From: a virus
Reading direction: 5' to 3' (one strand)
IMG/VR virus record: IMGVR_UViG_3300045996_001815
Location: 1-60,234 of that record
Length of the DNA stretch: 60,234 bases
Below, piece after piece: positions 1 to 60,234 of the stretch. The position numbers and the translations under genes are program-made. The notes below the pieces were generated by a model. It had not been told where the DNA came from and did no database searches. It was given only the letters and a program-made list of their open reading frames with translations. Numbering within the stretch: position 1 is the stretch's first letter; each line of letters starts with the position of its first letter.

Positions 1-127
1 GCCGCCGTTGGCATAGATGAAGATCTCACCGCTCAGGCGGCGCACGGGGCTGTACTCTCCGCCGGCGTACGAGAACGACTCGGCGTTCGGTCGCAGGAAG
101 ATCGCAGGCTGCGAGGTCACTTCGTTC
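1..127. repeat. Left copy of the 127-bp terminal direct repeat
   Basis: The first 127 bases match the last 127 (60,108-60,234) exactly. The repeat lies inside a single coding frame that continues across the join. This is best read as an assembly overlap of a circular genome, not a biological terminal repeat. The length of 127 equals a commonly used assembler word size. Confidence 0.95.
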
Positions 128-417
128 CAGCGAAGCAGCCGGCGTCCGGTTGTGAGAAATCCAGTGGTGAGTGATACCGAGCGGCCCGAGCTTAGCGCCG
201 GCAGGGATAGCGTGAACGGTGCAAACGATGCGATAACCGCGCCCGCGGGCACGCCCTCCCCGAACACCGGTAGACCCAGGAACATGCCGGCGGTCGTGCT
301 GGCATTGCTCAGCTCAGCGGATCCCTTTGTGAGGTCCGCCCGGAATGAGACAGCAACCGAGGCAACCAGGTCAGCGAACAGCGCGGACCAGATCTGTTCG
401 CGCGTCGGTCCGTTCAT
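1..417 (-). CDS. Tail completion/terminator-like protein, 5' part (split by window ends)
   Basis: On the circular molecule this gene starts at 417 (ATG overlapping the TGA of the gp10-like gene), runs to base 1 and continues at 60,107 down to 59,883, giving 213 residues. The 139 codons here join the other part in frame. Residues about 24-87 form a small β-rich module that resembles one inserted in the connector protein at 893-1768. Its position between the HK97 gp10-like gene and the tail tube gene is where siphophages keep the tail terminator, which caps the tube and joins it to the head. The function rests mainly on position. Confidence 0.8.
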   Translation of the reverse strand, partial: MNGPTREQIWSALFADLVASVAVSFRADLTKGSAELSNASTTAGMFLGLPVFGEGVPAGAVIASFAPFTLSLPALSSGRSVSLTTGFLTTGRRLLRWNEVTSQPAIFLRPNAESFSYAGGEYSPVRRLSGEIFIYANGG

Positions 418-893
418 GCGTTCGCAGCCTCGACTTGCGACTCGAGCACTGCCTGCAAGCGGCGCTTGACCTCGGGCTGCATCTCTTCCAGCGGGCCGCG
501 CAGATACCGGAACTCACGAATCACTGCGGGGCGCGTGAGACGATCCACGGCGCGACGTTTCTTGCCGCGCTTCGTGACGGTGTAAACGTCCTTCTTGAAG
601 ATGCGCCGGGCCTTCCTAGATCCGTACTCCAAGGTGTTGGCCTTGATGTATTCGTTGGAGTCATTGCCGGCGTACACCGAGACATACCCAGCCACGCGGG
701 TCTCGCCGATGAATGAGCGGCCCTTCAATTCGCCCCTGAGCTTTCCGGTTTTCTTCGGGGCCGCCTTCTGGCTGCGCGCGAGCAGCTCGTCCACGAGCTC
801 ATCGATCTCGGACTTGAGCGCCTCTTTGCACTGCTGCGGGAATTGATCGAAGCGCAGCGAGATCTCTTTGTCGCCGCGCGTGACAACGGCCAT
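414..893 (-). CDS. HK97 gp10-like head-tail joining protein
   Basis: A basic protein of 159 residues. An N-terminal helix is followed by the KKTGKLRG pattern and a stretch with GYVSVYAGNDSNEYIKANTLEYG, typical of the HK97 gp10 family, and a helical C-terminus. Members bind at the neck and help complete or attach the tail. The ATG at 893 overlaps the stop of the connector gene, and the next gene starts in its own stop, so the three neck genes are translationally coupled. A longer frame upstream is rejected because it would lie inside the connector gene. Confidence 0.75.
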   Translation of the reverse strand: MAVVTRGDKEISLRFDQFPQQCKEALKSEIDELVDELLARSQKAAPKKTGKLRGELKGRSFIGETRVAGYVSVYAGNDSNEYIKANTLEYGSRKARRIFKKDVYTVTKRGKKRRAVDRLTRPAVIREFRYLRGPLEEMQPEVKRRLQAVLESQVEAANA

Positions 894-1768
894 CAGGCAT
901 TCACCGGTACACGGTACTGACTGAGCAGGCTCTCGATTTCCGGTGGCAGCGCACCATGCTGGCCCGGGGTCGGGCCGACCCACCATCGCTCACTCGCGAG
1001 CCCCGGTTGCTCGCGCTGGACCAGCAGAGGATCTCGGCCGCGCCCGCGGAATCGCTCTGTGACCAGGCGCAGGCACGCCATCTGCAGATCGTCTGGGATC
1101 TCGGCGTACCCGGCCTGGTAGCGCACGCTCGTGGGGTAGCGCTCCCATGCGCGGCGCCTGCCGTATCGCTGATCGATGCGGATCAGCCAGCCGCAATCCT
1201 CATCGACGTCGAAGTCATCGCCGTAGACGAGCGTCCGCGTGGTGCTGGAATCGATGGTCTGGATGACCTGGAGGCCTGCGGTGAATGACGCTTGCGTCGC
1301 AGCCGAGCTGGCCGCCGTGCCAAGCAGCACGGTGTACGGGCTCACCTCTTTCACCAGCGTGGCCTCTGGCAGGCAGTCGGCAAAGATCAGCATGCCGGAC
1401 TGGAGCCCTGCCGTGTTGCTGGCCGCGGTGATGAGTACGTTGTTTGCAGAGATGCTGCCCGTGAATGTCACGGGCTGCGCGTTGGCCAGCGGCCAGCGCG
1501 AGAGCTGCAGCAGGGAGTCGTCGATGGCGCGGCGGTAACGATATGGGTCCTCGGCGGGACGGAGCACATCGAGAACCGACTCCACCGGGAACACCCGGTT
1601 GCAATATTTGGCGATGACCGCGGAACATTGCTTGATGTACCGAGCCAGGCTCGTGTCGTGCGAGGTATCGCTGGCCACGATTGCGAGCTCATCGCGCGCT
1701 GTGGCCAGATCCACGAGGTCCTGGCTATCGGCCGCAACCAGGACCGTCGTGCGAATGTCGATCGGCAT
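893..1768 (-). CDS. Head-tail connector protein (gp6-like) with an inserted β domain
   Basis: 291 residues. The N-terminal 95 and C-terminal 120 residues look like the helical gp6/gp15 connector fold that docks under the portal (for example YIKQCSAVIAKYCNRVF near residues 44-60 and PDDLQMACLRLVTERF near the end). Residues about 101-165 are a Thr/Ser/Ala-rich β module not needed for that fold. A similar module occurs in the tail completion protein two genes downstream. The family assignment combines fold-like helices with position between head and tail genes. Confidence 0.7.
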   Translation of the reverse strand: MPIDIRTTVLVAADSQDLVDLATARDELAIVASDTSHDTSLARYIKQCSAVIAKYCNRVFPVESVLDVLRPAEDPYRYRRAIDDSLLQLSRWPLANAQPVTFTGSISANNVLITAASNTAGLQSGMLIFADCLPEATLVKEVSPYTVLLGTAASSAATQASFTAGLQVIQTIDSSTTRTLVYGDDFDVDEDCGWLIRIDQRYGRRRAWERYPTSVRYQAGYAEIPDDLQMACLRLVTERFRGRGRDPLLVQREQPGLASERWWVGPTPGQHGALPPEIESLLSQYRVPVNA

Positions 1769-1769
1769 C

Positions 1770-2129
1770 TCAGGCCACGTAGCGCGTCAGCAGCTTCAGC
1801 GTCACGTCGCTCCCCTGGTTCACGGCCGCGCCCGAGGTTCCGGAACGGACCTTGATGCAGTTCACGCAGCGCAACCTGGTCGGATCCAACGCGACGAACT
1901 TGTCGGCAGTGACGGAGGACACCGAGACCGCTGTTGCGGTGTTGTCCAGCAGCTCGCCGAACGTTGTGCCGCCATCCGGGGATGCCTGGAACGTGATCGC
2001 GGCCGTGGTCCAACCCGTCGGCACGTAGATCCCGCACAGTTGGCGGTCCCCGATGTTGACCTGCGCAGACAGCGACGCGCCGCTCGCGATCGTCGCGGTG
2101 ACGATCTCGACCGAGTAGATGCTGGACAT
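1770..2129 (-). CDS. Putative head-surface/structural protein
   Basis: 119 residues, β-rich, with TAAITFQASPDGGTTFGEL followed by short hydrophobic strands and no enzyme motif. Small proteins of this kind between major capsid and connector genes are often capsid decoration or fibre-adaptor proteins. It sits one base after its upstream neighbour and two before its downstream one. The structural role is inferred from composition and position. Confidence 0.6.
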   Translation of the reverse strand: MSSIYSVEIVTATIASGASLSAQVNIGDRQLCGIYVPTGWTTAAITFQASPDGGTTFGELLDNTATAVSVSSVTADKFVALDPTRLRCVNCIKVRSGTSGAAVNQGSDVTLKLLTRYVA

Positions 2130-2130
2130 A

Positions 2131-2883
2131 TCAGGACCGCTTCATGCCGACCGCGATGCGATCGATGTAGAGCGTGCCAACACCGGTGCCCGACGCCTTG
2201 TAGACGCTGGCGTACGGCTGCAGGATCGCATCCGCACCGGTCGCCGCGAACGAGAGTTGGCTGCCGCTGACCTCCGCACCGTCGATGAAAAAGCGAACGT
2301 TGGTTGGATCGGTGCAGTCGATCCGGAAGATGCGATACGCCCCAGCCACCATTGTCACGCCGCTGGATACCGACGTCGTGTTCACGCCGTCCTTCGTGCG
2401 CAGGTTCACCAGCCCGCTCGCCGACTGCGAGAACTGAGCGTAGAACGAGGCGTTGTCCGGGCCATCGATCCAGGCGCTCTGCAGCCCGAACACGATCTGT
2501 GCGTTGCCAGTCGGCAGCACCTGATTCGCGATCCTGAACTCGATCCACGCCGATTTCGTCATGTCGAAGTTCAGCTTGTCGTCCGTATAGATCGCCGCGT
2601 CCTGCTTCTGCGAGTCCGCTGTCAGCGTACATGCCATCACGCCGCCGGCAGCATTTGCCACGACAGCGACAGTCGGCGGAGCCGCGCCCACGATCTTCTT
2701 GACCCACGCATAGCCGACGCTCGGTGAGCCAGCCGCAGGCACGGCGTGGCCGGGGCCAGTGAAGTCCTCGGACAGGCTCAAGGGACTGAGGTCGTGCAGC
2801 GTCTCGGCCGTGGCCGCGTCTGCAATCGACTGCAAAAGACCCAGCGAGCTGAGCCGGCCTCGCGGCGAAACAATGGCGGTCAT
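2131..2883 (-). CDS. Putative lectin-like head-surface protein
   Basis: 250 residues. About 50 N-terminal linker residues precede a region that reads like a concanavalin/jelly-roll sandwich: alternating strands with WIEFRIANQVLPTGNAQIVFG, FYAQFSQSASGLVNLRTKDG and VRFFIDGAEVSGSQLSF. The 'YRIFRIDCTDPTNVRFFIDG' pattern resembles the 'ITYDGxxVxYxxDGVLxR' motif of the repeated domains in the tail tip protein J. In the head operon it could be a capsid-displayed carbohydrate-binding protein. No close family name is recognised. Confidence 0.55.
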   Translation of the reverse strand: MTAIVSPRGRLSSLGLLQSIADAATAETLHDLSPLSLSEDFTGPGHAVPAAGSPSVGYAWVKKIVGAAPPTVAVVANAAGGVMACTLTADSQKQDAAIYTDDKLNFDMTKSAWIEFRIANQVLPTGNAQIVFGLQSAWIDGPDNASFYAQFSQSASGLVNLRTKDGVNTTSVSSGVTMVAGAYRIFRIDCTDPTNVRFFIDGAEVSGSQLSFAATGADAILQPYASVYKASGTGVGTLYIDRIAVGMKRS

Positions 2884-2914
2884 GTGAACCTCGATGAATG
2901 GTGGTGAGCGGATG

Positions 2915-2935
2915 CGGGCAGGAACGACCTGCCCG
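2915..2935. other. Perfect hairpin between head genes
   Basis: CGGGCAGG (2915-2922) and CCTGCCCG (2928-2935) form an 8-bp stem with a 5-base loop in the 65-base gap upstream of the lectin-like gene. Neither strand has a T-run after it, so it is not a standard terminator. It may be an mRNA processing or stability element. Confidence 0.5.
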
Positions 2936-2948
2936 ACTCATCCAACGA

Positions 2949-3437
2949 TCAGACCGCGGACGACGGCGGCGACGTCTGCTGGTACGTACCCATGTAGTGC
3001 ATCGATGCAGCAGTGATGTTGCCGGCGTTCGATGCCGAGGTGCTCACGGCGATGTACTTGAACCCGTTGTTCACGTCCATCACGTCTGCTGGCACGAACT
3101 CGAACACGACGAACTTGTCTTTGCTCGTCGTGGCATCGGCTTGGAAGGTTGCCGCCGCAGTCTGCGCTGTGAGCGCGTCGCCGGCCGCCGCATCCGCGTT
3201 GTAGAAGATCGGCGCGGCGCTGATCGCCTTGCTATTGGTGCCAGCGAGCGCGGTCGCCTGCAGCACGCTGAAAGTGACCTGCGCCGCGTTGCCCTGATTG
3301 ACGCGACAGATGATGCACACCTTGCCCGCGGCGTTGCGCAGATTCTTGTACACGCTGGTACGGCCCGCGGCATCAGCGGCCGGCGCCAGCAACGCGATGG
3401 GTGGCGCGCTGTAGACGAAATTGAATTGCTGTGACAT
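2949..3437 (-). CDS. Putative capsid decoration/structural protein
   Basis: 162 residues, Ala/Thr/Val-rich and without enzyme motifs, directly downstream of the major capsid gene. This is the usual place for a decoration or head-stabilisation protein. It has two cysteines in a CIIC pair and a β-strand pattern such as DKFVVFEFVPADVMDVNNGF. Assigned by position and composition only. Confidence 0.6.
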   Translation of the reverse strand: MSQQFNFVYSAPPIALLAPAADAAGRTSVYKNLRNAAGKVCIICRVNQGNAAQVTFSVLQATALAGTNSKAISAAPIFYNADAAAGDALTAQTAAATFQADATTSKDKFVVFEFVPADVMDVNNGFKYIAVSTSASNAGNITAASMHYMGTYQQTSPPSSAV

Positions 3438-3470
3438 GAGAGTGATTCCTGTGTTGCTCTACCCGTTGGA

Positions 3471-4820
3471 TCAGCTGCGCGTCGCGAGCGCGACGTAGGG
3501 CGACTTGGTGGCCGAGCCTTTGAACGGCGTCAGCGCCGTGTGCCAGCCTGGCTTGCCGTCGACGCGGTAGATCAGGCGGAAGGCCTGCTGATCCGTCAGG
3601 AACTGGATGTGCATGGACTGAGCGGCCTGCACCCCGTTCTTGTCGGCCAGCAAGTATTGGCTCCAATCGATGAACGTGATGTCGCCGACGGTGCCGATGG
3701 CTGCCGAGTACTCGAGCGGGATCACCGGCCGGCCGTACAACACGCCGAACGGCTCGGCACTCAGGCCACCGGGCGGCATGTAGACCGGAACGCCACCGGT
3801 GCCGATGGTGCGCGAGAGCTGGTACAGCTGCGGCTCGACATCCTGGTTGATGTGCCACACCGCGTTCTTTCGCGAGCGCGGGTGCATGCGCGACCACATC
3901 TGTTGGATGTTGTTCTCCGTCAGCGTGGCGGCTGCCTGACCGTTGTCCTTGGCGACGGTGACGAGCGCCGGGGAATTCAAGATGCCCAGCGGCTTGCCGA
4001 CGCCATCGCCCTCGAAGATTGCGTCCTCGGTGTTGAAGACGATTTCCTCCGAGAAGGCCTGGGAGGCGATCGATGAGAATGCGGTGGAGTCGGCCAGCAG
4101 CTCATCCGATGCGTACATGATCGAGATCAGCTTGCCCAGGCTCAGCTCGATCAGACGGAAGGACGGGCGGGATGGCGTGCCAGCCGTACCCTCGCCGACC
4201 CAATTGGACGTGACACCGCCCCAGCGGCTGCCGTTGGCGCGGCTGGTCTCGTTCACCGCCGGGATCTTGATACCGTTGAACTGCGCGCCGATCGGGATCG
4301 AGTTCACGCGCTGCAGGATCTCGCCCATGTCGTGAGACAGTGCCCACACCGAGGTGGCAAAGTCGGTCTGCACCAGGAAGCCGCCAGCGGTCGCATCGCT
4401 CTCGCCTGCGCCCAGTGGCGCACGAACCAAGCGCGGATCCTGATCGCTGCCGCGGCTCTCGGCGTACTTGCGGATCGCGACCAGCTGCTCGCCGAACGAT
4501 CGGAAGTTTTTCTTCGGATCCGGCGTAAAGTTCGACGCCTTGCGGGCGTGCGCCAAGTAATCGTGGAATTTCCACTCGCCGCCCCGAGCGCTTCGCTTTG
4601 GGAAGTAGATGACATTCTCCACAGGCGCCTGTTGATCGACATTCAGCGGCACGGCACTCGCCGCCGACAAACGCTCGGCCGTCGCCATGCGTTCGATCTG
4701 GCCGTCGAGGGCCTCGATCTTTTGCTTGGTGACATCGAACGCCGTCGCGTCCTCGACTTGTTTCTGCAGGTCATCCGCAAGAGCTGCGCGCTGCTGGCGG
4801 AGTTCGGAAAGTTTGGCCAT
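3471..4820 (-). CDS. Major capsid protein, HK97 fold
   Basis: 449 residues. The first 60 or so are a charged coiled coil (AKLSELRQQRAALADDLQKQ onward), the delta/scaffold domain that the prohead protease removes. After a linker, the HK97-fold body follows, with family-like segments such as SDATAGGFLVQTDF, VNSIPIGAQFNGIKIPAVNE, EGDGVGKPLGILNSP and IIPLEYSAAIG-type strands. The start at 4820 is preceded by AGGAG; an upstream in-frame start would run into the terminator. It forms the icosahedral shell. Confidence 0.93.
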   Translation of the reverse strand: MAKLSELRQQRAALADDLQKQVEDATAFDVTKQKIEALDGQIERMATAERLSAASAVPLNVDQQAPVENVIYFPKRSARGGEWKFHDYLAHARKASNFTPDPKKNFRSFGEQLVAIRKYAESRGSDQDPRLVRAPLGAGESDATAGGFLVQTDFATSVWALSHDMGEILQRVNSIPIGAQFNGIKIPAVNETSRANGSRWGGVTSNWVGEGTAGTPSRPSFRLIELSLGKLISIMYASDELLADSTAFSSIASQAFSEEIVFNTEDAIFEGDGVGKPLGILNSPALVTVAKDNGQAAATLTENNIQQMWSRMHPRSRKNAVWHINQDVEPQLYQLSRTIGTGGVPVYMPPGGLSAEPFGVLYGRPVIPLEYSAAIGTVGDITFIDWSQYLLADKNGVQAAQSMHIQFLTDQQAFRLIYRVDGKPGWHTALTPFKGSATKSPYVALATRS

Positions 4821-4867
4821 CTCGATAGCTCCTGTGTACCGTTGCCCAAGCGGCGGACATGCAAGGC

Positions 4868-4898
4868 GGAAAATAAAAAGCCCGCTCAAGGCGGGCTT
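4868..4898 (-). terminator. Intrinsic terminator between protease and capsid genes
   Basis: On the minus strand AAGCCCGC and GCGGGCTT form an 8-bp GC-rich stem with a 5-base loop, followed directly by TTTATTTT. It lies in the 108-base gap after the protease gene and before the major capsid gene. It would stop or attenuate head-operon transcription unless the polymerase is modified. Reading on the other strand lacks a T-run. Confidence 0.8.
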
Positions 4899-4928
4899 CG
4901 GTGAATCTCTTCTAGAGAACTGGAGTCG

Positions 4929-6437
4929 CTACGCGACCTTCAGCTTGGCGGCAAGCGCGATTCGCCTGCGGCGCTCGACCGATTGCTTTTGGGCCTCAGT
5001 CTCTTCCTTCTTGCCTGCGTCCTTGGGCTCGGCTTCGCCTGCGCCCTCGGTGCTCTCTTCCTCTTCTGGATCTTCTCCAGTCTCTGCACGCATGTACCTA
5101 GAGATGCGCTGCATCGATCGGCCCATGTATGCGTGCGAGTCGCCCATGTCAGCATGAGATTCGGACAGTCCGTCGCCGGTTTCAGCGACCGAGGCATACG
5201 ACTTCCTGGCTGCACGCATGCAGCGCTGCGCTGATTTGATGTGCGTGTCAGCGCTTTCAGGATTGTCGAGAGCACGTTGCAACGCCTCTTCGGCCTTTCC
5301 GCTCTGCTCGTCGGCCGTGGCAGATGCTGCGCGCATTGACTCCACGTGCGGAGCCATCGCCTCGTGATGCTTGCCCATGTCGGCGTAATGCTCCATCGCG
5401 CGAGCGTAGTGCCCCGCGGCGCGCCCGAGCGGCGCTGCGCTGGGCTCCGCATCTGGGGCCGCGCGCTTGTGCGCAGCCTTCCATGCGCGCGCAGTCGCGC
5501 CCTCTTCGGTTCCCATGTCGTGCTGCGCCAGGAGCTCGGCGACTTCTTCGGTCGTCATCGCGATCAGCGCAGCGCCCAGCTGCTGGAGCGCCGCCCCAAT
5601 CATCGCAGGCACCTGGCTGTTGTCACCCTCGACTTCGGCTTCCCATGCTGCGGTGTCGTGACAGTAGCCCAGACCAGAGAGAATCTGCGCGAGGGTCGCG
5701 CATTCATAGAGTCCGCGCTTGAACGCGGGCTTACCCGCGGCTTTCAGGTGCACAGCTTGGCGCGTCACAATCTCGCGTGCCTTGGGCATGCTCTTCTCCG
5801 GCGCCTTCGCGGCGCGTCGCAATTCGTTCAGTTCATCGGCGCTCATCAGGGTCATGCCGCCCGTGTCGAGCAGTCTCTCAGCCCATCGGTAGATCGGCGA
5901 GGTATCAATGCCCGCGCGGCGCGCAGAGGCCAGTGCATCGGGGTGCGCGGGCACCGGCACTTGACTGATCTCGAGCAGGTCGACGGCTGAGAAATCCACG
6001 CCGCCCGGGCGCTCACGGTCTTTCGACATGCGCCCCTCAATCGGAATCCATGAGGTAGAGACCGCGTTCAAGAACTTGGCGCGCACCATTCGGTAGACGG
6101 TATCCGCGAACGGATTGAGCTCGGCGCTGGCGTACTCGACTGCGCCAACCAACTTGTCGGCGGCCGTCTTGATGCTGACTACGCGACCGATCGGGAGCGA
6201 GCTATCGTCATGCGCCCAGAGGAACACCGGGTTGCGCATGAACGATTCGGTCTGCCATGCGTCGGCTGCCACTGTGTGCATGTCGCGCGCGACGGCTGGC
6301 GTCGAGAACGTGTAAGAGATGATCCGGCCAGCGTCGTCAGGAACAGCATCGCCGGTCGACGCGAGCATGATTGCGACGTTGGCTGCTTCGTCGCCCTGAA
6401 GGCGCGAGAATTGTTCAATCGTGCACAGGCGCCTCAT
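4929..6437 (-). CDS. HK97-family prohead protease with a long C-terminal extension
   Basis: 502 residues. The first 190 or so match the S78 (U35) prohead protease: a catalytic His in LWAHDDSSLPIGRV, a catalytic Ser in LNAVSTSWIP, and the LLEISQVPVPAHPDAL strand. The family is usually about 180-230 residues. Here 280 more follow: a helical His/Met/Glu-rich part (HYARAMEHYADMGKHHEAM) and a very acidic then basic tail. This part probably acts as an internal scaffold or cargo. The gene overlaps portal by four bases upstream and ends before an intrinsic terminator. Confidence 0.9.
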   Translation of the reverse strand: MRRLCTIEQFSRLQGDEAANVAIMLASTGDAVPDDAGRIISYTFSTPAVARDMHTVAADAWQTESFMRNPVFLWAHDDSSLPIGRVVSIKTAADKLVGAVEYASAELNPFADTVYRMVRAKFLNAVSTSWIPIEGRMSKDRERPGGVDFSAVDLLEISQVPVPAHPDALASARRAGIDTSPIYRWAERLLDTGGMTLMSADELNELRRAAKAPEKSMPKAREIVTRQAVHLKAAGKPAFKRGLYECATLAQILSGLGYCHDTAAWEAEVEGDNSQVPAMIGAALQQLGAALIAMTTEEVAELLAQHDMGTEEGATARAWKAAHKRAAPDAEPSAAPLGRAAGHYARAMEHYADMGKHHEAMAPHVESMRAASATADEQSGKAEEALQRALDNPESADTHIKSAQRCMRAARKSYASVAETGDGLSESHADMGDSHAYMGRSMQRISRYMRAETGEDPEEEESTEGAGEAEPKDAGKKEETEAQKQSVERRRRIALAAKLKVA

Positions 6438-8092
6438 AGCTCATCCTCGGCCGGCGGACCCTCCGCGCCTGGCGCTCCGCCGCCGAACCCAGGCTTCGGC
6501 GCGCTGCCCGGCGGTGGCGTGATCGTGATCGGCCGACGCACGCCCTTGTCTTCACTCCAAGCCTTCTGCGCTTCCGGGCTCATGGGCGGCAACTTCATGC
6601 TCTTTCTGAAAGCCTCCTCATCCACCGTCTGCGGTGTGATCGCACCAGCACGCACCGCCACGCCGTACGTGTCCGCCCTTGTGCGAAGGATCGCGTAATC
6701 CTCAACGCCGCCCGCACCATCCGCGTCCACAGGGTCCTGTGCGAACCCAGAGCCTTGCGCCACCTCGTTGTCATCCAGCTCCAGCCCCTCGCTTGGGCGC
6801 CCGCCACCCTCGCCCCCCTCACCAGTCATGTCGCTGCCAAGCCTTCCGCCGTTGCCATCGGACCCTGTGACGGGCGCGGTGATCGGCACCATCGCGGCTG
6901 GCCGGTATAGAATCTTGCCGCCATCCTCGGTCTGCATTCCCTCGCTCGCACGCACCTCGTCGATGGTCTTCCACGGCATGCCGCCCAACGCAGACTTGTG
7001 CGCGGCATAGCGTGTAGCCATGTCCGCCTCTACTAGAGAGTCGACGTCGAACTCGACAAACAGCCGCGACTCATCCAGGTCGAACGTGAAGTCAAGACGC
7101 GTGTACCACATCTTGATCCAACTGCTCAGCGCATCGTTCAAGTACTCTTGTGCGAGCTGCGCGACGCTCGTGCCGCTTGCGCGCTCACCCAACTTGTACA
7201 TCGGCATCCGGAAGATTCGCGCGATCTCGGCCAACTGAAACTTCCGTGCCTCGATGAACTGCAACTCCTCGGAGTTCATGCTGAGCGGCTGCCACTTGAG
7301 CCCTGCCTCAAGCACCGCGGTCTTGCCGGAGTTGAACAGCCCGCTGTTCGCCTCTTTCCAATTTTGCTTACAGCGCTCGGCAACGACTGGATCGAGCTTC
7401 TGCTCGGTCGACAAGATGCCGCTCGGCTTCGCGCTATTGCCGGCCCAGCGCGACGCCAGTTGCTCCTGGGCAATCGCCAACCCGAACGCCTCGCGTGCCG
7501 TGCTGATCTGCGACAGCCCGAGCAGCCCGTTGAGTGACAGCGCCTTGAGGTGGAACATGTCCTCATACGGGATCAGCAGTGGCTGATCCTTCAGCACCGC
7601 CATCTCGTGCATGCCGCTGCGCCCAACCATCCAGAAGAGTTGCGCGTCAGGTCCCTGGTACAGGTGCACGCGCTCCGGATTGATCGGCACCAGCATCTGC
7701 GGCCGCCCCGTGAACGGGTCCCTCACGATCACAGCGTAACCATTGCCGTTCAGTAGCACGCTCGCCTGCAGCATCGCGGCGAATTCCATCCACGTCAGCC
7801 AGGGGGCTGGCTTGCGCAGTAGCTTCGCCAGATAGTGGTCTGACGCCACCTGGCGCGCGCCCTTCCGTTCACCGCGGAACAACGTCGCGCCCAGCTTCGC
7901 AAGGTCGTACGAGAGAATCGTCACGCACGCGTACACCGCGGACACGTGCATCGATGACGCTTGGTTGACGACCACGCCAGCCGCTGTCGGTGCGTAGTAC
8001 GAAGCCCAGTCTCGGAAGTCTGTATCTGCAGTCGAGGTCTCAGGACTGCGCTGCATGCCCATGCCGCGCGCAATCTGCTGAGCGAATCCCAT
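6434..8092 (-). CDS. Portal protein, HK97 family
   Basis: 552 residues. It shows the HK97-type portal pattern: VSAVYACVTILSYDLAKLGA near the start, LNGNGYAVIVRDPFTGRPQ, the SRWAGNSAKPSG segment, and LAEIARIFRMPMYKLGERASG followed by LAQEYLNDALSSWI. Twelve copies form the ring through which DNA enters and leaves the head. The C-terminal 130 residues are Gly/Glu-rich and low in complexity. It starts in the last bases of a small membrane gene and ends inside the protease start. Confidence 0.92.
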   Translation of the reverse strand: MGFAQQIARGMGMQRSPETSTADTDFRDWASYYAPTAAGVVVNQASSMHVSAVYACVTILSYDLAKLGATLFRGERKGARQVASDHYLAKLLRKPAPWLTWMEFAAMLQASVLLNGNGYAVIVRDPFTGRPQMLVPINPERVHLYQGPDAQLFWMVGRSGMHEMAVLKDQPLLIPYEDMFHLKALSLNGLLGLSQISTAREAFGLAIAQEQLASRWAGNSAKPSGILSTEQKLDPVVAERCKQNWKEANSGLFNSGKTAVLEAGLKWQPLSMNSEELQFIEARKFQLAEIARIFRMPMYKLGERASGTSVAQLAQEYLNDALSSWIKMWYTRLDFTFDLDESRLFVEFDVDSLVEADMATRYAAHKSALGGMPWKTIDEVRASEGMQTEDGGKILYRPAAMVPITAPVTGSDGNGGRLGSDMTGEGGEGGGRPSEGLELDDNEVAQGSGFAQDPVDADGAGGVEDYAILRTRADTYGVAVRAGAITPQTVDEEAFRKSMKLPPMSPEAQKAWSEDKGVRRPITITPPPGSAPKPGFGGGAPGAEGPPAEDEL

Positions 8093-8334
8093 CAGCGGCG
8101 ATCCTCAGCACTACCGCGCTGTCTCAGGATCACGCCCACGATGACCAGCACGCCACCCACGATGGCCCCTGCTGGCGGGTAGGCAAGCCACGCGCCGTAG
8201 GCGATCAGGGTCGCTCCAGCGATCAGCAGCAGCGCCTCGAATGCCGAGCCCAGTGCTGGGCCGAGCGATCTGAGGGCTTCGAATATTTGTCTGCCGATCA
8301 CATGGTGCTCCGGATTACCAAACAGAAACTCCAA
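8092..8334 (-). CDS. Small two-pass membrane protein in the head operon
   Basis: 80 residues with two hydrophobic segments (about 34-52 and 55-70, the second AGAIVGGVLVIVGVIL) and a basic/acidic C-terminus. It overlaps the end of the terminase gene by 20 bases and shares one base with the portal start. Similar short membrane proteins occur between TerL and portal in other siphophages; their role is not known to me. Confidence 0.7.
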   Translation of the reverse strand: MEFLFGNPEHHVIGRQIFEALRSLGPALGSAFEALLLIAGATLIAYGAWLAYPPAGAIVGGVLVIVGVILRQRGSAEDRR

Positions 8335-10258
8335 CAGATGCCTCGACCTTGGCCGGCGCCATCTCTGCGACTCCCACAGCCATCGTCAGAGCCACAAGCG
8401 GGTCGATGCGGTTCGTGGCCTTGCGCTTCGAGAACCATCGGTTGTCAAACGCGTCGCGCTCCACAGCTGCCGACATGCAGGCTGCGATCACCACCGGCGA
8501 ACTGCGTATTCGAATGCGCCCCTCGAGGATCAGGTTTTCCAGCGCGTTCACGCTCGCGGGCATCCACAGTCCCTGCGGCGGTTCTTCGCGCTGCAGCCGC
8601 GCGTCCTCGATCCAGTGCGCAGGGGCTTTGCCACGACGCACGCCGCCCTGCGGGTGCTCGATCTGGTCGATGCTCACACCGATGTTGCCGAGCTCATCCT
8701 CGAGCCGCTTGTACGCATACCGGTCGTAACCCAGCATCCGCAGCGAGAAATACGAATTCAGCTCGGCAATCTTCGCCGCGATAAAGTCCAGGCGAATCAT
8801 CTGGCCGGGCTCGGCGTGCAAGTGGCCCGCCTTGACCCAGGCTCGATATGGCGCACGGTCGCGCAGCTCGCGCTCGTCCACCGTGTCGCCTGGCGTCCAT
8901 ACCTCGAGCCATGCATCGTAGGTCGGCAGCTGCACGATCTGGCCATCGTCGCGAGGTACCTCGACGAATCCCGTCTTCACCACGGCAGCGAGCGCGGACA
9001 TATCGCGTGAGCCGGACAGGTCCACCGCCGCGCACACTTCCTTGCCGACGTGGATCATCGGATCGAAGTCGGCCAGCACGCGCTCGAGCGCAGGCCTTGT
9101 AATCCAGGCCGTGTCAGCGTCCGTCCACTGACAGAAATGCAGCCGCAAGATTCCGTTCGCCTTGCCGGCGATCGACTTCGCCTGCGAGACCGCGGCGCGC
9201 AGCGTCTCGCGCTTCACGATCACGTCCAGAAGCGGGTTGGCCTTGATCCAACAACTCTCGTCCTCGAAGGGATCATCGCCGCTGTCCATGGCGCAGACGT
9301 ACGAGAACTGCTGGTCGCCGCCGTCCAGGATCTCCCCGACGTACGAGAATTCCTCGTCGGGCGAACTCGTGCCAGCCGCAACCTTCACTGCCCACTCGTG
9401 CTCGTTCCAACAGACCGTCGTGCGGTCGCTGCCCGAGTTCGTGATCATGAACAGCAAAGGCTGCTCGCGACTCTTGAAGCCGCGCTCGAGCATGTCGATG
9501 GTGTTGCCACCGTCATGATGCTCGTGCACCTCATCGCACAGCGCGCATGACGGACGCGGCCCGGATTTCCCATCGTCCGATGAGATCGGACGAAAGAAGG
9601 ATCCTGTGCGGTGGTCCGCCAGGTTCCACACCGGGTTGCCGCCAGACTTGACGATGCGCTTCGACAGCGCGGGCGATAGATCCACCATCGCAACGGCGTC
9701 TCGAAACAACACCATCGCCTGGTCTTTCTTCGACGCGGCAGCATACACCTCGGCGCGAGACTCGCCATCGGCCAGCATGCACAGAAGGCCTATGCCAGCG
9801 GCCAGCGGTGACTTGCCGTTGCCTTTTCCCTGCTCGATGTACACGCGCCGGAAGCGACGCATGCCATCAGACTTTCGCGTCCACCCGAAGACCGAGCCTA
9901 TGATGAACGCCTGCGACGGATGCAGGGCGAACGACACGTTCTCGAACTTCCCGCCGTTCAACTTCAGCACGTTTTCAAAGAAACCGAGCGCCCAGTCGGC
10001 ACTGCGCTCGGGCGGGCGGCCATCCTTCTTCGCTCGCTCGCGCTCCCGCGGCGTCACCACATTCCATTCGTACCCGCGCTCGCTCGCGTGCTCCAGGTCA
10101 TCGAGATGCCGCCGGCACGCGTTTCGCACGTGCGGGCCGGCGACGATATCGCCGCTGACCACGGCGCGCGCGTACTCGGTCGTACGGTCGGCAGCGCGGG
10201 CGCGCCGCCTAGACGTACTTGGCGCCGGGGTCCTTCGGGCCTTCTTCTTCTGGCGCAT
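8315..10258 (-). CDS. Terminase large subunit, HK97/P27 type
   Basis: About 647 residues from the ATG at 10,258. The ATPase motor has a Walker A-like VYIEQGKGNGKSP near residue 140 and Walker B LCDEVHEH near 236. The nuclease half has CAAVDLSGSRDMSALAAV, the first acidic motif of the RNase H-like fold, and later YDRYAYKRLEDEL. It pumps and cuts DNA at the portal. The gene overlaps TerS by about 50 bases. The exact start is uncertain: a GTG at 10,297 is possible and neither site has a strong ribosome site. Confidence 0.92.
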   Translation of the reverse strand: MRQKKKARRTPAPSTSRRRARAADRTTEYARAVVSGDIVAGPHVRNACRRHLDDLEHASERGYEWNVVTPRERERAKKDGRPPERSADWALGFFENVLKLNGGKFENVSFALHPSQAFIIGSVFGWTRKSDGMRRFRRVYIEQGKGNGKSPLAAGIGLLCMLADGESRAEVYAAASKKDQAMVLFRDAVAMVDLSPALSKRIVKSGGNPVWNLADHRTGSFFRPISSDDGKSGPRPSCALCDEVHEHHDGGNTIDMLERGFKSREQPLLFMITNSGSDRTTVCWNEHEWAVKVAAGTSSPDEEFSYVGEILDGGDQQFSYVCAMDSGDDPFEDESCWIKANPLLDVIVKRETLRAAVSQAKSIAGKANGILRLHFCQWTDADTAWITRPALERVLADFDPMIHVGKEVCAAVDLSGSRDMSALAAVVKTGFVEVPRDDGQIVQLPTYDAWLEVWTPGDTVDERELRDRAPYRAWVKAGHLHAEPGQMIRLDFIAAKIAELNSYFSLRMLGYDRYAYKRLEDELGNIGVSIDQIEHPQGGVRRGKAPAHWIEDARLQREEPPQGLWMPASVNALENLILEGRIRIRSSPVVIAACMSAAVERDAFDNRWFSKRKATNRIDPLVALTMAVGVAEMAPAKVEASVGVSVW

Positions 10259-10691
10259 TGATCCGGGTTCGAGCGGCTGGCGAGAAGCCGAGAGCACCCG
10301 CGAGCTGCAACAGCAAGACCGCCTGCCGATTGATGATGCTCAGGTACGAGGACTGCATGTAGCCGCCCTTGGTCATCGCCAACAGCTCCTCGCCACCCTC
10401 CTCGCGAGCCTTCGCGTCCTTGGCTGCCTGGAGCCTGCTGGCGCGTGCGTGCAGCTCGCTGGCCTTGCACCAGGCGATCAGCAGGTCGCGGTCGATGTGC
10501 GTCAGCAATCCGGGCGGGCAATTGTCCAGCGTGTAGCGCCAGACGTCGGCCTGAGCCTCGGTAAAATCAGCCGGCGGCTTCGTGCCCTTGAGATCGCCAC
10601 GAGGCTTCGGCTCATTTTTCGGCAGCGCGCGCTTGCCCCGATTTCCCTCGATGATTTTCAGTACGGTGGGCTTTCTTTGCGGTCCCGGCAT
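10209..10691 (-). CDS. Terminase small subunit, P27 family
   Basis: 160 residues. It begins with the family signature GPQRKPTVLKIIEGNRGK and continues with KPPADFTEAQADVWRY, DRDLLIAWCKASELHARA and a helical C-terminus containing SYLSIINRQAVLLLQLAGALGFSP, all typical of P27/HK97-like small terminases. It recognises the packaging site and recruits TerL. An HNH endonuclease lies just upstream, the usual trio for cos-type packaging. Confidence 0.9.
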   Translation of the reverse strand: MPGPQRKPTVLKIIEGNRGKRALPKNEPKPRGDLKGTKPPADFTEAQADVWRYTLDNCPPGLLTHIDRDLLIAWCKASELHARASRLQAAKDAKAREEGGEELLAMTKGGYMQSSYLSIINRQAVLLLQLAGALGFSPAARTRINAPEEEGPKDPGAKYV

Positions 10692-10772
10692 CTCAAATTG
10701 ACCCTAATTCAAACCTGCGGAGCTGCACACGAATGCACAGCTCGGTTAAAGCACTGATTTCCCTGAAAATAC
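10692..10772. other. Intergenic gap with dyad; candidate cos/packaging region
   Basis: This 81-base, relatively AT-rich gap lies between the HNH gene and TerS. It contains GAGCTG (10,720-10,725) and CAGCTC (10,738-10,743) as an inverted repeat around a 12-base spacer. In HK97- and P27-type phages the cos site lies next to terS. Nothing here proves the cut position. Confidence 0.35.
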
Positions 10773-11084
10773 CTAAACCCGTCCACCGGTGTCCACGGGC
10801 CATCCATCCAGAGTGCATCCTCTCAATCTGAACTTCCCATCACCCTTCCTGGCGTATCGACCCTTGCGCTCCTTGACCTGGTTGTCATGGTCCCTGCATA
10901 GGGTGCGCAGATTGGACAGCACGTCATGTGGGGTTGGGTGCGGCTTGTCCGGCCGCGCCACGATGTGGTCTGCGATGTTGCCCCTGCGATTGCAACCCGG
11001 CACCACGCAGGTGTGCTGGTCCCGCTCCAGGCACTGCAGTCGCAGCGCGCGCCAGTGCGGTGTCTGGTAGTAGGGACTGCTCAT
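10773..11084 (-). CDS. HNH endonuclease, packaging-associated
   Basis: 103 residues with a complete McrA-type HNH fold: CVVPGC zinc pair, IADHIVARPDKPHP (the DH of the motif), LSNLRTLCRDHDN (Asn and the second Cys/His), and a KGR tail. Such HNH proteins sit beside P27-type terminase genes and are needed for cos cleavage in HK97-like phages. Its ATG overlaps the preceding stop (ATGA). Confidence 0.9.
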   Translation of the reverse strand: MSSPYYQTPHWRALRLQCLERDQHTCVVPGCNRRGNIADHIVARPDKPHPTPHDVLSNLRTLCRDHDNQVKERKGRYARKGDGKFRLRGCTLDGWPVDTGGRV

Positions 11085-11605
11085 CACACCACGTTCACAT
11101 AGATCGGCTGCTTGTAGATCGGGCCCGAGGTCATCGTGATGCTCACGACCACCAGGTAGGTCTCTCCCTGCGTACCGCCGCCGATCATCGCGTTCGTGGA
11201 GAGGGCGGTGTTGGTCACTCCAGTGATCGTCAGTGCCGCATCCGGCGGCGACTCTTGATCCCAGGTTGCGCTCGCAATCGTGTCCTGACCTGCCGCAGCA
11301 GGGGCAAGTGCCGTCCACTGCAGCGATCCATCTTGAGTCACGCCGCTGAGCGCCCATGCCGGTTCGTCGCTGCCAGTCTGGCCATCGGCGGATGTCTTGT
11401 AGACGAATCCAGTCGCGTTGTCTTCCGTTGGTCGAATGAAGGAGTTCGCAACTACCGAGACGAGAGATTGCCACACTGGGACCGATGCTTCCGACGCATC
11501 CAGGCTGAACGGCCTGCGCTCCCCGGCTTTCTGAGTGGCGTACTGCGGATTCAACGCCTGACTGACGAATGATTCGCTCACGTTCAGGGCTAGCACAACA
11601 TCCAT
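11084..11605 (-). CDS. Putative fibre-associated structural protein
   Basis: 173 residues. It contains a repeated-strand pattern (GFVYKTSADGQTGSDEPAWA, then DGSLQWTALAPA) and a C-terminal Ig-like segment (TYLVVVSITMTSGPIYKQPIYVNVV). No catalytic motif is seen. It is coupled by ATGA overlaps to both neighbours in the β-rich cluster upstream of the terminase. Probably part of a virion appendage; no family name is recognised. Confidence 0.55.
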   Translation of the reverse strand: MDVVLALNVSESFVSQALNPQYATQKAGERRPFSLDASEASVPVWQSLVSVVANSFIRPTEDNATGFVYKTSADGQTGSDEPAWALSGVTQDGSLQWTALAPAAAGQDTIASATWDQESPPDAALTITGVTNTALSTNAMIGGGTQGETYLVVVSITMTSGPIYKQPIYVNVV

Positions 11606-12189
11606 CAGATCGACCAGGAACCGCTCACATTCAAAGTGTCGCCGTTGATCACGGCACGATCGCCACCAGAGAACAGGCCTGCCGAGTAGGCAACGCCAGT
11701 GGTGCCGTCCTTGGTGCTGTTCGTGACAATGAATGCGCCCTTCACCGTGCCTGTCGCGGTGATCGAGAACGCCGAGGCTGCCGAAGTTGCTTTGCTTCCC
11801 GAGCTCGCTGCTGCAAACGTGACAGCCGGGCGGGTGCTCTGTGAGTAGTTCGGGGCATTGGTAGGACCTGCTTCGGTCCATCCCGCGTGCGATGCAATCG
11901 TGTCAGCCGCGGAGATCGCGCTGAACGATACGCTCGATATCAATCCCATGAACCATGCAGCGGTGTAGCTCGAGCCAGCGAAGTACTTGTCGAGCAGGTC
12001 GTTCTTTCCGGCCGTCAGCACCGTGTTGTAGAAGTGATCGGTCCACTTCAATTCACCGTCGGCACCACGGCATTCGACCTCGAACCGAAACCGAGGCGCA
12101 TTGATGTGCTCGACGATCCCCCCGCCGGCAGAGAGCTGAGCCGCACACTGCGCATTTGAATTCGCTTGCTCGATCACGTGTTGCTCCAA
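11605..12189 (-). CDS. Putative virion structural protein
   Basis: 194 residues. A central block ([20 protein letters not shown], then [12 protein letters not shown]) is followed by Thr/Ser/Ala-rich β strands with a [19 protein letters not shown] repeat-like stretch. I associate this arrangement with phage structural proteins of unknown exact role. It ends in an ATGA overlap with the next gene. Confidence 0.55.
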
Positions 12190-12190
12190 A

Positions 12191-13363
12191 TCAATTCGGT
12201 CGAAGTTTGATGCGTCGTGTCAGCCCGGTGATGACGATGATGCGATTGCCTCTCGGTGGCCCGCCGGTGCTCATCGCATCAATTGCGGTCGCGACCTCGG
12301 TCAGTGATGCGACTCCAACCATCTGCGACAGCTCGGCGTGGCTTGCATTTGCTGACTCGATCAGCGATGCAGCCGCCTGCAGCAGCGTGCTGTGCGCGTC
12401 GCCTGCGCTCGCGTTCTCTGCAATGGATGCCGCCGCGAGCAGCGCGCCGGTGATCGCATCAGTCGATGACCCGCTCTCTGCGATCGAGACGTTGTAGGTG
12501 CTGCCGGCGATTGATCCGTCAAGGCCCTCTGCGGCGCTGCCAGCCTCTGACAGCTGCCCGATCAGACTAGCGATCGACGAAAACAGCTCGTCGGCCGATC
12601 CGCTCTCAGTCAGCACCCCGACGGCAGTGACAACCGAACTTACCGAGTCAGTCGCGCTCGCCGCCTCGCTCAGTAGCGAATCGTTGCCAGTTGTGGAACT
12701 GACCGAATCTGTGCCGCTGGCCGCCTCTGTAATGGTCGCGACCGCCACCAGCGAGGCCGATTCGCTGTCGGTACCGGATGCAGCCTCAGAGATGCTCCCG
12801 ACTGCGGTGTTGGCCGCCGAATCCGAGTCGCTGGCTGACCCGGCCTCTGAGAGGGCCCCGACTGCGACCAACGCAGCCGTCAGCGCATCGGCTCCAGCTG
12901 CGGACTCAGCAATGGAGACATCGTATGCGCTGGGGGCAAGCGTCAGAGGCCGATATAGAACATCAGCTGATAGCCTGTGCCTGCGCCTTGGCGCCGCACC
13001 ATCAAGCTTGATTCCCAACAGCGGCAGTGCCAGCCCTGTCTGTACAAGGGTAGTGCCGAGCAAATCGAGCGGCTGGTAAAGCGAAAGCCTGCGCACCCTG
13101 CGCGGCGCCGAATCAGTCAGCGACGCAATTGCTGCCTCGGGACCGTCGTAGACGATCAGGCCTTGCGAGGCCAGCGCCTCGCCTCGCGATCTATGCCTAC
13201 GGGGCGCCGATTCGAACAGCCGTCCCGTGCGCAGCGGAAGGTTCAGTCCTCCCGGCGCGGCTGCCAGGGTTGTGCCCAGCAGGTTGGGAAACGGTTCGAC
13301 TCTTGGTATTGGCCGCTTGTTTTGCCGCTGAGAGACCAGCGGCGGGCGCAGTATGTCGGCCAT
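12191..13363 (-). CDS. Repeat-rich structural protein (about 11 SEAxSxxDS repeats)
   Basis: 390 residues. The first 135 are Arg/Pro/Leu-rich with repeated APRR(H/R) and LLGT motifs. Residues about 140-370 are some eleven tandem units of about 20 residues, consensus '[16 protein letters not shown]', almost without bulky side chains. The C-terminus is basic ([17 protein letters not shown]). The repeat region may form a long helical or β-stacked rod, as in phage fibres or spacers. Copy number could vary by recombination. Function unknown. Confidence 0.6.
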
Positions 13364-13386
13364 GCGCCCTCCAAAGAATCAGTCGA

Positions 13387-13884
13387 TCAGGCGATCTCGT
13401 AGACGATATGCGATGAGCAAATTCCGCTCGAGCCGGTGGTTCCAGAGTAGGAAACCTCGCCGAGCGAGGCAGTATTGCCGACTACAGTGATCTCTTCGCC
13501 GTGGCGAGCCTGCCAGCGCACGATGCCCCCGAACGCGTTCATCGAGTGCTGCAGCAAGTGGCCAAGTGTTGCGGATCTCTGCGGCTTGGTTGTGCTCACA
13601 CGGCCGAATGTTGCGAGGGTGCCGGGGGCCACGGAACTACCATCCAGATTCGCGTTCGTGCATCCGCTGATGCCAGTTGCCGCCACTGTGGAATCACGGC
13701 CGAAGACGAGCAATGCGGTGGCTGAAGACGTTGATTCACCGCCCGCCTGCACCTCGCTGATTCGCAGTTGCATGGTCGAGCTGCCGCCCTGCAAGAAACA
13801 AAGGTAACCGTTGTCCGTCATCGCAGTGGTGTCAGCTACTGCCGTCAATGTGACGGATTGCGATCCGAGTGAGTAACGAGCCAT
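13387..13884 (-). CDS. Putative structural protein, β-rich
   Basis: 165 residues, begins MARYSLGSQSVTLTAVADT, with strands alternating with Ser/Gly-rich turns and four cysteines. It resembles phage surface β-sandwich proteins in composition. It lies between the repeat-rich protein and a zinc-finger protein in one run of minus genes. No family recognised. Confidence 0.5.
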   Translation of the reverse strand: MARYSLGSQSVTLTAVADTTAMTDNGYLCFLQGGSSTMQLRISEVQAGGESTSSATALLVFGRDSTVAATGISGCTNANLDGSSVAPGTLATFGRVSTTKPQRSATLGHLLQHSMNAFGGIVRWQARHGEEITVVGNTASLGEVSYSGTTGSSGICSSHIVYEIA

Positions 13885-13894
13885 CGACTTGCTC

Positions 13895-14269
13895 CTATGC
13901 GCTCAATCTTTTGAAAAAGTGAAACTCGGCCGCGGCGACAGGATTCGCGTCGCCTCTCGCTGCAGCATTCCGTACCTCTTCAGCGAACGCATTGAACGGC
14001 ACGCACTGGTGCGCGCTTGCATGGTAGCGCGCGTCGCAGGCATCGCATATCACCTTGTTGCAGCCCTTGCAGAATCCTCGAGGCCTTGTGCGGTTTCGAT
14101 TCTTGACCACCTGAGCCTGGCAATGCGAGCAGGTGTAGCACGCCTCCTCGAAGATGCCGCGCCCTGCTCCAGGGGGCAAACCCTGGGGCACCACCACCTC
14201 ATCGGGCACGCCCTCGTTGCAGCGGTTGTCGATGAGCAGGACGCCTTCGAGGCTTGCAAGCGTTCTCAT
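13895..14269 (-). CDS. Zinc-ribbon protein in the structural cluster
   Basis: 124 residues with two cysteine clusters: CYTCSHCQAQVVKNRNRTRP and GFCKGCNKVICDACDARYH, the second followed by His residues, together enough for two zinc sites. The N-terminal 35 residues are neutral and acidic. The zinc-finger part suggests nucleic acid or protein binding, odd among structural genes. Overlaps the upstream gene by four bases. Confidence 0.6.
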   Translation of the reverse strand: MRTLASLEGVLLIDNRCNEGVPDEVVVPQGLPPGAGRGIFEEACYTCSHCQAQVVKNRNRTRPRGFCKGCNKVICDACDARYHASAHQCVPFNAFAEEVRNAAARGDANPVAAAEFHFFKRLSA

Positions 14270-14826
14270 GTCATCACCTGGGCAAAGAGTGTGTCGCCAG
14301 CCTGGAAGTCTCCGACCTCGACGTTGATGACTCTAGCCGTCGAGTCATACATGAAGATTCCAGCCTGCCCGCTCGAGAAAGTGGTATCGGTGAAGCTGTT
14401 GATCGTGGCCGCCCCGATCTTGGTCAGGTACGACGTGCCCTGGACCTCCATGTATATATCGCTCGTCGTTTGATAGGTGCCGGCGTCACGATCGACAAAG
14501 CTTCCGAAAGACCCAGCGACCAGGACGTAGACTTCGACGTCGGTCGCGTTGTAGTCGGTCATCAGCACCGCGCCAGCCGAACCAGACTGGCACCGAACCA
14601 TGCAGCCGAAGTCGCGATTCCCGACAGTCGATGGCCTGATCTTGCAGTAGTGATCGTTCGGCGTTACGACGTTGATGCGCGCGCCACAGTCACCATCTGA
14701 GCCCGAAGCATTCGCTATCGTGTTGGAGAGCCGCCTCAGTGCTGTCCATCCTGTCAATGTGACGTAGCTGCCCCCGATCGGGTTGGCATCAGCACCAACG
14801 CCGCTGTCAGTGAACAGAACTGTCAC
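14266..14826 (-). CDS. Putative lectin-like surface protein
   Basis: 186 residues patterned as a jelly-roll sandwich: GARINVVTPNDHYCKIRP, DFGCMVRCQSGSAGAVLM, DVEVYVLVAGSFGSFV and SGQAGIFMYDSTARVINVEV. This order of strands and the 'GxxGIFMYDS' turn are common in laminin-G/concanavalin-like domains. Likely displayed on the virion. No exact family. Confidence 0.55.
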   Translation of the reverse strand: MTVLFTDSGVGADANPIGGSYVTLTGWTALRRLSNTIANASGSDGDCGARINVVTPNDHYCKIRPSTVGNRDFGCMVRCQSGSAGAVLMTDYNATDVEVYVLVAGSFGSFVDRDAGTYQTTSDIYMEVQGTSYLTKIGAATINSFTDTTFSSGQAGIFMYDSTARVINVEVGDFQAGDTLFAQVMT

Positions 14827-15401
14827 AACTCAACCTTGCACGCACGCACCGGTCGAGAATCGAACTGGGCACCGATCGCGGCCAAAGCGGCGCGTAGAGT
14901 CGTGGTGCCAGCAATGCCGGCAGTGCTCAACCCGAGGGCTTGGGCCGCATCCTGCATCCCTGTGCGCACTGGCTGCGGCAGCGTATTGATTTGGCTATCC
15001 AGCGATGACTGCAGGAAACGCAGCGCGCGACCTTCGAGATTGCAGAAAAGCGCGAAGATCCCAGCCAGCCGCCGCAGCACCATCCGGAAGGTCTGCCCGT
15101 TGGCGACCCAATGTGCCGGCACGTTCAGCGCCTCGAGCGCATTCACAATCTGCGTGCGCGCGGCGTTCGTCACGGCCGTATCAAGATTGGCAGGAAACGC
15201 CCGCACGTCAGCGTTCGCCACCATCGCGGTGTGCTGCTCGTCAGTGATGTCCACCACGAACAGGCACGCGCCTTCCTGGCCATAGCGCAGCATCGTGCAG
15301 CTGCGTCCATCGACCAATCCGAGGTACTTCGGCAGCCTTATCTGCGCGAATCGGCCGCGAGAACCGACAACGATCGGCATCAGATAGACCCGGATCGTCA
15401 T
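14823..15401 (-). CDS. Hypothetical protein of the β-rich cluster
   Basis: 192 residues. An N-terminal α/β part (RVYLMPIVVGSRGRFAQIRL, then ACLFVVDITDEQHTAMVAN) and a helical C-terminal half. The flanking genes are lectin-like and coupled to it by ATGA overlaps, so it may be part of the same appendage. Not recognised. Confidence 0.55.
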   Translation of the reverse strand: MTIRVYLMPIVVGSRGRFAQIRLPKYLGLVDGRSCTMLRYGQEGACLFVVDITDEQHTAMVANADVRAFPANLDTAVTNAARTQIVNALEALNVPAHWVANGQTFRMVLRRLAGIFALFCNLEGRALRFLQSSLDSQINTLPQPVRTGMQDAAQALGLSTAGIAGTTTLRAALAAIGAQFDSRPVRACKVEL

Positions 15402-16057
15402 AGCCGCTGCACCGTGAAGTCAGTAGGGCAGAAGTTCTGTGGCGTTGCCCCAGTGTTCGTGTAGAAGCCCATCCCAGGCCCGCCGCCGCTCGTCCAGGTG
15501 CTGTCGGTGAGGGTGTAGATCAGCGTGCTGTTCTGGTACACGCTGATGTCGTTTCCAACGATCTCCGCTTCAAGCAGGTCGCCGTTCTGCACGTTCGCCA
15601 AGCCGCCGTTCTGAGCGGTCGGCGACAGGATGCTGAAGTTGTCCGGGAACGAGTGATTGACGCCGAGCCACGCCACGAGCTGGAACGACCCGCTGTCGTA
15701 GGGGAACAGGCACTCGTACCCGCGCACGAGTGTGTTGCTCGGGTTGCTGTTGTCGATCAGCAGTCGCAAGTATAGGCCGATCTCGTGCGAGACACCCGGG
15801 CTGTATCCGCCCTGTCGAAACACATGCAAGCCGATGCGGTAGTTGTTGCCCATGTTCGGTGACACGAGCTGCGCCAGCGCGTCATCGAAGTTGTCCGTCG
15901 CGCCGTTGCTGAAGCACTTGCCAGGCGTGGTCTGTGGTGCACGGTAGAAGTTGACCGCGGTGCGCCACGCGCCTGACTGGCTCAGCGGATTCTCGGTTGC
16001 CGGGAACGCTGTCGAGAAATTCGACGGCGCCGGTGTCAGCCGGAGTATCGGACGCAT
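15398..16057 (-). CDS. Putative lectin-like surface protein, first gene of the late block
   Basis: 219 residues with a jelly-roll pattern: FDDALAQLVSPNMGNNYRIG, SHEIGLYLRLLIDN, GDLLEAEIVGNDISVYQNST and GGGPGMGFYTNTGATPQNF. The ATG at 16,057 with a nearby GGAG is preferred; an upstream in-frame start would lie in the terminator stem at 16,071-16,104. It is the first gene downstream of that terminator, so the late transcript begins with it. Confidence 0.55.
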   Translation of the reverse strand: MRPILRLTPAPSNFSTAFPATENPLSQSGAWRTAVNFYRAPQTTPGKCFSNGATDNFDDALAQLVSPNMGNNYRIGLHVFRQGGYSPGVSHEIGLYLRLLIDNSNPSNTLVRGYECLFPYDSGSFQLVAWLGVNHSFPDNFSILSPTAQNGGLANVQNGDLLEAEIVGNDISVYQNSTLIYTLTDSTWTSGGGPGMGFYTNTGATPQNFCPTDFTVQRL

Positions 16058-16070
16058 GGGCTCCAGAAAC

Positions 16071-16104
16071 GCAAAAGCCCGCAGCACTCTGGGAGTGGCG
16101 GGCC
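16071..16104 (-). terminator. Intrinsic terminator between early and late minus genes
   Basis: On the minus strand GCCCGC/GCGGGC enclose CACTC/GAGTG in one long stem, followed by CTTTTGCGTTT. It lies after the last early gene and 14 bases before the first late gene. A terminator here is what an antitermination (Q-like) or activator-controlled late switch needs. Confidence 0.75.
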
Positions 16105-16177
16105 GAATTGAAATCCTATGGACGTAGCTGTCCGGGGCTAATCAGACCATACTGAAAAGGTATTTGCAATCGCCGAT

Positions 16178-16663
16178 TTACGACTCTTCCGGCTCCCTGA
16201 TCCACCTCATCGCATGGGAGTGAGCATCCGTACACCAGGACTCCAGAATCATCCTGACCCCTTCGTAGCGCCGCGAGAGCTCCTGATCCCAGAGCTGCTG
16301 AGATACCTCGATAACCGCGGGCCAGATGCGCGCGTGCCCGACTATCCAATGATGCTCCTCGAACAGCGCAAGCTTGACTAGCTGCTCGAGATAACGCTTG
16401 CCGCATTTCGTCCTGGTGGGCCAACCCTCCCGCTCCGCCAGCGCCGCGGCCTCGTTCATGAGGCATCCGTAGAGCGTGGAGTAGAGCAAGCGATCTCCAG
16501 CCCAGCGATAAGCGAAGGCGGCATAGCGGCGCCTGTCCAAGCCCTGGCATGCCATAGCCGCATCCTCGGCAGTCCACTCAGGCTTATCGCCACCCGGAAC
16601 CCAGTCGAAGCGCAGGGCCCGGCCTGCACTGATGGTCATGAGGCGCTCCGGCATTTCGCTCAC
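16178..16663 (-). CDS. Hypothetical protein before the late terminator
   Basis: 161 residues, helical, Trp- and Arg-rich (WTAEDAAMACQGLDRRRYAA, LYGCLMNEAAALAEREGWP). Its last gene position before the terminator makes a role in the early-late switch possible, but no HTH or zinc motif is visible. Coupled by ATGA to the upstream gene. Confidence 0.6.
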   Translation of the reverse strand: MSEMPERLMTISAGRALRFDWVPGGDKPEWTAEDAAMACQGLDRRRYAAFAYRWAGDRLLYSTLYGCLMNEAAALAEREGWPTRTKCGKRYLEQLVKLALFEEHHWIVGHARIWPAVIEVSQQLWDQELSRRYEGVRMILESWCTDAHSHAMRWIREPEES

Positions 16664-17082
16664 GGCTGCTCCCCGATCGGCTCGGCGGCCGGCTCCGGAT
16701 GCTCCGCCGCTTGCTGATGAGCGATAACGCGCGCCTGCTTCACGCTGCGAAGTTGGTATTCAAATATTACCTCCAAACAACGCCGCACGTCAGTCTTTCC
16801 ATCAATGCGCAGCTTCGCGAGCGCTTCCTCCAAAGTGAGGCCACCGCTGTCAGGACGCTTGAGGATCGCAACGGCGCGAGTCTCGACTTTCTTGATGGCG
16901 GCAGCGATCTGCTTCGGCGTGGCGTTCTCTGGCACTTGAAGGTCGGCCTCCACATCCATCTTGTATCGATGCTGCAGTCCGAATGCGGGATGCTCGGCAG
17001 GCGGAGGCTCGTCCGCGCGCGCATCCATCACGATCATGGCGAGCAGCACGATAGCGAGCGTGGTTCGTTTTTGATGCGTCAC
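16660..17082 (-). CDS. Secreted/periplasmic hypothetical protein
   Basis: 140 residues. The start MTHQKRTTLAIVLLAMIVMDARADEP is a Sec signal peptide with probable cleavage after ARA. The mature part is helical and charged (PKQIAAAIKKVETRAVAIL, DVRRCLEVIFEYQLRSVKQA). It could be an envelope-acting phage protein. The 109-base gap upstream suggests its own expression signal. Confidence 0.6.
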   Translation of the reverse strand: MTHQKRTTLAIVLLAMIVMDARADEPPPAEHPAFGLQHRYKMDVEADLQVPENATPKQIAAAIKKVETRAVAILKRPDSGGLTLEEALAKLRIDGKTDVRRCLEVIFEYQLRSVKQARVIAHQQAAEHPEPAAEPIGEQP

Positions 17083-17191
17083 TTGCTTGTACCTTCTGTC
17101 GATGAATTGAACATATGCGTGCTACCCTCCGGCGCGCTGAAGGGATGTTCCCTTGGCTCGGCGAAACTGCCGGCTTTCTCTTGGAGAATCC

Positions 17192-17578
17192 TTATCGAGT
17201 GATCTCACGATAGTTTGCCTTACAGGTGGCATCCCGCGGTTCGCTGCGGGGTGTCTGAGCTATTGGGTGACCACCGTAGAGATCTGTTGCGATCTTGAGG
17301 AGCTGGTTTTGCCCTTCCTGGGTCTTCACGGGTATCCCGAAGTAGTATTTCAGCCTGGTCTGCGCGTTGTAGTACGTGCCTCGCTCCATGCCTGTTGCGC
17401 GCGACATCTCGGCAGTCGTGAGCCCTCTGGCAAGCGCCTCGAGCAATACTGCCTCCCGTGCGCTGATCACAATGCCGGCTGAATGAACCCAGCGACGCGC
17501 GTCGTAGTCGTAGCGCACAATCATGCTGTGCTGAGAGCCTTGAAGATTTCGTCGAGCTGTCTTTGGACGAGAGGGCAT
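17192..17578 (-). CDS. LuxR/GerE-type HTH regulator, late-switch candidate
   Basis: 128 residues. Residues about 48-108 (SAREAVLLEALARGLTTAEM, then YNAQTRLKYYFGIP) follow the four-helix LuxR C-terminal DNA-binding pattern: 'SxREaxvLexlarGlttxEIs...G.s..Tv..h...'. No sensor domain is present. It follows a DUF1064 nuclease gene, the place where λ-like phages put Q after ninR genes. It may activate late transcription past the terminator at 16,071. The start at 17,578 is coupled by ATGA; a later ATG at 17,523 is possible. Confidence 0.7.
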   Translation of the reverse strand: MPSRPKTARRNLQGSQHSMIVRYDYDARRWVHSAGIVISAREAVLLEALARGLTTAEMSRATGMERGTYYNAQTRLKYYFGIPVKTQEGQNQLLKIATDLYGGHPIAQTPRSEPRDATCKANYREITR

Positions 17579-17982
17579 CAGGCCACCACCTCGCGAATCT
17601 CGATGCCGTGGCATGCGGCCATGAGGCGCTTCTTGACCTTGTACAACTGAGTCACCGTCGCCTTGCTCTTCACGTCCTCGTAATGCCGCTGGCCTGCCTC
17701 GTCGACATACTGCAGGTCCAGCTCGTACTCGCAGATCACCACGCCGTTGACCTCGAGCGGGTATGTCACGTGGTGGCGAAGCTGGCTGATCTTGCCTGCG
17801 CGCTCGAGCAGCAGCAGCTCCTCGTACCTGCGCGCTTCCTTCCCGGAGTCGAATTGCTCGCCATTCACCACCGTGGGCTTGTTGCCGTACTTCGAGCGCT
17901 TCGCCTTGACCAACTTGGAGAGCGTGTCGCCGCGCACACGCTTCGCAACGATGGAGTCGAGCTGCTCCTGGGTGAGCCTCAT
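17578..17982 (-). CDS. DUF1064 endonuclease (Holliday-resolvase-like)
   Basis: 134 residues. After a 25-residue helix comes KYGNKPTVVNGEQFDSGKEA, then YEELLLLERAGKISQLRHHV, a Y-E-L-D-L strand and YEDVKSKAT. This follows DUF1064: E in SGKEARR, then D and E-x-K of a PD-(D/E)XK core. The family is thought to resolve branched phage DNA, taking the place of RusA. GTG/ATG coupling links it to neighbours on both sides. Confidence 0.8.
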   Translation of the reverse strand: MRLTQEQLDSIVAKRVRGDTLSKLVKAKRSKYGNKPTVVNGEQFDSGKEARRYEELLLLERAGKISQLRHHVTYPLEVNGVVICEYELDLQYVDEAGQRHYEDVKSKATVTQLYKVKKRLMAACHGIEIREVVA

Positions 17983-18176
17983 GTGTAGTCGCTCAACAGA
18001 GCCGCCGGCAACTGGTCCTTGATTTGCCGCGCACATCTCAGACAAAGATGCTTACCGTCAGTCGCGCGAGCATTGGTGACTTTGAAGTCTTGCATCCCAG
18101 AGAACTTCAGTCCCAGCAAATCGACGGGGTTCTTCTCGTCGCCGCAGATGTCGCAGCTGTAGATCTCCCGCTTCAC
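17979..18176 (-). CDS. Small zinc-finger protein
   Basis: 65 residues starting from GTG in a GTGA overlap. Two CxxC pairs (YSCDICGDEKNP and LCLRCARQIKDQ) with about 33 residues between them form one zinc site. Probably a nucleic acid-binding accessory factor for the adjacent nucleases. Not assigned to a family. Confidence 0.65.
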   Translation of the reverse strand: MKREIYSCDICGDEKNPVDLLGLKFSGMQDFKVTNARATDGKHLCLRCARQIKDQLPAALLSDYT

Positions 18177-18601
18177 GCCACCCTCCGCAGATACCAATCG
18201 CGAATCGCCCGAGCATCATGGAGCGCATGGTGCGGCACGGCCGACTGCGCGCCGTGCACATCGACCAGCGTGAAGCGCAGGTCAGGTGTCGCCACCCGAC
18301 AGCCGGGGCCGATGATCAGCGCATCGCAGAATCGCGCAATGTCCTCGGGCCAGTCGGCGATGACTTCGATCGGGCCACCAAGTGAGCGAAGGAAGGCGCC
18401 GAGCTCGTTGCCGAAGTCGGTCACATCCAGCGGCCTCGACCGCGACAGATGCGGCACCACGTTCGCCAGCACCCATGAGTTGCACCAAGCGTCCTTGAAC
18501 GCCATCTCCTGGTACCACTCGGCGCCGCTCTCGGCGACCACGGCCATCGAGATCAGGTGGCCCTTGTAGTCGGTCCATTCGCAGTCGATCCAGGCTCTCA
18601 T
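18173..18601 (-). CDS. DEDD-type 3'-5' exonuclease-like protein
   Basis: 142 residues with the RNase H-like exonuclease signature: DCEW near residue 6 (first D and E), ADWPEDIARFCDAL near 83 (second D) and HHALHDARAIRDW near 124 (H and third D). It resembles the compact Rv2179c/ExoX-like exonucleases, which trim single-stranded DNA or RNA ends. The length is short for the family but all motifs are present. Confidence 0.75.
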   Translation of the reverse strand: MRAWIDCEWTDYKGHLISMAVVAESGAEWYQEMAFKDAWCNSWVLANVVPHLSRSRPLDVTDFGNELGAFLRSLGGPIEVIADWPEDIARFCDALIIGPGCRVATPDLRFTLVDVHGAQSAVPHHALHDARAIRDWYLRRVA

Positions 18602-18619
18602 TGAGTCTCTCCTTTGGAA

Positions 18620-18868
18620 TCACGCCGCGCTTCTGCGGGGCGGCTCGGAACCAACCATCACGATGGCGCTATCCTGTTCAACGCCGAATAGAGCCACCTC
18701 GCAGGCCGCGTACGCCTCCTGATTCAGAGCCAGCGACTTTTCCTTCTCTGCATCGGTTGGGTTTCCTCCAAGCGCCTCTCGCATCTTCCTGGCCCGCGCG
18801 AGAAGAACTCCGGCTTTACGAATCTCATCTCCCCAGAGCACCAAATCGACCTTGCCGATGGTTGGCAT
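18620..18868 (-). CDS. Hypothetical helical protein
   Basis: 82 residues, one long amphipathic helical stretch with a charged centre (GNPTDAEKEKSLALNQEAY) and a basic C-terminus. It sits between the exonuclease gene and another small gene with short gaps. Not recognised. Confidence 0.55.
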   Translation of the reverse strand: MPTIGKVDLVLWGDEIRKAGVLLARARKMREALGGNPTDAEKEKSLALNQEAYAACEVALFGVEQDSAIVMVGSEPPRRSAA

Positions 18869-18871
18869 GAG

Positions 18872-19102
18872 TTACTGCCTCATCGCCGGGCTGTTGGCCA
18901 ACTTGGTCAGCAGGTCGTCGACAGTGCTCTGCTGCGGCGCTGCCTCGGCCTTCGGCTGCCGGCGGTCCAGCAGATACTGCAGCACGCGGCGCTGCTCGGC
19001 GGTGTCCAGCGCCGATGCACGCAGCACGCTGTTGATCGCGTTGAGCGTGCTGGTCTCTCGATCGTCCGCTTCGATGCGAACGTAAAGCTTTGTGTCGGTC
19101 AT
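18872..19102 (-). CDS. Hypothetical protein
   Basis: 76 residues with two predicted helices separated by a Pro/Gln-rich linker (ALDTAEQRRVLQYLLDRRQP, then VDDLLTKLANSPAMRQ). It follows a 12-base gap after its upstream neighbour. The length and helices would suit a small adaptor; function unknown. Confidence 0.55.
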   Translation of the reverse strand: MTDTKLYVRIEADDRETSTLNAINSVLRASALDTAEQRRVLQYLLDRRQPKAEAAPQQSTVDDLLTKLANSPAMRQ

Positions 19103-19114
19103 GTGATCTCCAAG

Positions 19115-19441
19115 TTATAACAAAGATCGCCCTGTGTTTGCAGCTGTTGGAACAAAATAATCCAGTCCGTGCTCGTACATGTGACCGCGGCAGCACACGA
19201 GCGCATGCGTGAGGCTCGCGCCCTTGCCGATCGCCTCGCCATAGCCGAATCCTCGGGCCTGCGCGTCGTAGTACGACCACCACTCGCTGCACTCGAAGCG
19301 CACCCAGTAGCGGCCGCAGAGGCGTTCGAAGTACAGGGTCTCGCCTTCAATCGACTTCACCTCTCGCCAGTTCTTCGGCGGCTTCTGACTCTTGCTAGCA
19401 GAGACTGATGCGGTAGCTACTGGCACAACAGAGATTCTCAA
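19115..19441 (-). CDS. Hypothetical protein (probable TTG start)
   Basis: About 108 residues. The C-terminal 75 (ETLYFERLCGRYWVRFECSE, then YGEAIGKGASLTHALVCCRG) look like one compact domain rich in aromatic residues. The frame stays open far upstream through the next gene, so the start is a choice: TTG at 19,441, in a TTGA overlap with the preceding stop, fits the local coupling style. A GTG a few codons later is possible. Confidence 0.5.
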   Translation of the reverse strand: MRISVVPVATASVSASKSQKPPKNWREVKSIEGETLYFERLCGRYWVRFECSEWWSYYDAQARGFGYGEAIGKGASLTHALVCCRGHMYEHGLDYFVPTAANTGRSLL

Positions 19442-19791
19442 GGCAACGGCTGCTGAGGCGGTTGAGCAAGCAGCTCCCTTACGACAATTTTGTGCCGCAA
19501 TAGAGCCGCATGACGACATTCTCTGAGGTATCCGTATGCCTCGTCGTATATCGGCCGGCATTGCTTCGAACGCTGCCAGCTGGTCACCAATTCCAAGGGT
19601 TCGCCCTTGCCCGGCCGACGTGGCGACACTGCATGCACGGTGGTGTCTGCACTCCATCGGCAATGAAGCGATGGCAAATCACCAGACGCACATGCAGCCA
19701 TCTTCGTCTGTGGTTGGCCGCAACTTCGCTGTACCACTTTCTCACCCGATGCTGCCCCAACCGCGAAAATACTGACGTCCAAGGTATGCAT
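19438..19791 (-). CDS. Hypothetical protein
   Basis: 117 residues from an ATG at 19,791. Cys- and His-containing N-terminal half (SGDLPSLHCRWSADTTVHAV) and a helical second half (YDEAYGYLRECRHAALLRHK). The overlapping plus-strand frames here have poorer ribosome signals. Function unknown; reality supported by the tight spacing. Confidence 0.45.
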   Translation of the reverse strand: MHTLDVSIFAVGAASGEKVVQRSCGQPQTKMAACASGDLPSLHCRWSADTTVHAVSPRRPGKGEPLELVTSWQRSKQCRPIYDEAYGYLRECRHAALLRHKIVVRELLAQPPQQPLP

Positions 19792-19804
19792 CGGCTCGCA
19801 CCGC

Positions 19805-20137
19805 TCAGTTCCAGGGTGGATCTGGGTTGTATCGATTCGCCTCGATCGCCGCCAATACCTCGGCGCGAGTCGAATTGCAGGCTCGATCAACAGGCATGTG
19901 AAACATGTCTATGGTTTCGGCTTCCGGGGCGCGGGACTCATATTTGCCTTCGCCATGCTGTTCCCTGACGGTCAAGCAGTTCACGCAAAACCTTCCGGGC
20001 GATGGCTGATCTACATGGCCTCGCAATGCGCGATTGGTTGTTTTCTCAAACTGACAGTAGGTGCTGTTCTCGCTGTTGGCGAGATGAATAATTGGCATCG
20101 GCTTGTTGCTGACGATGGTCACGTACGGCTTGAACAT
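19805..20137 (-). CDS. Hypothetical protein
   Basis: 110 residues beginning FKPYVTIVSNKPMPIIHLAN, with a CxxC-like pair (FCVNCLT) and a cysteine before it that could bind a metal. It overlaps the end of the primase-like gene by 19 bases. The far longer frame containing it is a shadow of that gene. Not recognised. Confidence 0.5.
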   Translation of the reverse strand: MFKPYVTIVSNKPMPIIHLANSENSTYCQFEKTTNRALRGHVDQPSPGRFCVNCLTVREQHGEGKYESRAPEAETIDMFHMPVDRACNSTRAEVLAAIEANRYNPDPPWN

Positions 20138-20994
20138 CGCAGCGCCTCCACGACCGCACGGATCCCGCGCGTCGCATGCAGATCGTTGAAGTCGGTCCCG
20201 ATCGTTTCTGGCATCACCCAGGCGAAGCCAGTGCGCTTCGCCGCTTCCTCGCCAGCCTTGGAGCCGGTGAGCTTGTTGGGATGGTCGTTGTCGGCGCACA
20301 CGATGGCGCCGCAGTCGCGCGGCAGCTTCGCCGCGACGCGTTCCAGGTTGTCGGCGCTGAAGCACACCAGGACGCAATGCGGGCCCGAAAGCATGCGCAA
20401 TGCTGACTCGACGCTCAGGCCCGTGGCGTAGCCCTCGCACAGCGCGATGCGGCGAGCCTTCGCGTGCGGCACGCCGAGGCGATGAACCGCGCACTTCGCG
20501 CGGCCGCCCTTCAGGAACAGCTTGCTGCCGCTTTCCTCGATGAGTTGCACGTTGACGATCTCGGGATAGCGATCGAAGTCCATCATCGGCACGAGGAGCT
20601 TGCCGTGCAGCGTGAGCCCCTGGAGCGATGGGAAGCCTTTCCGCGTTAGATACGGATGCTTCGATATCTCCGCGCCATCGATCATCTCGCGCGCTTTGAC
20701 GGCCACCGTGGCCTGCTTGGCACGCTCCTCTGCTGCGAACCGTCGTTCGCGCTCGAGCGCATCTGCCAGCGCCTTACGAGAGCGCTCATCGTCGATGTAC
20801 TGATCGTCCTTCCATACAGTCGACAGTCCGCTGGACCAGTCACCGAAGATTGCGAGCGTCGGGGTGATGACGCGGCACCAGCCGGACCGATTCGCACGCC
20901 CCTTGCCGACGCCAGGGAAGCGCAGCCAGCGGCCAGGCACGAGTCTGGCTGGTGGCGTCATGCCGGCGGCGGTGATGGCGTCGGCGAGCTTCAC
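20119..20994 (-). CDS. TOPRIM-domain primase-like protein
   Basis: 291 residues from a GTG in a GTGA overlap. The N-terminal third carries a DNA-primase-associated region (FGDWSSGLSTVWKDDQYIDD). The TOPRIM fold follows: ALCEGYATGLSVESAL (catalytic E), VLVCFSADNLERVAAKL and AIVCADNDHPNK (D-x-D). No helicase domain is fused; the separate SF2 helicase is two genes upstream. It probably makes primers or assists origin firing. Confidence 0.8.
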   Translation of the reverse strand: MKLADAITAAGMTPPARLVPGRWLRFPGVGKGRANRSGWCRVITPTLAIFGDWSSGLSTVWKDDQYIDDERSRKALADALERERRFAAEERAKQATVAVKAREMIDGAEISKHPYLTRKGFPSLQGLTLHGKLLVPMMDFDRYPEIVNVQLIEESGSKLFLKGGRAKCAVHRLGVPHAKARRIALCEGYATGLSVESALRMLSGPHCVLVCFSADNLERVAAKLPRDCGAIVCADNDHPNKLTGSKAGEEAAKRTGFAWVMPETIGTDFNDLHATRGIRAVVEALRCSSRT

Positions 20995-21221
20995 TTGCGC
21001 TTCCTGGCTCGCTCCAGCTTGCGATGGATGCGGCACTCGCGGACGTATTCCTTCCAGTCTGGATTGTGCTTCAGCTGCTCCCATTCCAGTTCGAAAGAAT
21101 ATTCTTCAAGTTCTGCATAGGAATTGAATCCCATGCTGCGGGCCTCTCTGTCTGCCCACGCGGCATCGCGTTTTGAAATCCAGTCATCCATGAAAACTAC
21201 ATTGCCATCGGCGGACTTCAC
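20991..21221 (-). CDS. Small charged protein between helicase and primase
   Basis: 76 residues from a GTG coupled to the helicase stop (GTGA). Very charged, with an acidic middle and a basic end (VRECRIHRKLERARKRK), containing FMDDWISKRDAAWADREARS. It may be a helicase or primase adaptor, judged only by its place between the two. Confidence 0.6.
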   Translation of the reverse strand: MKSADGNVVFMDDWISKRDAAWADREARSMGFNSYAELEEYSFELEWEQLKHNPDWKEYVRECRIHRKLERARKRK

Positions 21222-22756
21222 GCTGGCTCTCCTTGCTTCTTCTTCGCGTGGTGCCATGCGATATCAAGGCTCTTGATCTTGTTCCTCGTATTTCTCGTGA
21301 CCGGCGCCGGCTCGGTCTCGTAGAAGTTCCAATCTCGCGGCGGCCACTTCCCGAGAATGTTGCGATACATCGCTCTTGCGCGTGCCTCCTGCTTTTCAGG
21401 ACGAGTATGGGTCAGGGCATGACCGACGATCTGCCGCCAGAGGTCGTGCTCATTCGATGCCAGTACCTTCTTGTTTCGTCCCTCTCCGATGCAGATCTCA
21501 CGCATGACGCCTTTGGTTGTGTCCTCGAGCACCTGAGTCGGTTTCTCGAATCCGCATTTCAGGCAGCGGCTGCTAAATGGCTTGTGTCCACATTGAGGGC
21601 AGCCCTTCGGCTCGTAGTCGTCCTGGTCGCGCGGGGTAGCATCAAGCTTCTCGGAGTCGTTCAGTGTTCGAAAGCCGTTGTAGTAAACGTCTTCGAACGA
21701 TTCCAGGAAGCGCACGATATTGCGAGTGAAGTCGAGCAAGAGGCAGTCTTCCTTGCCCGGCGATGAGCGCAGGCCGCGGCCCCACATCTGTATTGCAGTT
21801 GAAAGCGACTTCCGGAGCGGGCGTGCATCGATTACGCACCCAACATCGGGAACGTCGAATCCCTTGGCCAGTTTCTCAACGGACACGAGCACGCGAATCT
21901 CGGAGTCTGGCTTTCGAAACTCCGTCAGAAGCTCCCGGCACTCGTCATCGCTGGTTTTGGACGTGTAGGCAGCCGCGTAGACGCCGGCCTCGTTAAACCG
22001 CTGTACAAGTAGATTGCAGTAAGCGATGTCGGCGCCGAACGCGATCGTCTTTCGATTACCAGCATGGGCGATCCATTCGCCGACCACATCCCCGACAATC
22101 TTCGCTTCTCGATCCGATGCCGCCTTGCTGGTCCACTCACCGCCTGGTGCTGTCTCTGCGCCTTTCATGTCCGGAGCGGTGCACGAAAGGATGCGCATCG
22201 GGACCAGCACGCCGGCCTCGGTGAGCTCGTGCATCGTCGCAGCGTTGACGATGTTGGTGAAGTACTTTCCGAGTCCCTTGGTGCATGGGGTCGCCGTCAG
22301 TCCAATGACCGGCACGCGCTTCGCCTGAAGCAATTTCTTGTGAGCAGCATGCAGGTTGTGAGCCTCATCGATGATCACAAGATCGGATTCCGGCCAGTAT
22401 CCACGCGCCTGAATGGTCTGGATGCTGGCGATCTGTAACGGCAGCGAGTTGTCGCGGCGCCAGTGGTCGGCCTGCACAATGCCGTGATTCTGCATGCCGT
22501 ACTTGTCGGCGTTCTCGCTCGCTTGATTGATCAGCGTGATGCGGTCACACACGAAGGTCGCGCGGCGAAGCTTCTTCAGCGACTCCGCAATGAGCATGAG
22601 CGAAGCTATCGTTTTTCCCCCTCCGGTTGGAAGCACGAGCAGCTGGTTTTTGTGGCCAGCGCGCAGCCCTTCGCGGAGCTTGTCGATCGCCACCACCTGG
22701 CAAGCACGCGGCGGAGGAAAGCAGTAGGTGTTCGGTGATGGGAATAGGTCGCTCAT
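21218..22756 (-). CDS. SF2 DNA helicase (DEAH-type)
   Basis: 512 residues. Motif I VLPTGGGKT near residue 45, motif II IIDEAHN near 125, motif III GLTATP near 150, and C-terminal helicase motifs VLVSVEKLAKGFDVPDVGCV and QMWGRGLR near 330-360. A CPQCGHK...CLKCGF zinc ribbon follows near 400. This layout matches the phage replicative or branch-remodelling SF2 helicases close to restriction-enzyme-type ATPases. It is coupled to the ParB-like gene upstream and to the primase block downstream. Confidence 0.88.
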   Translation of the reverse strand: MSDLFPSPNTYCFPPPRACQVVAIDKLREGLRAGHKNQLLVLPTGGGKTIASLMLIAESLKKLRRATFVCDRITLINQASENADKYGMQNHGIVQADHWRRDNSLPLQIASIQTIQARGYWPESDLVIIDEAHNLHAAHKKLLQAKRVPVIGLTATPCTKGLGKYFTNIVNAATMHELTEAGVLVPMRILSCTAPDMKGAETAPGGEWTSKAASDREAKIVGDVVGEWIAHAGNRKTIAFGADIAYCNLLVQRFNEAGVYAAAYTSKTSDDECRELLTEFRKPDSEIRVLVSVEKLAKGFDVPDVGCVIDARPLRKSLSTAIQMWGRGLRSSPGKEDCLLLDFTRNIVRFLESFEDVYYNGFRTLNDSEKLDATPRDQDDYEPKGCPQCGHKPFSSRCLKCGFEKPTQVLEDTTKGVMREICIGEGRNKKVLASNEHDLWRQIVGHALTHTRPEKQEARARAMYRNILGKWPPRDWNFYETEPAPVTRNTRNKIKSLDIAWHHAKKKQGEPA

Positions 22757-23613
22757 GCGGCAGATTCCATGATTGCAACACGCTCCTGCAGCCGCTCGTT
22801 CTCTTGCTTCAGCTTTGCCAGTTCGCGATTCAGTCGCTCGATGTCTCTGTCGCGGGCCTTCACGGTGCGCACCGCTACGCCTGATTCAGACATGTAGTGG
22901 TCGCGCGATGACTTGACGGCCGCCAGCTCTCGATGGACTTGCTTCAGTTGCTCAGTCAGCGCCGCCAGCTTGTCGTCGGCCATCAGCACGTTTTCGATAT
23001 TCTGCTTGAACGTCTCGTCATTCTCGGGCTCGTAGCCTTCGAAATCGAAGTCAGGGGCTGGAGTGATCTGGATGGGCTGTGGAGCGGGGGGTTGGGTGGC
23101 CGCCTTGAGTTGCTCTGCCTTTGGCAAATCCACTACTGAGGCGGCTCGCTTTAGTGGAACGTCTCCTTTCTCAACGGCGCTCTGAAGAGCCTTGCTGCCT
23201 TTTTCGATGACTTGCTTTGCGCGCTGAACGGAACTGCGCGAAACGTCCATCTGCTCGGCGGCTTTCGACTGGGAGGGTGCGTCCCGGGACGCACCCTCGG
23301 CATGCTGATTCGAGCCCAATTTCAGCGTCGCAATCCTGGCTGCGGCCATCGCTCGTTGCGCCTCGCTCAAGTGGCGACGTGAAACGTTCAGAGAAACGAT
23401 GAATGAAAGCGGATCCTTACCTTTGAACTCTCGATACTCCGGCTTGACCTTGGCTTTCTTGCAGGCCAAGAAGCGATTGCGTCCGTCGAGAATCTTGCCT
23501 TCGTAGGTCCATATCTTCTCGCGCAGTCCGTGCTCTTTTATGTCCTCGACAAGCTCCTCGAATTGATCGCCTGCGATGATTGGGAACACTTCGGAATACG
23601 GATGGAAGTTCAT
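22753..23613 (-). CDS. ParB/Spo0J-like nuclease or DNA-binding protein
   Basis: 286 residues. The N-terminal ParB motif reads SEVFPIIAGDQFEELVEDIK, KILDGRNRFLACKKAK (the DGxxR box) and RRHLSEAQRAMAAA; an HTH follows (QSKAAEQMDVSRSSVQRAKQ). The last 80 residues are a coiled coil (LNRELAKLKQENERLQERVA). Such proteins in phage replication operons may bind or nick DNA, or act in host control. The combination with helicase and primase suggests initiation of replication. Confidence 0.82.
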   Translation of the reverse strand: MNFHPYSEVFPIIAGDQFEELVEDIKEHGLREKIWTYEGKILDGRNRFLACKKAKVKPEYREFKGKDPLSFIVSLNVSRRHLSEAQRAMAAARIATLKLGSNQHAEGASRDAPSQSKAAEQMDVSRSSVQRAKQVIEKGSKALQSAVEKGDVPLKRAASVVDLPKAEQLKAATQPPAPQPIQITPAPDFDFEGYEPENDETFKQNIENVLMADDKLAALTEQLKQVHRELAAVKSSRDHYMSESGVAVRTVKARDRDIERLNRELAKLKQENERLQERVAIMESAA

Positions 23614-23858
23614 GCTGTTCTCACTTTTCGAAGTCCGCGATCCCGCTCCATGCGCATCACCTGCACCGCCGTCCTCTGCGCATGCAGCCGCCTGAGCCGG
23701 TCGAATATCTCGCGCTGCTCCTGGTCCGTGGTGGCCAGTGAAAGGTCGACGCAGGTCACGTTGATCGCGCTCTCGAGCGTGGCTTCGGCGAGGGTTTGCG
23801 GGGGCAGGTCTTGGAGCTCCTGCGCCAGGGTCACTGCGTCTTGCAGGTCGGCGCTCAT
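23610..23858 (-). CDS. Hypothetical helical protein
   Basis: 82 residues, helical and acidic at first, basic at the end (FDRLRRLHAQRTAVQVMRME). Coupled by ATGA to the ParB-like gene. Not recognised. Confidence 0.6.
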   Translation of the reverse strand: MSADLQDAVTLAQELQDLPPQTLAEATLESAINVTCVDLSLATTDQEQREIFDRLRRLHAQRTAVQVMRMERDRGLRKVRTA

Positions 23859-23986
23859 CGGTAGTCCTCATCGTCCAGCCCGATGAACACGATCGCAGCG
23901 CCGATAGCGCACAACTCGGAGTCGAAGTAGTAGGCCATCACGGCGAGCGCGAGTATCGCGGCCCATTTGATGTACGCGGGCTTCAC
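23855..23986 (-). CDS. Single-pass membrane microprotein
   Basis: 43 residues from a GTG in a GTGA overlap. It starts KPAYIKWAAILALAVMAYYF and ends with an acidic cap (FIGLDDEDYR), with one or two short hydrophobic segments. The overlaps at both ends support its reality. Function unknown. Confidence 0.6.
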   Translation of the reverse strand: MKPAYIKWAAILALAVMAYYFDSELCAIGAAIVFIGLDDEDYR

Positions 23987-24249
23987 AGCTTCGGCACTCC
24001 CAGCTTGTAAGCGAGCTCACGGCAACGCTCAGGCGATAGCCCTGCCTTGGTCTTCGAAGCCGTCAATAGCGCGCTCTCGACCTCGACGCGGCGGTTCAGA
24101 TCGGGCCCGCTGTTGCGCCACATGCGCCAGCGCACGCGGAGTCTGTAGAGCCACCAGGGCGTAAGGTTCTCAACAGCGCGCTTCATTCGCTCGATCGTGC
24201 CGCAGTCGGCCAGATTCTTCTGGATGTTTTCGGTTCCAGGATTTTTCAC
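23983..24249 (-). CDS. Hypothetical basic protein
   Basis: 88 residues from GTG at 24,249 (GTGA overlap). Strongly basic and Trp-rich in the middle (LTPWWLYRLRVRWRMWRNSG), with a helical C-terminus. It may bind nucleic acid. An alternative ATG lies 22 codons in. Confidence 0.55.
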   Translation of the reverse strand: MKNPGTENIQKNLADCGTIERMKRAVENLTPWWLYRLRVRWRMWRNSGPDLNRRVEVESALLTASKTKAGLSPERCRELAYKLGVPKL

Positions 24250-24515
24250 AGCAGTCCCTGCCTTTGAGCCCACGCGCCGAGCTGACCATGCGTGCGGCAC
24301 TCGCTCAGATCCATCAGCGAAGCGCTGGCCCGCCGAACCTTGTCCAGACCGATGAATAGCTCGGCCGCGATCTGCTTGTGCTGCATTCCCTCGGCGCACA
24401 TGAGGCGCAGCACGGAGCGCTGCTCATCATCCAGGCGTATTGGTCGGCCGCTCAGGCTGCGTGCCTGGCGCGGCGTGTGGAGCTTGGCAAGGATGGCTTC
24501 GAGAGTGACGCTCAT
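24246..24515 (-). CDS. HTH protein, LuxR/sigma-like
   Basis: 89 residues. The central part (IRLDDEQRSVLRLMCAEGMQ, then HKQIAAELFIGLDKVRRASA) matches the LuxR/sigma-4 HTH pattern 'lt.reravL.l.a.G.s..qIA..l.is..tV...'. No other domain. One of three such HTH proteins in this operon. Coupled on both sides. Confidence 0.65.
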   Translation of the reverse strand: MSVTLEAILAKLHTPRQARSLSGRPIRLDDEQRSVLRLMCAEGMQHKQIAAELFIGLDKVRRASASLMDLSECRTHGQLGAWAQRQGLL

Positions 24516-24748
24516 GCCCGCACCACTTCGCAGCGCAGGCCATCACAGGTGGCATCGCCGCAGTTGCAGGCGTCTGGATTCAGAGCCCGCTTCGCCTTAC
24601 TCGGCGTTGGCATCGACTTGCCGCCTGCCCGAAGCCTTGCGTACCGGGCGCGCTGAACGATGCGCTTGCACTCGATGCAGTAGGCGCAGTTGTGCGCCTC
24701 AGCGACGTGGCAGCGCGAGCAGATGCGAAGGCTCTTGGCTGTGCTCAC
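24512..24748 (-). CDS. Cysteine-rich small protein
   Basis: 78 residues from a GTG coupled by GTGA. Three cysteine clusters (ICSRCHVAEAHNCAYCIEC, then CNCGDATCDGLRC) suit two zinc sites. The central part is basic. A nucleic acid or protein adaptor is plausible; no family recognised. Confidence 0.6.
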   Translation of the reverse strand: MSTAKSLRICSRCHVAEAHNCAYCIECKRIVQRARYARLRAGGKSMPTPSKAKRALNPDACNCGDATCDGLRCEVVRA

Positions 24749-24993
24749 GCCCCACCCCGCTCGATGGAGTCCAACAGGGATTGCTGCCGATGCGCCTCGA
24801 TGGCCTGCGTCAGCCAGTCCCGAAGTGCCACGATGCTGGGCAGGTCATCGATGTAAACAGAGTCGATGCCGTCGAAGATTGTGATCACGCCGTAGCGCTT
24901 CAGGCGGGCCACCAGCATGTCTTCGCGCTCCATTTGGCGCTTCAGGGGCGCCACCGATTGCGCAGGCCTGCGGATCTCGGCGGCTGCGCTCAT
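24745..24993 (-). CDS. Hypothetical protein
   Basis: 82 residues with an LKRYGVITIFDGIDSVYIDD segment and a helical C-terminus with a QQSLLDS end. ATG at 24,993 overlaps the previous stop. Unrecognised. Confidence 0.55.
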   Translation of the reverse strand: MSAAAEIRRPAQSVAPLKRQMEREDMLVARLKRYGVITIFDGIDSVYIDDLPSIVALRDWLTQAIEAHRQQSLLDSIERGGA

Positions 24994-25202
24994 GCAATGC
25001 ACCTCCCGATGTGGCCGCCGCGCTCGGTGACGTGCACGCCATTGAGCAGCCTGTGCCCCGCGTAGCAATGCGGGCATGGCTCTTTCAGATCGGCGCCGCA
25101 CTCTTTGAGGAACCCGCGGCACTCCGAGCAAAGCGGTACCAGCCATGGCTGAATCACGTGACCGCAGCCCGCGCACACGATCTTTGGAAAGGCTGCTCTC
25201 AT
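24990..25202 (-). CDS. Zinc-ribbon microprotein
   Basis: 70 residues with four CxxC-type pairs (CAGC, CSEC and CPHC among them), typical of rubredoxin-like ribbons. It is the first recognisable gene after a long unassigned stretch upstream. Coupled by ATGA to the next gene. Confidence 0.55.
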   Translation of the reverse strand: MRAAFPKIVCAGCGHVIQPWLVPLCSECRGFLKECGADLKEPCPHCYAGHRLLNGVHVTERGGHIGRCIA

Positions 25203-25662
25203 TGGAAGAACCCCGCCGGCTCCGATGAGAAAGCCGAAGCACGCGAACAGGCTGCCCGTCTAAGGGGGTGACGAGGGCGTGCGCATCTCAGCGTCGATAT
25301 GCGCGCCTTTGGTGCTTCAGAGCGGGGTGAAAGGGGTTCGAGAGTGCTGGTCGCTACTCCAGCCTGGCGAGCCTCGGTCGAGACGAAGCACATGGCGCTA
25401 CCGGCGTTTTCGCGCGGGCCAACTTCAGCCGGTTGCAGGCGCCTGTTAGCCCGTGTCACGTTGGGCCAGGACATCCTCCACTGCGTGCCAATAGCAATGG
25501 ACGCGCCATAGTCTCTATGAATGGCCGCGGGTCTGCTTCCCCCGCCGACTCTCGAATTCTGTTTGCTGAGCCCGCAGGGCGCGGAACGCCGCAGCCCTGT
25601 GCCCAGCTGGTGTTCGGGGCGTATAGACCGGGATCCGCGCCCCGGCTGCAGCCCCTGATGAT
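25203..25662. other. 460-bp stretch without a convincing gene
   Basis: Long open frames exist on both strands, but none has a good ribosome site or a recognisable product. The minus frame ending at 25,199 runs into the zinc-ribbon start but reads as Arg/Ser/Ala-rich shadow sequence. The region may hold a promoter for the minus genes below it. No clear −35/−10 pair was seen. Confidence 0.4.
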
Positions 25663-25866
25663 TCAGCGCGGATTCGCCAGCACGTAGCGCTGCAGGTCCG
25701 CGTACAGAGGATGGTCGGCCAAGTCGATGCGCGCCGTGTCCATCGCGTCCATCACGTCGTGCTCGATCGTCACCTTCACCGTGCGGATGTAGCCGGCAGC
25801 GTTCTTGGTGTCGAACGAGATGTGGAAGGTGTTCGTCGGCGGAAGACCGTCGGAGCGTTGAGCCAT
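25663..25866 (-). CDS. Hypothetical protein
   Basis: 67 residues (FHISFDTKNAAGYIRTVKVT, then MDTARIDLADHPLYADLQRY). It looks like a small αβ fold. ATG at 25,866 has AGGA at good spacing; the ATG at 25,875 would sit on that site. A terminator lies about 100 bases upstream. Confidence 0.6.
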   Translation of the reverse strand: MAQRSDGLPPTNTFHISFDTKNAAGYIRTVKVTIEHDVMDAMDTARIDLADHPLYADLQRYVLANPR

Positions 25867-25970
25867 GGCCGTCATCCTGTGGGAAGTTGCGCAACCGCGG
25901 AGCATTGTTGGAACTCGCGCGTTGCACCCGGCGTGACAGCGAGATGCATGCCCGCGAGATTTGCGAGGTC

Positions 25971-25991
25971 AAAAGAACCACGATCCGTGGT
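25971..25991 (-). terminator. Intrinsic terminator in the early minus operon
   Basis: On the minus strand ACCACG/CGTGGT form a 6-bp stem with a three-base loop, followed by TTCTTTT. It lies after the LuxR-type HTH gene at 26,008 and would limit expression of the replication genes downstream unless antitermination occurs. Confidence 0.6.
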
Positions 25992-26007
25992 GGTGTGGCT
26001 GTCAGCG

Positions 26008-26241
26008 TCATGGCAGCACCTGGGTATTTCCGTAGGTGCGCTCATACCAGCGCCCAAAATTCACCAGCCCGCGTACGCCGATCTTCTCGAACATTGAAGC
26101 TGCGTGGATGTCGACAGTGCGCTTCGAGCAGCCGAGCTTTGTGGCGATCTGCTTGTAGACCAGTCCTGAGCCGAGCAGGTGCATCACCTCGGTCTCTCGG
26201 GGTGTAAGCGCGCAGTCGGCGGATTTGAGGACGGCGCTCAT
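26008..26241 (-). CDS. LuxR/GerE-type HTH regulator
   Basis: 77 residues, essentially one domain: ALTPRETEVMHLLGSGLVYK, then QIATKLGCSKRTVDIHAASM and FEKIGVRGLVNFGRW. All key positions of the LuxR C-terminal HTH are present, and nothing else. Stand-alone GerE-like proteins activate by binding inverted repeats near −35. Its place near the start of the minus early operon suggests control of downstream genes. Confidence 0.85.
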   Translation of the reverse strand: MSAVLKSADCALTPRETEVMHLLGSGLVYKQIATKLGCSKRTVDIHAASMFEKIGVRGLVNFGRWYERTYGNTQVLP

Positions 26242-26525
26242 GGCTGCTCACCCTTTGATTGGGCCGCGCGGTACTTCGCGATGGCGGCGCGCTTCTCATC
26301 CAGTCCAACGAATCGAAACGGCGGATCGTCGATGAAACAATCCCGGGGCAGTTGCGTGCGCTCGATGTGCTCGAGGTCAATGCAGCCCCAGATCAAAATC
26401 CCGAGGTACCCCGCGAATGCGAACAGCCAGATGATCATCGCGGGCAATGAGTGCACCGCGAGCGGCAGCGTGCCAGCGATCGCCCATGTCGCCGCGATGG
26501 CGCGGAGGTGGGTCCGGAGGATCAT
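26238..26525 (-). CDS. Small membrane protein
   Basis: 95 residues with two hydrophobic segments (HLRAIAATWAIAGTLPLAVH region and MIIWLFAFAGYLGILIWGCI). The C-terminal 45 residues are charged and likely cytoplasmic. Coupled by ATGA to the HTH gene. Function unknown. Confidence 0.65.
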   Translation of the reverse strand: MILRTHLRAIAATWAIAGTLPLAVHSLPAMIIWLFAFAGYLGILIWGCIDLEHIERTQLPRDCFIDDPPFRFVGLDEKRAAIAKYRAAQSKGEQP

Positions 26526-26785
26526 GCCGGCACCTTCGTTGGATTGAAGTGCGGCACGTCGGACCAGCTGACGACCTGCAGGTCGTCGCGCGGCGGGCGT
26601 TTCTTCTCTAGATTGGTCGGCCTCGGCCGGTAGCCGTTGTGCACTGGGCCGGCGCTCAGCGCCCGCGCACCGTGTGTCCATTGGGTGACACACCGTGTAA
26701 GGGAAAACCCGAATTGGCATGCAACCCTGGCAAGAATCCCGACGTCAGAAGCGATCACAGGTACGTGAAAGTACCGACGACGCAT
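26522..26785 (-). CDS. Hypothetical protein, first gene of the minus early operon
   Basis: Up to 87 residues from an ATG at 26,785; no clear ribosome site, so a later start is possible. The C-terminus (PRDDLQVVSWSDVPHFNPTK) looks ordered; the N-terminal half is basic and Cys-containing. Two inverted repeats lie within it (26,672-26,693 and 26,760-26,775), which argues that the true start may be further in. Confidence 0.4.
   Translation of the reverse strand: MRRRYFHVPVIASDVGILARVACQFGFSLTRCVTQWTHGARALSAGPVHNGYRPRPTNLEKKRPPRDDLQVVSWSDVPHFNPTKVPA
26672..26693. promoter_or_regulatory. Inverted repeat GTGTGTC-N8-GACACAC
   Basis: GTGTGTC (26,672-26,678) and GACACAC (26,687-26,693) pair perfectly around CATTGGGT. 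It has operator-like size but differs from the GGGAC operator set. Candidate site for one of the LuxR-type proteins. It lies inside the possible coding frame at 26,522-26,785. Confidence 0.35.
26760..26775. promoter_or_regulatory. Inverted repeat GGTAC-N6-GTACC
   Basis: GGTAC (26,760-26,764) and GTACC (26,771-26,775) around GTGAAA, near the first possible start of the minus early operon. Its location fits an operator, but no promoter boxes were convincing. Confidence 0.3.
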
Positions 26786-27071
26786 CCGTTTGATGGGCGT
26801 CGGAAAACAACGACAACCCTCAGCAGAACCATGCCACTTCCTACAAGAACATTTCGGATATTCACGATGCAGCCGCGGCCGCAGGGTAGTGGCGTTCCGC
26901 AGTGCTGCGCGGCACTCTCGGTGTGCGGCTCGTATAACAACAGCGGGCCGCGAAGGGATGCCACGGCGCAGGGAGGTGCTTTGCGAAGTGGAGGAGCCCG
27001 GTATGGATCTCAGGAGATTCCGCGGATTCCCGCGACTGGCAACGAGCAACGGCACGCGGGTATCCATGAAA

Positions 27072-27326
27072 TCAGGCGTTGGCGCCGGCAGGCGCTTGCG
27101 GCCGCACGGTAGGGCCTGCATGAACCCGCATCAGGTCGTCGGCCGTAAGAGCCTTGCCCCTAGCACGAGCAGCGTCGCAGATGGACTGCCAGTACTCAGG
27201 CGGGATGAGCCTGCGCTTCTTCCACTTGATGACCTTCCACTGGGATTGGCCGATGTCGCCGGCCAACTCAACCAGGGTCTTCCACAGGTCAAACACGTCG
27301 TCGATGTCGGTGATGGGACTATCCAT
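27072..27326 (-). CDS. Cro/CI-like regulator (carph-isopro type HTH)
   Basis: 84 residues. FDLWKTLVELAGDIGQSQWK, then VIKWKKRRLIPPEYWQSICD, looks like a Cro-type HTH in which residues after SQWKV form the recognition helix (carph-isopro-like proteins). The start at 27,326 is chosen because a TTGACG-N18-TATAAC promoter places +1 on or next to this ATG, giving a leaderless mRNA as λ cI has. The longer frame from 27,377 would run through operators. One operator covers the start codon and another the promoter spacer, so it is autoregulated or countered by the divergent regulator. Confidence 0.75.
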   Translation of the reverse strand: MDSPITDIDDVFDLWKTLVELAGDIGQSQWKVIKWKKRRLIPPEYWQSICDAARARGKALTADDLMRVHAGPTVRPQAPAGANA

Positions 27327-27329
27327 CCC
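27315..27329. promoter_or_regulatory. Operator O1
   Basis: GGGACTATCCATCCC, one mismatch in the right arm from GGGAC-N5-GTCCC. It covers the start codon of the minus-strand regulator. Confidence 0.7.
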
Positions 27330-27332
27330 GGC

Positions 27333-27362
27333 GTTATATCTCGGGACTATTCGTCCCGTCAA
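27333..27362 (-). promoter_or_regulatory. Promoter of the minus-strand regulator (leaderless)
   Basis: Minus strand: TTGACG at 27,362-27,357, an 18-base spacer, TATAAC at 27,338-27,333. The ATG at 27,326 is the seventh base after the −10 box. Operator O2 lies entirely in the spacer apart from one shared base. Confidence 0.75.
27343..27357. promoter_or_regulatory. Operator O2
   Basis: GGGACTATTCGTCCC, perfect arms, flanked by C and G so the palindrome extends to 17 bases (CGGGAC...GTCCCG). It lies between the −10 and −35 boxes of the regulator promoter. Confidence 0.85.
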
Positions 27363-27401
27363 CGTCGGTCTACGCATCCCGTGCGTGAGCGGTCATCCGC
27401 T

Positions 27402-27416
27402 GGGACACTTAGTCCC
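27402..27416. promoter_or_regulatory. Operator O3
   Basis: GGGACACTTAGTCCC, perfect arms, ending on the base before the plus-strand regulator's ATG. A weaker candidate (CGGTCTACGCATCCC) lies at 27,366-27,380 between O2 and O3. Confidence 0.85.
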
Positions 27417-27722
27417 ATGGGTAGAGGCGTCACACCACAGTCATTCGTGCAGATCTTTTGCGGGCGTGTGAAGACGCTCGTGAAGGAATCAGGAATGTCG
27501 AATGCGGAGGTTGCCGCAGCGCTTGGGGTCGAGGTCGATACGATGCGTCGCTATCAGAACCGGCTGCTCATGCCGCATCACATGGTCCATCGGTTCTGCG
27601 AGCTCATGGGCGTCAAGACAGACTTTCTGTTCCGCGAGCCTACGGTTCGGCTTGAAGCCGAAGTTCTGCCGCGGCAGCAGAAAGAGATCCCGCGGCTCAC
27701 AAGCAGAAAGGTCCGCGCATAG
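27417..27722 (+). CDS. Divergent HTH regulator (immunity repressor/antirepressor candidate)
   Basis: 101 residues. An HTH (KTLVKESGMSNAEVAAALGV, then EVDTMRRYQNRLLMPHHMVH) is followed by FCELMGVKTDFLFRE and a basic tail. Operator O3 abuts the ATG and there is no ribosome site, so translation may be leaderless or weak. Its recognition helix (ending MRRY) resembles that of the small HTH protein at 43,372. The upstream frame continuing from 26,790 is not coding. Which of this pair is the true repressor cannot be told. Confidence 0.75.
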   Translation: MGRGVTPQSFVQIFCGRVKTLVKESGMSNAEVAAALGVEVDTMRRYQNRLLMPHHMVHRFCELMGVKTDFLFREPTVRLEAEVLPRQQKEIPRLTSRKVRA

Positions 27723-27972
27723 ATGGCGAAAAATCTAGCGCGCAGCAATTCTCTGATCCTTAGGGAGACCCCTACCGTCTTCTCGGGGCTCCGGGGCCTT
27801 GGTTCAGGGCCCGATTCCAGTCCAGATGTACAGCGGCGAAAAATTGTGCGGAACCGTTCGCCATCAATGGCACGCGGTCTCGTCCCCCACCGGCCAGCTC
27901 CAAGCGCTGACGGGCTTTGTCTCCCATGAACCCGCTTTTCGCGTCGCCGCTTCTGGGCAGCTCCGCCGGCCC

Positions 27973-28099
27973 GGATCAAAGGCCGTTTCGCCAAACTGCT
28001 TGCGCATTTTCGGCCGAGCCGCCGGCTCCACCGGGTTCGGGTTCTAAAAATGCGCGCCAATCGCCTGCTGTCTTGAGGGGCCTGGACAGGCTTTGATCC
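27973..28099. ncRNA. Candidate structured RNA with nested stems
   Basis: GGATCAAAG (27,973-27,981) pairs with CTTTGATCC (28,091-28,099). Inside it GCGCATTTT (28,002-28,010) pairs with AAAATGCGC (28,047-28,055), with GC-rich hairpins in between. Nested perfect 9-bp stems in a non-coding part of the immunity region suggest a regulatory RNA. Strand unknown. Confidence 0.35.
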
Positions 28100-28164
28100 A
28101 GCACAAACTTCGCGCCTCGGGCGAGGTCGCGGCGCGGGCGCAGCGCGGCAGGGGGCGCGGGAAC

Positions 28165-28260
28165 AAAGAAATTTGTGGCGGCTTACCGGATGCGGGTATA
28201 GATTCCCGCACCGCCCGGTGCTCCGACACTGACCTAGTAACTCATTCCCGGACACCTGGC
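28165..28260. ncRNA. Candidate C4-type immunity RNA
   Basis: TGCGGG and CCCGCA (28,191-28,210) form a hairpin with loop TATAGATT; a second (CACC-GCCC-GGTG, 28,209-28,220) follows, then unpaired sequence with ACTGACCTAGTAACTC. From memory this resembles the conserved leader found near immunity genes of proteobacterial prophages, in the place where P1-type C4 antisense RNA acts. This is a recollection and needs a covariance search. Confidence 0.3.
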
Positions 28261-28404
28261 GCGCGGCTTGCCGGCCGCGGCCATACGCCTCGACATCCGA
28301 AAGGGTGCCGGGGCGTTTGTGCTTATAGAGCCTTCCGAGTGCCGGGTCAAATCGCACTGCGGTAAACCGCTACGCATAATCCAAACGACTATTTGCCGTC
28401 ACAC

Positions 28405-28419
28405 GGGACAAATAGTCCT
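28405..28419. promoter_or_regulatory. Operator O4
   Basis: GGGACAAATAGTCCT, one mismatch at the last base; its last base is the first T of the −35 box of the plus early promoter. O5 starts 23 bases further on, about two helical turns. Confidence 0.8.
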
Positions 28420-28447
28420 TGACATGCGGGACGAATAGTCCCACATT
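28419..28447 (+). promoter_or_regulatory. Operator-controlled promoter of the plus early operon
   Basis: TTGACA at 28,419-28,424, a 17-base spacer and CACATT at 28,442-28,447. Operator O5 fills the spacer and O4 abuts the −35 box, so a bound repressor would block RNA polymerase. It would drive the genes from 28,481 to the integrase. Confidence 0.75.
28428..28442. promoter_or_regulatory. Operator O5
   Basis: GGGACGAATAGTCCC, perfect arms, lying between the −35 and −10 boxes of the plus early promoter, the same placement as O2 in the regulator promoter. Confidence 0.85.
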
Positions 28448-28480
28448 TGCGCCCATCGAACACCGATGGAGCGAGCGCAG

Positions 28481-28693
28481 ATGCCCGACCCAACCAACAC
28501 TCCGTTTCCAGAGCCGCGACCGCCGGCCGTCATGGTGGCCCTGCTCTGCGCAGGCCTCGTCGTCCTGACGCTGGCCCTGTGCAAGTTCGCGGGCGAGTCC
28601 GAGCTCGGCTCCGACCACGTCACCTTCCAGGCTGCTGAGTGCCAGCAGGTCGGCTCCACGCTCACCTGCAGCCGCACGGTGGGGGCGCGATGA
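28481..28693 (+). CDS. Small membrane protein, first gene of plus early operon
   Basis: 70 residues with one hydrophobic segment (PAVMVALLCAGLVVLTLALC) after a Pro-rich start and an acidic, Cys-containing outer part. ATG at 28,481 has GGAGCGA upstream; the ATG at 28,466 is too near the transcription start. As the first product after induction it may act on the host membrane. Confidence 0.65.
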   Translation: MPDPTNTPFPEPRPPAVMVALLCAGLVVLTLALCKFAGESELGSDHVTFQAAECQQVGSTLTCSRTVGAR

Positions 28694-28908
28694 TCTCCAT
28701 CGACACCATCCTGCACCCCGGCGATGAGCGCGTTCAACATCGGACCGTCGAGCTTTGCTCGATTACCGGAGACCACGCTTGGCGTGACGATGAGTGCACG
28801 ACCTGCGGCGCTCGCATCAGACGCGACTTACCGAGAAGGGATCAGATCCGCAAATACCACGCTGACCTGGCGGCGAAGTCTGCTAACAGAAAAGGCGGTG
28901 CAGCATGA
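28690..28908 (+). CDS. Small zinc-ribbon protein
   Basis: 72 residues. CSITGDHAWRDDECTTCGAR gives a C/H-C-C zinc site; the rest is basic and helical. Coupled by ATGA. Not recognised. Confidence 0.6.
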   Translation: MISIDTILHPGDERVQHRTVELCSITGDHAWRDDECTTCGARIRRDLPRRDQIRKYHADLAAKSANRKGGAA

Positions 28909-29165
28909 GTGGTCCAAAGTTCATGGCCCGCTGCACCAGCTGCAAGCAAGCAGCAGCCATGACCGCTGAGCAGTTGCAGGAAGCGCGCGAAATTGGCTGC
29001 GCCTTCTCCGACTGCTGCGGCGCCGTCGCCACCGTAGAGAGCGTCACGGTGCGCCTCGCACAGTCCAAGCGCTCGTCCGCTCAATCCCGCCGCGATGCCA
29101 AGCGCAGGGCCGAGGACGCGAAGTATTTGCAGCCGGGCTGGTCGTTGCCGGAGGTTCGGTCATGA
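28905..29165 (+). CDS. Small zinc-binding protein
   Basis: 86 residues with CTSCKQAAAM near the start and CAFSDCCG further on, then a long basic helix (RSSAQSRRDAKRRAEDAKYL). Adaptor or nucleic acid-binding role possible. Coupled both ends. Confidence 0.6.
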   Translation: MSGPKFMARCTSCKQAAAMTAEQLQEAREIGCAFSDCCGAVATVESVTVRLAQSKRSSAQSRRDAKRRAEDAKYLQPGWSLPEVRS

Positions 29166-29833
29166 CCGCCGCCGACATCCGCGCCGCGCTCGACGACACC
29201 ACTCTGGTGAGCCTGCAGGCGATGCAGCGCACGTTGCTGAGCCGGCTGCGTACTGCGCCAGCGATCCAGCTGGACGCTCAGCAGGACATTGACGACGACT
29301 ACCGCGCGCAGTTGACGGCGATCGACGAAGAAATCCTGCAGCGCACGGCGAAGTTCGCCCACAACGCAGGCATGCCGTGGACCACGCTGGACGACAACCG
29401 CCTCAAGCGCCTTGCCGGTGCCGGCGAAGCGATAGAGGCGATTGCCAGCACGCTCGGCCGCACCTGCGCCGGCGTCTGTCAGCACGCCGCCCGATTCGGA
29501 TACGAATTCGGCAACGACGGTCGCGCGACCGTCGCCAGCCAAGCGCATTGCCCCGCTGCGCCAAATTGCGAGGAGACTGAATGGAGGGATTGCAGCTGTG
29601 TAGCCGCCGAACGTGATGGCAGCGCCATCGACGCCACAACCATAGACTCGATTCATTCCGCAGTTCTTGGATCCGCTGGGGCCGCGCCAGCGCCGCACAC
29701 GGTAAGCGGCAAGGATCGGGACTGGCCTGCTCAATTCCCCCCGATAGACGGTCGCAGCGCTGAGCCGAGCCTCGAGCAGCGGCGTGACAGGGATTTCGTT
29801 CGGCAGGTGGCAGCGGTGCGAGGTGCTCTATGA
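29162..29833 (+). CDS. Myb/SANT-like HTH protein
   Basis: 223 residues. A helical region up to about residue 70 is followed by WTTLDDNRLKRLAGAGEAIE, then GRTCAGVCQHAARFGY, a Myb-like HTH of the type fused to phage homing or nuclease proteins. The last 100 residues are low in order and cover a stretch where the other strand reads more like protein, so the C-terminus may be recent or mis-framed. Confidence 0.55.
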   Translation: MTAADIRAALDDTTLVSLQAMQRTLLSRLRTAPAIQLDAQQDIDDDYRAQLTAIDEEILQRTAKFAHNAGMPWTTLDDNRLKRLAGAGEAIEAIASTLGRTCAGVCQHAARFGYEFGNDGRATVASQAHCPAAPNCEETEWRDCSCVAAERDGSAIDATTIDSIHSAVLGSAGAAPAPHTVSGKDRDWPAQFPPIDGRSAEPSLEQRRDRDFVRQVAAVRGAL

Positions 29834-30066
29834 GGCGCCGCAAACCCCTACGACAAGTGATGCTGATGGCCGCACGCGCTGCGCACCGCGAATTCAACGC
29901 CGCGCCTGCATGCCACGTGAGCTTCGCCACCGTTCGCCGGCGCCGAGTGTTCGTGCAGCGCGATCACAACGGTGATGCATATCCGCTCGCCGACCTGCGT
30001 CGATGCTGGAGACCTGATGGTGTGTATCGGACTCCGTTGCACGCCGCATTCGAGGTGACTCCATGA
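29830..30066 (+). CDS. Hypothetical basic protein
   Basis: 78 residues, Arg-rich in the first half (MRRRKPLRQVMLMAARAAHR), then FATVRRRRVFVQRDHNGDAY with a compact β part. Coupled by ATGA to its neighbours. Not recognised. Confidence 0.5.
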   Translation: MRRRKPLRQVMLMAARAAHREFNAAPACHVSFATVRRRRVFVQRDHNGDAYPLADLRRCWRPDGVYRTPLHAAFEVTP

Positions 30067-30170
30067 GCCTGCTGCGCCTGCTCTGTAACTATCTGGTGGT
30101 TATCTGGGGCCAGCTTCGTTATCTGGTTTTCTGCATCGCGCATGAGCTGCGCGAACTCTTCAAACGCTAA
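30063..30170 (+). CDS. Membrane microprotein
   Basis: 35 residues: SLLRLLCNYLVVIWGQLRYL, then VFCIAHELRELFKR. Hydrophobic with a basic C-terminus, probably one amphipathic or transmembrane helix. It overlaps the previous stop by four bases. Too short for a family. Confidence 0.5.
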   Translation: MSLLRLLCNYLVVIWGQLRYLVFCIAHELRELFKR

Positions 30171-30194
30171 TCCAACAACATTGGGAGGACGGTC

Positions 30195-30527
30195 ATGCTT
30201 GCACTGGGACGCAAACTCGGACAGCGGATTCTCATTGGACCTATTGGCGCACCGACGGTAACGCTGCAACTGGTTCGCATGCGTGGCTACAGCGTCGAGA
30301 TCGAATCCAACGGGGTGTTGCTTGAGTTGCAGATTGGGTCAGCGATCCCTTTAGCCGAGGGTATCTCGGTGCGCTTGTTGACGCTTGACAGGCGCCACGC
30401 ACGTTTCGGGGTGCTCGCTCCTCGGGATGTTCCGGTGCATAGGGAAGAGATCGCTCTCAAGATTGCGGGCCAGCGCCCGCGCGGTTTCTTGCGGCTGCCG
30501 TTCCAGGCTTCGAGGAGCGCACCATGA
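30195..30527 (+). CDS. CsrA/RsmA-like regulator with tandem (single-chain dimer-like) layout
   Basis: 110 residues; normal CsrA is about 61. Residues 1-40 (MLALGRKLGQRILIG, then TVTLQLVRMRGYSVEIESNG) match β1-β4 of CsrA. Residues 41-90 match it again (GISVRLLTLDRRHARFGVLA and PRDVPVHREEI), but only this half keeps the RNA-contacting VHREEI. CsrA works as an intertwined dimer on GGA-containing leaders, so two cores in one chain suggest a covalent or mimic dimer. It may redirect host or phage mRNA use or sequester host factors. AGGA-type site upstream. Confidence 0.75.
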   Translation: MLALGRKLGQRILIGPIGAPTVTLQLVRMRGYSVEIESNGVLLELQIGSAIPLAEGISVRLLTLDRRHARFGVLAPRDVPVHREEIALKIAGQRPRGFLRLPFQASRSAP

Positions 30528-30982
30528 GCATCCTGTTGCAACGATGGGTTGCGGGCCGCGTGCGCACGCCTGGCCGATTCTGGCGGACTGTGCGTCGCAT
30601 CGATTCGCGCAGCATCGATCTGGTCACTGCGGTCGTGCACTTCTGGATGATCATCGCTTGCGCTCTAGTGCTGCTCGGCATGAGCGGCTGCGCGAGCAAC
30701 GGCACGATGATGCGTATCGGCCTGCACGCTGACATCACTGATGTGGTGCGCGGGTGCGACCGCGATCGCAATCTCGCGTGCGGACTGAAGGGCCCGCGGG
30801 ACATTGCAGTGATCGAGCTCATGTATGCGCCTGGGTTGCGCACCGATTCGACGATCACGCCCTACTGCTCGTGGCTGCACAAGAGCCACTACAGCGCTGG
30901 CAAGCCATTCAACAACAACTTCGAGCAGGTTGTGGACGCGCCTGGCTGCGGCGGGTTCGTGCAGTTCGGTGGCCGCCGATGA
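30524..30982 (+). CDS. Putative lipoprotein/secreted protein
   Basis: 152 residues. A hydrophobic segment with lipobox-like end (MIIACALVLLGMSGC) begins only near residue 42 after a basic N-terminus, so the true start may be later or it is an N-in anchored protein. The C-terminal part has four cysteines in a secreted-type spacing. Position in the early operon suggests an envelope function such as superinfection exclusion. Confidence 0.55.
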   Translation: MSILLQRWVAGRVRTPGRFWRTVRRIDSRSIDLVTAVVHFWMIIACALVLLGMSGCASNGTMMRIGLHADITDVVRGCDRDRNLACGLKGPRDIAVIELMYAPGLRTDSTITPYCSWLHKSHYSAGKPFNNNFEQVVDAPGCGGFVQFGGRR

Positions 30983-31221
30983 GCGCCGCGATCTACAGCC
31001 TCAAGTGGCGCACTGTTATGGGCCGACCGATCCACGTGGCACCGGTGGCTCGCCGCGAGCTCTCCATCGACTGGGATAGCGAGCGCCTGCGCTGCTGGTC
31101 ACGACCGAAGCTGCCGCAGCTGTCGAGCCTCCAGGGCGAGTTGCTGGTCGCGAAGGCGATGTGCACTCTGTTCGCCGCGGGCATCGTGGCGATCACCACC
31201 GCGCTGAAGGTGTTGGCATGA
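30979..31221 (+). CDS. Hypothetical protein
   Basis: 80 residues, β-like N-terminus (IYSLKWRTVMGRPIHVAPVA) and a hydrophobic helix near the end (MCTLFAAGIVAITTALKVLA) that may be membrane-embedded. ATGA overlap with the previous gene. Confidence 0.55.
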   Translation: MSAAIYSLKWRTVMGRPIHVAPVARRELSIDWDSERLRCWSRPKLPQLSSLQGELLVAKAMCTLFAAGIVAITTALKVLA

Positions 31222-31514
31222 ACCTCGCCGCCTGCTGCCCCACGTGCGGGATGCTGCCTGGCTCGTGCCGGCACACGACCGAGGGCCAGATTTCTATTCC
31301 AACCTGCTCCCAGCCTGCCGCTGCTGCAGCTGTCGTTCCCCCTGCAATCGCGGCAGTTCGGCCAGTCATGAGCCCCGCATCCGTCGGGTGCCTGCTCGCC
31401 GCTGCAACTCCACACCCGGCGCTGCGTGACGAGGTGCTCGCTGCAATAGACGCGGAGCTGGAGAAGCGCGAGAGGATCTATCAGGCGAGTCGCAGCGTCG
31501 AGGGCCGGCAATGA
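31218..31514 (+). CDS. Hypothetical Cys-containing protein
   Basis: 98 residues. N-terminal CCPTCGMLPGSCRH could bind zinc; an Ala/Pro-rich linker follows, then a helix (LRDEVLAAIDAELEKRERIY). Unrecognised; coupled by ATGA at both ends. Confidence 0.5.
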   Translation: MNLAACCPTCGMLPGSCRHTTEGQISIPTCSQPAAAAAVVPPAIAAVRPVMSPASVGCLLAAATPHPALRDEVLAAIDAELEKRERIYQASRSVEGRQ

Positions 31515-31714
31515 AAGTCACGATCACGCTCACCGTCGACGTGCGCACTGCGGACGACATCAACGTCTTCTATTCCAAGATCATGCAGGGGAACGAGCAG
31601 GCAGCGTGCCAGCACCCGCAGACCATGCAGTTCCTGGCGAAGGCTGCACGTGCGATTCAGAACGCGGCCGGCTACCAGCGTCAGATCGAGCGGCAAGCTG
31701 CGGGAGGTGCGTGA
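31511..31714 (+). CDS. Hypothetical protein
   Basis: 67 residues: a β strand then helices (VTITLTVDVRTADDINVFYS, then MQFLAKAARAIQNAAGYQRQ). Small α/β fold; ATGA coupling. No function seen. Confidence 0.5.
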   Translation: MKVTITLTVDVRTADDINVFYSKIMQGNEQAACQHPQTMQFLAKAARAIQNAAGYQRQIERQAAGGA

Positions 31715-31938
31715 TGTGCCTCGCCGGAATGCAACCAGCCGAGCAGCTGCAGATCGAGGATGCGCTCGAGCTCGCAAGACTGTGCAACATCATGGCCGGC
31801 AACTGCGGCAAAGAGCACCGCGCCATCAGAGCCATTCTGCTGGCGTCCTGCGACCTGCTGACGCGACAGCACCTGATGCTGCGGCAGGCGAATCTGGTGC
31901 CACGTGTCGAGTTCCAAGATCAGGGGAGCGCGCACTGA
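31714..31938 (+). CDS. Hypothetical helical protein
   Basis: 74 residues, helical (QLQIEDALELARLCNIMAGN, then IRAILLASCDLLTRQHLMLR). Its ATG overlaps the previous stop by one base (TGATG). Unrecognised. Confidence 0.5.
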   Translation: MCLAGMQPAEQLQIEDALELARLCNIMAGNCGKEHRAIRAILLASCDLLTRQHLMLRQANLVPRVEFQDQGSAH

Positions 31939-32207
31939 TGATTACCGCCACCATAGTAATCGGCATGGCGCTGCTCATGACGCTCACAATGCCGAAGGAG
32001 TCGAACAGCAAGACTCCAGCAGAGATCGCCTGCGCCCGCTCAGGCAAGGTTGTGCAATTACGGTTGGCTCACATCGAACCTAGAGATGCGCGCAAGCACG
32101 ACAGCGATGTGCACGCTGAGTTAAGGACAGAATTAGCGTTCGCTTTGCACTTGATGCAAGTCAGCTCGGCGCGCCTAACTATCTGCATGGAGCGGCATGG
32201 GCTATGA
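31938..32207 (+). CDS. Hypothetical membrane-anchored protein
   Basis: 89 residues with a short N-terminal hydrophobic segment (MITATIVIGMALLMTLTM) and a charged helical rest. TGATG overlap with the gene before. Likely inner membrane, N-terminus anchored. Confidence 0.5.
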   Translation: MITATIVIGMALLMTLTMPKESNSKTPAEIACARSGKVVQLRLAHIEPRDARKHDSDVHAELRTELAFALHLMQVSSARLTICMERHGL

Positions 32208-32500
32208 AACACCTTTCCCTGCTCTGGCTGGGGCTTTGCCTGGCTGTCCAAGCAAGTCCGGCATCAGCGCCGCCGTCACACTACCGCATCGAGGTCGACG
32301 TGTACGTCACCGACGAGCGCGCGCTATGTCAGCAGGCATGGCGCCTCGCTACGGCGGACCACAGCCACGACATCGCGACGCTGATCACCAAGGCCCGCGG
32401 TGAGTTCGTCGCATCGAAGTGCCTTGCCACCGTCTACCAGAAGCGTTCGCCCGATGGCGTGGCGAGCGCGGGCATCCATGTGATGGAGGTTTCAGAGTGA
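32204..32500 (+). CDS. Secreted hypothetical protein
   Basis: 98 residues. Signal peptide KHLSLLWLGLCLAVQASPAS with probable cleavage after ASA, then a mature α/β part with two cysteines likely forming a disulfide. Probably periplasmic, perhaps acting against host or other phages. Confidence 0.55.
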   Translation: MKHLSLLWLGLCLAVQASPASAPPSHYRIEVDVYVTDERALCQQAWRLATADHSHDIATLITKARGEFVASKCLATVYQKRSPDGVASAGIHVMEVSE

Positions 32501-33339
32501 ACGCAATCGTAGCTGTTTCAGGTGGGGCGCTTCCGGCCACCGCCACCGACATCAAGGCGCATGTACAACGCATCCAGCAGGTCATGAAGGCTGTGATGAA
32601 GGACAAGACGCATTTTGGCGTCATCCCTGGCACGCCCAAGCCCTCGCTCTGGAAGCCGGGCGCCGAGGTCCTGTGCGCCACATTCCACATCGCCGCGAGC
32701 TATCGGGTCGAGGACCTCTCTGACTCCGACAGCGTTCGCTACCGCGTGACTTGCATTGGCACCCACCAGGGCAGCGGCGTTGTGCTCGGGGAAGGCATGG
32801 GCGAGTGCTCCACCAACGAAGAGAAATACAAGTGGCGCAAGTCCTATAGGCGAGAGTTCGAGAGCACCGACGAGAGCCGCCGCAGAACAAAGTACGGCTG
32901 GGACAAAGAGAAAAAGCAGGAGTACGAGATTCATCAGGTGCGCACCGAGCCAGCGGACCTGGCCAACACCGTGCTCAAGATGGCCTGCAAGCGAGCCCAG
33001 GTGGCGATGACTCTGAACGTCACGGCTGCCTCGGACTGCTTCACCCAAGACCTGGAGGACATGCCGGAAGAGTTGCGCGTCGGCGTCGAGGACGAGCAGC
33101 CGCGTCAACACTCCAAGCCGCCCACCCAATCACCGAAGTCAAACGGCAACACCGGCATCGCCACTGAGAAGCAGCTCGGACTGATTCGCAAGAAGCTCGA
33201 CAGCGCGGGCATCTCGGCCGAAGACCTGTGTAAGCGTTACAGCATCGATGCGCTCGCAGCGCTCCCATTCGACAAGGTGAACGACGCGCTTGCGTGGATC
33301 CAGAGCGGCGGCGAGCGCGAGCCAGGCTCGGAAGGCTGA
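32497..33339 (+). CDS. Single-strand-annealing-type recombination protein
   Basis: 280 residues from GTG in a GTGA overlap. A core of about 210 (KTHFGVIPGTPKPSLWKPGA, ADLANTVLKMACKRAQVAMT) is the sort found beside phage exonucleases. A linker and a C-terminal 50-residue module (TEKQLGLIRKKLDSAGISAE onward) common on phage RecT/Erf/Rad52-like annealing proteins follow. With the exonuclease next door it would anneal ends during recombination or circularisation. The family name is not certain. Confidence 0.65.
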   Translation: MNAIVAVSGGALPATATDIKAHVQRIQQVMKAVMKDKTHFGVIPGTPKPSLWKPGAEVLCATFHIAASYRVEDLSDSDSVRYRVTCIGTHQGSGVVLGEGMGECSTNEEKYKWRKSYRREFESTDESRRRTKYGWDKEKKQEYEIHQVRTEPADLANTVLKMACKRAQVAMTLNVTAASDCFTQDLEDMPEELRVGVEDEQPRQHSKPPTQSPKSNGNTGIATEKQLGLIRKKLDSAGISAEDLCKRYSIDALAALPFDKVNDALAWIQSGGEREPGSEG

Positions 33340-33342
33340 GCC

Positions 33343-33918
33343 ATGCTGGAGTTCGACGCCAGCACGCATACGTACACACTCGGTGGCCGCAAGCTGCCGA
33401 GCGTCTCGGAGATCATCGCGCCGCTTGTGGACTACTCAAACGTCCCTGCGCACGTGCTTGCCGCTGCGTGTGAATTCGGTCGTAACGTCCATCAGTCTTG
33501 CGATCTCTACAACCGCGATCAGCTCGACTGGGGCTCTTTGGATCCGGCGCTTGAGCCGTGCGTGAGCGCGTGGGCTAGGTTCCTGGAGGAATCCGGTGCG
33601 GTCGTCGTTGGGAGCGAGATGCGCGTCTACCACGAGGTGCTGGGTTATGCCGGCACGGCTGACCTGCTGCTTGCTTGGGGTAGCCGCTGGGTCATTCCTG
33701 ACATAAAGGCCACCGCCGTGGTGCCTCGCACAGTTGGGATTCAGACCGCAGCCTACTCGCGCGCGTATGCCCAAATGCACACCTGCGCCGAACCGGAGCG
33801 CTACTGCATCCACTTGCAGGACGGCAAGTACCGCTCTCACAGGCGCACCGATCCATCTGACTGGGCGATGTTCCAGTCGTGTCTCAACGTGTGGAGATTC
33901 AACAATGCAAACACCTGA
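33343..33918 (+). CDS. PD-(D/E)XK exonuclease
   Basis: 191 residues. The Cas4/RecB-type nuclease core has His in NVHQSCD near residue 48, GTADLLL (catalytic D) near 102, IPDIKAT (D-x-K) near 118 and QTAAYSRAYAQM near 131. It would chew DNA ends to give single strands for the annealing protein encoded just upstream. GGAAGG lies before the ATG. It overlaps the next gene by 14 bases. Confidence 0.82.
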   Translation: MLEFDASTHTYTLGGRKLPSVSEIIAPLVDYSNVPAHVLAAACEFGRNVHQSCDLYNRDQLDWGSLDPALEPCVSAWARFLEESGAVVVGSEMRVYHEVLGYAGTADLLLAWGSRWVIPDIKATAVVPRTVGIQTAAYSRAYAQMHTCAEPERYCIHLQDGKYRSHRRTDPSDWAMFQSCLNVWRFNNANT

Positions 33919-34567
33919 ACTCAGTCGAGACGCCGAAGTCGTCGCCATCGCCCCGCAGGTCGAACAGGCCGGCGCAGTGGCCGAGGTCAAGATCACCACG
34001 GCTGTGCAGTTCACCGAGGCCGGCGCCTGGCTGCGCACCATCAAGGGGCTGCGAGCCAAGATCGAAGCTGCCCGCGTCCGCATCACCCAGCCGATGAACC
34101 AGGCTCTGCGCGCAGTAAACGAGCAGGCGCGCCAGCAGGATGCGCCACTGCTGACCGCGGAGACCAAGATCAAACGCGGCATGGGCGAGTACACCGCCGA
34201 GCAGGATAGGCTGCGTCGGGAGGAGCAGCGGAAGGCCGACGAGCGCGCGCGCAAGGAGCAGGAGGCGCTGCAGGCAAAGGCCGTGGCTGTCGCCGCCAAG
34301 GGCAAGACCGAGCGCGCCCAGGAACTGCAGCACGCGGCCAGCACCGTGGTCGCGCCGGTGATCCAGCGCGAGCCTCCGAAGGTGGCCGGCATCGTCATGC
34401 GTGAGGCATGGAAATTCGAGGTGACCGACCCGGCCCTGGTGCCCCGCGAGTACATGAGCGTGGACGAGAAGAAGATCCGCGCCGTGGTCCAGGGGCTCAA
34501 GGGTGACGCCAAGATCCCCGGGGTGCGCGTGTACAGCGAGCAGCAGGTCGCGGCGGGAGCGGCGTAG
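33905..34567 (+). CDS. Coiled-coil protein associated with recombination genes
   Basis: 220 residues. Residues about 25-150 are long charged helices (RLRREEQRKADERARKEQEA); the last 70 form a compact domain (AWKFEVTDPALVPREYMSVD, then KIPGVRVYSEQQV) common in phage proteins beside RecT-type genes. Likely a recombination accessory. Confidence 0.6.
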   Translation: MQTPELSRDAEVVAIAPQVEQAGAVAEVKITTAVQFTEAGAWLRTIKGLRAKIEAARVRITQPMNQALRAVNEQARQQDAPLLTAETKIKRGMGEYTAEQDRLRREEQRKADERARKEQEALQAKAVAVAAKGKTERAQELQHAASTVVAPVIQREPPKVAGIVMREAWKFEVTDPALVPREYMSVDEKKIRAVVQGLKGDAKIPGVRVYSEQQVAAGAA

Positions 34568-35263
34568 ATGACCAAGCGCCGCACCAATCGTGCCGCCTAT
34601 CAGCGGTGGAGCCCGCAGGAGGAATCACTCCTGCGCGAGCTCTACCCTGATACGCCGACGCATCTGATCGGGCCGAAGCTGGGGCGCGACCTCAAGAGCG
34701 TGCACACCAAGGCGTCTCAGATGGGGCTGCACAAGAGCGCTGCGTATCTTGACAGCCCCTTCGCCGGGCGGATTCGGCCGGGTTCCAATATCGGCGGCAA
34801 GGCCAGATTCAAGCCCGGGAATGTCCCTTGGACAAAAGGCATCAAGGGCTACCAGGCTGGAGGCCGCAGTCGGCAGACTCAATTCAAACCTGGCCAGGAG
34901 CCGCACAACGCAAAGCCCATCGGCGCCTACCGCATCAGCGATGGCGGCTACCTGAGCCGCAAGGTCGCCAGCATGGGTCCTGGCAAGTGCAAACAGAACT
35001 GGATGGGCGTTCACCGGCTGGTGTGGATGGAGGCCAACGGCCCGATCCCGCATGGCTACGCCGTCGTGTTCAAGCTTGGCATGCACACGACTCAGCTCGA
35101 GCAGATCACTTTGGATCGCCTGGAGCTCGTCACCCGCGCCGAACTCATGAAGCGCAACAGCGTCCACAACCTGCCGAAGGAACTTGCCCAAGTCGTCCAG
35201 CTGCGCGCTGTGCTGATCCGTCAAATCAACAAGCGAGTGAAACATGAAGACCGACATCAATAG
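34568..35263 (+). CDS. Myb-HNH protein with a degenerate HNH core
   Basis: 231 residues. A SANT/Myb-like domain (WSPQEESLLRELYPDTPTHL) at the start; an HNH_3-like C-terminal part has VHRLVWMEANGPIPHGYAVV where the usual 'VVHHKDG' histidines are replaced (FKLG), then LDRLELVTRAELMKRNS. Loss of catalytic His suggests it is inactive as a nuclease and may only bind DNA, or it is a decayed homing endonuclease. Confidence 0.65.
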   Translation: MTKRRTNRAAYQRWSPQEESLLRELYPDTPTHLIGPKLGRDLKSVHTKASQMGLHKSAAYLDSPFAGRIRPGSNIGGKARFKPGNVPWTKGIKGYQAGGRSRQTQFKPGQEPHNAKPIGAYRISDGGYLSRKVASMGPGKCKQNWMGVHRLVWMEANGPIPHGYAVVFKLGMHTTQLEQITLDRLELVTRAELMKRNSVHNLPKELAQVVQLRAVLIRQINKRVKHEDRHQ

Positions 35264-35498
35264 CCTGCGCGAGCACCTTTTCGCCACCATCGAAGCCCTG
35301 CGCGATGACGAGAAACCGATGGACATACAGCGCGCCAAGGCCATCTCTGATGTGGCGCAGACCATTATCAACAGCGCCAAGGTAGAGGTGGACTTTGCTA
35401 ACGCAACCGGACAGCAAGTTGACTCGAAGTTTCTTCCGTCGACTGAAAAGCCCCCGCAGGCCGTCCAAGCACGCGCGTTGCCTCGGGCTGTGAAGTAA
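35244..35498 (+). CDS. Hypothetical protein before NinB
   Basis: 84 residues, helical N-terminus (LREHLFATIEALRDDEKPMD), then TIINSAKVEVDFANATGQQV, a pattern seen in small phage proteins of recombination operons. It overlaps the previous gene by 20 bases. Role unknown. Confidence 0.6.
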   Translation: MKTDINSLREHLFATIEALRDDEKPMDIQRAKAISDVAQTIINSAKVEVDFANATGQQVDSKFLPSTEKPPQAVQARALPRAVK

Positions 35499-35504
35499 GC
35501 GGCC

Positions 35505-35909
35505 ATGAACGAGCAGCGCATCATCATTGGCAAGGGCGGCGACATGACGCGAGCGTTCGCCGTCATTCAGGCGCTCGTGCGTGATGGCGCGACTGAGATC
35601 ACCGTGAAGCCGTATAAGGCGCGGCGCACAGTCGACCAAAATGCACTGCTATGGTCGATATACACAGAGATCATCAAGCGCGGCGGCGAGCAGATGGCTG
35701 GGTGGGACAAGGACGATTTGCACGAGCTGTTTCTGCAGCTTCACTTTGGCTCGAAGGTACTGACGCTCGGGCAGCACAAAAAGCGCACCGCATTGCGTCG
35801 TAGCTCCAGACTCAACAAGCAGGAGTTCAGTGATTTCGTCGAGTTCATCGTTCGTTACATGGCGAACGAGGGCGTTTACATCGAGCTGCCTGGGGAGGTG
35901 GCGGCATGA
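35505..35909 (+). CDS. ninB: NinB-like recombination protein
   Basis: 134 residues matching the NinB (Orf) family: an N-terminal strand-helix part (IQALVRDGATEITVKPYKAR, then QNALLWSIYTEIIKRGGEQM) and a C-terminal KRTALRRSSRLNKQEFSDF, then IEFI-like helix. λ Orf/NinB binds single-strand DNA and can replace RecFOR. It is coupled to a DUF1364 gene, as in other ninR-like clusters. Confidence 0.85.
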   Translation: MNEQRIIIGKGGDMTRAFAVIQALVRDGATEITVKPYKARRTVDQNALLWSIYTEIIKRGGEQMAGWDKDDLHELFLQLHFGSKVLTLGQHKKRTALRRSSRLNKQEFSDFVEFIVRYMANEGVYIELPGEVAA

Positions 35910-36205
35910 CGGACTTACGCGCCCTCGCCCGCGGCCAGCAATGCCATCTGCGCTTCGTAGGCACATGCCTGCGCAGCACCGAGACTGTGGTGCTGGCCCA
36001 CGCGCGGCGCGGTGCCGCTGGCGGTATGGGGATCAAGCCGCCAGACGTCTGCGGATTGCCCGCATGCTATGCATGTCACCAGGCGTGGGATGGGCAAACA
36101 AAGTCCCCGCACAGCCGAGCGCAAATGGACGCCGACGCGCTGCGCGGCCTCGTGCAATGGCTGACGTATCTCGTAAAGAACGGCCACATCACAACAGGAA
36201 TATGA
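35906..36205 (+). CDS. DUF1364 nuclease-like protein
   Basis: 99 residues. 'ARGQQCHLRFVGTC...TVVLAHARRGAAGGMGIKPPD...CGLPACYACHQAWD' is the DUF1364 signature (Cys, HxR, CxxCH), a small HNH-like zinc fold frequently encoded next to NinB. Probably acts on recombination intermediates. ATGA coupling at both ends. Confidence 0.8.
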   Translation: MTDLRALARGQQCHLRFVGTCLRSTETVVLAHARRGAAGGMGIKPPDVCGLPACYACHQAWDGQTKSPHSRAQMDADALRGLVQWLTYLVKNGHITTGI

Positions 36206-36879
36206 CGATGCAACAAACCGAACCCGCTGAGCCGTTCGCTCCCAGGCTCTGGGCTGGTGTCCACCTTCGTCGCTACGCAGCGCGACGTGAGGACACGCTG
36301 AAGCGACTGGAGGAAGGCCGCGAGTACATCCGCGGCTACAAGCTCACGCGAGCCGACAGCATGAGCACCGACCGCTTCGGCTGCGGCGACATGCCTTGGC
36401 ACGGCGCCATCAACGCGTTCTCTGAGTCCGAGCGCCAGCGCACCGGCCAATGGGGCGCGGCACGCGTCATGTACACGGCCAAGATGGTGAGCGACGAAGT
36501 GCCGCGAATGATCCTGCTGTTCGAGCAGGAGCGCCGCGGGCTGCCCACGAGCTACAAGATGTGCGGCCACGACCCGCGACCGGCGACGCCGCTGCCTGAC
36601 AACCACCTGCGCTGCGTGCTCAACGTCCAGTGCCGCAACTGCCCGATGCTCAAGGCGATCGAGTCATCCACCGAAATGACCAACGAGGCGAAGGACGAGG
36701 CGAAGGCATGGACCTGCGCCACGCACATCCTGCTCAAGTCGCAGGAGTCTGCGTACTTCGAAGGATTTGTCCACGACAAAAGTGACGACGCGTTCGAGGA
36801 GCGGATGCTGTCGCTCGGCCGGCCAGCACCCGAGGACACGCGCGGTTGTGACACCCAAAGCAGGGAGGACTCCGAGTGA
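36202..36879 (+). CDS. Hypothetical protein with C-terminal Cys cluster
   Basis: 225 residues starting at ATG 36,202 (coupled) or 36,208. A helical middle contains MSTDRFGCGDMPWHGAINAF; the C-terminal part has CGHDPRPATP, CVLNVQCRNCPMLKAIES and WTCATHIL, five cysteines that could hold one or two metals. It resembles unassigned phage proteins next to DUF1364. Function unknown. Confidence 0.6.
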   Translation: MTMQQTEPAEPFAPRLWAGVHLRRYAARREDTLKRLEEGREYIRGYKLTRADSMSTDRFGCGDMPWHGAINAFSESERQRTGQWGAARVMYTAKMVSDEVPRMILLFEQERRGLPTSYKMCGHDPRPATPLPDNHLRCVLNVQCRNCPMLKAIESSTEMTNEAKDEAKAWTCATHILLKSQESAYFEGFVHDKSDDAFEERMLSLGRPAPEDTRGCDTQSREDSE

Positions 36880-36920
36880 GAAAGCCCGACTTCGAGATCG
36901 GCCCGGAGGGTGCGCGCTGA
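36876..36920 (+). CDS. 14-codon bridging mini-ORF
   Basis: GTG start inside the previous stop, 14 codons (MRKPDFEIGPEGAR), and a stop that overlaps the next ATG. AGGGAGG lies before it. The size suggests a coupling peptide or gene remnant rather than a stable protein. Confidence 0.4.
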   Translation: MRKPDFEIGPEGAR

Positions 36921-37063
36921 TGCTCCGTCTAGCCACCCTGCCTTTCTATCTGCTGCTGCGCCTCGTGTCTGAGGTGTTCAGCACTGGGCACATCGTTTGC
37001 TACGCGCTATACGCTGGCTGCGACTGGCTGGCGCTGCGCATTACCAAGGGACTCCAAGAATGA
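36920..37063 (+). CDS. Membrane microprotein
   Basis: 47 residues with a hydrophobic stretch (ATLPFYLLLRLVSEVFSTGH, then IVCYALYAGCDWLAL). Starts in the stop of the mini-ORF. Probably one membrane hairpin; role unknown. Confidence 0.55.
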   Translation: MLRLATLPFYLLLRLVSEVFSTGHIVCYALYAGCDWLALRITKGLQE

Positions 37064-37236
37064 AAATCAAAGTATGGGTCGCTACAGGCAAGGTCGGCAG
37101 CAATTGCGAGTCGACGATAGAGGTCGACGCCAATGATTGGCATGAGATGTGCGAAGAAGAGCAGGAAGAGCTGTGCCAGCAGGCAATGTTCGAGATGATC
37201 GAATGGGGCTGGGGCTCCAGTGGAGATAATTCATGA
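37060..37236 (+). CDS. Small acidic protein
   Basis: 58 residues: KIKVWVATGKVGSNCESTIE followed by an acidic helix (CEEEQEELCQQAMFEMIEWG). A short β-hairpin-helix fold known from many phage genomes under no name. Coupled by ATGA. Confidence 0.6.
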   Translation: MKIKVWVATGKVGSNCESTIEVDANDWHEMCEEEQEELCQQAMFEMIEWGWGSSGDNS

Positions 37237-38048
37237 GCACACCGATCACAGACGAGCAGATAAAAGCGCTCATTGCCGCGCGCGATGAGTGGATGGAATC
37301 GGCGAAGTCGGAAAACAGAGAAGTGCAGCGCCTAAGAGCTGTTATAGGGGATCGAGACGCCACCATCGCCGAGCTGCGAGACAGGACTTTCTGCGAGGTA
37401 GAGCCGGACGGCGAGTCGCATGATATGTCTGCCGGCATGATCTGCGTGAAGTGCTGGAATCGCGTTTGCGACGCAAAGCATTCGCTTACGGCCGAGCTCG
37501 CCGAGCTGCGCAAGCCGGTGGCGGTGGAGCAGGACTCAGAGGCTGCAATAATCTGCAGATTCGCCAAGACCTCAATGGAGAGGAGTAGCGCCGAGTACAG
37601 CTCCCGAGAAATGGTCCTGCTTACTAGGCTGTACTCTCTGGCTGGATTCTACGACGCCCTCGCCCTCCGCCTCGCCGACCGCGTGAGCATGCTCAGCTTC
37701 GTGCAGGATCAGCTGACAAATCGCAACAAGGAGAACGAGGATCTCAAGGAGCGCGAGCGGCAGTTGCGGGAGTGCCTAGGGTCCTTGTTGGCTATGCCAG
37801 AGAGCCAGTGGCTTGAGCCAGGAGCCAGAAGGACAGCGTTCATCGCGATGCGCGCCGCCCTCGCCCAGCCGCAGGCCGATGAGGCTTGCGAGGAGTGCGG
37901 CGAGCCTATACCAGGCAGGCATCACCGGGCATGGGTCTGCTACGCCCAGCCGCAGGGGGAGCAGCCTCTGTGCACGTGCACGTTGGGCAGTGGTTGCGAA
38001 TCTCAGCCTGGCAAGCGGTGTTGTTTGAAGGAGAGCGGCAATGGCTGA
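37233..38048 (+). CDS. Ead/Ea22-like coiled-coil protein
   Basis: 271 residues. Several coiled-coil stretches alternate with small Cys modules (MICVKCWNRVC; CEECGEPIPGRHH; CTCTLGSGCESQPGKRCC). The final segment is a zinc-knuckle-like tail. It is the first of a run of related coiled-coil genes up to 39,034 that share segments. λ Ea22-type proteins have no known job. Confidence 0.5.
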   Translation: MSTPITDEQIKALIAARDEWMESAKSENREVQRLRAVIGDRDATIAELRDRTFCEVEPDGESHDMSAGMICVKCWNRVCDAKHSLTAELAELRKPVAVEQDSEAAIICRFAKTSMERSSAEYSSREMVLLTRLYSLAGFYDALALRLADRVSMLSFVQDQLTNRNKENEDLKERERQLRECLGSLLAMPESQWLEPGARRTAFIAMRAALAQPQADEACEECGEPIPGRHHRAWVCYAQPQGEQPLCTCTLGSGCESQPGKRCCLKESGNG

Positions 38049-38343
38049 GTGCAAACACGAAGGTCATCGAATCAAGGGGCTGTGCTGGCTATGCACTGCC
38101 GAGAACGCCGAGCTATCCAAGCATCTGGAAGAGGCCACGCAGGCAGGCATCGACACAGCGAGAGAGATCACGGAGACGCTCAGCAAGAGGCTTGATGAAG
38201 TCGAGGCCGAGAACGCGGGGCTGAGGGAGGCTCTGCAGACAATGATCGAAATCCATGATGAGCAGAACGGCAGATCGACAAACCCAAAGCATTTTGTGAA
38301 CGCTGCCCGCGCTCTGATCGACGCAGCCGGAGTTGCGAAATGA
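38041..38343 (+). CDS. Ead/Ea22-like coiled-coil protein
   Basis: 100 residues. An N-terminal Cys motif (CKHEGHRIKGLCWLC), then a long coiled coil (LSKRLDEVEAENAGLREALQ) and an NAARALIDAAGV end. It shares a 16-base stretch and the AGLRE motif with the next gene. Confidence 0.55.
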   Translation: MAECKHEGHRIKGLCWLCTAENAELSKHLEEATQAGIDTAREITETLSKRLDEVEAENAGLREALQTMIEIHDEQNGRSTNPKHFVNAARALIDAAGVAK

Positions 38344-38585
38344 CTACCTACAGCAGTGTCGGAAGCAACGAAGAGCGGCGTTTACGGGCCGAGGTCCAGC
38401 AACTGCTCGAACAGAACCAGAAACTGCAAGCAGAGATAGCGGGGCTGAGGGAGGATAAAGCGCGACTCGATTGGCTCTGCGATAACGCCCCAGAGCATTT
38501 CGAAAGCGATGCGCTTCGATGCTTCGAGTGGCACCAGAATTTATCTGTGCGAGACGCAATTGACGCAGCGCGAGGTGCGAAGTGA
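38340..38585 (+). CDS. Ead/Ea22-like coiled-coil protein
   Basis: 81 residues: coiled coil (RLRAEVQQLLEQNQKLQAEI) followed by LDWLCDNAPEHFESDALRCF and AIDAARGAK. 'Ead'-like end as in its neighbour. Related by mosaic exchange. Confidence 0.55.
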   Translation: MTTYSSVGSNEERRLRAEVQQLLEQNQKLQAEIAGLREDKARLDWLCDNAPEHFESDALRCFEWHQNLSVRDAIDAARGAK

Positions 38586-39034
38586 ACAAGCGACGCGTAT
38601 CTGATCTGCACAACGATGATCCAAATGATCTGTTGGGTCAGTGCGTCTACATGCCCGAGGATGTCGAGCCTCAGCTCTCCCGCCTGCGCGAACGCGTGGG
38701 GGAGTTGGAGATATCTCTTGCCGTTGAGCGAGTTGTATCTCTAGAAGCGGTTCAAGCAAAGTCTGCAGCCGAAGATCGGGCCGATGATTTGGAATCAGAT
38801 CTGCGTCATTACGGCGAATCCGAGGGCGCCAGATGCGCATCGAAAATACGAAAACTTGAGTCCCGCGAGCGCCTGCTGCTGGAGGCGGTGCGGTGGCTGC
38901 TAGATAACGCGGTCGGCTCATGCGGAGACAACCTCTACCAGCACTTCGGGCATTCTGAGCCCACCGAAGCACCCGCCCACCTCGCCCCGCTGATCGCGGA
39001 GGCTATGCAACAACAGGAGAATGGCAATGGCTAG
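38582..39034 (+). CDS. Ead/Ea22-like coiled-coil protein
   Basis: 150 residues from GTG (GTGA). Central coiled coil (LSRLRERVGELEISLAVERV) and a C-terminal WLLDNAVGSCGDNLYQHFGH segment. Ends with a junction sequence similar to that after the gene at 37,233. Function unknown. Confidence 0.5.
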   Translation: MNKRRVSDLHNDDPNDLLGQCVYMPEDVEPQLSRLRERVGELEISLAVERVVSLEAVQAKSAAEDRADDLESDLRHYGESEGARCASKIRKLESRERLLLEAVRWLLDNAVGSCGDNLYQHFGHSEPTEAPAHLAPLIAEAMQQQENGNG

Positions 39035-39209
39035 AAAAGTTCACAACTGCGAGTACTGCGGCGATGACCTTGGAACTGAAGTCGACAAATGGCCTGGTGA
39101 TGTTGTGGTTTGCGTAAAGCGCGAGTGTCAGCGCTACGAGCGGGACTGCTATCAGGAGCAGCGCGATGAAGCGCACGAACAGCTTGACCGCGACATGGGC
39201 TGGAATTAA
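39027..39209 (+). CDS. Small zinc-finger protein
   Basis: 60 residues. HNCEYCGDDLGTEVDKWPGD and VVVCVKRECQRY provide four cysteines; the end is helical and acidic. Start at 39,027 has AGGAGA at proper spacing; ATG 39,021 does not. Confidence 0.6.
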   Translation: MARKVHNCEYCGDDLGTEVDKWPGDVVVCVKRECQRYERDCYQEQRDEAHEQLDRDMGWN

Positions 39210-39220
39210 GGACGACTGCG

Positions 39221-39406
39221 ATGAATGAAACAAAAGACACCGCCGCGCTCAGAGCCCGGCAGCAGTATCTGATGATCGAGCTGGGGATTGCCAAAGAACA
39301 GGTCCACCACCTTCAGATCCAGCTGATGGAGGTCGACCGCAAGCTGGGCTTTCAGCGCGACCTGCATCCGGCGGGGAGTTCGACTGGCGCGGTGGGTGGG
39401 GTATGA
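39221..39406 (+). CDS. Hypothetical helical protein
   Basis: 61 residues, mainly a helix (ARQQYLMIELGIAKEQVHHL) that could form a coiled coil. Coupled by ATGA to the next gene. Not recognised. Confidence 0.5.
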   Translation: MNETKDTAALRARQQYLMIELGIAKEQVHHLQIQLMEVDRKLGFQRDLHPAGSSTGAVGGV

Positions 39407-39594
39407 CTGAGCGGACGAGGTTCGTGGAGCGAATCATTTTCAGCACAGATGACTCTGCGGTGCCGATTACCATCACATTTCCATCGCCCTTGCGACAGCA
39501 CGAGTTGCAGGATCTCAAGGCTTTGATGGAGATCTTCTACCGCTCACAAGAGCGGCGCGGCAGCGATTCAGATCACCCCGAGCGGGGTGGGTGA
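39403..39594 (+). CDS. Hypothetical protein
   Basis: 63 residues: RFVERIIFSTDDSAVPITIT, then PLRQHELQDLKALMEIFYRS, an αβ microprotein. No family. Confidence 0.5.
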   Translation: MTERTRFVERIIFSTDDSAVPITITFPSPLRQHELQDLKALMEIFYRSQERRGSDSDHPERGG

Positions 39595-39596
39595 GC

Positions 39597-39815
39597 ATGA
39601 AACTGCACGAGCTTGCCGAGGCCTCCGCGCAATGCCTGAAGAACAGGCATGAACTGGGCATTGATCAGCACGGATATATAGCGCTGGTCGTTCCAAAGGG
39701 CACTCGATTGCCATTCAAGGGCCATCTTTCCTGCGAGCACGAGGATGGCCGACGTGTTTATCACGTTCGCATCCATCAGGTTTTTGCATACCTAACAAAG
39801 GCAACAAAGCCATGA
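39597..39815 (+). CDS. Hypothetical protein
   Basis: 72 residues with KLHELAEASAQCLKNRHELG and a β-hairpin (IALVVPKGTRLPFKGHLSCE). Start chosen at ATG 39,597; GTG 39,591 overlaps the previous stop and is possible. Confidence 0.5.
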   Translation: MKLHELAEASAQCLKNRHELGIDQHGYIALVVPKGTRLPFKGHLSCEHEDGRRVYHVRIHQVFAYLTKATKP

Positions 39816-39856
39816 CCGAGCCAACCCTGCAGCAGCTGAAGATGGAGCAAGCATGA
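39812..39856 (+). CDS. 14-codon bridging mini-ORF
   Basis: ATG in the previous stop, 14 codons (MTEPTLQQLKMEQA), TGA overlapping the next ATG at 39,853. Same length as the mini-ORF at 36,876. Confidence 0.4.
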   Translation: MTEPTLQQLKMEQA

Positions 39857-40140
39857 AGTTCGAGAAGCTAAAACCGGGCATGGTGCTATTCGATGTCGGC
39901 CGTCACAAGATGGGCAATACCACCATGAGCACGGTTAGCGTGTGGGAAGTTCGAGTGATTGAAGTCCACCAGGACAGGTCTATCACGGCATCTTGGAATG
40001 GCAACGCGCCCAAGGTGATGCGCGAGCGAGAGTGGTCGAGGCTGCGAGCGAAGCGCCCCGAACTTGTCCGAGGCGCTTGCGGTGTTTACAGGATCAAGCC
40101 GCGCTCCCCTTGCTCGCCCTCTGACGGAGGAATGAGATGA
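39853..40140 (+). CDS. Hypothetical basic β protein
   Basis: 95 residues with SH3-like strands (MVLFDVGRHKMGNTTMSTVS, VWEVRVIEVHQDRSITASWN). Such small barrels bind nucleic acid or protein. Coupled to its neighbours; unknown role. Confidence 0.55.
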   Translation: MKFEKLKPGMVLFDVGRHKMGNTTMSTVSVWEVRVIEVHQDRSITASWNGNAPKVMREREWSRLRAKRPELVRGACGVYRIKPRSPCSPSDGGMR

Positions 40141-40298
40141 GCATATGCCATGTCTGCAAACAACCAATGCAGGTCCGTCGCGATGGAAGGCTCGTCTGGC
40201 ATTACGGGGCTCCAATGAACTGGAATGGGCTGAACTGGTTCAGCATGCTTTGCAGCGGCTCTTATTTGCTCGCCCGCTCTGACGGAGGAATGACGTGA
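40137..40298 (+). CDS. Small Cys-pair microprotein
   Basis: 53 residues (CHVCKQPMQVRRDG near the start, a further Cys in FSMLCSGSY). It overlaps stop and start at both ends and ends in a 17-base stretch identical to that before it (CTCTGACGGAGGAATGA). Confidence 0.5.
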   Translation: MSICHVCKQPMQVRRDGRLVWHYGAPMNWNGLNWFSMLCSGSYLLARSDGGMT

Positions 40299-40537
40299 CC
40301 AACGAAGAGATATTGCAGTGGCAGGCCGAGATGCGAGCGTTGCCGAAGATATGGCACGTGATCGTCAAATGCGAAGGCGAGATCAGCATTGACGGAACCT
40401 ATGATTGCCGCGAGGCCGCTGAACTGCACCGGGACCACTACAACAGGAAGCCAAAGTACTACGGTAGGGCCAGCATTAGCTGCTCGTCGGTTGTGAACAT
40501 CGAGATGGCTCGACGTCGGTTCCAGGCCGAAGCATGA
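40295..40537 (+). CDS. Hypothetical protein
   Basis: 80 residues from a GTG. KIWHVIVKCEGEISIDGTYD, then AAELHRDHYNRKPKYYGRAS. Small αβ fold. Unrecognised. Confidence 0.5.
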   Translation: MTNEEILQWQAEMRALPKIWHVIVKCEGEISIDGTYDCREAAELHRDHYNRKPKYYGRASISCSSVVNIEMARRRFQAEA

Positions 40538-40920
40538 GCATCCTCCTCACCCTCGCCTGCAACGACGAGCGCGGCAACCCATCGGGGCGGCTGGGCGCCA
40601 TCGAGATCGGCGGCTGCATGCAGTTCGTCGCGGGTGACTGCCGCGGCCCGCGCTTTCGCTTCGTGAACCTGCGCGCCAACGATGCGCACTTCCGGCTCTT
40701 CCGTGAAAGCTGGCAACTGGTGAGTCACCGTGAGTGGTTCGGCAATTGGTGCTGCGATGGCGTGAAGGTGCGGCACATTGTAGTGCTCGGCCTGCTCAAC
40801 CATCCGCTGCTGCGGAGGCACTTCACGTTGGAGCAAGGTGTGAGCACGCTATTCGATCACTGGCGCAGCGGCGCACGCTGGACTGAGCGCGAAGCCTCGA
40901 TGATTTCGGGAGGTGGATGA
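40534..40920 (+). CDS. Hypothetical protein
   Basis: 128 residues with a β-rich first half (RLGAIEIGGCMQFVAGDCRG) and FGNWCCDGVKVRHIVVLGLL; four cysteines. ATGA coupled. Role unknown. Confidence 0.55.
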   Translation: MSILLTLACNDERGNPSGRLGAIEIGGCMQFVAGDCRGPRFRFVNLRANDAHFRLFRESWQLVSHREWFGNWCCDGVKVRHIVVLGLLNHPLLRRHFTLEQGVSTLFDHWRSGARWTEREASMISGGG

Positions 40921-41339
40921 TGCCTGTACTCATCGGCGACATGGGCGACTACGACCGCTGGAAGGCGTCGCCATACGACGACCTCGATGATGACTTCGAG
41001 GAGCGCGAGCAGGACCAAGACGAGCCGGACAAGGAATGCATCGGCGATGACTGCCTGTTCACAGGTGAGCACTACCGGGACGAGTGCTTCACGGCGGAGG
41101 ACTGCGAGCGCGAGCGCGAAGCGGCGTTCTGGTCCGAGCACACCGACATCGAGGCGCTGCTCGCGACCGTTAATTGGATCCAATCGACACAGCTCGAGCA
41201 ACTGCGCGGCCAGGTGATGGTCACCATCGCCAAGATGGTCGACGACGCGCGCATCGCGGTAGGCCTTCAGCCAATCCAGCTCTGCGGGACGTGCGGGCAG
41301 GAAGGTCGACACGAAGACTGCAACGAGTTGCCCTTTTGA
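40917..41339 (+). CDS. Acidic hypothetical protein with Cys motif
   Basis: 140 residues, very acidic (ASPYDDLDDDFEEREQDQDE) with Cys-containing segments and CGTCGQEGRHEDCNEL at the end, a short zinc knuckle. Highly acidic small proteins of early phage operons are sometimes DNA mimics; here that is only a possibility. Confidence 0.5.
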   Translation: MMPVLIGDMGDYDRWKASPYDDLDDDFEEREQDQDEPDKECIGDDCLFTGEHYRDECFTAEDCEREREAAFWSEHTDIEALLATVNWIQSTQLEQLRGQVMVTIAKMVDDARIAVGLQPIQLCGTCGQEGRHEDCNELPF

Positions 41340-41350
41340 GGCCAGCAACC

Positions 41351-41542
41351 ATGAAGCAGCAACAACCACTCATTCGCATCGACGTGTGGGCAGCCAGCAA
41401 GATGACACCCCCGCCACATCGCGCGCGGCTCGCCAACTGGGCGCGCAACGGCCGCATACATCCGCAGCCGTCCAAGATTGGTCGAGACTGGTATGTGCGT
41501 GCTGACGCCTGCTTCGTGGATCGAAACGGCAAGCCTCTGTGA
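41351..41542 (+). CDS. xis: Excisionase-like protein (Xis)
   Basis: 63 residues: 'PLIRIDVWAASKM...HRARLANWARNGRIHPQPSKIGRDWYVRADACFVD' follows the winged-helix of λ-type excisionases. It lies immediately upstream of the integrase and overlaps it by four bases, so both come from one mRNA. It would direct the integrase toward excision. Confidence 0.82.
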   Translation: MKQQQPLIRIDVWAASKMTPPPHRARLANWARNGRIHPQPSKIGRDWYVRADACFVDRNGKPL

Positions 41543-42636
41543 GCCCCCGAAAACGTCATCCACGCAACGCACTGCTGCCGGACAACCTGCGCGTGCGCAA
41601 TGGCTATTACAGCTACACCCACCCCGATACCGGCATCGAGAAAGGACTGGGGCGTGATAAGGCGCATGCCATCGGCTGGGCTCGGGCGGCGAACGCTGAG
41701 TGGCACCGTCTGCAGGGTCAGCACGATGCCGCAGCATGGATCCGAGGTGATGCCGTTGCGCGCACATGGGGCGCATGGCTGGATCATTACCAGGTCATCT
41801 ACCGGGCCCGCGGGCTGCGCCGGTCGACGCTGTACAACTACGAGCATTACCTGCGGGTCTGCCGGGAGCGGATCGACCCGAAGCGGGCGTTTGAATCCGT
41901 CGACGTGGCGACGGTTGCCGAGGCGGTCAAGCACTACGTGGATGCCGGCAAGACCCAGGCGGCAAAGTCGTTCCGGGTGTACCTGATCGATGTGTTTCGC
42001 GAGGCCATGGCCGAGGGCTGGTGCAACCACAACCCGGCCGAGGCCACCCGACGGGTTCAGCACACCACGCGTCGGGCCCGGCTGACGATCGAGGTCGTGA
42101 AGCAGCTTCTGGAGCTCGAGCTGCGCCCGTGGCTGCGCAATGCAATCCTGCTCGGGCTGGTGTCAGGCCAGCGCCGGGAAGACGTCATGAGTGCGCAGCG
42201 CCGCGACATCCGCGAGGCGCACTGGTGGTGCGAGCAGCGCAAGACCGGCTCGCGCGTGGCCATCCCGCTCGCGCTACGCATGGATGCCATCGGCATGTCA
42301 CTGCAGGACGTGCTGGACCAGTGCCGTGGCAGCAACATCCTGTCCCCCTGGATCATCCACCAGACCCGCAACAACACCACCAGCAAGCGCGGCGCCAAGA
42401 TCTCGCCGCAATCCCTGACCATCGCATTTCAGGAGGCCATGCAGCAGCTGCCGATCGACTGGCAGGGCAAGACCCCGCCCACCTTCCACGAGCTCAGGTC
42501 GCTCGCGGCGCGGCTCTACGAGGCCCAGGGAGGCGTCGACCCACAGCACCTGCTGGGACACAAGTCGGCCAGCACCACCGCGATCTACACGGACGCCCGG
42601 GGCGAGTGGATCAAGGTTTCGGTCGGCGGCGGGTAA
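41539..42636 (+). CDS. int: Tyrosine integrase, λ-type
   Basis: 365 residues from GTG. An arm-binding domain (NALLPDNLRVRNGYYSYTHP, then GLGRDKAHAIGWARAANAEW) as in λ Int, a core-binding domain, then the catalytic part: Arg in VSGQRREDVM, His-x-x-Arg in FHELRSLAARL, His in LLGHKSAST and Tyr in IYTDARGEWIKV. It integrates the phage at attP/attB. In the early plus operon behind excisionase, so both are made after induction. Confidence 0.93.
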   Translation: MSPRKRHPRNALLPDNLRVRNGYYSYTHPDTGIEKGLGRDKAHAIGWARAANAEWHRLQGQHDAAAWIRGDAVARTWGAWLDHYQVIYRARGLRRSTLYNYEHYLRVCRERIDPKRAFESVDVATVAEAVKHYVDAGKTQAAKSFRVYLIDVFREAMAEGWCNHNPAEATRRVQHTTRRARLTIEVVKQLLELELRPWLRNAILLGLVSGQRREDVMSAQRRDIREAHWWCEQRKTGSRVAIPLALRMDAIGMSLQDVLDQCRGSNILSPWIIHQTRNNTTSKRGAKISPQSLTIAFQEAMQQLPIDWQGKTPPTFHELRSLAARLYEAQGGVDPQHLLGHKSASTTAIYTDARGEWIKVSVGGG

Positions 42637-42843
42637 CGGAGAACAGCCGGAGAGGAATCGGAGAGCAGCGAGAATTCCCGAGGAAAATCCCGGGTTGCTT
42701 TGATGATCCAGTAGCTTTCCGGATTTGGCGTATGGCCATGAAGCCAAATAAGAAATTGGCTTTATTCTCTCCGGAAAGTTGGGTCAGAAATCCATCCAGT
42801 GGTGGCTTATGTGTCAATGGCTTGCGGCTGTATATCGGAAGGC
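42637..42843. other. Post-integrase region, attP candidate
   Basis: 207 bases without a gene between convergent integrase and zinc-finger genes, more AT-rich than its surroundings. It holds nested inverted repeats: CTTTCCGG (42,715-42,722) with CCGGAAAG (42,771-42,778) around the terminator hairpin. attP is often beside int. No core can be named from this sequence alone. Confidence 0.4.
42741..42768 (+). terminator. Terminator after integrase
   Basis: AAGCCAA (42,741-42,747) and TTGGCTT (42,756-42,762) pair around an 8-base loop and TTATTCTCT follows. It would end the plus early transcript; alternatively it could be part of attP. Confidence 0.55.
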
Positions 42844-43107
42844 TCACGCCCCGCCGTCCAGCCGATTCCGCGGCTCGTAGCCGGGGCTACCCGGCACCGG
42901 CGGCCGCAGCTGAGCCTGGCCGACCTCCCCGCAGTCTTGGCACCGCCACGTGCGGCCAATGAGACACTCATCGCCGCGCCCTGCCCTGACCATCCCCGCA
43001 AGATCGGCAGCCCGCCAAACCTTGCACCGCGGGCACCACACCTCGATGCTGTGCTGGTACTTCAGCAGCTTCAGGGGTGTGTCGAGGACCACGCGCTCAT
43101 TGGTCAT
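42844..43107 (-). CDS. Zinc-finger protein
   Basis: 87 residues: EVWCPRCKVWRAADLAGMVR and RTWRCQDCGEVG hold two CxxC pairs separated by about 27 residues. The end is Pro/Arg-rich. It is the only minus gene in this accessory block and lies 44 bases from a divergent small plus gene. The longer frame upstream to 43,557 lies over plus genes and is not coding. Confidence 0.65.
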   Translation of the reverse strand: MTNERVVLDTPLKLLKYQHSIEVWCPRCKVWRAADLAGMVRAGRGDECLIGRTWRCQDCGEVGQAQLRPPVPGSPGYEPRNRLDGGA

Positions 43108-43151
43108 ACGCCACGGTATCGCCGTGGCAGGCGCCCCGGCAAGATCGGGCA

Positions 43152-43334
43152 ATGGCCGACCCGCCCGACCTATTCGCCGAGCTCCGCCTGCGCCTGCAAG
43201 CCCGGGCCGAGATCGAGCGGCTGGTGCGGGAGGGGCACGAGCACCTGGCGGCGGGGCGCGCCGAGGAGGCTCGGCAGTCGCTCGAGCAGTCCGAGGAGAT
43301 TCAGAGGCGTATGGATGCGCTGCGGGGTGCGTGA
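43152..43334 (+). CDS. Small coiled-coil protein
   Basis: 60 residues, almost entirely one amphipathic helix (LRLRLQARAEIERLVREGHE). AT-poor codons like its neighbours. Possibly an adaptor; no family. Confidence 0.55.
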   Translation: MADPPDLFAELRLRLQARAEIERLVREGHEHLAAGRAEEARQSLEQSEEIQRRMDALRGA

Positions 43335-43364
43335 TTGCGCACACATGCCATATTGGCCTAGTAT
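43335..43364 (+). promoter_or_regulatory. Promoter of the small HTH gene
   Basis: TTGCGC (43,335-43,340), an 18-base spacer and TAGTAT (43,359-43,364). The ATG at 43,372 is the eighth base after the −10 box, implying a leaderless mRNA. An operator-like dyad occupies the spacer up to the first base of the −10 box. Confidence 0.6.
43345..43359. promoter_or_regulatory. AGGCC-type operator, copy 1
   Basis: ATGCC-ATATT-GGCCT, one mismatch from AGGCC-N5-GGCCT. Its last T is the first base of the −10 box of the HTH gene promoter. Confidence 0.6.
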
Positions 43365-43371
43365 CCCGCGT

Positions 43372-43611
43372 ATGAGCCCACGCCAGCCAATTATGCCGAC
43401 AGCCAGCGACCACACGCCGGCCGAGATAGTCACCCTGCTCTCGGAGCTCGGTATGACCCAGGTTGCGGCAGCGGCAGCGCTCGGGGTAGGTGATCGGAGC
43501 ATGCGCCGATATTGCGCTGAGGCGTGCCCGCACCATATCTGGCTGGCGCTTTGCCAATTGCGTGATCTGCGTATTCGAGCGGCGCTTGACTTACAGGCCA
43601 AATCGGCCTAA
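43372..43611 (+). CDS. Small HTH regulator of the accessory block
   Basis: 79 residues. ITLLSELGMTQ-like helix (EIVTLLSELGMTQVAAAAAL), then GVGDRSMRRYCAEACP, is an HTH like that of the regulator at 27,417. Two AGGCC-N5-GGCCT sites lie in its own promoter and in the promoter of the next gene (inside its own 3' end), so it probably represses both. No ribosome site is seen; the start sits at the expected transcription start. Confidence 0.7.
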   Translation: MSPRQPIMPTASDHTPAEIVTLLSELGMTQVAAAAALGVGDRSMRRYCAEACPHHIWLALCQLRDLRIRAALDLQAKSA

Positions 43612-43614
43612 TCT
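43586..43614 (+). promoter_or_regulatory. Promoter of the gene at 43,675
   Basis: TTGACT (43,586-43,591), 17-base spacer and TAATCT (43,609-43,614), a near-consensus σ70 promoter. It lies in the last codons of the HTH gene, with an operator in the spacer. Confidence 0.75.
43595..43609. promoter_or_regulatory. AGGCC-type operator, copy 2
   Basis: AGGCC-AAATC-GGCCT, perfect arms. The last T is the first base of the −10 box, exactly as in copy 1. Confidence 0.7.
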
Positions 43615-43674
43615 ACACCCATCGCAGCCACCGCTGCACCGGCGCCTCCCGGATAGAGGGGTTGAGAGACGAAG

Positions 43675-44337
43675 ATGACCGCACTCACCGCAGCAGCTCG
43701 CGCAATTCGCTCAGCATCCTCGGACTGCGAGCCACCTTTCAGCGCCCGCGACTCAATTTCGCTCGCCGCCGCCATGCTCGCCGCAGGAGCGGGCATCGAC
43801 AATGGCGAGGCCGTGTACGTCAGCTCACGTCCAGCCTACATGCTGGCGCCTTATCACGCCGATGACGGCAACTGCGAGGTCGAGTACACATGCGTCGACT
43901 CGGGTCGCGAGGCCGCGCAGGAATATGTCGATAGCGGCGACTGGGGCGACAGCAACGGCAGCACCACTTACATCGACGTCAGCGTTTGGCGCAACGCGTT
44001 CGTGCTCGACGTGCTGAGCGATGCGCAACTGGAGCGCATCAATGAGGAGTCGCACACGATCGCTATAGAGCCGGAGGAGCCCGCGTGCATCGCCGATGAC
44101 CACGACTGGCAGTCGCCCTACGAGGTGCTCGGCGGTCTGGAGGAGAATCCTGGGGTCCATGGCCACGGCGGCGGAGTGATCATTCGAGAGGTCTGCGCCA
44201 ACTGCGGGCGCTACAGGATTACCGACACGTGGGCTCAGCGCAGGGACACTGGCGAGCAGGGACTGCGGTCCGTCAGCTACGAGGATGCGGACGAAGCGTC
44301 GAGTGAGTGGGTCGAGTCGCTGGCTGAGGCCGAGTGA
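43675..44337 (+). CDS. Conserved-looking acidic protein, HTH-controlled
   Basis: 220 residues. After a 55-residue N-terminus comes an acidic β part (EVEYTCVDSGREAAQEYVDS), then EEPACIADDHDWQSPYEVLG, GVHGHGGGVIIREVCANCGR, YRITDTWAQRRDTGEQGLRS. The CxxC and His residues may form a metal site, as in small accessory proteins of plasmids and phages that I recall without a name. It is under a strong, operator-covered promoter, so it may be a lysogen- or stress-expressed function. Confidence 0.6.
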   Translation: MTALTAAARAIRSASSDCEPPFSARDSISLAAAMLAAGAGIDNGEAVYVSSRPAYMLAPYHADDGNCEVEYTCVDSGREAAQEYVDSGDWGDSNGSTTYIDVSVWRNAFVLDVLSDAQLERINEESHTIAIEPEEPACIADDHDWQSPYEVLGGLEENPGVHGHGGGVIIREVCANCGRYRITDTWAQRRDTGEQGLRSVSYEDADEASSEWVESLAEAE

Positions 44338-44609
44338 TGGACCGCTGGCTACAGGAGAGGAACGTGGAGCATAAAGTATCGATTTACGCGGCCGAGCGAC
44401 TGCTGGCCGACCTGAGCGGTGAACAGGCGCCATCCGTTGCAGCCGCAGTGCGCCGGATGCGGACCGGCAGCCACTCCCAGCGGCGCCGAGCGCTCCGGGA
44501 CCACGACGGCAGATATGCCCGAGCAGCGATGCGCGCCTACGCCTCGCTGGGCCCGAACACTCCGCGCACAGCGGACATCTTGGCTGCGCGGATGGCCCAG
44601 GGCTGCTGA
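44337..44609 (+). CDS. Hypothetical basic protein
   Basis: 90 residues beginning MDRWLQERNVEHKVSIYAAE, with an Arg-rich middle (RMRTGSHSQRRRALRDHDGR) and a helical end. Its first 16 bases repeat at the start of the next gene. Not recognised. Confidence 0.5.
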   Translation: MDRWLQERNVEHKVSIYAAERLLADLSGEQAPSVAAAVRRMRTGSHSQRRRALRDHDGRYARAAMRAYASLGPNTPRTADILAARMAQGC

Positions 44610-44612
44610 CTG

Positions 44613-45092
44613 ATGGACCGCTGGCTCACCCACCTGACTATGGCAACTGGCCACCTACGACGGTCCTACCGCTCGGAGGTGATCGAAGAGGCGATCGCGT
44701 GGGGCCGCGAGGCAATCCGACAAACCACGCTGGCAGGCCCAATGGCGCTGCCGCAGATGGGCCCAGACTATCTGCTCCACTGCACGCGCGAGACCACCCA
44801 GACGCTGCTGTGCTCGGTCTGGCGCGGTGAGGCGGTGTGCGTGACGTTCGGGATCGCGGCCCACAACAAGCAGGGTTCGGGGCTGTGGCGAGCGCTCGTG
44901 GATACCGCTGAGGTGCCGCTGCACCCGTCAATATCCGGGGATGCACTGCCGGCGAAACCATGGTGCGCGGCCAGGCTCGAGCTCGGTGCGCTGGCGATGG
45001 TGCGTGACGGGCAGCGGGAGCAGTTGGAGATGCTCGGCGACCTGGAACGCGTGATCGGGTGGGCTTTCCTGGAGAGCATCAATAATGTCTGA
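44613..45092 (+). CDS. Hypothetical protein
   Basis: 159 residues: MDRWLTHLTMATGHLRRSYR, then an αβ part with LLCSVWRGEAVCVTFGIAAH. It shares its first five residues and 16 bases with the preceding gene. It overlaps the GIY-YIG gene by eight bases. Confidence 0.55.
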   Translation: MDRWLTHLTMATGHLRRSYRSEVIEEAIAWGREAIRQTTLAGPMALPQMGPDYLLHCTRETTQTLLCSVWRGEAVCVTFGIAAHNKQGSGLWRALVDTAEVPLHPSISGDALPAKPWCAARLELGALAMVRDGQREQLEMLGDLERVIGWAFLESINNV

Positions 45093-45504
45093 TGTCATTT
45101 TTGAGCCGCTTGGCTACGGCGAGATCATCTCAAGATCGAAGCCAATTCAATCTGGCTCGCCGGGTGTCTATTTTCTGATCGATGGCGCGACTATCGTTTA
45201 TGTCGGGCAGTCAATCAACGTGCCGGCACGTGTACGACAGCACCAGAACGACCCTCAAAAGACCTTCGATCGTGTTGCGGTCATCGACATCGCCGAAGAG
45301 GATCTGCTTGAGACCGAGAGGTATTACATAGATCTCTTCAGGCCAAAGCACAACCTTCGATTGGGAAGGCCATTTGAAGGAAAGAATCGTAGGCCTCGCA
45401 ACATCATGGTGTCGGATGAGGTGTACGCGATGCTGGAGCGTGCTGGCGATGGGCGGGCTGCCGAGGGGCTGGAGATTGTGGCGAGAGCCTATCGGCAGGC
45501 ATGA
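45085..45504 (+). CDS. GIY-YIG endonuclease
   Basis: 139 residues. SPGVYFLIDGATIVYVGQSI, then NVPARVRQHQ, carry the GVY-x(10)-YVG core and the Arg that follows; E at LLETERYYIDLF and N at PKHNLRL complete the motif. Stand-alone GIY-YIG proteins are homing or repair nucleases; the C-terminal part may target DNA. Last but one in the accessory block. Confidence 0.85.
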   Translation: MSDVIFEPLGYGEIISRSKPIQSGSPGVYFLIDGATIVYVGQSINVPARVRQHQNDPQKTFDRVAVIDIAEEDLLETERYYIDLFRPKHNLRLGRPFEGKNRRPRNIMVSDEVYAMLERAGDGRAAEGLEIVARAYRQA

Positions 45505-45614
45505 CGCGCGCGCTGAGCAGATCGCGCGCCGCCATCGCTGACGGCGCGGTCCGCCTGGGGATTGCGCGGGAGAGGGCGCGGTGGGGATTGTGGCAGGGAC
45601 CGATGCGCCAGTGA
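45501..45614 (+). CDS. Microprotein after GIY-YIG
   Basis: 37 residues from an ATG in the preceding stop, basic and Ala/Arg-rich (LSRSRAAIADGAVRLGIARE). It ends eight bases before the convergent Rz gene. Real only if the coupling is functional. Confidence 0.4.
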   Translation: MTRALSRSRAAIADGAVRLGIARERARWGLWQGPMRQ

Positions 45615-45621
45615 TGCGCTG

Positions 45622-46143
45622 TTATTGCGCGATTCGAGCGCTAGCACTGGTTGACATCACCCAGGCTTGAAGCTCGCTCAGTTGCTGCCGGTACCGCTCG
45701 CACTCTGCTCCGAGCTGCACCAGTTGAGTTCCAACGTCTCTCCCAGCCTGCAAAGAATCGACCGGTCTGCCGGCGCCGTCATCAGGGCGGGCGGTGGCTG
45801 GGCCGGCTCCGGACACCGGTGCTGGACTGGCTGCGGCAGGCTTGCACAACCTGACAACAGGAGGGCGAGCAAGCAAGTCATCGACCTGGCCTTGTAGCTC
45901 ATTGCGTTTCGACTCCCAGGCCTGAGCGGCCTGCTGTGATTGGATGCGCTGTCGCTGCTCAAGCGCTTCGGTTTCGGCATTGGCGGCGAGCACCCGCGCG
46001 GCCATCTCGGATGTGGCGCGGTCGTAGCCACGCTGCTCTGCTTGGTCGGTGCAGCGGCTGACCAGCACCAGCGTGATTGCAACTGCCGCCGAGACAGCCA
46101 GCACGCGCCAGTAGCGGCGGGCAAACAGCAGCAGAGGGCTCAT
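45622..46143 (-). CDS. Rz: Rz-like inner membrane spanin
   Basis: 173 residues. A signal anchor (YWRVLAVSAAVAITLVLVSR) and a long periplasmic coiled coil (AANAETEALEQRQRIQSQQA) followed by a Pro-rich part and another helix. This is the layout of Rz i-spanins, which bridge to the outer membrane partner and disrupt it at lysis. The partner lies inside the gene in another frame. Confidence 0.82.
   Translation of the reverse strand: MSPLLLFARRYWRVLAVSAAVAITLVLVSRCTDQAEQRGYDRATSEMAARVLAANAETEALEQRQRIQSQQAAQAWESKRNELQGQVDDLLARPPVVRLCKPAAASPAPVSGAGPATARPDDGAGRPVDSLQAGRDVGTQLVQLGAECERYRQQLSELQAWVMSTSASARIAQ
45678..45881 (-). CDS. Rz1: Rz1-like outer membrane lipoprotein spanin, embedded in Rz
   Basis: 67 residues in the other frame of Rz, starting at ATG 45,881. 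The lipobox LLALLLSGC is followed by a Pro-rich mature part (SLPQPVQHRCPEPAQPPPAL). Small, Pro-rich lipoproteins inside Rz are the o-spanins of λ-like lysis systems. GGAG-type site upstream. Confidence 0.85.
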   Translation of the reverse strand: MTCLLALLLSGCASLPQPVQHRCPEPAQPPPALMTAPADRSILCRLGETLELNWCSSEQSASGTGSN

Positions 46144-46349
46144 TGCTCGTCCATCAGCTGATTGGGCACCAGCCACTGCGCGATGAATGTCAGCGCAGTG
46201 CTGAGCCCAACCGCTGCCTCGCCGCTGACCTTGACTCCGGCAAAGGTGTCGGCTGCCCAGACGAGCACCGAGACTGCCCCGCCTACCGCCGCGCCAACGG
46301 CCACCTTGCGGTGCACGGGCTGGCGCTTGGGCTCTGCTACTGCGTTCAT
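46140..46349 (-). CDS. Holin candidate
   Basis: 69 residues with two hydrophobic segments (VAVGAAVGGAVSVLVWAADT and VGLSTALTFIAQWLVP) and charged ends. The size, topology and position between endolysin and Rz identify it as a holin-type membrane protein. Shares four bases with both neighbours. Confidence 0.72.
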   Translation of the reverse strand: MNAVAEPKRQPVHRKVAVGAAVGGAVSVLVWAADTFAGVKVSGEAAVGLSTALTFIAQWLVPNQLMDEQ

Positions 46350-46837
46350 TTTGTCGCCTCGATTGCGTGCTGAAAGTGGATGACAGATTTCGCTGGATCA
46401 GTCTTCCCGGCAGCCGTGTTGTAGTACTTCTTGTGGTACGCAGCCTGCAATGGCGCGTCGTCCTGCGGTGGCAACTGGTAGCCCTGCTGCTTGCGCTGGT
46501 AATGCAGCCCGCACAGCGCCGCGGCATAGAGCGGGTATCGAATCAGCGCCATGTGCGATGTCTCGCCATTGCGCAGCTGATTGAGCGGCTGCGCGAACAC
46601 CGGTCGGAAGCTCAGCCAGTTTTTCCACATGTCGTCGTGGGTAAGTCGTTCGCACTGAAACCATCCGAGCGCCGGCCCGCCGCCGAGCTGTTGCAGGTAG
46701 CGATATCCGCTCTCGTGCGCGCCCGTGCCGAGCACCAGGCATTCGCGCGCCTGCGACCAGATGCCGATGGCGTGGAGGGCTGGGCGGATGATTTCGGCGG
46801 CGATCACTCGCAGCGGTGCGCCATACGTCATGCTCAT
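46346..46837 (-). CDS. Endolysin (lysozyme/transglycosylase-like)
   Basis: 163 residues. VLGTGAHESGYRYLQQLGGG, then PALGWFQCERLTHDDMW, fit a lysozyme-type fold with a catalytic Glu in 'HESG' and the 'GxxGxxQ' strand as in phage muramidases. No signal peptide, so release depends on the holin. The ATG is in the stop of the response-regulator receiver gene. Confidence 0.75.
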   Translation of the reverse strand: MSMTYGAPLRVIAAEIIRPALHAIGIWSQARECLVLGTGAHESGYRYLQQLGGGPALGWFQCERLTHDDMWKNWLSFRPVFAQPLNQLRNGETSHMALIRYPLYAAALCGLHYQRKQQGYQLPPQDDAPLQAAYHKKYYNTAAGKTDPAKSVIHFQHAIEATK

Positions 46838-47202
46838 GGAATCCCCAAGGCCCGCCGTACAACAGCGATCAGGTCCGCCGTCAAATCCTTCTCGACGCTG
46901 GCAAACACACCACGCTGCATGGCCAGTCGTGCGTCCTGCACGCTGACTGTGCCGCTGTAGATGACGAACGGCACCGCCGACGCGACCTGCCGGCAAATCC
47001 GGAGCGCGTCCCACCCATCGAACTGTGGCAGCACGATGTCGCACAGGATGAGATCGGGCAGACCCTCGCCGAACGCTGCACGCAGCCCGGCCTCGGTTTC
47101 GACCACGCGGTAGTCACAAGCGATGCCAGCCTTGCCGAGGTGCCAGCACGCGAGCTCGGCATCCTCGGGGATGTCGTCGATGAAGAGAAGCTCGCGGGTC
47201 AT
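46834..47202 (-). CDS. Stand-alone response-regulator receiver (REC) protein
   Basis: 122 residues, one CheY-like domain and nothing else. Acid pair D9/D10 (FIDDIPED), phosphorylation site D55 (LILCDIVLPQFDGW), S83 (YSGT) and K105 (VEKDL) are all present. Receivers of this kind are regulated by host sensor kinases. It lies between two lysis-block genes and its stop overlaps the endolysin start, suggesting coupling with lysis. Odd cargo for a phage; perhaps it senses host signalling or competes for phosphate. Confidence 0.88.
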   Translation of the reverse strand: MTRELLFIDDIPEDAELACWHLGKAGIACDYRVVETEAGLRAAFGEGLPDLILCDIVLPQFDGWDALRICRQVASAVPFVIYSGTVSVQDARLAMQRGVFASVEKDLTADLIAVVRRALGIP

Positions 47203-47435
47203 TGATCGTCTTCCATGTCGAGCCGCTCCTTGATCCGCCGCTGCTGGGTGCTGAACCGGTGTAGCCGGTCCAGGACCGTGCCCGGCTTCCCCTGGTGACC
47301 GATCTCCTGGTCGAGGCTCTCCACCTTCGCGTCGCGCTTCGCGTCGTGGCGGCTGTGGCCGAATACCCAGAGGCTGAGCGCTACGTTCCAGCCGATGATG
47401 CCGCCCAGAATCCAGAGCAGCACGTCCTCGCTCAT
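47199..47435 (-). CDS. Membrane-anchored coiled-coil protein
   Basis: 78 residues: an N-terminal membrane segment (VLLWILGGIIGWNVALSLWV), then a charged helix (SRHDAKRDAKVESLDQEIGH) and a C-terminal helix. Similar to small phage lysis or membrane proteins of unknown action. ATGA coupled to the receiver gene. Confidence 0.6.
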   Translation of the reverse strand: MSEDVLLWILGGIIGWNVALSLWVFGHSRHDAKRDAKVESLDQEIGHQGKPGTVLDRLHRFSTQQRRIKERLDMEDDQ

Positions 47436-47626
47436 CCGGCCGCGACCTTTCCTACCAGGCGCCGCACGTTCGACCTCTCGCGCGTTGTGAGCGTGCCGCC
47501 GGCATCCAGTTTCTCGAGCGCACCCCTGAGCATGGACTGCTGGCCTACGGTCAAGGCGCTGCTCTCGGTGGCGCCGCGGATGATCATCCTACGCCGGCGT
47601 TCCTCTTCCTCATCTTCGTCGCTCAT
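47432..47626 (-). CDS. Small acidic-basic protein
   Basis: 64 residues: acidic start (SDEDEEEERRRR) and a helical rest (SALTVGQQSMLRGALEKLDA). Coupled by ATGA. Function unknown. Confidence 0.55.
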   Translation of the reverse strand: MSDEDEEEERRRRMIIRGATESSALTVGQQSMLRGALEKLDAGGTLTTRERSNVRRLVGKVAAG

Positions 47627-48054
47627 TTGCGCTTGCTCTCCGCGAGTTGCTTCAGTTCAGCGTTCTTCCGGTCCACGAAATCTCGGGCCAGATCGGCGTT
47701 CTTGACAGCCTGCTCCATGTCGGTCTGGAGCTTCGCGATCGTTGGGGCCATCTTGTTCTCAGTCTCGGCCCGAGCTGTACGCATTGCCCACTCCAGTTCC
47801 TGCTGCCGGCCCATACGATCCTCGATCGTCAGAGCCAGCGCAGCGCCCGCGACCAGCGATAGCAGCACGAACCAGGGGATCAGGTCGTTGTAATGCTGGC
47901 TCTGGTCAACATCGCCTGCAGTGACCTGCTCCTCGTTGCCGCTGATACGAAATATCGCGTTGCCGAATCGGCGCTTGAACCTGTCGCGTAGCCGCTTCAG
48001 TCCATTGGGGTTGCCATTTGCGTCGCGCTTGTCGTCCAGCTTCACCGGTTGCAT
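47623..48054 (-). CDS. Membrane-anchored coiled-coil protein
   Basis: 143 residues. A basic region (GLKRLRDRFKRRFGNAIFRI), a membrane segment (IPWFVLLSLVAGAALALTI) and a coiled coil (MGRQQELEWAMRTARAETEN onward). ATG 48,054 with GAGG preferred over GTG 48,084. It resembles Rz or holin accessory proteins in outline. Confidence 0.55.
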   Translation of the reverse strand: MQPVKLDDKRDANGNPNGLKRLRDRFKRRFGNAIFRISGNEEQVTAGDVDQSQHYNDLIPWFVLLSLVAGAALALTIEDRMGRQQELEWAMRTARAETENKMAPTIAKLQTDMEQAVKNADLARDFVDRKNAELKQLAESKRK

Positions 48055-48088
48055 GTCCGTGCCCTCGTGTTGTTGTGGCAACACCCTA

Positions 48089-48436
48089 TCAGCCGCCCTT
48101 CACGATGGTCCAGACGATGCCGAAGATCGCGACCGCCGCAGCCCCAACGGTCCAAACCAACTGCCAGTTGGACTTGTTCTTGATGATGATCTGCGTGTGC
48201 CCGGCAACCTTTTTGGCCAGCGCCTCGTGCTGCTCCTGGGCGGCCGCGAAACGCTCCTCATCGCGCTTCTCGTGGGTCTGCATGGTCTGCGCCAACCATT
48301 CCAGCCGTACTTTGGTGTCGGCCGCGCTGGCGCGCATGTCCTCTCGGAAATCCTTCTCCTCTCGCAAGCGGGCTCTCTCCTCTTCCCATGCGGCTATGTC
48401 GCGAGCGTCGTTCGATGGCGGTCGGGTGCTGCTCAT
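48089..48436 (-). CDS. XhlA/holin-accessory-like membrane protein
   Basis: 115 residues: a long charged helix (ARLREEKDFREDMRASAADT) then a C-terminal membrane segment (WQLVWTVGAAAVAIFGIVWT). This C-anchored layout is like XhlA-type lysis accessory proteins. It is the first gene of the lysis-side run and has its own upstream gap. Confidence 0.55.
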   Translation of the reverse strand: MSSTRPPSNDARDIAAWEEERARLREEKDFREDMRASAADTKVRLEWLAQTMQTHEKRDEERFAAAQEQHEALAKKVAGHTQIIIKNKSNWQLVWTVGAAAVAIFGIVWTIVKGG

Positions 48437-48561
48437 TTTTGGCTGTAAGATTTTTCGTCTAAGCGTTCATCTCATTCAAATCACCGGCAGCGCGTGCAAC
48501 CATCTCTCCCGAAAGCGGCGTCACAAGCCGCCTGGGACAACAAATCAAAGGGAGATCCAAA

Positions 48562-48891
48562 GTGCGTACTGGACCACTGCTCGCGATCCTTGCCGCTCTT
48601 CCGTTGGCCACGGGCTGCCAGGCGCTCATTCCGAGCGGCATCGGCGCCGAAGTCGAACACGATTCCGGCCTGCTCGTGGACGGCCGTGACAGCAGGGGGT
48701 TGCTCAAGGAGGACAGCCTGAATGTCGCCAAGGCCTATCTGGACTGGCAGCGCCCGCTGAGCCGGCGCGCGACGATCTACACCGCGCTTGGGGTCGGCTA
48801 CAAATTCGACGAGGGCGGTTTCGAGACCAGCGGCAGCAAGTGGGTCGGCAACATCAGAACCGGCGTACGCTTCAGCCTCGACCGGAACTGA
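48562..48891 (+). CDS. Outer membrane lipoprotein moron
   Basis: 109 residues from GTG with GGGAG upstream. Signal peptide ending in the lipobox PLATGC, then a β-rich mature part that ends in strands with aromatic ends (ATIYTALGVGYKFDEGGFET). It is alone on the plus strand amid minus late genes and overlaps its convergent neighbour by 20 bases. Such morons are made from the prophage and often block superinfection at the outer membrane. Confidence 0.75.
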   Translation: MRTGPLLAILAALPLATGCQALIPSGIGAEVEHDSGLLVDGRDSRGLLKEDSLNVAKAYLDWQRPLSRRATIYTALGVGYKFDEGGFETSGSKWVGNIRTGVRFSLDRN

Positions 48892-49345
48892 CCTTCTCGT
48901 CCTGCGCAGGCGCAATGTCGGCGCGCAGGGCCTCGATCCTTTGATCCATGGCACGCAGCCGGCTCACCGTCTCGGGATCCGGCTGCCGACTATCCAATCT
49001 TGCCAGTTGCACCTCACGCAGGATCCGCGGCTGCACCTTGGTCTCGAGGTGCTCGATCTCGGCCATGGCAGCCGCGTGGCGCTGGTCGCGCATGATCGCC
49101 ACCGCAGTCTTACGCCATCGCCTGGATTCGGAGCTCCATTCGTAGTCGGCGGCAGGCCCTGGCACGGGCGGGATGTAGTCAATCAGTTGCCCGGTATCCA
49201 AATCGACACGCTGAGACTGCCAGTCGGTTACGCCACCGATCCAATCAAAGCCCTCGGGCTTGTTGGCTTCAAGAAACTCCTCTCCGCCGCTCATCGAGCG
49301 GCCAATGAAGATCCCCGTAGAGAGATCGAAAAGCCACTTGTTCAT
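48872..49345 (-). CDS. Tail-tip-associated/fibre assembly-like protein
   Basis: 157 residues. An N-terminal β part (KWLFDLSTGIFIGRSMSGGE) and PGPAADYEWSSESRRWRKTA with a coiled-coil C-terminus, similar in outline to phage tail fibre assembly proteins. It follows J by an ATGA overlap, the usual position of such proteins. Exact family uncertain. Confidence 0.5.
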   Translation of the reverse strand: MNKWLFDLSTGIFIGRSMSGGEEFLEANKPEGFDWIGGVTDWQSQRVDLDTGQLIDYIPPVPGPAADYEWSSESRRWRKTAVAIMRDQRHAAAMAEIEHLETKVQPRILREVQLARLDSRQPDPETVSRLRAMDQRIEALRADIAPAQDEKVSSGRG

Positions 49346-52300
49346 TTCTTGATCAGCTCGACCTTCAGCGTGATGTTGCGCATGTCGACGGTGCTGGCAG
49401 GCGTCGATTCGTTATTCGCGAACAGCGTAAAGAACCGGTTGTTGCCAGCAGTGACCGCCAGATCGAACTGATCCATGACACGCTCACCTGGGCTTGCAGA
49501 TGCAGTCACCAATTTTCCGCCACTGGACCCCAAGCTCAGACTACCGCTGACACTGCTGGCGCCGATCAAAGCCCGTATATCTGCCGCTCCGCTTTTCCAT
49601 ACGTTTGCCGTCACGGTCACAAGAGCCCTGTAATCGAACTTCTGCGCTGGAACGTTGATCACCGCGAAAACCTGCAGGGCATCTGGCACAGCGTCGTCGC
49701 AGACATGCGTTTCCGTTGCATCGGTGATAGTGAGCACCTCAGTCGCGGCGTCTGGGCCGATCTGCTGAGTATCGACGAGCGTCAAAACATCGCCAGGCCC
49801 GAACTCCAAACCATTGCACGAACAGCCAACCGCGTTGAAGCTCGAATCCATAAAGAGCGTAAGGCCAGACACTGCAACGGTGCGATGCAATACGCCATCG
49901 AGGTAGTACTTGACGTTGGAGCCGTCGTATGTGATCCCAAACAGACTGGTCGTCGTGTAGGTCGCGGGCGAACTAATGAGACTGCCTGATTCGTAGATGC
50001 GCGCCTGCCCGCTGGAGTCGGCATGCCATGCGTAGTCGAGTGAGGTGAAACCCTGATCGGTCGTCGGATCCGTGTTCAACCCCACCATGAAAGAGCCCGA
50101 CGTCTGCGATGCCTTGAACTGCACATGGCAGCTCTGAAAACCAATCAGGCTGTAGGCGTCGGAGTCCCATGCAGCTGAGCCGCCAGACTTCAGCAGTCCG
50201 CGATCCGTCGCTACCACATTCCCGCGCGGGATGAACATGCTGGGGGTAGCGGCGCCATAGGGAACGAATTGCACGTTGCGCGCCGCAGCGCCGGGGCTGT
50301 TCCAACTTGAATCCATGAATAGCGTGACGTCTGGCGCGGCCTTCCTGCGGATAACAGATCCATCCTTGCTGTAAATGATGAACTTGCCGTCATGCACGAT
50401 CGATAGAGCGGTGTCAGTTGTATAAGCGCTGGCACCCAGATCGAGAACAAGTGAGTTTGACTCGTATATCTGAAGTGTCCCGGATGCGGCGCAGTACCAC
50501 GCGTAATCGAGTGACGTGAAGTTCTGGTCTGTGGTCGGGTCCGAGTTGAGTCCGATCATGAATTGCAGATTGGTCTGCTCGGCCTGGAAGGACACCGCGC
50601 AGCCCGTGGCATATGACTGGGTACTGTAGGTGTCGGAGTCCCAAGCGCCCGATCCGCCATTCTTGCGGATGGTGGTCGCGGTGGCGATGCAGTTGCCGCG
50701 CGCGATGAAGGGGATGCTCGGCGCGGTCGTCAGCGGGCCGAACTCCAACTGACTGACTTTGCCGGCGCCATTCCAGGATGAGTCCATGAACAGGGTCTTG
50801 TTGGCTGCCGCGATCGAGCGCTGCAGTACCCCATTTTTGAAGTACTGCACGAGCCGGCCGTCGTACTTGATGCTGAGCGCGGTGGCGCTCGTGTAAGAGC
50901 CGAACGCGCCTATAAGGACGTTGCTCTCGTAGATTTCCAGCGTCGCGTCGTTACGGCAGAACCAAGCGAAGTCCAGCGACGTGAAACTCTGATCTGTCAG
51001 GGGATCGGAGTTCAAACCGATCATGAGAGACTGATTTGTCTGGTCCGGAACGAAGGACACAAAGCATCCGGACTCGAAGGTCTGCGCGCTGTAGACATCC
51101 GAATCCCATGAGCCGCCCGCGCCGTACTTTCCTGCAGTGTTGGCCGTGGCAAAGCAGGTCCCACGCGCGATGAAGGGCACAGCCGGCGCGGACGGATTGC
51201 TGACGAAGGTCACATCCTGCACCGTCGCGCCAGGCGTCGAGAAGCTCGAGTCGAAGAACAGCGATGCGTTGTTTACCTGGGATTGACGCTTCAGCACACC
51301 GTCGACGAAGTACCTGACATTGTGCAGGTCGTAGGTGATCTCGAACACCGTGGTCTTGGTGTATGCAGTCCCGGTGACCACCGATGATCCGCTTTCCCAG
51401 ATACTCCAATTGCCGCTGGCGTCGAGCTTGAAGGCGAAGTCGAGGGACGTGAAATTCTGATCCGTCAGCGGATCAGAGTTCAGTCCCATGTACAGATCGG
51501 CGTTGGTCTGCGACGCGCGGAACGATAGGGAGCTGCCAGTAGAGAACGCGCCGCGCGAATAGCAATCGGAGTCGAATCCACTCGCGGCAGACATCTTCTT
51601 GCTGATGGTGTTGCCGTTGACGAAGCAGTTGCCGCGGGAGATCAGCTCGACACTGGAGATTCGGGGCAGGATGTCGTTCGCTGGAACCGTGTAGCTGTAA
51701 GCTGTGACCGCAGACAGATCTTGCACGCCCGAGCCATAGATGTTGAACGAGACAAACTTGAAGTAGAACGTCTGGCCTATATCACCCGGATCGATCGGGA
51801 TGCGGAAGACCGCGCCATCGAGCCGCACGAAGCGGGTTCCCGAGTTGTGACTCGCGATCGTGGATCCGTACGCGCCTCGACGCAGGTAGCCAAGGTCGTA
51901 CGCACCTGCCCCTGTAAGCGTGACATCGCGATACGACATGACCTCGCCCTCGACCAGGCAGAGGTTGCGCATGTTGTCGGCTTCGGCGGTCGTTGCGCTT
52001 GAGAGCTGCAGACTGGTATTTGCGAGCAGCACCCGAAGCGTATTCGTCGTATCAGGATCCGATCCGGTAGGCAGAGTCGCAGTGAGGGTGCCGTACCGAG
52101 CCGACCCCATGATGCGGCCGACTGCCTCGTAGCGCGCGTTGTCGAGCGACATGTGCACGACGCAGCCACCCCAGGGCGCGCCCGTCGCGCCGCAGACGGC
52201 GATCCAGATCTCATGCCCACCGGCCGGACCGATGAGCAATGCCGGCGCCGAGAAGATCTGCGGGGCGAGCACATTGCCAGGGTCGTCGGCGTAGTTGGCC

Positions 52301-53610
52301 GCGTAACCCTGCGCGGATTGCCAATCGTAGAGCGGCGCGCCAGCCGTGCCGACGAGCACCTCCTCGGCGGTGATGGATAGGCGCAGGGCTTCCTCTTCCG
52401 AGTCTTCGCGGATCTCCGTGATCCTGACCAGTGCGGAACTCAGACCCAGTGCACTGTCGTTCAACGCCAAGAAGTCTCCCGGCTCAAGCAAGCAAAAGTC
52501 AGGGCGCAACTCAAACTCGTATGTGTTGCGAATGTACAGCTGGCGCTGATTGATGATCTGGCCGACCAGGCGCGCACATTCTTTGGTTGTGATCGCGTGG
52601 AACGAGATAGTGTCCATCACACGCTCGCCGCGCTGTGCCACGTCGGACTCGTCTTTGGACTCCGCGATGGTGGGATTGTATTGGTGCTCGCGGTCGTTGA
52701 ACTCCACGCGCACGACGTTGTAGGTGTCGTTGCTCGCCTTGCGGATCAGGCGAACAGGGTCGACGCCTTCCGAAGGACAGTAGTCATCGTCGGTCAGAGA
52801 GAAGATCGGCGTGAGGTCTGCGGTGTACGTGCTCCCATTGCCCGTCACCGACTCGTCGGCATACGGGATGATCTTCAGCACTGCGCCGGACTTGACCGCG
52901 AATGAGTTGCAGATCCGCAGTATCTCGTCGATGAATTCCTTCGCCGGTCGCTGCGCCTTCTCGACCGGGCTCAGGTTGAATCCCATTGCCGTGCAGTATT
53001 CCCCGAAGGTGTTGAGCGTGGTTGCGTCGAGATAGGGGAAGTTGCAGCCGTGAACAGCGTGCGTGCAGTAGTCGTTCAGGATGTCATCGGGGTGCGCGTC
53101 GCCGCCGATCGGGCCAGAGGATCCGATACCAATGACCTCGCAGCTGATTTGTGGCATGGATGCGCCACTTCCAAGCTCGAGCGCCCCGTGAACAAGGATC
53201 GCCGTCGAAGGATAGGCGATAGCTCGTGTCGGATGATTCGTGGTCAGGTACGACCATGTTGCCTGATTGAGCGCGCCGTCGAAGAGCGTGAATCCCAGCG
53301 AACCGACAGTCATCTGGGATTTGTCCTGGTAGACGATGCTGATCCCGATGCTTGGGCCTTCGCACACCATCATGACGACGGCCGCGGAGTACGTGAAGCT
53401 CGTGTTCTTCGGTGCCCCGCCCCCGCCCTTGCCGCCGCCTGTTTTTGAGGTGTGCTCGGTTGCCGTGAAATCCTCGTACTGCAATAGCGCCAGGGAAACT
53501 CTATTCAGGCCGTAGGCAAGCGTGACGGGCACCCCGAACGTGCTCGCGGTGAGCTGGATCTGAGATAGCTTCTCTTCTTTCTGAGAGACGGCGCCTCCTC
53601 TACCGGCCAT
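49342..53610 (-). CDS. J: Tail tip attachment protein J with four lectin-like repeats
   Basis: 1422 residues. The N-terminal 560 are the J/gp29-like hub (VTLAYGLNRVSLALLQYEDF, then VAQRGERVMDTISFHAITTK, QIINQRQLYIRNTYEFELRP). Residues about 650-1275 hold four tandem copies of a domain of about 155 residues, each with 'DSDxYS', 'GLNSDPxTDQxFTSLDYAW', 'IYESG' and 'DGxLxR...LFMDSS'; these look like jelly-roll lectin modules. A β-sandwich end follows. J contacts the receptor and decides host range. Starts in the NlpC/P60 stop. Confidence 0.9.
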   Translation of the reverse strand: MAGRGGAVSQKEEKLSQIQLTASTFGVPVTLAYGLNRVSLALLQYEDFTATEHTSKTGGGKGGGGAPKNTSFTYSAAVVMMVCEGPSIGISIVYQDKSQMTVGSLGFTLFDGALNQATWSYLTTNHPTRAIAYPSTAILVHGALELGSGASMPQISCEVIGIGSSGPIGGDAHPDDILNDYCTHAVHGCNFPYLDATTLNTFGEYCTAMGFNLSPVEKAQRPAKEFIDEILRICNSFAVKSGAVLKIIPYADESVTGNGSTYTADLTPIFSLTDDDYCPSEGVDPVRLIRKASNDTYNVVRVEFNDREHQYNPTIAESKDESDVAQRGERVMDTISFHAITTKECARLVGQIINQRQLYIRNTYEFELRPDFCLLEPGDFLALNDSALGLSSALVRITEIREDSEEEALRLSITAEEVLVGTAGAPLYDWQSAQGYAANYADDPGNVLAPQIFSAPALLIGPAGGHEIWIAVCGATGAPWGGCVVHMSLDNARYEAVGRIMGSARYGTLTATLPTGSDPDTTNTLRVLLANTSLQLSSATTAEADNMRNLCLVEGEVMSYRDVTLTGAGAYDLGYLRRGAYGSTIASHNSGTRFVRLDGAVFRIPIDPGDIGQTFYFKFVSFNIYGSGVQDLSAVTAYSYTVPANDILPRISSVELISRGNCFVNGNTISKKMSAASGFDSDCYSRGAFSTGSSLSFRASQTNADLYMGLNSDPLTDQNFTSLDFAFKLDASGNWSIWESGSSVVTGTAYTKTTVFEITYDLHNVRYFVDGVLKRQSQVNNASLFFDSSFSTPGATVQDVTFVSNPSAPAVPFIARGTCFATANTAGKYGAGGSWDSDVYSAQTFESGCFVSFVPDQTNQSLMIGLNSDPLTDQSFTSLDFAWFCRNDATLEIYESNVLIGAFGSYTSATALSIKYDGRLVQYFKNGVLQRSIAAANKTLFMDSSWNGAGKVSQLEFGPLTTAPSIPFIARGNCIATATTIRKNGGSGAWDSDTYSTQSYATGCAVSFQAEQTNLQFMIGLNSDPTTDQNFTSLDYAWYCAASGTLQIYESNSLVLDLGASAYTTDTALSIVHDGKFIIYSKDGSVIRRKAAPDVTLFMDSSWNSPGAAARNVQFVPYGAATPSMFIPRGNVVATDRGLLKSGGSAAWDSDAYSLIGFQSCHVQFKASQTSGSFMVGLNTDPTTDQGFTSLDYAWHADSSGQARIYESGSLISSPATYTTTSLFGITYDGSNVKYYLDGVLHRTVAVSGLTLFMDSSFNAVGCSCNGLEFGPGDVLTLVDTQQIGPDAATEVLTITDATETHVCDDAVPDALQVFAVINVPAQKFDYRALVTVTANVWKSGAADIRALIGASSVSGSLSLGSSGGKLVTASASPGERVMDQFDLAVTAGNNRFFTLFANNESTPASTVDMRNITLKVELIKK
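49785..51660 (-). repeat. Four tandem repeats encoding lectin-like modules in J
   Basis: Units of about 470 bases run from roughly 51,660 to 51,185, 51,185 to 50,715, 50,715 to 50,240 and 50,240 to 49,785. Copies are diverged but share protein motifs including TSLDYAW and LFMDSS. Boundaries are approximate. Confidence 0.75.
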
Positions 53611-54038
53611 CAGAACACGCTCCAGTAGCTCTCGATACGAGACTCGAGAGACCTGCGCTCGATGATCTCGACGCACCGATGCGGGCGGTAAGCGTGCAGC
53701 GCGTAAGTCTCATCGAGCAGGATCAGACCATGCGCGGCATGCCGGCCGAAGCTGCACATCGCGATATCCGCCGGCAAGGCGGCTGCAGCGGCAATGGGCT
53801 TCGCGAAGCGCTCGAGCTGCTCCAGGAATAGCGGCTGGTCTCGATGCAGATACCATTCCGGGCTGTATTCATCAGGGTAGTACTCGGCCGGCACGAAGCC
53901 GCAGGCTCGATAGACGCCAACTAGCAGCATGGCGCAATCGACACCGACGCCCTTGAGGCACTGATGGTGGTGGTACGGCGTGCGCAGCCATGTTCTCGCC
54001 TCGGCGATGACCGCGGCGCGTGCGTCTGTGTGGTTCAT
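53610..54038 (-). CDS. NlpC/P60 tail peptidase
   Basis: 142 residues. HHHQCLKGVGVDCAMLLVGV has the catalytic Cys, HAAHGLILLDETYALHAYRP the His and the next polar residue. This is the λ K-type tail-tip peptidase that trims murein during DNA entry. It lies between DUF2163 and J as in GTA-type tail modules. ATGA coupled. Confidence 0.88.
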   Translation of the reverse strand: MNHTDARAAVIAEARTWLRTPYHHHQCLKGVGVDCAMLLVGVYRACGFVPAEYYPDEYSPEWYLHRDQPLFLEQLERFAKPIAAAAALPADIAMCSFGRHAAHGLILLDETYALHAYRPHRCVEIIERRSLESRIESYWSVF

Positions 54039-55039
54039 GATGCCTGGAATGTACGCCCGCTGGTTGTGCGCCCACCGATCGACGTTCCTGTGATCGGTCC
54101 CGACTGCCCGGCCTGCGTCGAGACTTCGCTGTTCGACTGCGCCACACCGCCGTCGTACAGCGTCTCCGGGACCGGAACATAGGGCGCCCCACGGAAGCGG
54201 CCGAGATTGTTGAAGGCCGGGCCGACTGCAGTGTTGTTGTTGGAGCAAGCGGCTTGCGTCTTCTTGCACATCGGATAGATCGTGAACGTGTTGCCCGCTG
54301 CCGGCGCCGTCGGCAATGGCTTGACCAGACGGATCGCACCGGAAGCATTGAGGTACGACTTCACAAGCGCCTTGATTCCAGCGTTCGGCCCGCTCGTGAA
54401 GGTCAGAATGCCGAGATCAAAGTAGCCGTTGACCTGCGTCAGCGAGGTGTTGAACGCAGTCTTGCTCGGTGTGCCGCTCAACGTGCCGCTGACCGTGAAG
54501 CTCGCAACGTTCAGCCCGCAGCCAGTGTCGTAGGTGGTGTAAATGCAGCCGGTCTGCACAATGTTCTTCGGCATCGCCACGCCGAGTTGCGCAAGGTCAT
54601 CATCCACGACCACGCGCACATTGTTGCGGCCGGCGGTCACGTTGTTGACGACGCCGCTGAACCACGTCACCGCCCCGGGTGAGGTGTCCGACCAAGAAGA
54701 CAGGAAGAGCTTGGAAAACAGCACGCGTGCGTAGTCGAGAATGCCGATTTGCGCCGCGACCTGCAGCGTGTATCCGGAGAAAGTTGGCGCGCCCACGTCG
54801 ATCTCTCTCGGCCACATATCAAACTCGAGCGTCTGAGCCTCCAACCCGATCTTCTGAGTCAGCGATTGTCGGCGGATGAGGATGCGGCTGTCGTACGTCG
54901 TGCCCGCCACCGTGAGATTCGCGTCGCTGGTCGTCAGATAGATGTGCGAGCCATCGGTGAGCGTGAAGTCGTAGAGCTCTGCGTACCTGTACTGTCCGGC
55001 CGCCAGGATGGCGATCGTTGCCGCGGATGCGGATTTCAC
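54035..55039 (-). CDS. DUF2163/phage BR0599-family tail hub protein
   Basis: 334 residues. An N-terminal half with AELYDFTLTDGSHIYLTTSD and QSLTQKIGLEAQTLEFDMWP as in DUF2163, and a C-terminal CKKTQAACSNN...NLGRFRGAPYVPVPETLYDG typical of BR0599 proteins, with the Cys set that may hold an iron-sulfur or zinc site. Part of the tail baseplate between distal tail and J. Confidence 0.85.
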   Translation of the reverse strand: MKSASAATIAILAAGQYRYAELYDFTLTDGSHIYLTTSDANLTVAGTTYDSRILIRRQSLTQKIGLEAQTLEFDMWPREIDVGAPTFSGYTLQVAAQIGILDYARVLFSKLFLSSWSDTSPGAVTWFSGVVNNVTAGRNNVRVVVDDDLAQLGVAMPKNIVQTGCIYTTYDTGCGLNVASFTVSGTLSGTPSKTAFNTSLTQVNGYFDLGILTFTSGPNAGIKALVKSYLNASGAIRLVKPLPTAPAAGNTFTIYPMCKKTQAACSNNNTAVGPAFNNLGRFRGAPYVPVPETLYDGGVAQSNSEVSTQAGQSGPITGTSIGGRTTSGRTFQAS

Positions 55040-55647
55040 AGCGGCACCGAGATGAACTGGAATTCAGTGGCCCACAGAAACGCCATCATCTTCTCGAACT
55101 CGATGCTGTCATCCATGAATCGGCAGCGGTAGTTGAAGGTTCCTGTCCAGGTGAGCGCGTGCCCGCTGGTGGGCGGCGTTACGAACGTGATGATGCCGGT
55201 CGTGCCGATCGTGTAGTGAGTCGTGAGGGTCTGCAGCACGCCGTTGACGAAGATGCTGGGGCTCGACGAGAGATTCTGCACACGCTCTGCGTAGCCCGGA
55301 CCACCGACATTCTGGTACCGCGCGACCAATTGGAATTGCGTGGTTGACCCGTTGCCGGTGCCGAAGTTCTCTGCCGTGACGGAGTTGAACTCTGGATCGC
55401 TGTACAGGAAGGTGTCGTAGCTGCCGAGCAAAGCGTTGAACAGTCCAACCAGCTGCTTGAGCTCGTTGGTGGATGCCTGCTCGCGCAACACGCTGTACTC
55501 GATCGAGAAGAGAATCCTCGGGAACTGCCGATACGCGATGCGGCTCTCTTTTCCGCTGAGCGACTCATTCACGCCCGTGCGCCACTGCGGCGTACGTCGG
55601 ATGGGGAATGAGAGACCCTTGAGTGTTGGATATACGAAGCTGCTCAA
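55036..55647 (-). CDS. DUF2460-family distal tail protein
   Basis: 203 residues: SFPIRRTPQWRTGVNESLSG, RIAYRQFPRILFSIEYSVLR, then LVGLFNALLGSYDTFLYSDP, which is the DUF2460 pattern, and a C-terminal RCRFMDDSIEFEKMMAFLWA. It forms the ring between tube and tip. Coupled to tape measure and DUF2163. Confidence 0.88.
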   Translation of the reverse strand: MSSFVYPTLKGLSFPIRRTPQWRTGVNESLSGKESRIAYRQFPRILFSIEYSVLREQASTNELKQLVGLFNALLGSYDTFLYSDPEFNSVTAENFGTGNGSTTQFQLVARYQNVGGPGYAERVQNLSSSPSIFVNGVLQTLTTHYTIGTTGIITFVTPPTSGHALTWTGTFNYRCRFMDDSIEFEKMMAFLWATEFQFISVPL

Positions 55648-58451
55648 TTTTTCATCCGCGATAGCATCGTGCCCGGCATCTTGGTAGCGGCCATTTCCAT
55701 GACAGCGCCGTAGAACGCCTTGCGATTGCGCTTCGCAAAGTCTTGGATGGACATCGCGTCCATGGCATTTATTTGGACGGTCATCCCGCCCCCGCCGAAC
55801 CCGCTGCCGTCGCGCAGCCCTTCCGCGAAGTTTTTCGGCACCACGGTCTCGCCCTTGTGGATCTGCGCCACCATGTCATTCGGCACGTTCCAGGCGCCTA
55901 CATCGAGAGACGCCAGGCCCTGATATGCCGCCACTGCAGCGAAGGCCGCAGTGGCTGCCGCAGGCGCCAGGATCCAGCCAACGTAGGGGATCTGCGCCAC
56001 GCTCGCGTAGGTGCCGGAGAACGCCTTGGCGGCATTCTGAAGCACGGTCGACTTGCCCGCTTTGGCCGCCGCGACTGCCGAGGTTGCAGCGCCCGCGGTG
56101 CTCGCCGCTGTCCGTGCTGCCTCGCCGGCGGTGGTTGCCGTGGTGCGCGCTGCCTGGCCGGTGACCGTCGCAACGGTCTTCTGCTGCTCGGCGAGCAGGT
56201 GATAGAGGATGCCGCCCTCCTGCATGGCCTTGGTCGCCGCCTGCTCGGTACGCCCGAGCAACAACCGAGTCGTCAGCGCCTTCGCATCAGCTTGCAGCTC
56301 CTTGACGAGCATCTGCGAGCCGATCTCGAGGAGCGATTGCGACATGCTCTTGCGACCGGTGAGCATGTCGGAAATGAACTGGCCCTCCGCGTCTTGTATC
56401 CCGCGCACGGCGGTTTCCCACGCGGTGCCCTGCTGCTTCGCGAGCTGGATCGCGGCCGACGAGGCCTGCCGATCCAATTTCTGCATCTCCAGCACCTGCC
56501 GCTCTTTGAGTTCGCGGATCTTGTCGTAAACCCGCGCGTACTCCACCGGCTGGCGCTCCAGCGCCGCAAGCTGCCGCTCCAGCGACTGGATCTCGAGAGC
56601 GTACTCTTGCTCCGCGAACCCCTTCAGCGCCGCAATCTTTTCTTGTGCGGTAATCCTCTCCGCCTGGACCTCGAGGTCCAGCGCATCTTTCTTCCCGTCG
56701 ATCTGCGCTTTTTTGATGGCCAAGTCGGTATCTGCCGTCGACTTGGCAATGGCCTGCGACTGACTCTGAGCCTCTCTGTTGAGCCTCGTGATTGCGTCGT
56801 TGAGCTTGGTCTGCACCTGCACGCGATTCGCGGCGGTCAACCGGTCCGTGGCGAGCAGATCCTGGTAGGCCTTCGCTTCCAGCGCCAGCCGCTCGAGCGC
56901 GCCACGCTCAACCTCGGTGTTGATTAGAGCGACCTGCTCTTGAACGCCGGCAACAGATTCCTTACTGCGAGCGAGCCGAATCTGCGTGTCGAGCTGAGAA
57001 ATCTCGGTCTGAATCGAGATGTACTCCGCGGAGTTCTCTCGAACCGACGCGAGCGATTGAGCAGCGATCTGCCGCTGCCGTTGCAACATGCCGGACTGCG
57101 TGCCGTCCCATGCTGAGGCCAGCTGACTCATTTGCTGGCGCATGCGGTCCAACGCCGGGCCGAACTGCAGTGCGTCCAAATCTCTGCGTGCCTTATCGAG
57201 GCTGCTGCTCAGCAGGTCGACACTGACCTGATCGCCCCGCTCACGCGCAACCTCCAGCGCCGCAGACAGCTGGTCAGCCTTGTCCTTTGCGTCACCGATT
57301 TGCTTCGATATCGGATTGTCATTCTTCGCGATCTCCACGCCTGCCTTGAGCGTTTGCTCCTTGGTTTGGGGCGTAGCTGCGATCTGTTGCGCGACCTTCT
57401 TCAGCAGGCTGGACTGCTTTTCAATTTCCTCGTTCTGCCGCTTCGTCATTAACGCGCGGACCGACTCTAAAGGTATCCCGGCTGTGATCGCGGCTCTGTA
57501 TGCAAGGAAGTTCTTTATGCTCGCGAACATAGATGTGCTCTGCTCGACGATGCCTTCTCGCGAACGATCGACAGCAGCTGTCACGAGATCCAACTTGGCG
57601 GCGAAGACCTGGTTAGCGTCTCCGCTATCATCGGCGGCGTTTGCAGCGTTGAGCTGCTCCTGCGTCATACCTTTCAGTTCTTTGGCGAGATCTTCAGCTG
57701 AAGTGCCAGCATCGAACATCGCCGCGAGCTGCGCTCCCGCCGCAGCGGAATCTTGCTGGGTAGCGGTAGCAAATTTGGAAACTACCGTGGCCAGTCCCTT
57801 GAGCTGGTCAGATGTCACGTCTTCCAACTGAGTGAACGACGCGGCAATGCTTTCTGCTTCAGATCGTGAGATGTTGGAGGCCTTGGCAAGCTCCCTAGCC
57901 AACTCGTTCACCGCGGCCCGTGTGATATTCACGTTGCCCGCAAACTGCGCGCCGATGCGGATTTGGTCGAGTGCCTTCTGCGACTCGATCGCTCGAACCG
58001 CGAGGTACCCTAGTGCTGCCGCAGCTGCGCCAACCGCGCCCGCCATCAAAAGACCGCTGTTGCGCAGCTCAACGAACTGATCGACGATACCCTTGATGGT
58101 TTCGGGTATCTCAGTGAGGTCGCCCGAAGCGACCTGCTCGAAGAGCTGCTTGAAATTGTCCGCGGCGCCTTTCGCGGCATCCTCTGCGCCCTCGCCGAGT
58201 TCCTCTGACGCCTCCGCCGCTCCACGCAGTTCATCAGTGTAGGCCCGGGCCTGCTCCCTCGCCGCCAGCAGGTCCCCGGAGAGTTGCTGCATCCGATCAA
58301 TGCCGGCCTGATCGATGGTGCCGCGTGCGGATTCGCGCGCGAGCTTGTTCAGTTCAGACGTCAGCCCGCTGACGTTCGCCTTCGCAATCGCCATCTTGGT
58401 CTGCAGGTCGATGACATCTGCAGTGATTTTGACCGCGAGTGAATTGCTCAT
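55644..58451 (-). CDS. Tape measure protein
   Basis: 935 residues. An N-terminal β-helical part, a central helical body with long coiled coils (ELKERQVLEMQKLDRQASSA-type) and a C-terminal Ala-rich membrane-like stretch (VGWILAPAAATAAFAAVAAY), then IHKGETVVPKNF. Length sets the tail: about 935 residues predicts a tail near 140 nm at 1.5 Å per residue, an estimate only. It is preceded by the G/GT chaperone. Confidence 0.9.
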   Translation of the reverse strand: MSNSLAVKITADVIDLQTKMAIAKANVSGLTSELNKLARESARGTIDQAGIDRMQQLSGDLLAAREQARAYTDELRGAAEASEELGEGAEDAAKGAADNFKQLFEQVASGDLTEIPETIKGIVDQFVELRNSGLLMAGAVGAAAAALGYLAVRAIESQKALDQIRIGAQFAGNVNITRAAVNELARELAKASNISRSEAESIAASFTQLEDVTSDQLKGLATVVSKFATATQQDSAAAGAQLAAMFDAGTSAEDLAKELKGMTQEQLNAANAADDSGDANQVFAAKLDLVTAAVDRSREGIVEQSTSMFASIKNFLAYRAAITAGIPLESVRALMTKRQNEEIEKQSSLLKKVAQQIAATPQTKEQTLKAGVEIAKNDNPISKQIGDAKDKADQLSAALEVARERGDQVSVDLLSSSLDKARRDLDALQFGPALDRMRQQMSQLASAWDGTQSGMLQRQRQIAAQSLASVRENSAEYISIQTEISQLDTQIRLARSKESVAGVQEQVALINTEVERGALERLALEAKAYQDLLATDRLTAANRVQVQTKLNDAITRLNREAQSQSQAIAKSTADTDLAIKKAQIDGKKDALDLEVQAERITAQEKIAALKGFAEQEYALEIQSLERQLAALERQPVEYARVYDKIRELKERQVLEMQKLDRQASSAAIQLAKQQGTAWETAVRGIQDAEGQFISDMLTGRKSMSQSLLEIGSQMLVKELQADAKALTTRLLLGRTEQAATKAMQEGGILYHLLAEQQKTVATVTGQAARTTATTAGEAARTAASTAGAATSAVAAAKAGKSTVLQNAAKAFSGTYASVAQIPYVGWILAPAAATAAFAAVAAYQGLASLDVGAWNVPNDMVAQIHKGETVVPKNFAEGLRDGSGFGGGGMTVQINAMDAMSIQDFAKRNRKAFYGAVMEMAATKMPGTMLSRMKN

Positions 58452-58750
58452 GGGCTGTTGGATGGCTGGAGAGTCGCGGAAATTCGACCGTTGGTCGCGT
58501 CGTAGAAGTCCTTGATGTTCATGGCGCCCGCTGCCCAGCGTCGTTCGAGCGACGCCCGGTGCGCGGCCTCAGCTTCCTCCGCAGTCATCTGCTTAGCGCC
58601 CTTCGGCTCCCATGTGGTCTGTACCATGACTTGGATGCGCAGCAGTTCGTGATCTGGCGGGAATTCCTGCCAGTACGAGAACAGCGCTCGAGCATCTGAG
58701 AAGCGAATCGAGCGAACCGCGTCCGGTGTAATCTTGAGCGCTGTCGCCAT
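58448..58750 (-). CDS. Tail assembly chaperone, frameshift extension (T part)
   Basis: 100 residues from its internal ATG, but the frame is open upstream to the G gene (SSSVDWGYLISR before the ATG), so it is more likely expressed as a G-T fusion by a −1 slip on the run of five G at 58,792-58,788. The WGYLISR segment is a hallmark of GT-type chaperones. A free internal start is possible but has no clear ribosome site. Confidence 0.78.
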   Translation of the reverse strand: MATALKITPDAVRSIRFSDARALFSYWQEFPPDHELLRIQVMVQTTWEPKGAKQMTAEEAEAAHRASLERRWAAGAMNIKDFYDATNGRISATLQPSNSP

Positions 58751-58773
58751 GCGCGAGATCAGGTAACCCCAAT

Positions 58774-59094
58774 CTACGCTTGAGCTTCCCCCGGCTGCGG
58801 ATCTCCCGGCTGCACCTCTTCGGTGATGAGGCCCGAGAACATCATGATGCGCTTTACGATGTTCTTCATCGTCTGCACGTCGCCGACGCGCATGCTGCGA
58901 ATTTTCTCCGGCTTCATCTCCGGGTAGGTCGGCAGCAGCGCGGTGCTCACCACGCCGACCTGGTAGTTCCAGAACTCCTTGATGTCGCCCTCGCGGAATC
59001 CGCCGATGAGCATGTGCAGGCTTTCGACCTGCCCCACCGTCAGCTCGTTGACGGTGTACTTCTTGCCTTCGATCTCGATCTCAATCGTCTTCAT
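58774..59094 (-). CDS. Tail assembly chaperone G
   Basis: 106 residues, acidic N-terminus with the tail assembly chaperone outline (IEIEIEGKKYTVNELTVGQV, then FWNYQVGVVSTALLPTYPEM). It binds the tape measure during tail assembly. The last codons overlap the slippery run that makes the longer GT product. Confidence 0.8.
   Translation of the reverse strand: MKTIEIEIEGKKYTVNELTVGQVESLHMLIGGFREGDIKEFWNYQVGVVSTALLPTYPEMKPEKIRSMRVGDVQTMKNIVKRIMMFSGLITEEVQPGDPQPGEAQA
58788..58792 (-). other. Programmed −1 frameshift site
   Basis: Minus strand CCG GGG GAA: five G with the P-site codon able to re-pair after a −1 slip. After it the −1 frame reads GGSSSVDWGYLISRM and into the T part. The zero frame stops 15 bases further. 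Confidence 0.7.
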
Positions 59095-59097
59095 TGA

Positions 59098-59868
59098 TTA
59101 TCCCAAGGTGGCCAAGCTGATGATGCCAATCTGATCGGAGGCATTGGCGAACGCCTTGCCGGTGTATTCCGGCATCATGAAGTCGCTCACCTTGTGGCTC
59201 GTCTTCACGCCGGTCATCACGACGTTGAAGAGCCGCAGGAAGTACGTTGCTCCATACAGCGTCGACTTGTAATCGAGGGTGACGACTTCCGTGGTGCCGA
59301 TGTCGTTGTTGGGGATGATCAGACTTTGCCCGGCAGCGCCCGAAGTGAAGCTGTAGGCAAAGCTGATCTTGACGAGATCGGTGGTGTCGGCCGCTGCGAA
59401 CGTATAGACGCCAGCAGACACCGCATATTGACCGGTCGTCGGCGTGCCGGTGACGAGCTTGTACGGCTGGCCGGTGTCGGCATTGATCACGCCCAGATCC
59501 CTGTTGTACGTGCCTGAGGAGGGCGGGGTCGGCGTGATCTGATACGGCGTTCCTGGAATCGCCGTCGACGCGGTGGTAGTGATGTCGTACTCGGTGCCGA
59601 TGGTGAACGTGCCGCCGAGCAGGAATGTGTTGATTGCCTGGCCGCTCGTCTTCGCGGCCTTGATCGAGATATCCACGCTCTTGGTGCCGGTAGCGACCAG
59701 CAGCGGAAACTGCTTCTGCCCCCACAGCTCCTTCACGTCGGATTTGAAATCCACCGACAGCTCGTTGATGGATCCGATGTTGTACGGCGTGGCATTTGCC
59801 GTGCTGACGCTTGTGAAATACAACACGCCCGGGCCGAATACGCCCTGCGCTACGACATTTGCTGTCAT
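59098..59868 (-). CDS. Major tail tube protein
   Basis: 256 residues, β-rich: VAQGVFGPGVLYFTSVSTAN, INELSVDFKSDVKELWGQKQ, VATGTKSVDISIKAAKTSGQ and LDYKSTLYGATYFLRLFNVV, patterns of siphovirus tube proteins that form hexamer rings. It lies between the tail completion gene and the chaperone, the standard place. Gaps of 3 and 14 bases to its neighbours. Confidence 0.85.
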   Translation of the reverse strand: MTANVVAQGVFGPGVLYFTSVSTANATPYNIGSINELSVDFKSDVKELWGQKQFPLLVATGTKSVDISIKAAKTSGQAINTFLLGGTFTIGTEYDITTTASTAIPGTPYQITPTPPSSGTYNRDLGVINADTGQPYKLVTGTPTTGQYAVSAGVYTFAAADTTDLVKISFAYSFTSGAAGQSLIIPNNDIGTTEVVTLDYKSTLYGATYFLRLFNVVMTGVKTSHKVSDFMMPEYTGKAFANASDQIGIISLATLG

Positions 59869-59882
59869 GGGACAACTCCAAG

Positions 59883-60234
59883 TTAGGGAACGATGATCTC
59901 TACGTCGATCACGGCGATCGACTGGTCGCCTGTGTCACCGGGAAAAATTTCGATCGCGCTCTCGCCGTCAGCGATGCGGCACCAGTGCACGAGTCCGCCG
60001 ATGGTGTAGCGACCCACATGCTGATCGCCATCCTGCGGGCTGAGGATCGATTGCACCGCATCCAGCAGGCTGTTGATCTCGACGATGGACGAGGCGCCTT
60101 CGTACTTGCCGCCGTTGGCATAGATGAAGATCTCACCGCTCAGGCGGCGCACGGGGCTGTACTCTCCGCCGGCGTACGAGAACGACTCGGCGTTCGGTCG
60201 CAGGAAGATCGCAGGCTGCGAGGTCACTTCGTTC
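59883..60234 (-). CDS. Tail completion/terminator-like protein, 3' part (split by window ends)
   Basis: This is the C-terminal part of the gene that starts at 417. Read alone it seems to begin at a GTG near 60,227, but that codon is an internal valine of the 213-residue protein. The segment carries a conserved-looking stretch (SYAGGEYSPVRRLSGEIFIY) and ends 14 bases before the tail tube start. It would belong to the head-tail joining set. Confidence 0.8.
   Translation of the reverse strand, partial: NEVTSQPAIFLRPNAESFSYAGGEYSPVRRLSGEIFIYANGGKYEGASSIVEINSLLDAVQSILSPQDGDQHVGRYTIGGLVHWCRIADGESAIEIFPGDTGDQSIAVIDVEIIVP
60108..60234. repeat. Right copy of the 127-bp terminal direct repeat
   Basis: Identical to bases 1-127. 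Removing one copy leaves a 60,107-bp circle in which the tail completion gene is intact. Confidence 0.95.

Follow-up and report, generated by a model that had tools for sequence, protein, structure and literature searches.

The lysis operon and its receiver gene

The window analysed here is the whole 60,234-base IMG/VR virus record IMGVR_UViG_3300045996_001815, which has a terminal direct repeat of 127 bases and whose genes include an integrase, HK97-type head genes, a portal, a large terminase and tail genes; it probably represents a complete temperate siphophage. A long tail protein gene on the minus strand (49342-53676) is followed by a chain of small genes, all on the same strand, which includes a gene for a stand-alone response-regulator receiver (REC) of 122 aa (46834-47202). 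The genes are arranged in the order small membrane/coiled-coil protein, receiver, lytic-transglycosylase-like endolysin, holin-like protein, and Rz with a nested Rz1, and each of the four junctions from the first of these proteins through Rz is a 4-nt ATGA overlap. The preliminary description had placed the receiver between small membrane genes and the endolysin gene, with an ATGA overlap to the latter, and this arrangement is borne out: the overlap lies at 46834-46837, and a second one, at 47199-47202, joins the receiver gene to the upstream membrane gene.

The upstream gene (47199-47435) encodes a protein of 78 aa in which hydropathy indicates one N-terminal transmembrane (TM) segment (residues 5-23), followed by a charged, coiled-coil-like part; it showed no family match above noise among the Pfam and PHROG profiles. 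Farther upstream, the same overlapping operon contains a small charged protein (47432-47626) lacking Pfam and PHROG matches, a one-TM coiled-coil-like protein (47623-48084) with no clear family match in either collection, and a protein with a coiled-coil-like body and a C-terminal hydrophobic segment (48089-48436), which is XhlA-like in layout only and has no significant similarity to the XhlA-like protein of phage PB15. Downstream of the endolysin gene lie a holin-like membrane protein of 69 aa (46140-46349; phrog_9284 holin, E=1.4e-4, with a hydrophobic segment), an Rz-like inner-membrane spanin of 173 aa (45622-46143; phrog_312, E=1.8e-4, with an N-terminal TM segment) and, out of frame within the latter, an Rz1-like outer-membrane spanin (45678-45902), whose translation contains the lipobox LLLSGC and a proline-rich stretch. 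The holin and Rz assignments are individually weak (E about 1e-4) and are backed by position and by the nested Rz1. Thus, endolysin, holin and spanins are encoded together in the window as a lysis cassette (phrog_3108, phrog_9284, phrog_312, nested Rz1).

The designation of the 163-aa product of 46346-46837 as an endolysin, also made in the preliminary description, stands in part. The protein matches phrog_3108 (E=7.3e-28), members of which are annotated as endolysin or lytic murein transglycosylase in other phages, and it retains as E42 a glutamate that is invariant in the conserved alignment columns of this family. On the other side, it has no Pfam match, its profile match to phiKZ gp144 is weak (E=0.15), and its structural model is confident but resembles the SLT/gp144 fold only weakly (Foldseek probability 0.98-0.99 but E about 0.01).

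The receiver itself matches Pfam Response_reg (PF00072) with E=4.6e-11 and a score of 43.3 bits (cut-off 30.2), and all five active-site residues (D9, D10, D55, S83 and K105) are intact. Its AlphaFold model adopts the (beta-alpha)5 fold with a mean pLDDT of 95.2, and the top structural match in Foldseek is the N-terminal receiver of LvrB (PDB 8vc9; TM-score 0.89-0.90). Since PF00072 spans residues 6-111 and no other Pfam match was found, the protein is a complete CheY-like domain without an output domain, as had been proposed. The LvrB receiver is also the closest solved relative, with 32% identity, although it forms part of a hybrid histidine kinase. Both proteins have K-D in place of the usual K-P, and this shared motif therefore points to a subfamily trait and not to decay. 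A serine (S102) occupies the aromatic switch position, where most receivers have tyrosine. Codon use in the receiver gene is similar to that of the adjacent phage genes, and neither the receiver nor its neighbours in the window matched a defence system. No histidine kinase was found among the genes of the window phage; any phosphodonor must therefore be host-derived or a small molecule.

Three further features were observed in this region. In the C-terminal half of the long tail protein, units of about 95-110 aa are repeated in tandem several times, and phrog_19691 matches there in four stretches. A putative lipoprotein with a signal peptide and a TGC lipobox is encoded on the plus strand within the late operon (48562-48891) and is possibly independently expressed cargo. 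Just past the lysis genes, a plus-strand ORF (45085-45504) appears, judged by eye only, to be GIY-YIG nuclease-like.

Receivers among the lysis genes of Alteromonas phages

A structure search of viral proteins led to phage V22, and sequence searches from there to further isolates. All of these phages were thus found by receiver similarity alone, and none was picked for its lysis genes; this similarity-based survey covers V22, A5, R8W, H4/4, PB15, XX1924 and R9Y1-3, the last represented by R9Y2. The receiver-bearing Alteromonas phages are of four kinds: siphoviruses (PB15, XX1924 and R9Y), autographiviruses (R8W and H4/4), a schitovirus (A5) and a myovirus (V22). In every one examined, a stand-alone receiver lies among the lysis genes, where its neighbours are endolysins, spanins or holins of different kinds, which strengthens the link between receiver and lysis drawn in the preliminary description. 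In R9Y2, a TM gene, the receiver, a GH108 lysozyme and a small gene are joined by 4-nt overlaps throughout; in PB15, an XhlA-like gene and the receiver precede an M15 endolysin (4-nt overlap) and a 3TM holin; and XX1924 has an XhlA-like gene, the receiver, a DUF5675 protein and a 3TM holin. The receiver overlaps an Rz-like spanin in A5, where a 2TM gene and a phrog_3108 endolysin follow, as well as in V22 and its relative L267, while R8W and H4/4 encode a class II holin, a 1TM protein, the receiver and a phrog_2524 membrane protein. Each of these Alteromonas phages has exactly one receiver, and no histidine kinase scored over the cut-off in any of them. The D, D, D, S and K residues are invariant in all 10 phage receivers aligned.

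Some of these genes have been described previously under other headings. The CheY-like genes V22 gp30 and A5 gp11 (PMC7289586, PMC10579305) resemble that of the window in that they encode a stand-alone receiver and follow the tail-fibre genes; the receiver gene shares its end with an overlapping spanin-like gene, and in A5 the endolysin family of the window follows. Both were published as class II auxiliary metabolic genes (AMGs) in a host-recognition module, and the available portions of the papers draw no link to lysis. The receivers of R8W (g48, “PhoB”; PMC8228385) and H4/4 (gp44) are encoded beside the class II holin, with a small 1TM gene on one side and the gene of a membrane protein on the other, and a role in phosphate adaptation was proposed for g48 by its authors (PMC8228385). 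However, g48 (positions 3992-4453 of our R8W locus, L262) comprises a receiver domain only, with no match to a DNA-binding domain; the name PhoB is thus a misnomer and likely a misannotation. A literature search of partial coverage returned no account in which receivers belong to a lysis cassette.

The window fits the layout seen in the Alteromonas phages, namely a receiver beside lysis genes with a small membrane coiled-coil gene before it. In all nine cassettes, the receiver gene is directly preceded by one for a small protein of 78-125 aa whose charged body is coiled-coil-like, as judged from sequence and not with a coil predictor. Six of these proteins (in the window, R9Y2, R8W, H4/4, PB15 and XX1924) have a clear TM segment, and the other three (in A5, V22 and L267) a weaker N-terminal hydrophobic stretch. 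These upstream proteins vary between groups in sequence and in the position of the TM segment, so a single conserved partner for the receivers is unsupported. Comparable TM genes also precede the endolysin in phages without receivers, and the receiver may therefore have joined an existing membrane component, which is its best candidate partner.

Rarity, placement and descent of the window receiver

Phage-borne receivers had been described as rare, and this holds among relatives of the window phage: a receiver of any kind occurs in one of 50 TerL-related and one of 50 endolysin-related virus records, some of which are fragments. Of these two receivers, one is free-standing and near lysis genes, in an endolysin-related record (L152), 1.1 kb downstream of its endolysin gene. 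The other, in the terminase-related record G052, stands beside a kinase and an integrase; it belongs to a kinase-regulator pair and was rejected as a counterpart. In L152, a SLATT-like membrane protein (5441-5854) directly follows the endolysin, and the free receiver (6582-6971) is about 1 kb beyond.

The junction occupied by the receiver was compared across 80 IMG/VR loci of the same endolysin family, which, after removal of duplicates and addition of GenBank relatives, gave 71 distinct loci. A small TM gene lies directly before the endolysin gene, with nothing else at the junction, in 55 of these; a gene without a clear TM segment takes this position in six, the window included, and a receiver in the window alone. 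The window receiver therefore appears to have been inserted between two coupled genes that are normally neighbours, and the coupling was kept. Close relatives presumably lyse without a receiver, and their scarcity of receivers, taken alone, would suggest stray cargo. The preliminary description had named relatives that lack the gene with no change in lysis, together with random placement, as evidence against a role in lysis; relatives lacking it do exist, but the placement does not appear random.

As a query against IMG/VR, the receiver recovered one relative, L002, and an alignment query added L172; both were set aside. In L002, a C39 peptidase gene precedes that of the receiver, but the record also contains another receiver and lacks a match to the phrog_9 terminase, and its viral nature is uncertain. 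The L172 receiver, which has an EAL-like output region and lies next to an integrase, is probably host flank. A scan of genome contigs returned generic receivers only, a scan with the tail protein found no relatives, and an alignment scan with A12 gave no matches. Many receiver-containing records labelled as phage, in the OR84-85xxxx, MT83xxxx and CAKLQ series, were excluded from the count, as they appear to be contaminating host sequence or unverified contigs. The match in OQ572412 falls in a diguanylate cyclase gene region, that in OQ658365 within bacterial genes, and that in Komp_PAO1_1 antisense to an annotated gene. In the provirus record L254 (432-1860), a gene for a PAS-containing histidine kinase overlaps one for a single-domain receiver beside an integrase, and the region represents prophage or host flank.

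In a phylogenetic tree, the receivers of the Alteromonas phages and L152 form one group, whereas that of the window is placed among cellular receivers; the evidence is moderate, given that the cellular sample was fetched using the window receiver and that the window branch is long. Common descent of the window and Alteromonas phage receivers was thus not recovered, and identity between the window receiver and those of V22 and A5 is 29-33%. The separate grouping suggests that the window receiver probably arrived independently and that placement in a lysis cassette probably arose at least twice. Several kinds of lysis gene occur next to the receivers of the Alteromonas phage group, but since these receivers form a single group, their placements are not fully independent. 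A rough estimate of the probability of such placement by chance is about 7e-4 if three Alteromonas phage receiver groups were placed independently; the estimate is much weaker under one origin, and little weight is placed on it.

A possible role in lysis and its alternatives

Lysis timing is usually explained by the accumulation of holin and the action of antiholins. To this scheme the receiver may add a phosphorylatable single-domain regulator, an accessory of the lysis cassette through which a host signal shifts lysis via a membrane protein or the holin, and we give this reading a probability of about 0.5. The receiver would be made late, as is presumed from its operon, in translational coupling with the preceding small membrane coiled-coil protein and the following endolysin. 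A host histidine kinase or a small donor such as acetyl phosphate would supply the phosphoryl group, and, depending on phosphorylation, the receiver would most likely bind the upstream membrane protein, or else the holin system, so that lysis is advanced or delayed. Conservation of the active site across divergent phage receivers argues that phosphorylation matters, and a receiver with neither a kinase of its own nor an output domain must act by contact, for which the nearest candidates are the membrane protein translated together with it and the holin/endolysin system.

Precedents exist for the separate elements of this proposal. In its phosphorylated form, the single-domain regulator EpsW binds a membrane enzyme directly and thereby activates it (PMC12802240); like MrrA (PMC5964349), EpsW is a free receiver acting through protein contacts, although both are cellular proteins with known cognate signalling and do not occur in phages. 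Endolysin expression and lysis in RcGTA, and with them the release of phage-like particles, depend on the host phosphorelay regulator CtrA (PMC6363796), but there the control is transcriptional and exerted by a DNA-binding host protein.

Alternatively, the receiver may be directed at the host, where it would act as a phosphate sink or as a mimic that binds kinases and so interfere with late two-component signalling (e.g., envelope stress or the phosphate response), its position in the lysis operon reflecting only the strong late expression of that operon. The lack of a phage kinase, the resemblance to hybrid-kinase receivers such as that of LvrB, also seen in the tree, and the published capacity of single-domain regulators to act as sinks agree with such a decoy, and the phage protein PIT4, which the paper does not describe as a receiver, targets histidine kinases (PMC10714779). 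However, early infection is when a decoy would help most, and PIT4 itself is an early gene; this explanation also fails to account for a gene that is always found with the lysis genes and not at some other point of the late operon, and we therefore consider it unlikely.

Slightly less probable still is that a host receiver was caught by chance and retained as a moron or AMG for a mild benefit unrelated to lysis, in a post-tail-fibre region that accepts extra genes. Its rarity and patchy distribution among relatives, and the filing of the V22, A5 and R8W copies as AMGs by their authors (PMC7289586, PMC10579305, PMC8228385), would accord with such cargo, but the gene is inserted between coupled genes and not at the operon end, at a junction that in most endolysin loci admits the small TM gene alone, and the chance-placement estimate, for groups that may not be independent, points the same way. 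That the fold serves only as a phosphorylation-independent adaptor, binding the adjacent membrane or endolysin protein, is highly improbable, because the five active-site residues are kept in 10 divergent phage receivers, even though atypical receivers are known and the window receiver has serine at the switch tyrosine position.

If the receiver does act in lysis, a cassette receiver would provide a direct route from the physiological state of the host to lysis time, and the published AMG annotations in V22, A5 and R8W would be re-read as lysis genes. It is also tempting to speculate, more tentatively, that several tailed-phage families have repeatedly gained a phospho-receiver in the cassette, and that two-component or acetyl-phosphate signals of the host gate lysis post-translationally through a membrane coiled-coil partner, as a signal-controlled lysis clock. 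Because cultured Alteromonas phages share the layout, this idea can already be tested. As a separate observation, DUF5675/phrog_1501 proteins recur in or near these cassettes (L259, 2438-2836; L267, 6315-6713; L256, 12829-13236) and may represent an uncharacterised family of lysis proteins.
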